This document shows, piece by piece, positions 1-34,995 of a stretch of 34,995 nt of DNA; within the stretch, counting starts at the first letter, position 1; each line of letters opens with the position of its first letter. Source of the stretch: Acidobacteriota bacterium (lineage in GTDB: Bacteria > Acidobacteriota > Thermoanaerobaculia > Gp7-AA8); assembly GCA_003223635.1 (NCBI GenBank), contig QHVS01000155.1, positions 502-35,496 on the forward strand, given 5' to 3'. The position numbers and the translations under genes are program-made. The notes below the pieces were generated by a model. The model did no database searches and had not been told where the DNA came from. It worked only from the letters and a program-made list of their open reading frames with translations.

Positions 1-1855
1 CCACTGAGGTCCAGGCCAGCCCTGTAGCCACGCCAACCTGATCGCGCTCCAGCAGCTCCTCGGCGAAATGTTTCATCGGCCCCAGGAACTTTTCGACGTT
101 CGCATCGGTAATGCGATAGGTCTTCTTTTCCTTTCCTTCCGCCACTTCGACGGCGATCTTGCGGCAGATCGTGCCGATCTCCCGCTCCAGATTGCGCAGG
201 CCGGCTTCCTTCGTGTAGCCGGTGGTGATCTTCATGATCCCGGAGTCGGTCCACACCACTTCCGTTTCCATGATCCCGTTCTCTTCCATCTGCTTGGGGA
301 TGAGGTGCTGCTTGGCGATGGAGAGCTTCTCCTCGTCGGTGTAGCCGGAGAGGCGAATGACTTCCATGCGGTCGAGGAAAGCGGGCTGAATGGTGTCCAG
401 CAGGTTGGCGGTGACGATGAACATCACGTTGGAGAGGTCATAGGCCACGCCGAGGTAGTGATCGCGGAAGGTGTGGTTCTGTTCGGGATCGAGAACCTCG
501 AGGAGAGCGGAGGATGGATCGCCGCGGTAGTCGGCGCCGATCTTGTCGACCTCGTCGAGCATGAAAACGGGATTCGAGGTCTGGGCCTGATTGATTCCCT
601 GGATGATGCGGCCGGGGAGCGCACCGACGTAGGTTCGGCGATGCCCGCGAATCTCCGCCTCGTCGCGCACTCCACCGAGGGAGATGCGGACGAACTTGCG
701 ATCGAGCGCGCGGGCAATGGAGCGTCCCAGCGATGTCTTGCCTACTCCGGGCGGGCCGACGAAGCAGAGGATCGGACCTTTCATCTTTGCGCCGCGCAGC
801 TTGCGCACGGCGAGATATTCGAGGATGCGCTCTTTGATCTTCTCCAGATCGTAGTGATCCTCGTCAAGGATCGTGCGGGCCCGGCTGAGTTCGAGATTGT
901 CCGCTGACATCACGCCCCAGGGAAGACCGGTCATCCAGTCGAGGTAGGTGCGAATGATCGACGTTTCCGCCGAATCGGGATGGGACCGCTCAAGGCGCTT
1001 GATCTGCTTTTCGATTTCCTCCCGCGCCTCCTGCGGGATCATCTTCTCCTCGATTTTCTTGCGATAGTTCTCGACCTCCTCGGTCAGCTCTTCCCCTTCG
1101 CCCAGCTCCGACTGAATCGCCTTGAGCTGTTGGCGGAGGAAGTACTCGCGCTGGCTTTTGTTCATCTCCCCTTGCGCGGCAGAGGAGATCTCCTGCTGCA
1201 TGGTGAGGAGGTTGATCTCGCGAGTGAGCAGCTCATTGACTTTCTTCAGCCGCTCCACCGGATCGATGGTCTCCAGGATCTGCTGCGCCTCTTCGAGCTT
1301 GAGGTCGAGGTTGGATGCCGCCAGGTCCGTCAGCCGCGCCGGATCGTCCAGATTCGCGGCGATGACCATCACTTCCGGCGAAATGTTCTTTCCCAGGCTG
1401 ACGGCGCGGTCGAGGTTCTGCTTGACCGCGCGGACCAGAGCCTCGATTTCCAGCGAGCGTTCTTTCGTCGCTGTCTCTTCGATGCGGGTGATCTTGGCCT
1501 TGAAAAACGGCGCGGTCTGGATGAAGTAATCAATGCGCGCTCGAGAGAGGCCCTGCACCAGGATGCGAATGCGCCCGTCGGGGAGCTTGAGCATGCGCAT
1601 GATGATGGCCACCGTGCCCACGCGGTAGAGATCGTCCTCGCCTGGATCTTCGTTCTGAAAATCCTTCTGCGCGGTGAGCATGATGACCCGGTTTTCGGCC
1701 AGGGCCTGGTCGACGGCGTTGATCGACTTTTCGCGCGACACGGACAGCGGAACGATGATGAAGGGGAAGATCACCAGGTCCTTCAGCGGCAGCACCGGAA
1801 GGACGTCCGGGATCTTGATCGCCTCTTCTTTCGCGGTTTCGTTCGCGTCCGTCAT
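1..1855 (-). CDS. lon: ATP-dependent protease La (Lon), C-terminal part off the left edge
   Basis: Reverse-strand translation begins MTDANETAKEEAIKIPDVLPVLPLKDLVIFPFIIVPL and contains the Walker A region GPPGVGKTSLGRSIARAL and LGGVRDEAEIRGHRRTYVGALPGRIIQ, characteristic of Lon. The reading frame runs off the window start. Confidence 0.97.
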   Translation of the reverse strand, partial: MTDANETAKEEAIKIPDVLPVLPLKDLVIFPFIIVPLSVSREKSINAVDQALAENRVIMLTAQKDFQNEDPGEDDLYRVGTVAIIMRMLKLPDGRIRILVQGLSRARIDYFIQTAPFFKAKITRIEETATKERSLEIEALVRAVKQNLDRAVSLGKNISPEVMVIAANLDDPARLTDLAASNLDLKLEEAQQILETIDPVERLKKVNELLTREINLLTMQQEISSAAQGEMNKSQREYFLRQQLKAIQSELGEGEELTEEVENYRKKIEEKMIPQEAREEIEKQIKRLERSHPDSAETSIIRTYLDWMTGLPWGVMSADNLELSRARTILDEDHYDLEKIKERILEYLAVRKLRGAKMKGPILCFVGPPGVGKTSLGRSIARALDRKFVRISLGGVRDEAEIRGHRRTYVGALPGRIIQGINQAQTSNPVFMLDEVDKIGADYRGDPSSALLEVLDPEQNHTFRDHYLGVAYDLSNVMFIVTANLLDTIQPAFLDRMEVIRLSGYTDEEKLSIAKQHLIPKQMEENGIMETEVVWTDSGIMKITTGYTKEAGLRNLEREIGTICRKIAVEVAEGKEKKTYRITDANVEKFLGPMKHFAEELLERDQVGVATGLAWTSV

Positions 1856-1932
1856 GTCATCCTCAGGTTGCGGGGGAGCTGCCGTCCACTCCTGCAACGG
1901 CTATTCCCGTATACCCTGCCTCGCGTCGTATA

Positions 1933-2931
1933 TCACGTTTCTTCCGCGCGGGTCTCCTCCCTCAGCTCGCGCCAGTTCAGCCCTTCGCGCAGAAAGAGAA
2001 TGATACCCGCCACAACCACGGGCGCCGTTCCAACGACATGAAACAGTACGGCGGCGGCGACCGAGCTGTCGATGTCGAACCCGTAAAACGTGGTCAGCAC
2101 GTACTGACATACTTTGTGGAAGCCACCCACTCCACCGGGCGTGGGGATGGCCACCGCAACTGCGGTGACTGCGCAAAGAAAGATCGTCGAGTCGAAGGGG
2201 AGGACTCTGCGCATGGCCAGCATCACGAACCAGAATTGCGTGACCAGGCAGACCCAGATGATGGCGGTGGACAGAAGGACCACGGCGAGCGCGCCGGGAT
2301 GCGTGCGGACCTGCAGGCTGTTGGCGAACGCATCGAAGAAGCGCATCCACGGCTCGCGGAAGCGCGCCGGGATCAGCTTGCCCAACCAGGCGTGCGCGCG
2401 ACGGACGGATTCGCGGTAAAAGTAAATGCCGAGGATGAAAAGAATCAACGCCGCCAGCAACGCTCCGGCGCTGAGCGCTCCGCCGTGCACGACCACATTG
2501 TCAAACTCGCGCCAGCGGTAAACGCAGAAAAAGAGGAAGAGCGCGAGGATGCTGATCAGGTCGAGGATGCGCTCCGTGAGCACCGGCCCCAGCGCATTGA
2601 CGAAACGCACGTCAGTGCGCCGAGCCAGCAGGGCGGGACGGGCCACATCGCCCGCCCGGATGGGCAGAACGGTGGAGAGCATGTAGCCGACGGTCGTGGC
2701 GAAGAACGTCGGATAGAACGGTGGCGGGCGGCGCGGGTCAATCAGGAGTCGCCAGCGGATGGCGCGAAAGACGAGCGCGGAAAAATTGACGAGCAGGCCG
2801 ACGGTGATCCACGCGCCGTTGGCCGATCGCATGATGGTCCAGACTTCGCTGAGGTTCGCCTTCCAGAGAAAGAGGGCCAGGAAAACAACGGTCAGAAGCG
2901 TGACCGAGGTGATCTGCAGAATGCGTCGCAC
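1933..2931 (-). CDS. YbhN/AglD-like flippase-domain (lysylphosphatidylglycerol synthase TM region family) membrane protein
   Basis: 332 aa polytopic protein with FRAIRWRLLI, ATTVGYMLSTVLPIRAGDVARPALLARR and PTPGGVGGFHKV motifs typical of the UPF0104 family. Confidence 0.88.
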   Translation of the reverse strand: MRRILQITSVTLLTVVFLALFLWKANLSEVWTIMRSANGAWITVGLLVNFSALVFRAIRWRLLIDPRRPPPFYPTFFATTVGYMLSTVLPIRAGDVARPALLARRTDVRFVNALGPVLTERILDLISILALFLFFCVYRWREFDNVVVHGGALSAGALLAALILFILGIYFYRESVRRAHAWLGKLIPARFREPWMRFFDAFANSLQVRTHPGALAVVLLSTAIIWVCLVTQFWFVMLAMRRVLPFDSTIFLCAVTAVAVAIPTPGGVGGFHKVCQYVLTTFYGFDIDSSVAAAVLFHVVGTAPVVVAGIILFLREGLNWRELREETRAEET

Positions 2932-2956
2932 GCTGTTGAGGGTTCTACCATATCGA

Positions 2957-3037
2957 GCTGTTAGCTCTTAGCTGTTAGCTCTTGGCTCGCAGGTGTATGG
3001 TTTTCCTAATAGCTAACAGCTAAGAGCTAAAAGCTTT
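2957..3037. repeat. Inverted repeat with arms made of 7-bp units (TTAGCTC-type / AGCTAAN)
   Basis: TTAGCTCTTAGCTGTTAGCT (2961-2980) is the exact reverse complement of AGCTAACAGCTAAGAGCTAA (3011-3030). Both arms are tandem 7-mers. Lies between divergent genes. Confidence 0.95.
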
Positions 3038-3043
3038 CACGCA

Positions 3044-3976
3044 ATGCTCTCCATCTACACGCATCCCATCTTCTACAAACACGACACCGGCATCGGTCAT
3101 CCGGAGAGCTCCGCGCGCATCGATGCGGCGATGGAGGGAGTGGACCGCGCTGGCTTTGCGGCGCGGACGCTGCGCGATGCGGCGCCGCACGCTGATACGG
3201 AGCGGATCATCGCCAAGGTGCATTCGGCGGACTACGAGCGCGAGCTGGATCAGGCCTGCCGGATGGGCCTGCGACTCTTTCACTCGCTCGACAACCCGAT
3301 CTCGTCGCAGACATTCGCCGCGGCGCGTGCCGCGGTGGCCACCGCCCTCACCGCCGCGGATGACATGCTGCGCCAGTCGCAGCGAGCGTTCGTCATCGCC
3401 CGCCCGCCCGGCCATCACGCCGAGCGGATTCAAGCCATGGGGTTCTGCTTCTTCAACACCATCGCCTGTGTCGCTGAATGGCTGCGCGAGCAGAACGGAA
3501 TCGAGCGCGTGTTCATCTTCGACTTCGACGTCCATCACGGCAACGGAACGCAACATCTCTTCGAAGAACGCGAGGATGTCTTCTACGCATCGATTCACCG
3601 CTATCCGTTCTATCCCGGGACGGGAGCGGCGAATGAGCTGGGCACGGGCGGCGGACGCGGATTCACGAAGAACATTCCCATGCCCGGCGGCACCGGGGAC
3701 GCGGACTACCTTCGCGCCGTCGAAGACGACATCGTGCGCATCATCGACGACTATCGCCCCGACGCAATCCTCTTATCGTCCGGCTTCGACGCGCACCGGC
3801 GCGATCCGCTGGGCGGGATGCGCGTCACCGAGAGGGCGTACGGCGAAATCACACGCCGCATCGTCGAAGTGGCGAATCGCCACGCCCACGGCCGCGTGCT
3901 CTCCCTGCTGGAAGGCGGATACGACATGGAGGGGTTGGCGGCGAGTGTCGACGAGCATGTACGCGCTCTGTCGTAA
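3044..3976 (+). CDS. Histone deacetylase-like/acetoin utilization family deacetylase
   Basis: HPIFYKHDTGIGHPESSAR, RPPGHHAERIQAMGFCFFN, FIFDFDVHHGNGTQHLF, LLSSGFDAHRRDPLGGM motifs. Confidence 0.95.
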   Translation: MLSIYTHPIFYKHDTGIGHPESSARIDAAMEGVDRAGFAARTLRDAAPHADTERIIAKVHSADYERELDQACRMGLRLFHSLDNPISSQTFAAARAAVATALTAADDMLRQSQRAFVIARPPGHHAERIQAMGFCFFNTIACVAEWLREQNGIERVFIFDFDVHHGNGTQHLFEEREDVFYASIHRYPFYPGTGAANELGTGGGRGFTKNIPMPGGTGDADYLRAVEDDIVRIIDDYRPDAILLSSGFDAHRRDPLGGMRVTERAYGEITRRIVEVANRHAHGRVLSLLEGGYDMEGLAASVDEHVRALS

Positions 3977-3985
3977 ACTATCGCC

Positions 3986-4417
3986 ATGACCAACATGCCT
4001 CCGCCCGCACCGGGCGCACCCCCACCCGCCCAGAAAAGCGGTTGCTGGAAGTGGGGCGCTCTCGGGTGCCTCGGCGTCATCGTCCTCGGCGCTATCGGCA
4101 TCGCTGCGCTGGTGGTCATCGTCTTCGGCGCGATCAAGTCGAGCGATGTGTACAAGCAGGCCCTGGCTCGCGCGCAGAACGATCCGCGTGTGATCGCCAC
4201 GCTCGGCTCGCCCGTCACCGCCGGATTTTTTGTCAGCGGTAACGTGCACGTCACCGGAGCAGGCGGCGACGCGGACGTCACCTTCCCGATTCGCGGCCCC
4301 AAAGGAAAGGGAACCGTTCGCGCCGTTGCCACGCGAGACACCAGCGGCTGGCACTACACGGAATTGACTGCGGCGCCCGAGAATGGGTCGCCCATCAATC
4401 TGCTGGAATCTCCGTAA
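3986..4417 (+). CDS. Coa1-like (cytochrome oxidase complex assembly protein 1 domain) membrane protein
   Basis: Pro-rich N-terminus, single TM, then VYKQALARAQNDPRVIATLGSPVTAGFFVSGNVHVTGAGGDADVTFPIRGPKGKGTVRAVA, resembling bacterial Coa1-domain proteins. Confidence 0.75.
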   Translation: MTNMPPPAPGAPPPAQKSGCWKWGALGCLGVIVLGAIGIAALVVIVFGAIKSSDVYKQALARAQNDPRVIATLGSPVTAGFFVSGNVHVTGAGGDADVTFPIRGPKGKGTVRAVATRDTSGWHYTELTAAPENGSPINLLESP

Positions 4418-4470
4418 CGCCGGCTCCCAGCCGGCGGGTGCGCGGGCTACCAGCCCGCGCCGCAGGTTAC
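4413..4470. repeat. GC-rich multi-hairpin palindromic element at 3' ends of convergent genes
   Basis: CCGTAACGCCGGCTCCCAGCCGGCGGGTGCGCGGGCTACCAGCCCGCGCCG. The 32 bp at 4431-4462 are identical to 25589-25620. Confidence 0.9.
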
Positions 4471-5630
4471 CGGGGTCCTTCGAAGAATCTTGGGGCTATC
4501 GGCCCGCCGCCAGGTTGGCGGCGCTCCTTCGTGCTCAGAATCTCCGCGTATAACGCTTCAAGCTTTTCGATCCGCTTCTCCTTCGAGAATCCGCTCACCA
4601 CGCGGCGTCGCGCTGCCTGGCCGACCCTCGCAGCGCGCGCCGGATCGGAAATCACCTCGCCGATCGCCGTGCTCAGCGCGCGCACGTCTTTCGGCCGAAC
4701 CAGCCAGCCGACGTCGGGCGACGACACCAGCTCGGCGTTGCCGCCGCAATCGGTGGCAATGACCGGCCTGCCCATGGACATCGCCTCACGGATCGTCCCG
4801 GTGATTCCCGTTCCGGCCCACGAGGAGTCGACGACCAGATCGCACGAGGCGAACACGTTGGGCATGTCGCTGCGGTACTCCACCGCGGACACGTGCTCGC
4901 TCACGCCGCGGCTGCGCGCGTAGTCGAGCACCTCGCGGCTCTCCGCGTCGTTCAGGCACCCGATCAAGGCGAGGTGAGAAGCCCTGCCGCCGCGATGAAC
5001 GCCTGCGAACGCATCGACAAGCTCTTTCCATCCCTTCCAGTCGCGAACGCCGACCTGAGCGATGAGGAACGCATCAGCGGGGATGTTTTTCTCCCGCCGG
5101 AACGCGCGCCGATCCCATTTCTGCGGATCGAAGACATTCACGTCCGTCCCGGCATAGACGACATCGACTTTCTGTGGAGGCAGCTTGCCGCTGTCGATCA
5201 CCACCTGGCGAATCTGCTCGCACACCGTGACGATGCGATCGACGCGCCGTGTTCGGAACTTGGGGCGATTCCAGAAGTCGAGTGGAAACGACACGCCGCG
5301 GTTCACGACGAAGGCGCCGACCGGTCGCGTGTACGTCGCCGCCAGCGCAAGCGCGTGAGCCACACCTTTGTGAACATGGATCACATCCGGCTTGCTCTCT
5401 CGGATGAGACGGGAAAGCTTGCGCGCGCTTCCGAAATCGAATTCGCTGCGCATGGACAGGTCGACGAACGCGACGCCGGCGTCTTCGCTCTTCGACTGCA
5501 ACACCGCGTCCGGCCGGCTCACGATGGTCACCTCATGTCCGCGCTCGCGCAGTCCGGCCGCGGCCTGGAACATCTGGTGCACCGAGCCGGTGTTGAATTG
5601 ATTGAATTCGAGAATCTGGAAAATGCGCAT
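4467..5630 (-). CDS. Glycosyltransferase family 4 (GT-B) protein
   Basis: MRIFQILEFNQFNTGSVHQMFQAAAGLRERGHEVTIVSRPD start (residue 16 of the tracked ORF) plus VDSSWAGTGITGTIREAMSMGRPVIATDCGGNAELV donor-binding motif. C-terminal tail overlaps a repeat. Confidence 0.93.
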   Translation of the reverse strand: MRIFQILEFNQFNTGSVHQMFQAAAGLRERGHEVTIVSRPDAVLQSKSEDAGVAFVDLSMRSEFDFGSARKLSRLIRESKPDVIHVHKGVAHALALAATYTRPVGAFVVNRGVSFPLDFWNRPKFRTRRVDRIVTVCEQIRQVVIDSGKLPPQKVDVVYAGTDVNVFDPQKWDRRAFRREKNIPADAFLIAQVGVRDWKGWKELVDAFAGVHRGGRASHLALIGCLNDAESREVLDYARSRGVSEHVSAVEYRSDMPNVFASCDLVVDSSWAGTGITGTIREAMSMGRPVIATDCGGNAELVSSPDVGWLVRPKDVRALSTAIGEVISDPARAARVGQAARRRVVSGFSKEKRIEKLEALYAEILSTKERRQPGGGPIAPRFFEGPR

Positions 5631-5687
5631 TGGTGCCCAGTGAGCGCGGATTTTACGGTACGCCGTACCGCGCACCGAGCACTAAGC

Positions 5688-6827
5688 ATGCTCATGATCG
5701 CCGCGATCATGAGCTTTGCCTGCACGACCGATCACACCCGCCGCGGTTATCTGAAGACGATTGCCGCCGGACTGGAAGAGCCGCCCCGGCCGGTGATTGT
5801 GATACCCGGCTTCGGCGTCACGCGGCTGCTCGATCCGGTACGTAACCGGTATGTATGGGGGACGCCGCACACGACGGTGCAGCGGCATTACCAGGATGAT
5901 CTCGATCTTCCGGTCGATACCGCGGGGAACATTGGGCACGACCGATTGATCCCGCGGGGCTATGTCGGCTCGCGCGGCCCGGTCAACATCGGCTGGCAGC
6001 TGATGGAGGGGCTGCGCAAATTCGGTCGCTACACGCCGGAGCGCGACGTCTTCGGATTTCAATACGACTGGCGCTTGAGCGCGCGGGAGAACGCCGCGAA
6101 GCTTGATGAGCTGGTCGAGCGCGTCCGCCGGGAACGCCACAGCGATCGAGTCGATCTGGTCACCCACTCCGCCGGCTCGATCGTCGCCATGACCTACCTG
6201 AAGCTGGGCAATGGAGCGTCGAAAGTCGATCACCTCGTTCTCATCGCCCCGACGCAGCTCGGCGTGGTCGACGCATTTCGACTGATCGTCCGGCCGGAAC
6301 GATTTCTCCGCCGTGTCTTCACGACCGAAATGGTGATGACGTGGCCTTCGGTCCCCGAGCTCCTGCCGGAGGACGGGCACTTTCTCGTCGATGAAAATGG
6401 GAAGACGGTTGATCTGGATCTCTGGCAGCCGGAGAGCTGGCGCCGCATCCGACCACTCGATTCGACTCTGGAGCGCGCCTTCGCCCGCTCGCTGGCCGAT
6501 GCGCACACTTTGCGCGACGAGCTGCGACGACGATCGATCCCAAGCGGCGTGAGGGTGACTGTGATCGCAGGCGACTGCGTAGCCACCGCACACCGCGTGC
6601 TGATGCGACGCGACGGATCATTCGTGTTCTATCCAAAGGAGCTGCTGGCGCAAGAACGCCGTTTGGAACCGTTGCTCTTCGAGGTTGGCGACGGAACGGT
6701 GCCGCTCAGCAGTGCCAGCGGCGGCGGCGAGGCCATGCTCTTCTGCGATGGACATCAGGGAATCGCCGCCGATCCGAACGCGCAGCACGCGCTGATCACA
6801 ATCCTGCGTCAGCAGTGGCGAAGGTAG
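5688..6827 (+). CDS. LCAT/PGAP1-like alpha/beta-hydrolase (probable secreted or lipoprotein lipase)
   Basis: Start MLMIAAIMSFACTTDHTRRG (Cys after hydrophobic segment); PVIVIPGFGVTRLLD, VDLVTHSAGSIVAMTYL nucleophile elbow, VGDGTVPLSSA. The upstream part of the 4893..6827 ORF overlaps the GT gene and is not supported. Confidence 0.85.
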   Translation: MLMIAAIMSFACTTDHTRRGYLKTIAAGLEEPPRPVIVIPGFGVTRLLDPVRNRYVWGTPHTTVQRHYQDDLDLPVDTAGNIGHDRLIPRGYVGSRGPVNIGWQLMEGLRKFGRYTPERDVFGFQYDWRLSARENAAKLDELVERVRRERHSDRVDLVTHSAGSIVAMTYLKLGNGASKVDHLVLIAPTQLGVVDAFRLIVRPERFLRRVFTTEMVMTWPSVPELLPEDGHFLVDENGKTVDLDLWQPESWRRIRPLDSTLERAFARSLADAHTLRDELRRRSIPSGVRVTVIAGDCVATAHRVLMRRDGSFVFYPKELLAQERRLEPLLFEVGDGTVPLSSASGGGEAMLFCDGHQGIAADPNAQHALITILRQQWRR

Positions 6828-6876
6828 CGAAGCGCCGCAAACTTGCAGTATCGTTCCCCCTCCAAAGGAGCCATTG

Positions 6877-7635
6877 ATGCGACGCTTTTCTCTGCTTGCG
6901 CTCATCGTTTTCTCCGCCGTGCTCCTTGCTCCCGCCGCCGAGGCAAGGCAGGGCTCGACCGTGCACTTCGACTCGACTCCAGGCCAGGGAGAAGGCTATC
7001 TCGCCGTTCCCGTAAAGGCGGGAAAGCATCCCGCCATCATCGTCATTCAGGAGTATTGGGGAGTGAACGACTGGATCCGCGATCAAGCCGACCGATTTGT
7101 CCGACAAGGCTACGTTGCGCTCGCGCCCGACCTCTATCGCGGCAAGAGCACCACGGATGCCGCAGAGGCGCACGAGCTGATGCGCGGATTGCCTGAGGAT
7201 CGCGCGATCGCTGACCTCAAAGGCGCCTTTGACTACCTCGCGCAGCGCAGCGACGTCGACGCATCGCGGATCGGCGTGATCGGCTGGTGCATGGGTGGTG
7301 GTTACGCGCTGCAATTGGCGATCGCTGAGCCCCGAATCGCCGCCGCCGTTATCAACTATGGCCATCTGGTCACTGACCCGACCACCATCGCCTCGATCCA
7401 TCCGCCGATCCTCGGCAACTTCGGCGAGGCGGATCGCGGCATTCCGGCCGATGATGTCCGCGCGTTCGATGCGGCGCTGAAGACGGCAGGGAAGGAGAGC
7501 AACATCAAGCTCTATCCTGGCGCTGGCCACGCGTTCATGAATCCGAACAACAAGGGTGGCTACGTGAAGAGCGCGGCCAAAGACGCCTGGATGCGGATCG
7601 ATTCGTTCTTCCAGAGGACGCTGAAGCGGTCGTGA
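6877..7635 (+). CDS. Dienelactone hydrolase family protein with signal peptide
   Basis: MRRFSLLALIVFSAVLLAPAAEA signal; PAIIVIQEYWGVNDWIRDQADRFVRQGYVALAPDLYRG; GVIGWCMGGGYALQLA nucleophile elbow; YPGAGHAFMNP. Confidence 0.95.
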   Translation: MRRFSLLALIVFSAVLLAPAAEARQGSTVHFDSTPGQGEGYLAVPVKAGKHPAIIVIQEYWGVNDWIRDQADRFVRQGYVALAPDLYRGKSTTDAAEAHELMRGLPEDRAIADLKGAFDYLAQRSDVDASRIGVIGWCMGGGYALQLAIAEPRIAAAVINYGHLVTDPTTIASIHPPILGNFGEADRGIPADDVRAFDAALKTAGKESNIKLYPGAGHAFMNPNNKGGYVKSAAKDAWMRIDSFFQRTLKRS

Positions 7636-7650
7636 TAAGATTCCAAGCTA

Positions 7651-8175
7651 TTGATTTCATTGGAGATCGAGTTGTCCAAGGACAAGAGCACACAGAAAGA
7701 GCAGATCAAGGTCACCGATAAGCGGATCTTCACGCCGGAGGGAGAGATCCGCGAGGAGTTCCGCCAACAGATCAATCCGGTCGAGCCGAAATTCGCGAAA
7801 GAGGAACGAACGGAGCCGCCCCCGGTCAAACCGGCGCCCAAAGTGCAGACGACGCCGCCGCGAAGCGAGCAGGGGCCGTCGCCGGGCGGAGAACGCCGGC
7901 GCACGCTCGCCGACAAGGCTCAGAATCCGGGGACGGCCTTCACCGACTTTGTTGAGCCGCTCATCGCCCAGGCGTACATGTCGCTGGGCATGCTGCGCAA
8001 TCCGTATCAGCCGAAGCCGACCATCGACGTCGGAGCAGCCCGGCAGATGATCGAGATCATGACCATGTTGAAGGAGAAGACTGCCGGCAACCTCACGCCG
8101 GATGAACAAGACTTCCTGGACACACATCTGGGAGAATTAAAGCTGGCGTACGTCCAACGGACGAAAAGCCTGTAA
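7651..8175 (+). CDS. DUF1844 domain protein
   Basis: C-terminal FTDFVEPLIAQAYMSLGMLRNPYQPKPTIDVGAARQMIEIMTMLKEKTAGNLTPDEQDFLDTHLGELKLAYVQ. Start codon uncertain (TTG candidates). Confidence 0.87.
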   Translation: MISLEIELSKDKSTQKEQIKVTDKRIFTPEGEIREEFRQQINPVEPKFAKEERTEPPPVKPAPKVQTTPPRSEQGPSPGGERRRTLADKAQNPGTAFTDFVEPLIAQAYMSLGMLRNPYQPKPTIDVGAARQMIEIMTMLKEKTAGNLTPDEQDFLDTHLGELKLAYVQRTKSL

Positions 8176-10017
8176 ATGGCGCGACAGCTCATCTGTTCGG
8201 TCCTGCTTGTGTGGGTGTGCCTGGGACCAATTGCGGCACGCGCGGAGCAGATTGCGCCGCGGGACATCTGGCCGCAGGCGACCGCCGCGATCGACAATGG
8301 GGATGTCGACACGGCCAACAAGAAGACAAATGAACTGATCGACCTGGCCAAGGCGTACGGCATCAAAACATTTCCGTTATACGCCGTGTCCGCGGCGGCG
8401 CTGGCGCGACAAGCTTCGACAAAAGGAAACCGCATCGCAGTCGATTGGGGATACAAAGCGGCGGACACGCTCGATCCCGGATCGCCGTCCGTGGCCTTCA
8501 CACGAGCGGATTCAGCGCGCGACCAGCAGATGTGGGCGAACGCATTGCCCGCCGCGGCGAGTGGATTCGCCAAGCTCTTCACCAACTATCGGTCGCGGCT
8601 GCTCAGCCGGTCCGACCTTCTGATTGTGATCACGCTGGCCCTGCTGGTCACCGGCGTGATTTTTTCCCTTGCTCTCTTCATCCGCTACGCGCGGTCGATG
8701 GCGCACGACTTTCGCGAGATCATCGGCAAGCGTCTGCGCGGCGGATCGGTATCGGTGCTGGCCTTTGCCCTTCTCTTTCTGCCTTTGTTCGTGTGGCTGG
8801 GACCGGTCTGGCTGATCTTCTACTGGTTCGTGATCTTTTTCGGATACGCACGCGCCGGCGAGCGGCTGCTGATCCTCGTGCTCGCGTTATTGATTGCCGC
8901 CGCGCCGCTGACGCTCGACTTGTTGTCCCACTGGATTGCCGGCGTCGACGGGCCGGTAGTCATGTCGGCCATCGCCAGCGAGGAGCAGGCGTATCAGCCC
9001 GAGGCGCTGCGAAGGATGCAGGAGCTGGTGAATATCGTTCCTGACAACGCCATCCTGCATCTGCTTCTGGGCAATCTGCTATTGCAGGAAGGAAACGAGC
9101 CGCAGGCGGCGGTCCACTACCGCCGATCGCTCGAGCTGCGCGACTCGGCCGGCGCACACGTCAATCTGGGCAATCTGCATTTCCTGGACAATGATTTCTC
9201 CTCGGCCATCACCGAGTATCAGCGTGCGGAGCAGCTCGATCCGCGGATGGCCATCGCCTTCTACAACCATTCCATCGCCAGCGGCGAGACATACAAGTTC
9301 GACGAGCAGGCCCAGAAGCTCGATCAGGCCAAGCGCATCGATCGAGCCTACATCGAGCGGCTCTCATCGAATCCGCCGTCGCAGAAGATCGTCATGTACC
9401 GACCGCCCATCTCGCAGGCCTGGGACGTCTCCTCCGCCATCGCCCGGAACGGCACAGCGCGCACGTTGTTCGGCAACTACTCATGGTTCGATCCCCTGCT
9501 CAGCGCTCAGAACCCCATCAGCCTGGCCGGCGCGCTGGCGCTGGTGTTCGCGCCGCTGATTTTCCTGAAGCGACGCCGCCACGGATTCGCCGGAGCGTGC
9601 ATCAAGTGCGGCCGCACGTTCTGTCATCGCTGCAAGTCCGCGCGGGAGAGCAGCACGTACTGCACGCAGTGCATTCATATCTATCTGAAGCGCGACGGCG
9701 TCTCCCTCGACACCAAGCGCGCCAAACTCGAAGAGGTCGGCGATCATCAGAGCGGCGTGCTGCGCCGCAACAAACTCTTCGGAACGTTTCTGCCCGGGTC
9801 GGCTCAGCTCCTGGAAGGCCGCACCGGCGCCGGGATCGTCGGGTTATTCGCGTTTTTCTTTTTCGTCGGCCTGGCCCTGCTCGTCGGTCGCCTCGCGCCG
9901 ATCCTGGTGCCGGGCGATCTGCCCAGGTTGATGCTCCGCGCGTTGGCCATCGCTCTGGCGGTGCTGACCTGGTTCCTTCTGACCCTGCCGGTGTATCGAA
10001 GAAGGGCGGCCGCTTAG
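8176..10017 (+). CDS. Polytopic membrane protein with TPR segment and cytosolic zinc-finger-like Cys cluster
   Basis: Multiple hydrophobic segments, TPR-like stretch around residues 270-380, then CIKCGRTFCHRCKSARESSTYCTQC and C-terminal TM helices. Confidence 0.85.
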   Translation: MARQLICSVLLVWVCLGPIAARAEQIAPRDIWPQATAAIDNGDVDTANKKTNELIDLAKAYGIKTFPLYAVSAAALARQASTKGNRIAVDWGYKAADTLDPGSPSVAFTRADSARDQQMWANALPAAASGFAKLFTNYRSRLLSRSDLLIVITLALLVTGVIFSLALFIRYARSMAHDFREIIGKRLRGGSVSVLAFALLFLPLFVWLGPVWLIFYWFVIFFGYARAGERLLILVLALLIAAAPLTLDLLSHWIAGVDGPVVMSAIASEEQAYQPEALRRMQELVNIVPDNAILHLLLGNLLLQEGNEPQAAVHYRRSLELRDSAGAHVNLGNLHFLDNDFSSAITEYQRAEQLDPRMAIAFYNHSIASGETYKFDEQAQKLDQAKRIDRAYIERLSSNPPSQKIVMYRPPISQAWDVSSAIARNGTARTLFGNYSWFDPLLSAQNPISLAGALALVFAPLIFLKRRRHGFAGACIKCGRTFCHRCKSARESSTYCTQCIHIYLKRDGVSLDTKRAKLEEVGDHQSGVLRRNKLFGTFLPGSAQLLEGRTGAGIVGLFAFFFFVGLALLVGRLAPILVPGDLPRLMLRALAIALAVLTWFLLTLPVYRRRAAA

Positions 10018-10018
10018 C

Positions 10019-11326
10019 ATGGCGCTGGAAGGAACCCTTCGCGACTTCAGCCTGGCCGACATCTTTCAGCTCATCGGCCTGCAGCGGAAGACCGGCGTCC
10101 TCACGCTCCGCACCAAAGACGACACGGTGACCGTGACGTTTCTGGACGGCAAGGTAGTCGGCGCCGACTCGCTCACCCACCGTCTGGAAAACCGCCTGGG
10201 AACGGTTCTGATGAAGAGCGGGATGCTGACCAACGAGCAGCTCGCGCGCGCGCTCGAAATCCAGAAAGAGACTCTGCAGCGCCTCGGCTTCATCCTCACC
10301 CACTACGGGATCATCTCCGCCGACGCGCTGAAGCAGGCCCTCCAGCTCCAGATCCTGCAAATCGTCTACCGCCTCTTCCGCTGGAAGGATGGCGACTACC
10401 ACTTCTCGCAGGAGACGACAATCGAGTACGACCGCGACAACGTCGCGCCGATCACCGCCGAGTCGATCCTCATGGAAGGGGCGCGGATGATCGACGAGTG
10501 GCCGATCATCGAGAAACGGATCCGCTCCTCGGACCTGGTGTTCCGCAAGAAACCCATGGCCCAGGACAACATCGTGGTCGTCACCGGCGGCGACGAGGCG
10601 GACGAGGTCGACTTCGACGACAACGCGCCGCCGGTCAAGCGTCGCAAGACGCACAGCGGCTCGGACAAGATCCGCATCTCCCAGGAAGAAAAGCAGGTCT
10701 ACGAGCTGGTCGACGGGCGAAAGACGGTTACCGAGATCGTGGAGGTCAGCAGACTGTCGGATTTCGACACGAACAAGGCGCTCTACGAGTTGCTGACGCG
10801 CGATCTGATCGAGGAGGTGCGCGGCCAAGCCGCCGTCGCCGCCGTAGCACCAACGCCGGTCGATGAGTCAGAAGTGGCCGAGACGCCAGTGCCACTGCCG
10901 CTGGTACTTTTTCTGGCTCTGGTGGCAGTGGCCTCGATCGCCACCTCGTTCAAGAATCCACTGAACTCCCTCAGCCCGCTGCGCCCCATCGGCCGAGCGT
11001 CCGCGCCGGTCGAGACCAGAAAAGCGATCTCCGTGGAGCGCATTCACACCCTCGGCAACGCGATCGAGGAGTACAACGTGGTCACCGGACATCTCCCCGC
11101 TCGCCTTCAGGATCTCGCGCCGTACTTCGCCTCCACCACGCTCCTCCATGATCCGTGGGGAAACTCGTACCGCTACCTGCAGCAGCCCTCGCGTTACCTG
11201 GTCATCGGCTTCTCCCCGGACGGGAAGCCCGACACGGATCTCTTCCTCTCCCGCGCCATCGACGCGGGCCCGCAGGCCAGCGCGCCGACGAAACAGGAGC
11301 ACGGCGGAATCGTACTGATCGATTAA
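10019..11326 (+). CDS. DUF4388 (PATAN-like) protein with a GspG-like C-terminal domain
   Basis: MALEGTLRDFSLADIFQLIGLQRKTGVLTLRTKDDTVTVTFLDGKVVGADS (DUF4388); LGTVLMKSGMLTNEQLARALEIQ (GspE-N/MshEN-like); C-terminal GNAIEEYNVVTGHLPARLQDLAPYF...DPWGNSYRYL...GFSPDGKPDTD (type II secretion GspG-like). Confidence 0.85.
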   Translation: MALEGTLRDFSLADIFQLIGLQRKTGVLTLRTKDDTVTVTFLDGKVVGADSLTHRLENRLGTVLMKSGMLTNEQLARALEIQKETLQRLGFILTHYGIISADALKQALQLQILQIVYRLFRWKDGDYHFSQETTIEYDRDNVAPITAESILMEGARMIDEWPIIEKRIRSSDLVFRKKPMAQDNIVVVTGGDEADEVDFDDNAPPVKRRKTHSGSDKIRISQEEKQVYELVDGRKTVTEIVEVSRLSDFDTNKALYELLTRDLIEEVRGQAAVAAVAPTPVDESEVAETPVPLPLVLFLALVAVASIATSFKNPLNSLSPLRPIGRASAPVETRKAISVERIHTLGNAIEEYNVVTGHLPARLQDLAPYFASTTLLHDPWGNSYRYLQQPSRYLVIGFSPDGKPDTDLFLSRAIDAGPQASAPTKQEHGGIVLID

Positions 11327-11327
11327 C

Positions 11328-11421
11328 GCCCCTCACCCGGCGCTTCGTTCTCGACTGCGATTTCTCGAGTGCCTTCTCCCGCGCGAGCGGGAGAAGGTGC
11401 CGCGGAGCGGCGGATGAGGGC
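11328..11421. repeat. Palindromic element, CCCTCACCC...CTTCTCCCGCGCGAGCGGGAGAAG...GATGAGGG type
   Basis: Outer arms GCCCCTCACCCGGCGCTTCG / CGGAGCGGCGGATGAGGGC (imperfect) and perfect inner stem CTTCTCCCGC-GCGA-GCGGGAGAAG; lies between convergent gene ends. Confidence 0.88.
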
Positions 11422-11429
11422 TGTTTAGT

Positions 11430-11675
11430 TTATCGCCCCATTGGCTTCGTGCGATCGGGAGACTGCTGCTGCATGGAACGAACTTCGTTCTCGATGCTCC
11501 CGGCGTTCCACTTGGCCTCGCCATACTTTTCCTGGATCTTTCCGATCAGCCGATCCTTGTGGCCGGCGATGTGCTCCAGGTCGTCATCGGTGAGCAGACC
11601 CCATTTCTCGCGGAACTTTCCCTTCAGTTGATTCCAATTGCCTCTGACCTGATCCCAAAGGCCGTCGTCTCGCAT
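11430..11675 (-). CDS. CsbD-family stress protein
   Basis: MRDDGLWDQVRGNWNQLKGKFREKWGLLTDDDLEHIAGHKDRLIGKIQEKYG. Confidence 0.93.
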   Translation of the reverse strand: MRDDGLWDQVRGNWNQLKGKFREKWGLLTDDDLEHIAGHKDRLIGKIQEKYGEAKWNAGSIENEVRSMQQQSPDRTKPMGR

Positions 11676-11731
11676 GGCTGTGTTCCCTCCTGCACCGAAG
11701 AATCGCAACAGCCATGCCGTTGTGGGCGGGT

Positions 11732-12637
11732 TCAACCGTTCGGGGCGACGATGCGCAGCTTCTCCGCCGCGATGCAAAAGGTGACCGGCGTCTGCGTGAG
11801 CAGCTCACCGTCAGCGTACACATCCAGAGGCTCCTCCGATTCCACGCGGAATTGCGCGCCGCGCCTCATTTCCACGAACGAGCTCTTCACGTGACCGCCG
11901 CTGTAGGCGCGCGGCAGGGTCTTCAGCAACTGAAAACGCGATGTCTGATGCACGACGCAAACATCGAGCAAAGCGTCGGTGATCGAGGCGTCAGGCGCGA
12001 TATGGAATCCGCCGCCGTAGCGCGGAGAATTGGCGAAGACGACGAACATCAATTCCTCTTCATGGCCGTTGATGCGCACGCGGCGCGGCGTGAAGCTCGG
12101 CAGCACGCGAAGCGTGGCATAGAGATAGACGGCCGATCCGCGCAGGAATCTCACTCGTTCATTCGCGTACCTGGCCACCACGGAATCAAAGCCCAGGCCG
12201 GCGACGCCTGCGTATCGAAGATTGTTGGCCAGAGCGATATCGACCTCGCGCGTATTGCCGCGGACGGCGATCTCGCACGCGGCGCTCACTTCACGGGGAA
12301 TCTTCAGGTGTCTGGCGAAGTCGTCGCCGGATCCGAGGGGAATGATGGCCAGCGTGCCGCGGGCCAGATTGAAATCGCGAATGGCCAGGTTCACTGTCCC
12401 GTCCCCGCCGCAAACCACCACTCGTTCGCCGGCGCGCGAACTCTCCGCCGCCGCGCGCATCAGGTCCGCGGGAGACGTGCTGGCGTACATCGTGAACTCG
12501 GCGCCGAGGGCCTGCAGATGCCGCTCGACTTCGCGAGCGTGGTTCCGCGCACGGCCGCGACCGGCGGCGGGATTGTAGATGACCTTGAGTCGCACCGAGT
12601 GGGAGAGTGTAGCTTGAAGGTTGACAACCGATAACAT
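11732..12637 (-). CDS. Diacylglycerol kinase/YegS-family lipid kinase
   Basis: VRLKVIYNPAAGRGRA, VVCGGDGTVNLAIRD, LAIIPLGSGDDFARHLKIP. Start uncertain: ATG 12637 leaves 8 bp to the divergent htrA start; GTG at 12595 is an alternative. Confidence 0.92.
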   Translation of the reverse strand: MLSVVNLQATLSHSVRLKVIYNPAAGRGRARNHAREVERHLQALGAEFTMYASTSPADLMRAAAESSRAGERVVVCGGDGTVNLAIRDFNLARGTLAIIPLGSGDDFARHLKIPREVSAACEIAVRGNTREVDIALANNLRYAGVAGLGFDSVVARYANERVRFLRGSAVYLYATLRVLPSFTPRRVRINGHEEELMFVVFANSPRYGGGFHIAPDASITDALLDVCVVHQTSRFQLLKTLPRAYSGGHVKSSFVEMRRGAQFRVESEEPLDVYADGELLTQTPVTFCIAAEKLRIVAPNG

Positions 12638-12645
12638 GCGAAGCC

Positions 12646-14004
12646 ATGAGGCAGCTCCGACTCGTTTTCCTTCTCTTCGCAGCCAGCATCGCCTGCAAGC
12701 CGATCGCGGAATCGCAAACCGCGGATCGTCAGCCGCGTCAGGAGCGCACGCCGATTCCTCCCACGGTCACCGGCGCGCGGCGGACACCCATCGCGGTCGT
12801 GGCCCACGACGCGCTCCCCGCCGTCGTCAACATTCAAACCGAAGCGACGATCCGCCGCCGGTAGGTCGATCCCTTCTTCGATCCCTTCGGCGGCCGCGAT
12901 CGCACCTACACTTCGCAATCCCTCGGCTCCGGGTTCGTCTGGTCGAGCGACGGCATCATCGTCACCAACAATCACGTCGTGGAAGGCGCGTCGCGCATTA
13001 CGGTGAACTTCAACGACGGCTCGCAACTGCCGGCAAGACTCATCGGCGTCGATCCGGACAGCGACGTTGCTGTCTTGCGCGTCGACGCCAGGCGTCTTCT
13101 CGCCGCGCAGATCGGGACGTCCTCCGATCTGCTGATCGGTGAGACCGTCGTCGCCGTCGGAAATCCGTTCGGCCTCAGCGGAACCGTAACCACAGGAGTC
13201 GTCTCCGCGCTCGGCCGCTCCGTCCCATCCAAAGAAGCGGGGCGCACCTTCACCGATTACATTCAGACCGACGCCTCGATCAATCCCGGGAACTCCGGCG
13301 GACCGCTGCTGAACATCGAAGGAAAGGTGATCGGAATCAACACGGCGATCTACGCGATGGCCCAGGGCATCGGCTTCGCCATTCCCGTCGATCGCGCAAA
13401 GAAAGTCGTCCAGGATCTCCTGCAGTACGGACAGGTGCGTAGCGCGTGGATCGGCGCAGTGACCGCGACGATCACTCCGGAGGAGGCAAAACGGATCGGC
13501 GCGCGCGCCAGCCATGGAGCGCTGGTGGCGCGAGTGTTCAGCGGGTCGCCGGCGCAGGCCGCCGGCTTGCGCAGCGGCGACGTGATCACCGCGGTGGGCG
13601 GGCGGCCGGTCGACTCTCGCGAGGCGTTTTCGACCTACACAGCCACGATTCCCAGCGGCCAGCCGCTACAAGTCTCGATCGTTCGCGAGGGATCGGCGCG
13701 CACAGTGAATCTTCGGCCCGTCGATCCTCCTCGCGATCTCGGCCTGCGAGTCCTGTGGGAAGTGGCCGGCCTCCGCGTCCGACAGCCGCGCGGAGTCGTG
13801 ATCGATGAAGTGGCGAGCGGCTCGCGGAGCGAAAGGATCGGGCTGGCTCCCGGAGACACGATCGTCGCCGTGAACGGGAATCCGGTCAGCACAATCGATG
13901 AGCTCAACGAGGAGGTGAAGAAGTCCGCCGAGCGCTCTTCCATCGTCCTCGATGTGCCGCGCGGCCCCTACATCTACAGCCTGGCGTTCCCGATGGCAAT
14001 GTAG
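12646..14004 (+). pseudogene. HtrA/DegP-like trypsin-family serine protease with two PDZ domains, interrupted by in-frame TAG at 12862-12864
   Basis: Same frame throughout: MRQLRLVFLLFAASIAC...AVVNIQTEATIRRR-[TAG]-VDPFFDPFGGRDRTYTSQSLGSGFVWSSDGIIVTNNHVVEG...DPDSDVAVLRVD...NPGNSGGPLLN...two PDZ segments. His, Asp and Ser motifs are all present. Could be functional if readthrough or sequencing error. Confidence 0.85.
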
Positions 14005-14005
14005 T

Positions 14006-14449
14006 TCAAAACAACGCCAACTGCGGCGGAATCTCGTGCAGCCGCGCGATCCGCCGGGCCTTCCGGCCCAGCAGCAGAAAAAGATTTCGGCGGATCCATT
14101 CCTTCGACTCGCGGTGATAGTGGAACAGCAGCTCCTGCTTGTGGAACCGACGATTGTGGCCCGGGCCGAGGACGTGGTGAAGATATTCGTGGTGGATGAT
14201 CGACTGGATGAAGAAGGCCGGAATGTTCGGAGCGTTCAGCAGCGGATGGATGCGAATCTCAGTCGTATCGTGGTTGTAGGAACCGAGGCGGATACTGCGG
14301 CGTTTCTTGCGGATGATCTGATGTCCCCACCGCACCTGGAGCGTCGGAAATTTGAGGAAATAAGTGCGATGGATTTCAGCGGCCAGCGACGCGAGATGAT
14401 GGTGCCCGACGAGGGCCGGCAGCGGCAGTGGGAGCGACTGCGTCTCCAT
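14006..14449 (-). CDS. SprT-like zinc metallopeptidase-type protein
   Basis: FFIQSIIHHEYLHHVLGPGHNRRFHKQE with the HEYLHH zinc motif; 147 aa; ends 1 nt from the htrA stop. Confidence 0.78.
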   Translation of the reverse strand: METQSLPLPLPALVGHHHLASLAAEIHRTYFLKFPTLQVRWGHQIIRKKRRSIRLGSYNHDTTEIRIHPLLNAPNIPAFFIQSIIHHEYLHHVLGPGHNRRFHKQELLFHYHRESKEWIRRNLFLLLGRKARRIARLHEIPPQLALF

Positions 14450-14489
14450 CCACCATTATTGTGGGGAGAGGCGAACCGTGGCGCAAGAC

Positions 14490-14816
14490 TTATTCGTCGC
14501 CGCCGCCAGAGCGACCCCTTGCCGCGGTGATATTCGACATGGCCACGGAAGTGATCATCGACGTTCCGGCGGCGATGATCTCGTCGCTCTTCCGCATGCC
14601 GAGGTAAACGCCGACGCCGAGACCCAAAAGAACCGCGGTGATGGGAAAAGAGCTGATGTGCTCGCGCCAGGACTCAGGAAGAAGATTCTCGATCTCATCG
14701 AACAGCGCCTGAGGCCCGTCCGCGAGCGCGCTGCCCAATCGCGAGGCGCGATCCCGAAACGGTGAGTCGTAGTCCATTCCTGCCGCTGCGCGCTCGTGAT
14801 CGTTTGGTGTGACCAT
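14490..14816 (-). CDS. Small hypothetical membrane protein
   Basis: 108 aa ORF, one hydrophobic helix FPITAVLLGLGVGVYLGM; clustered with other small envelope/stress genes on the same strand. Confidence 0.65.
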   Translation of the reverse strand: MVTPNDHERAAAGMDYDSPFRDRASRLGSALADGPQALFDEIENLLPESWREHISSFPITAVLLGLGVGVYLGMRKSDEIIAAGTSMITSVAMSNITAARGRSGGGDE

Positions 14817-14825
14817 GATGTTCCT

Positions 14826-15107
14826 CTAGTCTTCGTCGCCCTCGTCGCGCCGGAGCAGCAGTCCCACCAGGAACCCCACTCCGACGGAGATCAACAACGC
14901 TTTGCCGGGATTCGAGCGCACGTAGCTGCGGACCTGATCCATCATCGCGCCGATGTCGGCGTCTTCCACGCGCTCGCGCACGCGGTTGTACTGATTCTTC
15001 ACCGCGTCGGACGCTGCAGAGGCGGTATCGCTGACGTATTCCTTGGCGCGATCGAATCTAGAGTCGTTGTCGTCGCCTGCGCCTGCGCTTCTGGTTCTCT
15101 CTTCCAT
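14826..15107 (-). CDS. YtxH/DUF883-like small membrane protein
   Basis: MEERTRSAGAGDDNDSRFDRAKEYVSDTASAASDAVKNQYNRVRERVEDADIGAMMDQVRSYVRSNPGKALLISVGVGFLVGLLLRRDEGDED. The longer 14826..15644 ORF overlaps the lmo0937-like and BON genes. Confidence 0.78.
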   Translation of the reverse strand: MEERTRSAGAGDDNDSRFDRAKEYVSDTASAASDAVKNQYNRVRERVEDADIGAMMDQVRSYVRSNPGKALLISVGVGFLVGLLLRRDEGDED

Positions 15108-15130
15108 GGCGTCCTCCTTGGCGGAGCCTA

Positions 15131-15280
15131 TCAGACTCGTCGACGGCCGGTCACGAGCTGCACGATCACCAGGATGATGGCGATCACAAGCAGCAGATGC
15201 AGTAAGGCGCCGACGGCCACTTTTGTCACCAGGCCAAGCACCCACAAGATGAGAAGAATGACGATGATGGTCCAAAGCAT
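15131..15280 (-). CDS. lmo0937-family small membrane protein (49 aa)
   Basis: Manual translation: MLWTIIVILLILWVLGLVTKVAVGALLHLLLVIAIILVIVQLVTGRRRV*. Absent from the supplied ORF track because of length. Confidence 0.88.
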   Translation of the reverse strand: MLWTIIVILLILWVLGLVTKVAVGALLHLLLVIAIILVIVQLVTGRRRV

Positions 15281-15286
15281 ATCGAT

Positions 15287-15571
15287 TCACTCCACTGCCA
15301 ACAGGTTGTTTACGGTCCTTACATTGACGACCGACCGGGCCACGGCCGATGCTCGGTCGCGCTGGGAGGCGCTGCGCACCACTCCGGTCAACGTGACGTT
15401 TCCCTGACGTGCAGAAACATCGATCTTCAGACCGGCCAGGGCGGGATCGCTGCGCAGCGCATCGCGAACGCTCGTGGCCAGCGCGGCGTCGTCGATCTGA
15501 CGTGACGGATTGATGTTTCCCGCGCAGCCGAGAAGCGCGACGACGGCGATGACAGCCACAACCGGTCTCAC
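15287..15571 (-). CDS. BON-domain lipoprotein-like protein
   Basis: VVAVIAVVALLGCAGN lipobox-like; DDAALATSVRDALRSDPALAGLKIDVSARQGNVTLTGVVRSASQRDRASAVARSVVNVRTVNNLL. Confidence 0.92.
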   Translation of the reverse strand: MRPVVAVIAVVALLGCAGNINPSRQIDDAALATSVRDALRSDPALAGLKIDVSARQGNVTLTGVVRSASQRDRASAVARSVVNVRTVNNLLAVE

Positions 15572-15618
15572 GATGGAAGCGATACTGCACTGTCCGTGCC
15601 GGTAGAATCGCCGCGAAC

Positions 15619-16293
15619 ATGCGCGTGCGATTGGAGCACGTCACTCACATTTATCCGGCCACTGACGAATCTCCTCCCGTCCAGGTCCTCACCGACGTTT
15701 CTTTGGAGATCCGCTCCGGCGATTTCGTCGTGGTGATGGGCGCTTCGGGAAGCGGAAAGTCGACGCTGCTGAATCTGATCGGAGCCGTCGATCGCCCCAC
15801 CTCCGGCCGTCTGTTTCTCGGCGATCAGGAAACGTCGTCGCTCCCGGAGTCAGCGTTGACCATGCTGCGCAGGCAGTCGATCGGCTTCATCTTTCAATTC
15901 TTCAATCTGATCCCAACGCTGAACGTCTTCGAGAACGTCGCGTTCCCGCTTTCGTTGAATGGCAGGGGTCGCGGCGAGATCGACGGCCGTGTGCGCGAGG
16001 TGCTGGATCGCGTCGGCCTGCCGCACCGGGCCACACACTTTCCCGGTGAATTGGCCGGCGGCGAGATGCAGCGGGTGGCCATCGGGAGAGCGATCATCCA
16101 TCGGCCCTCGCTGATCCTCGCGGACGAGCCGACCGGGAATCTCGACTCGCGCAATGGTGAGATGGTCCTCGACCTGATCCGCTCCCTTCACGATGAGAGT
16201 GCAGCGACGGTCGTGATGGCTACGCATTCCGATCGCGCCGCCAGCCGCGGCGATTACATCATTCACATCGCCGATGGCCAGGTGACGCGTTGA
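15619..16293 (+). CDS. ABC transporter ATP-binding protein (LolD/MacB type)
   Basis: GASGSGKSTLLNLIG Walker A, LAGGEMQRVAIGRAIIHRPSLILADEPTGNLDS signature and Walker B. Confidence 0.97.
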   Translation: MRVRLEHVTHIYPATDESPPVQVLTDVSLEIRSGDFVVVMGASGSGKSTLLNLIGAVDRPTSGRLFLGDQETSSLPESALTMLRRQSIGFIFQFFNLIPTLNVFENVAFPLSLNGRGRGEIDGRVREVLDRVGLPHRATHFPGELAGGEMQRVAIGRAIIHRPSLILADEPTGNLDSRNGEMVLDLIRSLHDESAATVVMATHSDRAASRGDYIIHIADGQVTR

Positions 16294-18587
16294 GTCTGCT
16301 CCGGGCGCTGGTGCTCCGGCCGATGGTTCGGGAAAAGATCCGGACGACGTTGACCGTGCTGGGCATCGCCGTCGGCGTGGCTGTCGTCGTGGCCATCGCT
16401 CTTTCCAATCAGAGCGCGCTTCGCGCGTTTCGCGAGTCGGTGGATGCCGTCGCTGGGCGCGCGAATTACCAGATCGCCTCGGACGTCGGCATCGACGAGA
16501 ACCTGTTGATCGCCCTGCAGCCGCTCTGGTCCCGCGGTTTGCGCTTCGCGCCGGTGATCGATATCGACGGCATGGTGGAGGCCTCGCAGACTCCGATCCG
16601 CATCCTGGGCGTCGATCTGCTGAGCGACATTCACTTCCGCGACTACCGGTACGCCTCGATCCTCAGCGGGACGTCGGCTGGTGGGGCGCCGGCGCCCTCG
16701 CCGGCGCGCTATCTCGATCTTTTTCGCACCGACTCCATCATCGTCCCCGCCACCTTCGCCGCCGAGCACCGCCTCCGCCTCGGCTCCCCGCTCGCGCTGT
16801 CGGTCCTCGGGCACCAGACGACGATGATCGTGCGCGGCATCCTGGAGCCGCGCGGTCCGGCCACGGCTTTCAATGGCAGCATCGGAATCGTCGACATCGC
16901 TGCGGCACAAAGGCAGTTCGGAATGCTCGGGCAACTCACGCGCGTCGATCTGATCGTGCCAGGCGAAGAGGTCCGAAGCGCGATCGCTCGTCTTCTGCCG
17001 CCGAATGCGCGGCTGGAGCGGCCGTCGCGGCGAAACGAACGCGTGGAGAAAATGCTGCGCGCCTTTCGCGTGAATCTCTTCGCCCTGGCCGGCGTGGCTC
17101 TGCTGGTCGGCATGTTCCTCGTGTACAACACGGTGCTGATCTCGATTCTGCGCCGGCGCAAGGACGTCGGCGTGCTGATGACGCTCGGCGCGTCGCCCGG
17201 TCAGATCTTCGCTGCATTTCTTGCCGAGGGATTGCTGTTCGGCGCGGCGGGCTCGGTGATCGGAATCTTTCTCGGCGACGCGCTGGCGTTCTTGATCCTC
17301 CGCCTCATCGGCCGGACGATCAATGCGCTTTACGTGACATCAGAGCCGCAGGCCATCGTGCTCACACCGACGATCGCACTGGTCGGTGCCGCGGTGGGAA
17401 CGCTGCTGTCGCTGATCGCGGCGATTCAGCCGTCGGTGGAAGCGGCGCACGTTCGACCGAGTATTCTGATCCGCACCGGGCTTCAGCAGCGGGTCGGTCG
17501 CGCGCGCCGCAGCGTGCTCGCGATCAGCGCGGTTCTCTGCTTTGCCGCCGCCGCTGCAGTCTGCCGACTTCCGCCAGTCGATGGGATTTCCATCGCCGGT
17601 TACCTCGCCGTTCTGCTGGTCGTCGCTGGATTCTCGTTGCTCTCGCCGCTGATCGTGACTGTTGTCTCATCAGCTCTTCGGAAGCCGATGCGCGCCGCCT
17701 GGGGAATGGTCGGGCAGCTCGCATCCGCGTCGATTCCGGCGTCGCTGCGCCGGACATCGATCGCGTGCGCGGCGCTGGCCCTGGCCACCGGAATGATGGT
17801 GGCGGTCGCGCTGATGGTTGGGAGCTTCCGCGAAACGGTGCGGGTGTGGGTCGATCAGACCGTGAGTTCCGACCTCTGGCTGCGTCCCGCGAAAGGATTG
17901 TCCAATGCCGACATTGCCCTCTTCCCCGCTTCGATCGTCGACGATTTGCGGCGCGTGCCATTCATCGCCGCCGTCGATCCGATACGAGGACGGGATGTGA
18001 CCTACGGCGACAGCATCATCGCCGTCGGCAGCGGGGACTTCGATGTCGTGGGACGCTACGGCAATCTCCCGATGGTGACGCCACGATCGTCGCAGCCGGC
18101 CCTGCAGGACGCCCTTCGGCGAAAAGGCGTGTTCGTCTCCGAGAGCTTCGCCCTCAAGTTTCATAAACGTGTCGGCGACAGCGTCGAACTTCCCACTACT
18201 CGCGGCGTGGAGCGGTTCCCGATCACCGGTGTCTATCGCGATTACTCAAACGACCGCGGCGTGGTGGTCATGGATCGAGGCCTGTTCATCCGGGCCTTCC
18301 AGGACGACAAGATCAACACCGTCGTTCTCTACCTGAAAAAAGGAGTCGCTCCGGAAGAGGCTCGAAAAAAGCTGGAGGCGGCGTTCGGGCCGAAGTATCA
18401 CGCCTTCGCCGTGTTGAATCGCGAGATCCGAGCCGAGGTGATGAAGATTTTCGATCAGACGTTCGTGATCACGTACGCGCTGCTCGCGGTGGCGGTGATC
18501 GTCGCCGTGCTGGGAATCGTGAACACGCTCGCCGCGCTCATTCTGGAGCGCAGTCGCGAGCTGGCGCTCTTGCGGATTGCCGCATGA
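16290..18587 (+). CDS. FtsX-like ABC transporter permease, truncated before the last TM helices
   Basis: MacB_PCD-like N-terminus, FtsX segments RRRKDVGVLMTLGASPGQIFAAFLAEGLLFG; ends abruptly at ERSRELALLRIAA* where the family continues. TTG start overlaps the ATPase stop. Confidence 0.9.
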   Translation: MSLLRALVLRPMVREKIRTTLTVLGIAVGVAVVVAIALSNQSALRAFRESVDAVAGRANYQIASDVGIDENLLIALQPLWSRGLRFAPVIDIDGMVEASQTPIRILGVDLLSDIHFRDYRYASILSGTSAGGAPAPSPARYLDLFRTDSIIVPATFAAEHRLRLGSPLALSVLGHQTTMIVRGILEPRGPATAFNGSIGIVDIAAAQRQFGMLGQLTRVDLIVPGEEVRSAIARLLPPNARLERPSRRNERVEKMLRAFRVNLFALAGVALLVGMFLVYNTVLISILRRRKDVGVLMTLGASPGQIFAAFLAEGLLFGAAGSVIGIFLGDALAFLILRLIGRTINALYVTSEPQAIVLTPTIALVGAAVGTLLSLIAAIQPSVEAAHVRPSILIRTGLQQRVGRARRSVLAISAVLCFAAAAAVCRLPPVDGISIAGYLAVLLVVAGFSLLSPLIVTVVSSALRKPMRAAWGMVGQLASASIPASLRRTSIACAALALATGMMVAVALMVGSFRETVRVWVDQTVSSDLWLRPAKGLSNADIALFPASIVDDLRRVPFIAAVDPIRGRDVTYGDSIIAVGSGDFDVVGRYGNLPMVTPRSSQPALQDALRRKGVFVSESFALKFHKRVGDSVELPTTRGVERFPITGVYRDYSNDRGVVVMDRGLFIRAFQDDKINTVVLYLKKGVAPEEARKKLEAAFGPKYHAFAVLNREIRAEVMKIFDQTFVITYALLAVAVIVAVLGIVNTLAALILERSRELALLRIAA
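16680..16706 (+). repeat. 27-bp palindromic motif inside the FtsX coding sequence (copy of 27999-28025)
   Basis: GGTGGGGCGCCGGCGCCCTCGCCGGCG; 25/27 identical to the reverse complement of 27999-28025. Confidence 0.8.
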
Positions 18588-18838
18588 TCCTTCTGGAGTC
18601 GTCGATTCTGGGCTTCGTCTCGATTGTGGTCGGGCTGGCCACGGGCTACGTGCTTTCGTGGATCCTCATCTATGTCATCAACAAGCAATCGTTCGGCTGG
18701 ACGATTGAGTTTCACGCGCCGCTGCGGCTGATCGCCGTTTCGCTCTCCATCACCTTTCTAGCCTCGATCCTCGCTGGCATCTTTCCCTCGCGCCTGGCCG
18801 GCCGCATTCAATTGCCGACAGCCATTCAGGGGGAATGA
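18584..18838 (+). CDS. C-terminal FtsX permease fragment (split from the upstream ORF)
   Basis: MILLESSILGFVSIVVGLATGYVLSWILIYVINKQSFGWTIEFHAPLRLIAVSLSITFLASILAGIFPSRLAGRIQLPTAIQGE matches the normal end of this permease family; overlaps upstream ORF by ATGA. Confidence 0.85.
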   Translation: MILLESSILGFVSIVVGLATGYVLSWILIYVINKQSFGWTIEFHAPLRLIAVSLSITFLASILAGIFPSRLAGRIQLPTAIQGE

Positions 18839-20199
18839 CCGTCTTTCGAACAAGCGGCGAGTATGATGCCTCCGTGCGTCGCTTCCTCCTCGCTACTGCC
18901 GTCGCTGCAGCGCTGCTCGGAGCGCGCGAGCGCGCCGTGCGATCGCCCAGGCCGCAGCCGAACTTGGGGCCGACGTTCAACAAGGAAGTGGTTCGCATCT
19001 TCCAGGCCCAGTGCCAGTCGTGTCATCACCCCGGCGACATCGCGCCGTTCTCGCTGATGACCTACGGCGATGCCTTTCCCAACGCGGCGCTCATCAAGTT
19101 GAAGACGCAAACGCGCCAGATGCCGCCCTGGAAGCCGGTCGGCGGCTGCGGCGACTTTGCTGATCCGCGCGTGCTGACGCAGGAGCAGATCGACACCCTC
19201 GGCAAGTGGGTCGACAACGGCGCGCCGGAAGGCAACGCTTCCGATCTGCCCGCGCCGCTCCAGTTCGACGGCGGCTGGGCGCTGGGGCAGCCCGACCTCG
19301 TGCTATCGAACGCCCAGGCATACACCCCGCCGATTTCTGGCGACATGTACCGCTGCTTCACCATGCCCACGAATCTGACATCCGATGCCTACGTGGCAGC
19401 GATCGACGTGAAGCCCGGGGATCGCAACACGGTGCATCACGTCATCGCCTTCATCGACACGTACGGAGAATCGGCAAAGCTGGAGGACAAGGACGGCACC
19501 GGGTATCAGTGTTTCGGCGGCCCCGGATTCGCCATCACCAGCCTCAGTAGCGCGACGTTAGGCGGGTGGGCGCCGGGCGCGCGTCCAGTGAAACTCCCTG
19601 AAGGCGTCTCATTGCTGCTGCCGGGAATGTCGCGAATCGTCCTGCAGGTCCACTACCATCCCCACAGCGGCAGCCCGAAACCCGATCAGACGCAGATCGG
19701 CATCTATTACTCGAAGACGAAGCCGACGAAGCTGCTGCGGGTGCTGCCGCTCATCAATCAGACCTTCACGATTCCGCCGAACGATTCGAATTACCGCGTT
19801 GCGGCAGAGTTTTCGCTGACGGGGCCATTCGCGTTCGACACTCACATCTGGCTGATCGCCCCGCACATGCATCTTCTCGGACGGAAGATGCACGTCAGCG
19901 CGACGCTGCCGACCGGACAGACGCAGTGCCTGATCAACATCGACGACTGGGACTTCAACTGGCAGGGGATGTATCGCTACAACGATCCGGTGGCCATTCC
20001 CGCCGGCACGAAGCTGTCGCTGGAAGCTTTCTACGACAACTCGACGAACAATCTCCGGAATCCGAACAATCCGCCCCAGCCGGTGTGGTGGGGCGAGCAA
20101 ACCACTGACGAGATGTGCATCGCCTTCCTCGGTTTCACCGTCGACGCCGAGAACTATGCAAAGGGACAAGTGGTGAATGTGAGCTGGGCGCGCCCGTAA
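18835..20199 (+). CDS. Cytochrome c-like domain fused to a copper type II ascorbate-dependent monooxygenase-like domain
   Basis: FQAQCQSCHHPGDIAPFSL (CxxCH), then NTVHHVIAF, VLQVHYHPHSG, LIAPHMHLLGRKM, copper-ligand-like motifs of the PHM/DBM fold. Start codon uncertain. Confidence 0.85.
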   Translation: MTVFRTSGEYDASVRRFLLATAVAAALLGARERAVRSPRPQPNLGPTFNKEVVRIFQAQCQSCHHPGDIAPFSLMTYGDAFPNAALIKLKTQTRQMPPWKPVGGCGDFADPRVLTQEQIDTLGKWVDNGAPEGNASDLPAPLQFDGGWALGQPDLVLSNAQAYTPPISGDMYRCFTMPTNLTSDAYVAAIDVKPGDRNTVHHVIAFIDTYGESAKLEDKDGTGYQCFGGPGFAITSLSSATLGGWAPGARPVKLPEGVSLLLPGMSRIVLQVHYHPHSGSPKPDQTQIGIYYSKTKPTKLLRVLPLINQTFTIPPNDSNYRVAAEFSLTGPFAFDTHIWLIAPHMHLLGRKMHVSATLPTGQTQCLINIDDWDFNWQGMYRYNDPVAIPAGTKLSLEAFYDNSTNNLRNPNNPPQPVWWGEQTTDEMCIAFLGFTVDAENYAKGQVVNVSWARP

Positions 20200-20246
20200 C
20201 GCCGCCAACTTGGCGGCGGGTCCGCCGGCAACCTGCCGGCGTTACG
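20195..20246. repeat. GC-rich double-hairpin palindromic element between convergent stops
   Basis: CCGTAACGCCGCCAACTTGGCGGCGGGTCCGCCGGCAACCTGCCGGCGTTACGG: two hairpins in an outer CCGTAACGCCG / CGGCGTTACGG inverted repeat; both stop codons lie inside it. Confidence 0.95.
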
Positions 20247-21321
20247 GCGCGTACCCCGTCATCTCCACGTAGCCGGCACCGCTGACGGCGACATTCCCGA
20301 ACGATCCGCTGACATCGACTGCGCCTTCCCAATACGTCACCTGCGTCGAGCCGCTGGTGATCAACTCCTGATTGCGCAGCAGCGGATCGATGAGCAGACG
20401 CACACCGAACGACGGAATGGAGACGTGCCAACCCATCGGATACGTTCCGCCGCTGGCCGGCGAACGCCAGCGGCCCAGCGGCTCGATGCGCATCTGGTCG
20501 TGGCGGATGTGAATGACGCCGCCATCGCTGGTGATCAGCGATCCGGACGAAGCGGGATCGAGCGTGCCATCCTTGCGGCGAATCTGATAGAGCATCAGCT
20601 CGGAGTCGTTGTCGAGCTGAACGGAGAACCAATCCCATCCCTGCTGGTTCTCCCGCAGTTTCGAGCTGCCGAACTCGTGATCCATCCACGCGTTGCCGCG
20701 GCAGCGCTGACCGTCGATCGCCCCCGTGGCGTCGAGCCGCGTCATCGAGTAGTAATGCGACGCGTCGCCGATCCCCTCCCCCTTCACGCTCACTCCATTC
20801 TCACCGTGAATGGCAGGCGGTTTTCGCGAGCGGAGGATGAGGTCGAGCCGATCGTTGCCGCTGGAGGCTACGAGACGCCACCCTCCATCGTTCGTCATCG
20901 CCACCCGCCAGCCTTCATTGAAGACGTCGAGGACGTCGTGGGCCGCGGAGGCGGTGAACGGCGACGCGCGATTCAGCTTCTCGTAGTAGCGAAAGCGTCC
21001 GCGGGTTACGTCCGTGATGGCGAAATGCGCCAGCGCCAGATTGCGGAGGTCCCATCGGCTGTCCGGCGGAACGTCCGGAGGTGTCACGCCGACGCGAAAG
21101 AACGTAACCTCGAATCCAAACCGCTGCCCCTTTTCCGTGCGTAGATTTCCAGTGAAGTACCACCACTCCGTGCGGTACTGGTCATGACTGCCGTGATCGC
21201 GGGGAAATTCGAATTCGTAGCCGGGAAGGGCGGGCTGGAAGTCGGAACCGGATGAATGCAGAACGCAGACTGCAGAATGAAGAATTGAGAAAAGAACAGC
21301 GATAGGAATGCCTTTCTTCAT
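20242..21321 (-). CDS. AttH/CrtC-like lipocalin-domain protein with signal peptide
   Basis: MKKGIPIAVLFSILHSAVCVLHSSG then FPRDHGSHDQYRTEWWYFTGNLRTEKGQRFGFEVTFFRVG, typical of the family often encoded beside LolD/FtsX transporters. Confidence 0.87.
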   Translation of the reverse strand: MKKGIPIAVLFSILHSAVCVLHSSGSDFQPALPGYEFEFPRDHGSHDQYRTEWWYFTGNLRTEKGQRFGFEVTFFRVGVTPPDVPPDSRWDLRNLALAHFAITDVTRGRFRYYEKLNRASPFTASAAHDVLDVFNEGWRVAMTNDGGWRLVASSGNDRLDLILRSRKPPAIHGENGVSVKGEGIGDASHYYSMTRLDATGAIDGQRCRGNAWMDHEFGSSKLRENQQGWDWFSVQLDNDSELMLYQIRRKDGTLDPASSGSLITSDGGVIHIRHDQMRIEPLGRWRSPASGGTYPMGWHVSIPSFGVRLLIDPLLRNQELITSGSTQVTYWEGAVDVSGSFGNVAVSGAGYVEMTGYAP

Positions 21322-21351
21322 TCTCAATTCTGCATTCTGCGTTCTGCATTC
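21254..21351. repeat. Inverted repeat with arms made of 7-bp units (GAATGCA / ATTCTGC type)
   Basis: GAATGCAGAACGCAGACTGCAGAATGAAGAATTGAGA (21254-21290) and TCTTCATTCTCAATTCTGCATTCTGCGTTCTGCATTC (21315-21351): about 32/37 complementary, period 7. Confidence 0.93.
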
Positions 21352-21378
21352 ACGGCGACCTATAATAATCAACCAACC

Positions 21379-23181
21379 ATGGCCGAACAGCCAGTCCCCT
21401 CCCGGTCACGCTTCCGCACCCTGGCGACGGAAACCACAATCCCCATCGAAGCGGACGACCTGATCGTCCTGGCTCGCCGCTACGCGGAGCAGGGGATGTA
21501 TGACGAGTCGATTCACTTGTACGAGATGGCGGAGAAGCTGAGGCCAGGCTCCGTCTCTCTTCGCATCAATCTGGCTCGTGTGCAGGATCTCAAGCGCCAG
21601 GCGGAAGAGACGCGCTACTCGACGGTCCGCCGGGAGGTGAGCTCGGAGCGCTCGCGCGATGAGATCGATTCGTCGCAGTACGTCGGCCTGGCCCAGTACT
21701 ACATGGAAAAGGACCAGACCTCCAAGGCCATCGAGCTTCTGGAGATCGCCAAGCTGAAAACGCCCAACAACTACCGCCCGTTCGAGATCCTGGGACGGCT
21801 CTACTACTCGCAAGGCGAGTGGAAGATGGCTCACGAAGAGATCAAGGTCGCGCGCAGCCTCAACCCATTCGAGCGCGGCCTGGCAGACATCTCCGGACGC
21901 ATCGAGTTCGAGCTGAAGAACTTTGACCAGGCCCTGAACGAATTCATCGACGCTTTTCTCCTGGCCACCGATCAGAAGGGCGAGAGCACCGAGCCGGTGC
22001 GGCGCATGATCAACACCATCAAGCGCGTTCAGAACATCGAGACCAAAGATCTGAACACCCGCATCAAGCACCGCGTGGAGAACCTGCAGCTCCTCACCGA
22101 GCGGCTCGAGCTGCGCAAGGAGAATCTCTTCAAGTTCGAAACACGCAAGGACTACAAGGAGATCATTCAGAAGATCACGCGCGATGCGCAGAAGCGCGAG
22201 AACCAGTCCACCATGTCAACCGACCTGCGGAAGCTGACCGTCTTTCAGCACATGAAAGACAACCAGATCGTCCGATTGTCCAAGTTCGTGCACGTCGATC
22301 CGATCGATCAGGGCCACTACATCTTCCGGGAAGAGGATCGCTCCATGGACTTCTACGTGGTCAAAGAGGGCAACATCGAGATCCGCAAGGACACGCCGTT
22401 CGGCCCCCAGATCCTCGGCGCGCTGGGGCCCGACCACATCTTCGGGGAGATGAACTTCATCGACCGCACGCATCGCTCCAGCGACGCCGTCGCCGTGGAA
22501 CCCACAGCCTGCTACACGTTTTCCTTCAGCGCACTCGATCAATTGATGAACGAGGAGAAAGAGCTGGCCGTCGGTCTGCATTGGTCGTTCTGGCGCTCGC
22601 TCAGCGACAAAGTGCGGGACGCGAACGATCAGCTCAAGCTCTTCTTTCAGGAGGACGCAAAGCGAGGTGCGGGACGAAAGCGTGCAGAAGGAAAGCGCGA
22701 GACTCAGGAAGTGACGGTCAAGTCGGAGGACAAGGTCGATCTCTTCAAAGAGCGCGGCCTCTCCGCAGCGGAAATGAAGCTGTTGGCCACGTTCTCCACC
22801 GAAGAGCGCTTCCGCGAAGGGTCGATGATTTTCCGGGAGGGGGAGAAGGGGGACAAGCTCTACATCGTGCTCGATGGCCGGGTGCGCATTTCGAAGTTCA
22901 TTCCGGGCGTGGGCGAAGAAGCGCTGACGGTGCTCGATCGAGGCGACTTTTTCGGGGAGATGGCGCTGATCGACGACAAGGTTCGCTCGGCGGACGCCAA
23001 AGCACACGAACAAGACGCCACCGTCCTTTCCATCGATCGGGCCACACTCAACGAGATCCTGGAGATGGATCCGAACGCGTCGCTGCAGTTCCTCAACCTT
23101 CTCTGCCGCATGATCAGCCGCCGCCTGCGAGAGATCAATGACAAGATCGTGCAGTGGAAATACATGTCCGGCGGGTTCTGA
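21379..23181 (+). CDS. TPR protein with two cyclic-nucleotide-binding (CNB/Crp-like) domains
   Basis: TPR-like N-terminus (YAEQGMYDESIHLYEMAEKLRPGSVSLRINLA), CNB1 FVHVDPIDQGHYIFREEDRSMDFYVVKEGNIEI..., CNB2 FREGSMIFREGEKGDKLYIVLDGRVRISKF...GDFFGEMALID. Confidence 0.93.
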   Translation: MAEQPVPSRSRFRTLATETTIPIEADDLIVLARRYAEQGMYDESIHLYEMAEKLRPGSVSLRINLARVQDLKRQAEETRYSTVRREVSSERSRDEIDSSQYVGLAQYYMEKDQTSKAIELLEIAKLKTPNNYRPFEILGRLYYSQGEWKMAHEEIKVARSLNPFERGLADISGRIEFELKNFDQALNEFIDAFLLATDQKGESTEPVRRMINTIKRVQNIETKDLNTRIKHRVENLQLLTERLELRKENLFKFETRKDYKEIIQKITRDAQKRENQSTMSTDLRKLTVFQHMKDNQIVRLSKFVHVDPIDQGHYIFREEDRSMDFYVVKEGNIEIRKDTPFGPQILGALGPDHIFGEMNFIDRTHRSSDAVAVEPTACYTFSFSALDQLMNEEKELAVGLHWSFWRSLSDKVRDANDQLKLFFQEDAKRGAGRKRAEGKRETQEVTVKSEDKVDLFKERGLSAAEMKLLATFSTEERFREGSMIFREGEKGDKLYIVLDGRVRISKFIPGVGEEALTVLDRGDFFGEMALIDDKVRSADAKAHEQDATVLSIDRATLNEILEMDPNASLQFLNLLCRMISRRLREINDKIVQWKYMSGGF

Positions 23182-23192
23182 TGACACGCCTT

Positions 23193-23293
23193 TGTCATCC
23201 CGAGCGTAGCGAGGGACCTGGGCGGGTGGCGCGGACCGAGCGCGTTTCCTGCGCCCCAACCGCCCAGATCCCTCGCTAACGCTCGGGATGACA
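23193..23293. repeat. Long palindrome TGTCATCCCGAGCG...CGCTCGGGATGACA
   Basis: Arms TGTCATCCCGAGCGTAGCGAGGGACCTGGGCGG and CCGCCCAGATCCCTCGCTAACGCTCGGGATGACA, differing by one indel and one substitution. Confidence 0.95.
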
Positions 23294-23295
23294 CC

Positions 23296-24162
23296 GTGAT
23301 CCTCGTCGCCGCATTCGTCACTTTCTTCCTCATTCTCTGGGCCATCCTTTATGCCGTACTCCCGCTGACTCGGAGGGGAAGGGGCTTCGGCGCGAGCCTC
23401 GTGGCCCGACTCTCGGTCCGCTACACGCGCATGACCGGATACGCCGATTGGGCGAAGGCCTACGGCCCCATCGTCCTGATCGTGATCGGCGGCGCGATGC
23501 TCACAGGTTGGGCAGGCGATACCTTTCTCGATCTCGCCGAAGAGGTCCACTCCCACAGCCCGAAACTTCAGCACATCGACAGCGTCGTTCACGCTTGGGC
23601 CATCTCGCGCCGTAGTCCCGGCGCGACGACGTTCTTCGCCACGATGTCCACTATCGGCGGGCCTATCGGACTCGCGGCGCTGGTAGTCGTGGTGGCCATC
23701 GTGCTGGTGGTGCTTCGCCGCTATGGCTGGGTGCTCTATCTCGCCGTGACCGTCGGCGGCGGGGCGCTGTTCAATCAGGAATTGAAGCGCTTCTTCGCAC
23801 GGGCCCGACCGGATATCGCCGAGATGCTCCGTCAGGCCCACGGATATTCATTTCCCAGCGGCCACGCCATGGGATCGACCGTCGTATTCGGCGCGCTGAG
23901 CTACCTCGCCTTCCGCACGGCCACGCAATGGAGGTGGAAAGCAGCTGCCGTGGCCCTCGGCGCCACGATCGTTCTCGCCGTCTCGCTCTCCCGCGTTTAC
24001 CTCGGCGTGCACTGGATCTCCGACGTCGTCGCCGGAATCGCGGCCGGCACGTTGTGGGTCGTCGTCAGCACGATGGCCTACGAGACGCTGCGGAGGATTC
24101 GGCTGCTGCGCGCGATTCAGCGGGAAGCCCGGTCTTCGGTGCGTGCCGCACGCGGCGCGTAA
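23296..24162 (+). CDS. PAP2-superfamily phosphatase
   Basis: KRFFARARPDIAEM, YSFPSGHAMGSTVVFG, SLSRVYLGVHWISDVVAGI, the three PAP2 motifs. Confidence 0.96.
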   Translation: MILVAAFVTFFLILWAILYAVLPLTRRGRGFGASLVARLSVRYTRMTGYADWAKAYGPIVLIVIGGAMLTGWAGDTFLDLAEEVHSHSPKLQHIDSVVHAWAISRRSPGATTFFATMSTIGGPIGLAALVVVVAIVLVVLRRYGWVLYLAVTVGGGALFNQELKRFFARARPDIAEMLRQAHGYSFPSGHAMGSTVVFGALSYLAFRTATQWRWKAAAVALGATIVLAVSLSRVYLGVHWISDVVAGIAAGTLWVVVSTMAYETLRRIRLLRAIQREARSSVRAARGA

Positions 24163-25568
24163 AGCTCGCGCACGATCTGGCCAACCGACAACCGGTCGAG
24201 GGCAGTGCGCGTCGATTGCTTGAGCCGCTCGAACAGCTCGCTGATCGCCGCCGCTTCGCGATCGCCTGGCGTGATCTCCGGCATCACGCGGTATCCGCCT
24301 TCCATCGTCAGCACGACTTCCTCGATGCTGATCCGGTCGGGGTCGCATCCGGGAACGAAGCCGGTCCAGTCCCCACGGATTTCCTTCACCAGCTTGGCGT
24401 CCTCCAGTTTGGCCAGGACGCGCAGCATCTGCGAGTCGGTGGTCCCTAACTGCTCCGCCAATCGATACGACGACGGTGCGTCTTCTCTCCGTTCGAATCG
24501 CCGGGCTATTTCGATCAGCGCGCGCAGCGCGAAGTAGAGATCGAAGCGCGGCTGATCTTCCACCTGCCGCTCGCTGGCGCGGAGCACGCCGTACAGATTC
24601 TGGTACACGTAACTGATCTCCACGCCCAGCAGGATGACCACCCACATCACCTCGATGGCGATGAGGAAGATGATGGCCAGGCCGAGGGTGCCGTAGATGA
24701 GGTTGAAGCGACCGTGCACCAGGCGTTCGGCGTAAAAGCCGAACAAGAAGCGCACCAGCGAGAAAAGCATCGCCGTGAACAGCCCTCCGACCGCGGCCGC
24801 GCTGAAGCGCACGCGCGCCGACGGAACGAGCCAGAAGAGCATGGTGAAGGCGATGAACAGGACGATGATCGGAACGATGCGGAAGGTGATGTCATGCTGA
24901 AAGAAGAAGCGGAGCAACCGGTTCCGCTCCAGCATGTTCGTGGAGGTGAAGGAGAGGCCCATCAGCACCGGACCCCAGAAGAAGAGCATGGTGAAGGCCA
25001 TGATCTTCTGGCGATAGCCGCGATTGCTTCGCACCTTCCAGATCTGATTAATCGTCGCCTCGACGGCCAGAAAAAGGCGGAACGCGATCACGATGAAGAC
25101 GATCACGCCGAATGTCGATGCTGCCTGCGCGTTTTCCGCGAATCGGGCCAGGTGATACGTCAGCACCGGTGACTGGTAGGGGATCACCACGTTGAGGATG
25201 TTGTCGATCTGGCTCTGAAAATTCGGAAAGAGCGTCTTGAAATACTGTTGCAGCACCTGGGTGAAGGCCACCAGGAGCGGGATGAGCGAAAGAAGCGTCG
25301 TGTAGGCCAGCGACGCCGCGCGCGACGTCCCTTCGATGGTGTAGAACTCACGACTCAGCTCGCGCACGAAGAGGAAAAACTCCACCAACAGAATTCGTGC
25401 GCGGCGGCGGCCGTGTGCCTCGCGGCGATACAGCAGAACCGCGGGGTCGGTCACCCACGACCAGAAATATGTGCGGGCGGCCAGGAAGCGGTCCCGCAAG
25501 GAACGGCGCGGGACTTCCACGGGAGGGTCGACCATCGGCTCAACTATAGACGCAACTGGCGCGCCCAC
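24117..25568 (-). CDS. YihY/BrkB-family membrane protein with extended C-terminal domain
   Basis: AASLAYTTLLSLIPLLVAFTQVLQQYF...YGTLGLAIIFLIAIEVMWVVILLGVEISYVYQN. Start may be ATG at 25535. Overlaps the PAP2 3' end by 46 bp (convergent). Confidence 0.92.
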   Translation of the reverse strand: MGAPVASIVEPMVDPPVEVPRRSLRDRFLAARTYFWSWVTDPAVLLYRREAHGRRRARILLVEFFLFVRELSREFYTIEGTSRAASLAYTTLLSLIPLLVAFTQVLQQYFKTLFPNFQSQIDNILNVVIPYQSPVLTYHLARFAENAQAASTFGVIVFIVIAFRLFLAVEATINQIWKVRSNRGYRQKIMAFTMLFFWGPVLMGLSFTSTNMLERNRLLRFFFQHDITFRIVPIIVLFIAFTMLFWLVPSARVRFSAAAVGGLFTAMLFSLVRFLFGFYAERLVHGRFNLIYGTLGLAIIFLIAIEVMWVVILLGVEISYVYQNLYGVLRASERQVEDQPRFDLYFALRALIEIARRFERREDAPSSYRLAEQLGTTDSQMLRVLAKLEDAKLVKEIRGDWTGFVPGCDPDRISIEEVVLTMEGGYRVMPEITPGDREAAAISELFERLKQSTRTALDRLSVGQIVRELYAPRAARTEDRASR

Positions 25569-25581
25569 CCTGGAGCGCTGG

Positions 25582-25678
25582 CGACCCGCCGGCGGGTGCG
25601 CGGGCTACCAGCCCGCGCCGGCAAGTTGCCGGCGCACCCGCCGCCAAGTTGGCGGCGGTCCCAAGGGGTGGGCGGCCC
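25582..25678. repeat. String of GC-rich hairpins in a divergent intergenic region
   Basis: CCGGCGGGTGCGCGGGCTACCAGCCCGCGCCG (identical to 4431-4462), GCCGGCAAGTTGCCGGC, GCCGCCAAGTTGGCGGC, AAGGGG...CCCCTT. Confidence 0.92.
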
Positions 25679-25696
25679 CTTGCATAATGGCCGCGC

Positions 25697-26203
25697 ATGG
25701 CTCCCCAGGTGATCATCCCGGAGGTCATCGAGCCCGATGAGAAGCTGCCGCGCGATCTGGTCGCGCTGCGCCGGTTCGCCTTTCTGTTGGACGAGGCGGT
25801 AGCGATTCCCGGCACGACGCGACGAATCGGCCTGGACGGCGCGATCGGACTCATCCCCGGCGTGGGGGATGTCATCGGCGCGCTGCTCTCGACGTGGATC
25901 ATCATCGGCGCGCTCCGCCATCGCGTTCCGCTGCTGAAGGTAACGCGCATGGTGGTAAACGTTCTGGCCGATATGGTGATTGGAGAAGTCCCGGTGATCG
26001 GAGACATCTTCGATTTCCTGTTCGAAGAGAACGTGATGAATCTGCAGTTGCTGCTTCGCTATCGCGACCGCTCGCGGCCACCGCGTTCGTTCGCTTCCAT
26101 CGCCGTCAGCGCGCTTCTGCTCACGTGTTTCATCCTCGCCGTCGCCCTCACCTTTCTAGGCCTGACCATCGCCGCCGTTTTGTGGCTGGCCGGACAACGC
26201 TGA
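25697..26203 (+). CDS. DUF4112 domain membrane protein
   Basis: LLDEAVAIPGTTRRIGLDGAIGLIPGVGDVIGALLSTWIIIGALRHRVPLLKVTRMVVNVLADMVIGEVPVIGDIFDFLF. Confidence 0.94.
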   Translation: MAPQVIIPEVIEPDEKLPRDLVALRRFAFLLDEAVAIPGTTRRIGLDGAIGLIPGVGDVIGALLSTWIIIGALRHRVPLLKVTRMVVNVLADMVIGEVPVIGDIFDFLFEENVMNLQLLLRYRDRSRPPRSFASIAVSALLLTCFILAVALTFLGLTIAAVLWLAGQR

Positions 26204-27459
26204 TGCTCTTTCGAAAGCGCAAGCAGCCTCGCTATCCCCGGCGCCCGCCGCTGCCGATCATCCGGCGCCGGCTTCCGATGCGCTATCAGATGAAGCATCA
26301 GTTCGGGGTGCGCGATCTGGCCTTTCTGCAGACCATGCACGCGCTGACCGGCGCGCCGCTCTCGGAAGGCAATCACGTGACCATCCTCAAGAACGGGGTG
26401 GAGATCTTCCCGCCGATGCTGGCCGCCATTCGCGCGGCGAAAAAGACCATCAACCTGGAGTTCTACATTTACTGGGATGGGGAGATCGGCCGCGCCTTCG
26501 CCGAAGCGCTTGCGGAGCGCGCCCGGGCAGGCGTGCAGGTGAAGGTCATTCTTGATGCGGTCGGCTCCGCGCCGATGTCACGATCGCTCATAGACTTCAT
26601 GACCCGAAACGGAATCGATCTGGAGTGGTATCACCCCCTGCGCTGGTACACGCTCTCGCGATTCAACCATCGCACACATCGGAAGCTCCTCATCGTCGAT
26701 GGCGAGGTCGGCTTCTCCGGCGGTGTGGGCATCGCCGACAACTGGCTGGGCAACGCCGATTCCAAGGATCACTGGCGCGAAACTGTGGCCGGGGTTGAGG
26801 GACCGGTCGTCACACAGATGCAGTTCGCCTTCCTGGACAACTGGGTGAAGAGCCGCGGCGAGCTGCTCACTGGGCTCGATTACTTTCCGCAGGTGGAGCG
26901 GCGCGGACCGCATCTCACGCAGGTGATCAAGTCATCCCCGACTGAGGGAAGCTCCGCCGTGAAGCTGCTGTACATCGTCTCCATCGTCAGCGCCACGCAC
27001 TCGATCTACATCAGCAACGCCTACTTCGTCCCCGACCGCGACACGATTCGCGCGCTGGAAGGCGCGGTGCGGCGCGGAGTCGACGTGCGGGTCATTGTCC
27101 CCGGCGAATTCACCGACGTTCCGCTGGTCCGGCAGGCCAGCCGCATGCACTACGAGCTGCTCCTCCGCCGCGGCATCCGCATCTTCGAATATCAGCCCAC
27201 CATGATGCACGCCAAGACCATGGTGGTGGACGGCTACTGGTCGACCATCGGCTCCTCGAACTTCGACGATCGCAGCTTCCGCATCAACGACGAAGTCAAC
27301 GTCAACGTCTACGACGATGAAATCGCCCGGCAGATGGAGGCGATGTTCTTCCACGACCTGGCGCAATCGAACGAGATCACGCTGCGGCACTGGTTCCGTC
27401 GCCCGCGCCTGGCGAGGGTGAAGGAGAAGCTGGCGGATCTCTTGAAGCCGCAGTTGTAG
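26203..27459 (+). CDS. Cardiolipin synthase/phospholipase D family protein
   Basis: Two HKD motifs: NHRTHRKLLIVDGEVGFSGGVG and MMHAKTMVVDGYWSTIGSSNFDDRS. ATG at 26203 overlaps the DUF4112 stop. Confidence 0.95.
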   Translation: MLFRKRKQPRYPRRPPLPIIRRRLPMRYQMKHQFGVRDLAFLQTMHALTGAPLSEGNHVTILKNGVEIFPPMLAAIRAAKKTINLEFYIYWDGEIGRAFAEALAERARAGVQVKVILDAVGSAPMSRSLIDFMTRNGIDLEWYHPLRWYTLSRFNHRTHRKLLIVDGEVGFSGGVGIADNWLGNADSKDHWRETVAGVEGPVVTQMQFAFLDNWVKSRGELLTGLDYFPQVERRGPHLTQVIKSSPTEGSSAVKLLYIVSIVSATHSIYISNAYFVPDRDTIRALEGAVRRGVDVRVIVPGEFTDVPLVRQASRMHYELLLRRGIRIFEYQPTMMHAKTMVVDGYWSTIGSSNFDDRSFRINDEVNVNVYDDEIARQMEAMFFHDLAQSNEITLRHWFRRPRLARVKEKLADLLKPQL

Positions 27460-27509
27460 GTGGAGCGGCGGGCTTTAGCCCGCCGGCGGCCTGAAGGCCG
27501 TCGCTCCAC
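27460..27509. repeat. 50-bp palindromic element filling the whole cls-gnd intergenic gap
   Basis: GTGGAGCGGCGGGCTTTAGCCCGCCGGCGGCCTGAAGGCCGTCGCTCCAC: outer stem GTGGAGCG/CGCTCCAC plus two internal hairpins; second copy at 32646-32699. Confidence 0.97.
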
Positions 27510-28931
27510 TCACATATGCGCCCAGTCCGTGTGCAGGAACGGCGCGTTCGGTCCCTTGTCGTTCCGCTGATACGTGTGCGCGCCGAAATAGTCGCGCTGC
27601 GCCTGAGTCAGATTCTGAGGAAGCTCGGCGCTGCGATACGCATCGAAATAGGCCAGGCTGGCGGACATCGCCGGCACGGCAATCCCGCTGGACTGGGCGA
27701 GTGAAATGGCGCGCCGCCACGCCACCTGTGAATCGCGGACGCGCGCGCTGAACTCTTCGTCCAGCAGGAGATTCGGAAGCTGCGGCTTGCGCTCGTAGGC
27801 GCGCATGATCGAGTCGAGGAACTTCGCGCGGATGATGCAGCCGGCCTTCCAGATGCGGGCCATCTCGCGCATGTTGATGTTCCACTTCCACTCCGCGGAT
27901 CCGGCCTGAATGAGAGCCATACCCTGCGCGTAGGAGCAGATCTTCGATGCGTACAACGCGTCGTGAACGTCCTGGATGAATTGTTTGCGATCGAATTTCG
28001 CCGCCGAGGGCGGCGGCGCCCCACCGAGCACTTTGCTGGCGGCCATGCGCTCTTCTTTCATGCTGGAGAGCACGCGCGCGTCGATCGCCGCGGCGATCGT
28101 GGGAATGGCCACGGCAAGATCGAGCGCCACCTGCGCGGTCCATTTGCCTGTCCCCTTCTGTCCCGCCTTGTCCAGCACCTTGTCCAGGAGAGGCGCGCCC
28201 GTTTCCGGATCCTTCACTCGGAAGATCCGGGCGGTGATCTCGATGAGGAACGACTCCAGCGGGCCGCGGTTCCACTGCTCGAAAATCTCCGCCAGCTCGC
28301 TGGCCTTCGCCCCCATCACCCTTCGCAGCATCTCGTACGCCTCGGCGATCAGCTCCATGTCGCCGTACTCGATCCCGTTGTGCACCATCTTCACGTAGTG
28401 ACCGGCACCATCCGGCCCCACGTGCGTGACACACGGGCCGGAGTCGCTTTTCGCGGCGATCGCTTCGAACACCGGCTGAATCGTCTTCCACGACTCCACC
28501 GATCCGCCGGGCATCAGCGAGGGACCGTGGCGCGCTCCCTCCTCGCCGCCGGAGACGCCGGAGCCGACGAAGTGAAAGCCTTTCGCTTCTACCCGCTTCG
28601 CGCGCTCCTGAGTGTCCTTGAACCAGGAGTTGCCACCGTCGATCAGGACGTCGCCGCGGTCGAGAAAGGGCATGATCTTCTCGATGGTTTGATCGACGGG
28701 CGAGCCGGCCTTGATCATCATCATGATTCGGCGCGGCCGCTCGATCGCTTTCGTGAAGTCTTGAAACGTCTTCGTCCCGGTGATTTTCTTTCCGCGGTTT
28801 TTCGTGACGAACTCGTCGACCTTCTCGGAATCCAGGTTCCACACTGCGACGGGAAAACCGTGCTCCTCGATGTTGAGGGCGAGGTTCTCCCCCATCACAC
28901 CCAGGCCGATCATGCCGAACTTCGCGGTCAT
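27510..28931 (-). CDS. gnd: 6-phosphogluconate dehydrogenase, decarboxylating
   Basis: MTAKFGMIGLGVMGENLALNIEEHGF, FVGSGVSGGEEGARHGPSLMPGG, VGPDGAGHYVKMVHNGIEYGDMELIAEAY, QAQRDYFGAHTYQR. Confidence 0.98.
   Translation of the reverse strand: MTAKFGMIGLGVMGENLALNIEEHGFPVAVWNLDSEKVDEFVTKNRGKKITGTKTFQDFTKAIERPRRIMMMIKAGSPVDQTIEKIMPFLDRGDVLIDGGNSWFKDTQERAKRVEAKGFHFVGSGVSGGEEGARHGPSLMPGGSVESWKTIQPVFEAIAAKSDSGPCVTHVGPDGAGHYVKMVHNGIEYGDMELIAEAYEMLRRVMGAKASELAEIFEQWNRGPLESFLIEITARIFRVKDPETGAPLLDKVLDKAGQKGTGKWTAQVALDLAVAIPTIAAAIDARVLSSMKEERMAASKVLGGAPPPSAAKFDRKQFIQDVHDALYASKICSYAQGMALIQAGSAEWKWNINMREMARIWKAGCIIRAKFLDSIMRAYERKPQLPNLLLDEEFSARVRDSQVAWRRAISLAQSSGIAVPAMSASLAYFDAYRSAELPQNLTQAQRDYFGAHTYQRNDKGPNAPFLHTDWAHM
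27999..28025 (-). repeat. 27-bp palindromic motif inside the gnd coding sequence (copy of 16680-16706)
   Basis: Minus strand GGTGGGGCGCCGCCGCCCTCGGCGGCG, encodes GGAPPPSAA. Confidence 0.8.
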
Positions 28932-31702
28932 ACTTTGGCCACGACGGCGTTCTTCACCGACTGCGCAAGACGCTCCAGGCCGCGGTCGACGTCCTGACCG
29001 AGATCGATGCTGACGGCGCGACGCTTCCGGCTGCTCAGCGATTGCAGGTCGCCGATGGCCTGTGCGCGAACGAGCACGCCAAACGTGAACTTCTCGCCCG
29101 GAATCGGGATGTCCTCTGACCCTCCGCCGGTGAGCTGCAGGAACACGCCCTTGTCCGGGCCGCCCTTGTGCAACTGGCCGGTGGAGTGGAGAAAACGCGG
29201 CCCGTAGCCGGTGGTCGTGGCCACATGCAGCGAGCGGGCGATGCTCTCGCGGATCTCTGCGATCCGCTGATCGCGCTTCGGCGTTTCGGCGAAGTATTCA
29301 GTCAGCGCGACGTAGTCGCCCGGCTTCACTTCCGCCAGCAGCGCGGCGATGGCCGGATCGTCGGGTTTGATCTGTTTGCCGGTGATGGTCATCTTGCCTG
29401 TCGACTTGAATTCCTCGAGCAGGCGCCTGGTGTTGTCCTTCGACTCCTGCACGTTCGGCTGATCGAACGCGTCGATGCTGAGGAGCGCGCCGGCGATGGC
29501 TGTGGCGAATTCCCAGGTGAAGAAGATCTCGCCGAGGTCGAGCGGATCGTCGAGGACCTGATCGACCACGGGATGGCCGGCATCGGCGAGCTCTTTCAGC
29601 CGCGCCACGTCGTCGGATCCACGGAGCCGGACGGCAACGAACAGCCGGTCGTTGCCGTAGTCGCGTGCGGCGAGCAGTGGTTCGCCGGCAACCGGCACGA
29701 CGCCCTTCCCTTCCTTGCCCGTGCTTTCTGCGATGAGCTGCTCAACCCACAGGCCGAGCGTATCGAGCGGCGCGGGTGTGATCAGGGTCAGCTTGTCGCG
29801 TCCCTGTCGGGCCATCGCGCCGATGACGACGCCGAGCATGGCCGCAGGATTTTTCTTCACCGTGGGAACCGTGGCCACGTGTGCGGCGTGCACGGCGCGG
29901 TCGAGGAGTTTCTCGACGTCGACACCGGCCAGCGCCGCAGGCACCATCCCGAAGTACGAAAGCGCCGAATAGCGGCCGCCGATGTCGGGTGGATTGATGA
30001 AGATCTTGCGGAACTTGTCGCGCTGCGCGTCGCGTCCGAGCTGCGTGTCGGGATCGGTGATGGCGATGAAGTTCTCGCCGGCCCGATCACCTTTGACCGA
30101 CTTCACGCGATCGTAGAAGTAGCGATGAAAGACGGCCGGCTCGGTCGTGGTGCCCGACTTGGAGGCCACGATGAAGAGCGCGCGCTCCAGCTTCAAACGC
30201 GACTCGAGATTGCGCACCGCCTCCGGAACGGTGGAATCGAGAACCGAGAGCGCCGGATAGCCGCTCCGCTTCCCGAACACGCGACGGGTCACTTCCGAGC
30301 AGAGGCTCGAGCCCCCCATACCCAGGATGACGACGTCGTCGAAGTCGCGGCGCACGGAGTCGGCGAAGGCCCGAAGCTCGCTCGCCTTCTTCGACATCTG
30401 CTCGACGACGTCGAGCCAGCCGAGAGCGTTGGCGATGATCTTCTTGTGCGCCTCGTCTGATTTCCACAGCGTGGCGTCCTTCTTCCAGATCCGCTCGACG
30501 AACTTTTCTTTTTCCACCCGCTTGATCGCTTCGTCGACGGCGGCCTGGTGCGGGCCGAGATGCTCCGTCTGCCGGTCGTCGAGGCCGCGGGTGACGGCGT
30601 CGCGGCGGGCCTCGATCGTGCTCAGGAGTGAAGCGAACGAATCCTCGAATGACTTCACGCCATCGATGGTGAGCTGCGACGTGATCTTCTGGAGGCTGAA
30701 TCCCTTCTGCTCGAACTTCCGCAGCACCTCCCGCGCTTCATCCAGGTTTTCCTCGATCGTGATTCGAACCTTTCCGTGATCCTTGAAGGCCTCGTAGGTC
30801 GCCGGAGGGAGAGTGTTCACCGTGTCCGGCGCGATGAGCGACTCGACGTAGAGCACGTTGCTGTATTTCGGATTCTTCGTCCCCGTCGACGCCCACAGCG
30901 GCCGCTGAACGTTCGCGCCTTTTGCTCGCAACTTCTGGAAGCGCGCGCTGGCGAACACCTTCTTGAACTGCTGATAGGCCATCTTGGCGTTGGCGATGGC
31001 CACCTTGCCCAGCACGGATTCCAGCTCCCGATCGCCGGCCTGCTCGAGCTTTGCTTCGATCTGCTTGTCCGCCATCGTGTCGATGCGGCTGACGAAGAAG
31101 CTGGCCACGGAGCGAATCTTGTCGATGGGCAGATTCTTTTCCACGCGGCGCTCCAGCCCGCGCAAGTACGCCTCCATCACCTGCCCATAGACGTCGTTGG
31201 AGAACAGCAGAGTGATGTTGATGTTGATGCCGTTGAAGATCGACTCCTCGATGGCCGGGATGCCCGCCGGCGTGCCGGGGATTTTCACCATCACGTTCTG
31301 CCGCTTCAGGGACTCGAAGAGCCGCTTCGCTTCGGCGATCGTCCCCTTCGTGTCGTTCGCCAGTAGCGGGCTCACTTCAATGCTGATGAAGCCGTCGCCG
31401 CCTTTGCAGCGCTCGTACACCGGCCGGAAAATATCGGCCGACTTGCTGATGTCGTCGAGGACCAGCGCGTCGTAGATCTCGTCGCGCGATTTGTTCTGCG
31501 ACGCGAGCTGGCGCAGTTGAGCGTCGTAGTCCTCGCTCCCTCCGATGGCCTTCTCGAAGATCGTCGGATTGGACGTCATTCCGCGGAGGTCATCCTCCTC
31601 GATCATCTGTTTCAGCTTGCCGGTAGTGATCAGCCGGCGTTCCATCTGGTCGTACCAGACGCTCTGGCCGACTTTGGCGAGTTCAGCAAGTGGGTTGCTC
31701 AT
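28928..31702 (-). CDS. Bifunctional transaldolase/glucose-6-phosphate isomerase fusion
   Basis: N-terminal transaldolase (LAELAKVGQSVWYDQMERRLI...GMTSNPTIFEKAI...MVKIPGTPAGIPAIEESI...RPLWASTGTKNP), C-terminal PGI (VILGMGGSSLCSEVTRRVF, FIVASKSGTTTEP, DPDTQL). Start set at MSNPLAELAKVG; the tracked 38-residue N-terminal extension runs toward the repeat at 31759-31834. Confidence 0.96.
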   Translation of the reverse strand: MSNPLAELAKVGQSVWYDQMERRLITTGKLKQMIEEDDLRGMTSNPTIFEKAIGGSEDYDAQLRQLASQNKSRDEIYDALVLDDISKSADIFRPVYERCKGGDGFISIEVSPLLANDTKGTIAEAKRLFESLKRQNVMVKIPGTPAGIPAIEESIFNGININITLLFSNDVYGQVMEAYLRGLERRVEKNLPIDKIRSVASFFVSRIDTMADKQIEAKLEQAGDRELESVLGKVAIANAKMAYQQFKKVFASARFQKLRAKGANVQRPLWASTGTKNPKYSNVLYVESLIAPDTVNTLPPATYEAFKDHGKVRITIEENLDEAREVLRKFEQKGFSLQKITSQLTIDGVKSFEDSFASLLSTIEARRDAVTRGLDDRQTEHLGPHQAAVDEAIKRVEKEKFVERIWKKDATLWKSDEAHKKIIANALGWLDVVEQMSKKASELRAFADSVRRDFDDVVILGMGGSSLCSEVTRRVFGKRSGYPALSVLDSTVPEAVRNLESRLKLERALFIVASKSGTTTEPAVFHRYFYDRVKSVKGDRAGENFIAITDPDTQLGRDAQRDKFRKIFINPPDIGGRYSALSYFGMVPAALAGVDVEKLLDRAVHAAHVATVPTVKKNPAAMLGVVIGAMARQGRDKLTLITPAPLDTLGLWVEQLIAESTGKEGKGVVPVAGEPLLAARDYGNDRLFVAVRLRGSDDVARLKELADAGHPVVDQVLDDPLDLGEIFFTWEFATAIAGALLSIDAFDQPNVQESKDNTRRLLEEFKSTGKMTITGKQIKPDDPAIAALLAEVKPGDYVALTEYFAETPKRDQRIAEIRESIARSLHVATTTGYGPRFLHSTGQLHKGGPDKGVFLQLTGGGSEDIPIPGEKFTFGVLVRAQAIGDLQSLSSRKRRAVSIDLGQDVDRGLERLAQSVKNAVVAKV

Positions 31703-31758
31703 GGGATCCTCCGCTACCAGCGCGAGAGCATATCGCTCGATCGCGGCGAAGGGATAGC

Positions 31759-31834
31759 TGTGCAGCACAGGCAGGAGTGCCTGTGCCACACGAGAGAGTA
31801 GTTGTGGCACAGACACTTTTGTCTGTGCAGCACA
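31759..31834. repeat. Inverted pair of 32-bp palindromes (TGTGCAGCACAGGCA...TGCCTGTGCCACA type)
   Basis: 31759-31790 TGTGCAGCACAGGCAGGAGTGCCTGTGCCACA; reverse complement of 31803-31834 is TGTGCTGCACAGACAAAAGTGTCTGTGCCACA. Confidence 0.95.
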
Positions 31835-31835
31835 G

Positions 31836-32507
31836 TCACTCCTCGACGCCGGCGCGCTTGATCGCGCGCGCCGCGATGCGGGCCACGAAAATCGAAACAG
31901 CGAACGCGATCACCACTCCCACAACGGTGATGACCGTCTTCGTCGTGTTCTGCGTGGCTACCGCCGCTCCCGCCGCTCCGAGATAGACGAAGGCGATCGC
32001 GCCCGGGAGAATGCCGATGAATGTGGCGATCACGTATTGCAGGGTCCCGATGCCGGTCAGACCGAACGCGTAATTCATGAACAGGAACGGGAAGACAGCC
32101 GCCAGCCGCACCAGGATGACGATCTTCATCCCTTCGCGGGCGATAGCTCGATCGACGGCGCGAAACTTCGGATTGGCCGCCGCCATCGCCTCCACTCGCT
32201 TTCGCAGCACGGTGCGAGCGAGCAAGAAGGCGATCGTCGCCGCCATCGTCGCTCCGATGGCCACGACGATGCTCCCGGCAACGACGCCAAACAGCGCGCC
32301 CGCGCCGATGGTCAGAATCGAGGCCGGCACGATCACGCCGGCGATGGCGTATCCGAGTGTGTAGACGACGTAGCCGAGCGAGCCGAGTCCGCGGACGTAA
32401 ACCTGGAATTGGCGCAGCCAATCGCCGATAGGCAGCAGTCGCAGCGCGACGATGAGTGCGATCAGCGCGACCAGCGCGATTGCCGGTTTCAGGAACTTAC
32501 GTTTCAG
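31836..32507 (-). CDS. VTT/TVP38-TMEM64 (DedA-like) membrane protein; start unresolved
   Basis: PASILTIGAGALFGVVAGSIVVAIGATMAATIAFLLARTVLR...FLFMNYAFGLTGIGTLQYVIATFIGILPGAIAFVYLG. Homologous-looking sequence extends upstream of the GTG at 32336 to about 32507 without ATG/GTG/TTG. Confidence 0.8.
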   Translation of the reverse strand: MKRKFLKPAIALVALIALIVALRLLPIGDWLRQFQVYVRGLGSLGYVVYTLGYAIAGVIVPASILTIGAGALFGVVAGSIVVAIGATMAATIAFLLARTVLRKRVEAMAAANPKFRAVDRAIAREGMKIVILVRLAAVFPFLFMNYAFGLTGIGTLQYVIATFIGILPGAIAFVYLGAAGAAVATQNTTKTVITVVGVVIAFAVSIFVARIAARAIKRAGVEE

Positions 32508-32511
32508 ACCT

Positions 32512-33531
32512 CTAAGTGAAGAACTTTTTCAGCGATTTGAAAAGGAGAATCACGCCGCTCACCAATCCGATGAGGGCTCCGACGAAGAGACCGGCGCATC
32601 CTCCGAGGATCAGGTTGAGTCCGCCGCCGCGTTTCGCCGGCTCCGGTGGAGCGGCGGGCTTTAGCCTGCTGGCCGGCGGCCTGAAGGCCGCCGCTCCACG
32701 ACTCCCCTGCGTCCGCGCATACACCTTCGTGAACTCCGCGCCCAAGAAGACAATGTTCGTCGACCAGTAGATCCAAACCAGCACTACGACCAGCGATCCC
32801 GCCGCTCCGAAGCTCGATCCCACTGCGCTCTTTCCGATGTACAGCCCCAGCGCGAATTTGCCGACGATGAAAAGAAAGGAGGTGAATGCTGCGCCGAGCC
32901 GGACGTCCCGCCACTCGATGCGGATGTCCGGCAGGTAGCGGAAGATCAAGGCGAACAGCGCGGTCACTACGGCGAACGAGACGGCGAGCTGCAGGCTTTG
33001 CCACAGCGACTCGCCGCCGGGCAGCCGGTTCCCGGCGAACTTCCCCATCGCGGCGATCGCTGCGTCGATCACCAGCGAGACCAGCAGAAGGAATCCGACA
33101 CCGAAGACCATGGCGAAGGAGAGGAATCGTTCCCTGATCATGGCCAGGACGCCGCCTTTCGGCTTCTCCTCGACGTTCCAGATCGTGTTCAACGCATCTT
33201 TCAGAGCGCCGAAGACGCCGGCGGCACCGAGGAGCAGCGTCACGATTCCGATGACCAGCGCGAACGTTCCCGTCTTCGGTTTCGCTGCGCCGGCCAGCAT
33301 CTCCGCGATGGCCTTGGCCCCCGCGTCGCCCATCAACGCCCGAAGCTGATCGACGATCTGCGCCTGGGCGTGGGATCTTCCGAAGATCAGTCCAGCGATC
33401 GCGATGGCGATCAGCAGCAGCGGGGCGATGGAGAAAATCGTGTAATAGGCCAGCGCCGCGCCGAGGCGCAGCGCCTTGTCTCGCTGGAATTCTGCAAAAG
33501 CCTCTTTGAGGAGCTGAAAGAACGGCTTCAC
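32512..33531 (-). CDS. YihY/BrkB-family membrane protein (second in the window)
   Basis: MKPFFQLLKEAFAEFQRDKALRLGAALAYYTIFSIAPLLLIAIAIAGLIFG...GSLVVVLVWIYWSTNIVFLGAEFTKVYA. Confidence 0.95.
   Translation of the reverse strand: MKPFFQLLKEAFAEFQRDKALRLGAALAYYTIFSIAPLLLIAIAIAGLIFGRSHAQAQIVDQLRALMGDAGAKAIAEMLAGAAKPKTGTFALVIGIVTLLLGAAGVFGALKDALNTIWNVEEKPKGGVLAMIRERFLSFAMVFGVGFLLLVSLVIDAAIAAMGKFAGNRLPGGESLWQSLQLAVSFAVVTALFALIFRYLPDIRIEWRDVRLGAAFTSFLFIVGKFALGLYIGKSAVGSSFGAAGSLVVVLVWIYWSTNIVFLGAEFTKVYARTQGSRGAAAFRPPASRLKPAAPPEPAKRGGGLNLILGGCAGLFVGALIGLVSGVILLFKSLKKFFT
32646..32699 (-). repeat. 54-bp copy of the 27460-27509 palindromic element inside the YihY CDS
   Basis: GTGGAGCGGCGGGCTTTAGCCTGCTGGCCGGCGGCCTGAAGGCCGCCGCTCCAC; translated in the CDS as part of SRGAAAFRPPASRLKPAAPPEP. 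Confidence 0.95.
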
Positions 33532-33560
33532 GACGCAGGCCGAGTCAGCAAGTCATGTAC

Positions 33561-34460
33561 CTAGAACGACTGCGCTGTCTTCCACTCTTCGTCATCCACC
33601 TTCCACGCGCCGTACTCCTTTTTCAGAGTCACTGTGCCGATTCGTGTGGTGGCGGTGCTTCCGGTCTTCAACGCGGTTCCGCGCACCTGCAGAGTGGCGA
33701 TGTCACCGTTGACGTTGCCGCTCACGATTTCGACCTTGCGCGGACGAAAGGCCACCTTCATCGAGACCGTTCGGTCGCTGCGCAATCGATCCGCGGCAGC
33801 GGCGGTCACCAGTTGAAAGAGAGTCGCGTTGTCGTTCTTGCGCAGCGCCGCGTCGTATGCTCGCCATACCTTGCCCGGTTCTCCTCCGCCGCGCGGCAAC
33901 GCGTGCGCACCGCTCTGCTGGCTGCGCGGAGGCGGGGTGAACATGGTCGTGGCGTCGACGATCTCCGGCGCGGGAATGCTCACGCTGCCTGCGCCGATCG
34001 GCGCCCGAAAGCGCACGCGTATCACGACCTTGTCGCCGAGTAATATGTGGTCGATACCAACCGTACCTTCGACCGCCGCCGCGGTCACGACGATCGACTT
34101 CGCATCGAACTGCATCGCGCTGATCGACTTTTTCCCTTTGTGAAAGGCCAATCGGACCGGCTGTCCGCTTTCCGTCAGCCGAACTTCAACGAGCACCAGT
34201 TGGCCGCCGCTCTCGAGACGGAGCAATTCGGAGCTGTTGGCCAGCGCTGACGGCGCCACCTGCCGATCGGTCAGGAGAACGACCAGGTCCCGGGCCGAGC
34301 CTTCCAGGACGCTGTTGTCGTATCGGGCGTACGCAAATCGAAGAGGAGTCGACTTGCCGTTGATGACGAGCGATCCCTCCGCTCGTCCGAGGTCCACGGG
34401 GGCCGCGGAAGCGGCGGTGACCAGGAGAAAAAACGCCGACAGCGTCACAGCCAATCGCAC
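33561..34460 (-). CDS. Secreted hypothetical protein
   Basis: GTG start at 34460 preceded by GGAGGTG; signal VRLAVTLSAFFLLVTAASAAP; about 299 aa, C-terminal segment VWRAYDAALRKNDNATLFQLVTAAAADRL. No confident family. Confidence 0.72.
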   Translation of the reverse strand: MRLAVTLSAFFLLVTAASAAPVDLGRAEGSLVINGKSTPLRFAYARYDNSVLEGSARDLVVLLTDRQVAPSALANSSELLRLESGGQLVLVEVRLTESGQPVRLAFHKGKKSISAMQFDAKSIVVTAAAVEGTVGIDHILLGDKVVIRVRFRAPIGAGSVSIPAPEIVDATTMFTPPPRSQQSGAHALPRGGGEPGKVWRAYDAALRKNDNATLFQLVTAAAADRLRSDRTVSMKVAFRPRKVEIVSGNVNGDIATLQVRGTALKTGSTATTRIGTVTLKKEYGAWKVDDEEWKTAQSF

Positions 34461-34501
34461 GGACACCTCCGCCAGTAGCCTTGCGTTCGCCGAGCGTGAA
34501 G

Positions 34502-34995
34502 TCAAGTGCGCCGAGCCATCCAGGCGACGCATCGCTCGAGCTCTTCGTGCATGCGGTCTGCAGTCAACCGCATCGGGCGGCCGTGGCCGGGAAGCACCCA
34601 TTCGAAACGGTAGTGGAGGAGTCTGCGCATCGACTCGATCTGTTCGCCCCATGAGTACCAGCACGCGTTGCGGAACGCATACAGCCGGTCGCCCGTCTCG
34701 TCCCACGCCAGATGGTCGCCGGTGAAGAGAAACTTGTTCCGATAGAGATAGACGGCGTGACCTTTCGTGTGGCCCGGCGTGGGGATCATCACGAGCTGAT
34801 CGTCGATGTCGATGGGATCGAGGCCGGAAGGCTGCATCTCGATTGCCGAAGTACGCGCTCGCACGTCATCGCGGTGCAGAACGCGCTCGCATCCGAATCG
34901 CTGATGAAATTTCTCATGATCGGCGACATCATCCTGATGTGTGAGCAGCAGCCGGCGCACACCACCCATCTCGTCGATGCGTTTCACCAGCGGCC
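34502..34995 (-). CDS. MBL-fold metallohydrolase, N-terminus off the right edge
   Basis: LLLTHQDDVADHEKF, IPTPGHTKGHAVYLY, LFTGDHLAWD, WVLPGHGRPM; frame open to the window end. Confidence 0.87.
   Translation of the reverse strand, partial: PLVKRIDEMGGVRRLLLTHQDDVADHEKFHQRFGCERVLHRDDVRARTSAIEMQPSGLDPIDIDDQLVMIPTPGHTKGHAVYLYRNKFLFTGDHLAWDETGDRLYAFRNACWYSWGEQIESMRRLLHYRFEWVLPGHGRPMRLTADRMHEELERCVAWMARRT

Follow-up and report, generated by a model that had tools for sequence, protein, structure and literature searches.

A REPIN-like inverted hairpin pair predicted to be read in frame within YihY and other conserved proteins of an acidobacterial genome

The locus was analysed within a window, that is, a stretch of 34,995 nt from an Acidobacteriota bacterium of the class Thermoanaerobaculia (assembly GCA_003223635.1, contig QHVS01000155.1, positions 502 to 35,496 of the forward strand). 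The minus strand of the window carries a gene for a YihY/BrkB-family inner-membrane protein of 339 amino acids (32512..33531), and this gene contains, before the C-terminal helix, a 54-nt element (32646..32699, plus strand; 79 bits against the covariance model described below) that is a REP pair, here called type A. Its sequence runs GTGGAGC GGCGGGC TTTA GCCTGCT GGCC GGCGGCC TGAA GGCCGCC GCTCCAC, with an outer stem (32646-32652/32693-32699) enclosing a first hairpin with the loop TTTA (32653-32670), a GGCC spacer (32671-32674) and a second hairpin with the loop TGAA (32675-32692). As single-stranded DNA it was calculated to fold with -25.3 kcal/mol (z = -6.07). A 50-nt copy, GTGGAGC GGCGGGC TTTA GCCCGCC GGCGGCC TGAA GGCCGTC GCTCCAC, lies on the plus strand at 27460..27509 and also matched the model with 79 bits. 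It is placed between two convergent genes, a cardiolipin synthase-like ORF with PLDc domains (cls; 25894..27459, plus strand) and gnd, encoding 6-phosphogluconate dehydrogenase (27510..28931, minus strand). The stop codons of both genes (TAG at 27457-27459 for cls, 27510-27512 for gnd) abut the element, so that it makes up the whole of the intergenic gap, as the first-pass annotation had stated. The true start of cls is probably further downstream than called.

That annotation had also described the two sequences as same-strand copies of a single palindrome that differ by a 4-nt length change. A gapped alignment bore this out and added two substitutions. When each half-element was searched for across the window with up to three mismatches, only 32646-32699 and 27460-27509 were found, where shuffled sequences would give 0.00, and a scan of the window with Rfam 15 returned no matches at the gathering score. 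A further double-hairpin family (CGCCGGC...GCGCGGGCTACCAGCCCGC) is present at 4418-4462, 20200-20244 and 25576-25661 of the window, the last of these holding two units.

The product of the ORF at 32512-33531 was assigned to the Virul_fac_BrkB/YihY family (Pfam PF03631, E = 6.6e-51), with the domain covering residues 17-273. The 54-nt copy encodes residues 278-296 on the minus strand and is read GSRGAAAFRPPASRLKPAAPPEP, past the end of the domain, and the earlier reading of the element as translated in frame in a linker after the YihY core was therefore right. Beyond the element the C-terminal segment remains in frame and is homologous with the orthologues, which within the family are 57-69% identical. 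At the position of the linker these relatives carry unrelated sequence, variable in length and content. The precise 18-codon gap that had been expected in an alignment of YihY orthologues did not appear, since the linker is variable and since the nearest orthologue, from the related genome G014, has its own 54-nt copy, which is in the opposite orientation. In an AF2 model of YihY, which was modest (mean pLDDT 66, 16 sequences), residues 279-311, including the element segment, had pLDDT values below 50; the linker that holds the element is disordered in this AlphaFold prediction, and an insertion that added about 18 residues to it would probably be close to neutral.

The assemblies used are drafts, that of the window (genome G000) comprising 3.73 Mb in 395 contigs. 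A covariance model was built from 23 copies and used to search G000, where 70 places were found at E <= 0.01 and 44 at a score of at least 60 bits. The further copies that the first-pass annotation had proposed to look for genome-wide thus exist, about 44 of them strong. The stems covary, with five base pairs changed on both sides, a number reached by 1 of 500 shuffles, while slid structures gave 0-1 pairs. The general plan of type A is GTGGAGC - GGCGGGC TTTA GCCCGCC - [0-4 nt] - GGCGGCC TGAA GGCCGCC - GCTCCAC. Another family, related to the first and termed type B (GTGTGxGGGCCGGCTTTAGCCGGCC...CACAC), accounted for much of the rest of the model matches. Its copies, 46-50 nt long, were also seen to read through called genes, for example that for BshC, with lengths not divisible by three (L191 2501-2546; L192 2501-2546; L182 1429-1478; L187 2501-2550).

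The exact core pattern was found in 3 of the 149 genomes of the class, with 23 occurrences in G000, 35 in G014 and 1 in G006, and a reversed-core control over the same 149 genomes gave 0. G014 and G006 belong to one genus, sister to that of G000, and all three to the same family; on this sequence survey the narrow and patchy spread looks as it would for a mobile repeat. The element occupies 55 places in G014 and 44-70 in G000. The copy number of REPs is often quoted as >100, and both counts are lower. Type A copies are mainly extragenic and near gene 3′ ends, as REPs are, 29 of the 41 in G000 being outside gene interiors, and relatives lacked the element at nearly all orthologous sites compared.

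Nearly all copies are made of two hairpins in inverted orientation, separated by 0-4 nt or, in rare cases, by a longer spacer, which is the inverted pair of a REPIN. The single stem-loop has the GTAG-like foot of a REP: the G014 consensus is GT-GTAG-CGGCGGGC-TTTA-GCCCGCCG, and the foot is canonical GTAG (GTGTAGC) in G014 and mostly GGAG (GTGGAGC), a degenerate form, in G000. Genes for Y1 transposases (PF01797, RAYT superfamily) were present in 17 of 18 family genomes. On contig C182 of G014 (L104), a RAYT gene is bounded by both half-elements, in the order GTGTAGCGGCGGGCTTTAGCCCGCCG RAYT CGGCGGCCTAAAGGCCGCCGCTACAC over about 0.56 kb, so that in G014 the repeat flanks a RAYT gene, as expected of a REP. 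This RAYT scored 94 bits against the NCBIfam model REP_Tyr_transpos (NF047646, cut-off 80) and is apparently frameshifted near its N terminus. At the same locus one terminus of the RAYT element is entered by the reading frame of an acyltransferase-like ORF (L104 32-1498; GGLKPAA...), and the opposite terminus gives the neighbouring frame a TAG stop (GTG TAG).

In the G000 assembly, where the RAYTs of contigs C69 and C307 were checked, none was flanked by type A ends. The C69 RAYT is 53% identical to that of G014 and also scored above the REP_Tyr_transpos cut-off, and its different terminal repeat (GTGGGGCGCCGGCG...) rules it out as the direct source; the C307 RAYT had no terminal repeat. With the G014 RAYT apparently frameshifted and the terminal repeats of the C69 RAYT different, no active source was observed. 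Two places in the window, 16680-16706 and 27999-28025, resemble the terminal repeat (GTGGGGCGCCGGCGCCCTCGCCGGCG) of the C69 RAYT (L047 1366-1944). The first is in the ORF 16290-18587 and the second in gnd, where it is read LGGAPPPSAAKF, and both may represent single, gene-internal REPs belonging to a third family.

The flanks of 112 copies were analysed for traces of insertion. Direct flank repeats of 1-6 nt were not above shuffled expectation in these copies, and no target or flank motif was found over their 224 ends. The lack of a target-site duplication among the 112 copies speaks against a classical MITE moved by a DDE transposase. Transposition of the IS200/IS605 type goes via single-stranded DNA and leaves no target-site duplication, so that flanks of this kind are what single-strand transposition would be expected to give. 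The short element itself resembles both ends of a RAYT element brought together, 0-4 nt apart.

The copies inside genes were studied with gene calls from a simple codon-usage caller trained on G000, a copy being counted as internal if it was at least 90 nt from the gene start and at least 60 nt from the gene end. By this measure 12 type A copies of G000 are inside called genes. Nine type A sites are flanked on both sides by homology to family orthologues: two in the DNA polymerase DnaE and one each in the E2 subunit of pyruvate dehydrogenase (PDH), CarB, a polyprenyl/farnesyl diphosphate synthase, the chaperone ClpA, an MFS transporter, PheT and YihY. Internal calls beyond these nine come from the codon-usage caller alone and are provisional. 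The claim that real, conserved proteins include in-frame translations of a palindromic element found genome-wide is thus borne out, as a prediction from sequence, at nine homology-flanked sites. Most relatives have variable, unrelated linkers without the element at the nine host sites, indicating that it sits in loops that tolerate change; the same linkers are too variable for net insertion to be measured.

Several single loci are also worth recording. About half an element is present in the UvrD gene of G000, and in G014 the matching linker of UvrD has a long insert of another kind, which may be a decayed copy (L200 2501-2553 and L272). The polyprenyl synthase of G014 (L256) is missing ~14 residues (ADLEG...FIHRN) around the site of the G000 element. 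A 50-nt copy (L177 2501-2550) is within a fused gene (1722-3152), between the carboxyltransferase domains CT_C_D and CT_A_B, and looks as if two neighbouring genes were joined by the element.

It could be argued that the YihY linker is ordinary GC-rich sequence for Ala, Pro and Lys that only looks palindromic, especially as the linkers of relatives are Ala/Pro/Lys-rich and of similar length. However, shuffled windows are expected to hold zero matches, and the 79-bit match, the fold z value of -6.07 and the 44 strong copies genome-wide make this hardly credible, the genome-wide copies being enough to refute it. The lengths and frames of the internal copies bear on a different proposal, namely that these are a specialised coding lineage, a protein-compatible 54-nt form, with a length that is a multiple of three and one open frame for the bland peptide GAAGFSPPxGGLKAAAP, that spreads by insertion into genes. 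In G000, 8 of 12 internal copies are 54 or 63 nt long, compared with a length divisible by three in 2 of 29 copies outside genes (Fisher p = 1.9e-4), and in G000 and G014 together the second codon position is where all 16 internal copies with a length divisible by three start. Copies of 54 nt are then read xGAAGFSPPxGGLKAAAP one way and xGAAAFRPPxGGLKPAAP the other, or as close variants. For one of the orientations the frame used is the only one free of stops; for the other, a second frame is also open. Note, however, that in G014 lengths divisible by three were found for 8 of 16 internal copies and 9 of 33 outside (p = 0.11), and that 54-nt copies occur outside genes there too, while its internal copies have many lengths. 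The earlier idea of a length rule modulo three was therefore upheld in G000 and did not reach significance in G014, and the rule is not general; at lengths of 50, 52 or 53 nt, which some internal copies have, the frame must be compensated in another way. Substitutions in internal copies, moreover, preserve the stems and not the peptide (for example GACGGGC/GCCCGTC in ClpA), and this speaks against the peptide itself being under selection. Survivor bias gives the same pattern of length and frame and is enough to explain it, and a dedicated coding lineage is considered improbable.

The history of the internal copies is a separate matter, since G014 has copies in the same YihY, ClpA and MFS linkers as G000. 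One interpretation is that each of these sites goes back to a single old insertion in the common ancestor of the two genera, followed by flipping or conversion and by loss in G006. This would account for the use of the same linker in all three genes, for the right junction in MFS, which is identical in the two genomes (with some upstream sequence lacking in G014), and for that in YihY, which is alignable. However, the G014 copies are opposite in orientation to those of G000 in YihY and MFS, two of the three shared sites, the ClpA junctions are shifted by 3 nt, and the ClpA and MFS linkers of G006, whose genus is that of G014, are ordinary, so that common descent is plausible and yet somewhat short of an even chance. 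It could instead be that the element was delivered recurrently to the same few linkers in different lineages, which is thought rather unlikely; if true, RAYT insertion with a strict frame filter would supply housekeeping proteins with 18-residue linker peptides in a repeatable way.

Taken together, the element is very probably a non-autonomous REPIN moved in trans by a RAYT, its copies inside genes being survivors filtered by frame and by the tolerance of the linker. For such a REPIN, we infer mobilisation by a RAYT of the G014 type, a single-strand mechanism and survival by neutral filtering. A RAYT acting in trans would move the element, most likely as single-stranded DNA in the manner of IS200/IS605; insertions that broke genes would be lost, and copies would persist next to the ends of genes, or within them if the host protein has a flexible linker and the frame stays free of stops.

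Neither the type A family nor its in-frame copies were found to be reported in the part of the literature covered, and the family and its hosts look undescribed, although gene-internal REP pairs have already been published for other species. REPs are defined as extragenic, and Rickettsia palindromic elements (RPEs), reportedly described by Ogata et al. in 2000 and 2002, have mostly been treated as an oddity of Rickettsia without a known mobiliser. The type A family joins both: its ends also bound a RAYT, and DnaE, CarB, ClpA, PheT and YihY contain copies in frame that most relatives lack at these sites. The origin and tolerance of protein-coding palindromes thereby become testable. It is also a warning that several essential proteins of this lineage contain about 18 residues of mobile-DNA origin.

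The closest published case is that of the GTAG-tagged REP dimers, some of which are wholly inside ORFs, where they encode 20-30 residues (Di Nocera et al. 2013, PMC3733652). Their hosts include DNA replication and repair genes, tRNA synthetases and UvrD, other dimers are mostly near gene 3′ ends, and the dimers are RAYT-associated; for Acidobacteria the same work lists TIR-associated transposases and not GTAG REPs (PMC3733652). Type A resembles these dimers in its two inverted stem-loops, GTAG-like feet, in-gene copies and association with a RAYT, and differs from them in stem sequence and hosts and in a tag that is often GGAG or GTGG. The REPINs of P. fluorescens SBW25 are mobile inverted REP pairs with alternative hairpin and clover folds, for which RAYT-dependent mobility was proposed, and have longer spacers, with 71 bp between the 16-mers of the GI doublet (PMC3116915). 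Type A is likewise an inverted REP pair, with the same kind of alternative folds and a RAYT-dependent mobility proposed for it as well, but its spacer is 0-4 nt and many of its copies are in coding frame.

Classical RPEs are about 105-150 bp long and are tolerated in frame inside conserved proteins, and no mobilising enzyme for them was identified in the reports concerned (PMC2229807, PMC10969869). No report of a RAYT link for RPEs was found in the literature covered. Type A is also in frame inside conserved proteins and absent from the same site in most relatives, whereas at 50-54 nt it is shorter than a classical RPE, and a close relative, G014, has a RAYT gene between these same ends. The resemblance to RPEs raised in the first-pass annotation thus holds in effect, in that copies are in frame and tolerated, but not in kind, given the REP/REPIN structure and a RAYT bounded by half-elements: judged by sequence, the element would act like an RPE and belong, by structure and RAYT association, with the REPs and REPINs.
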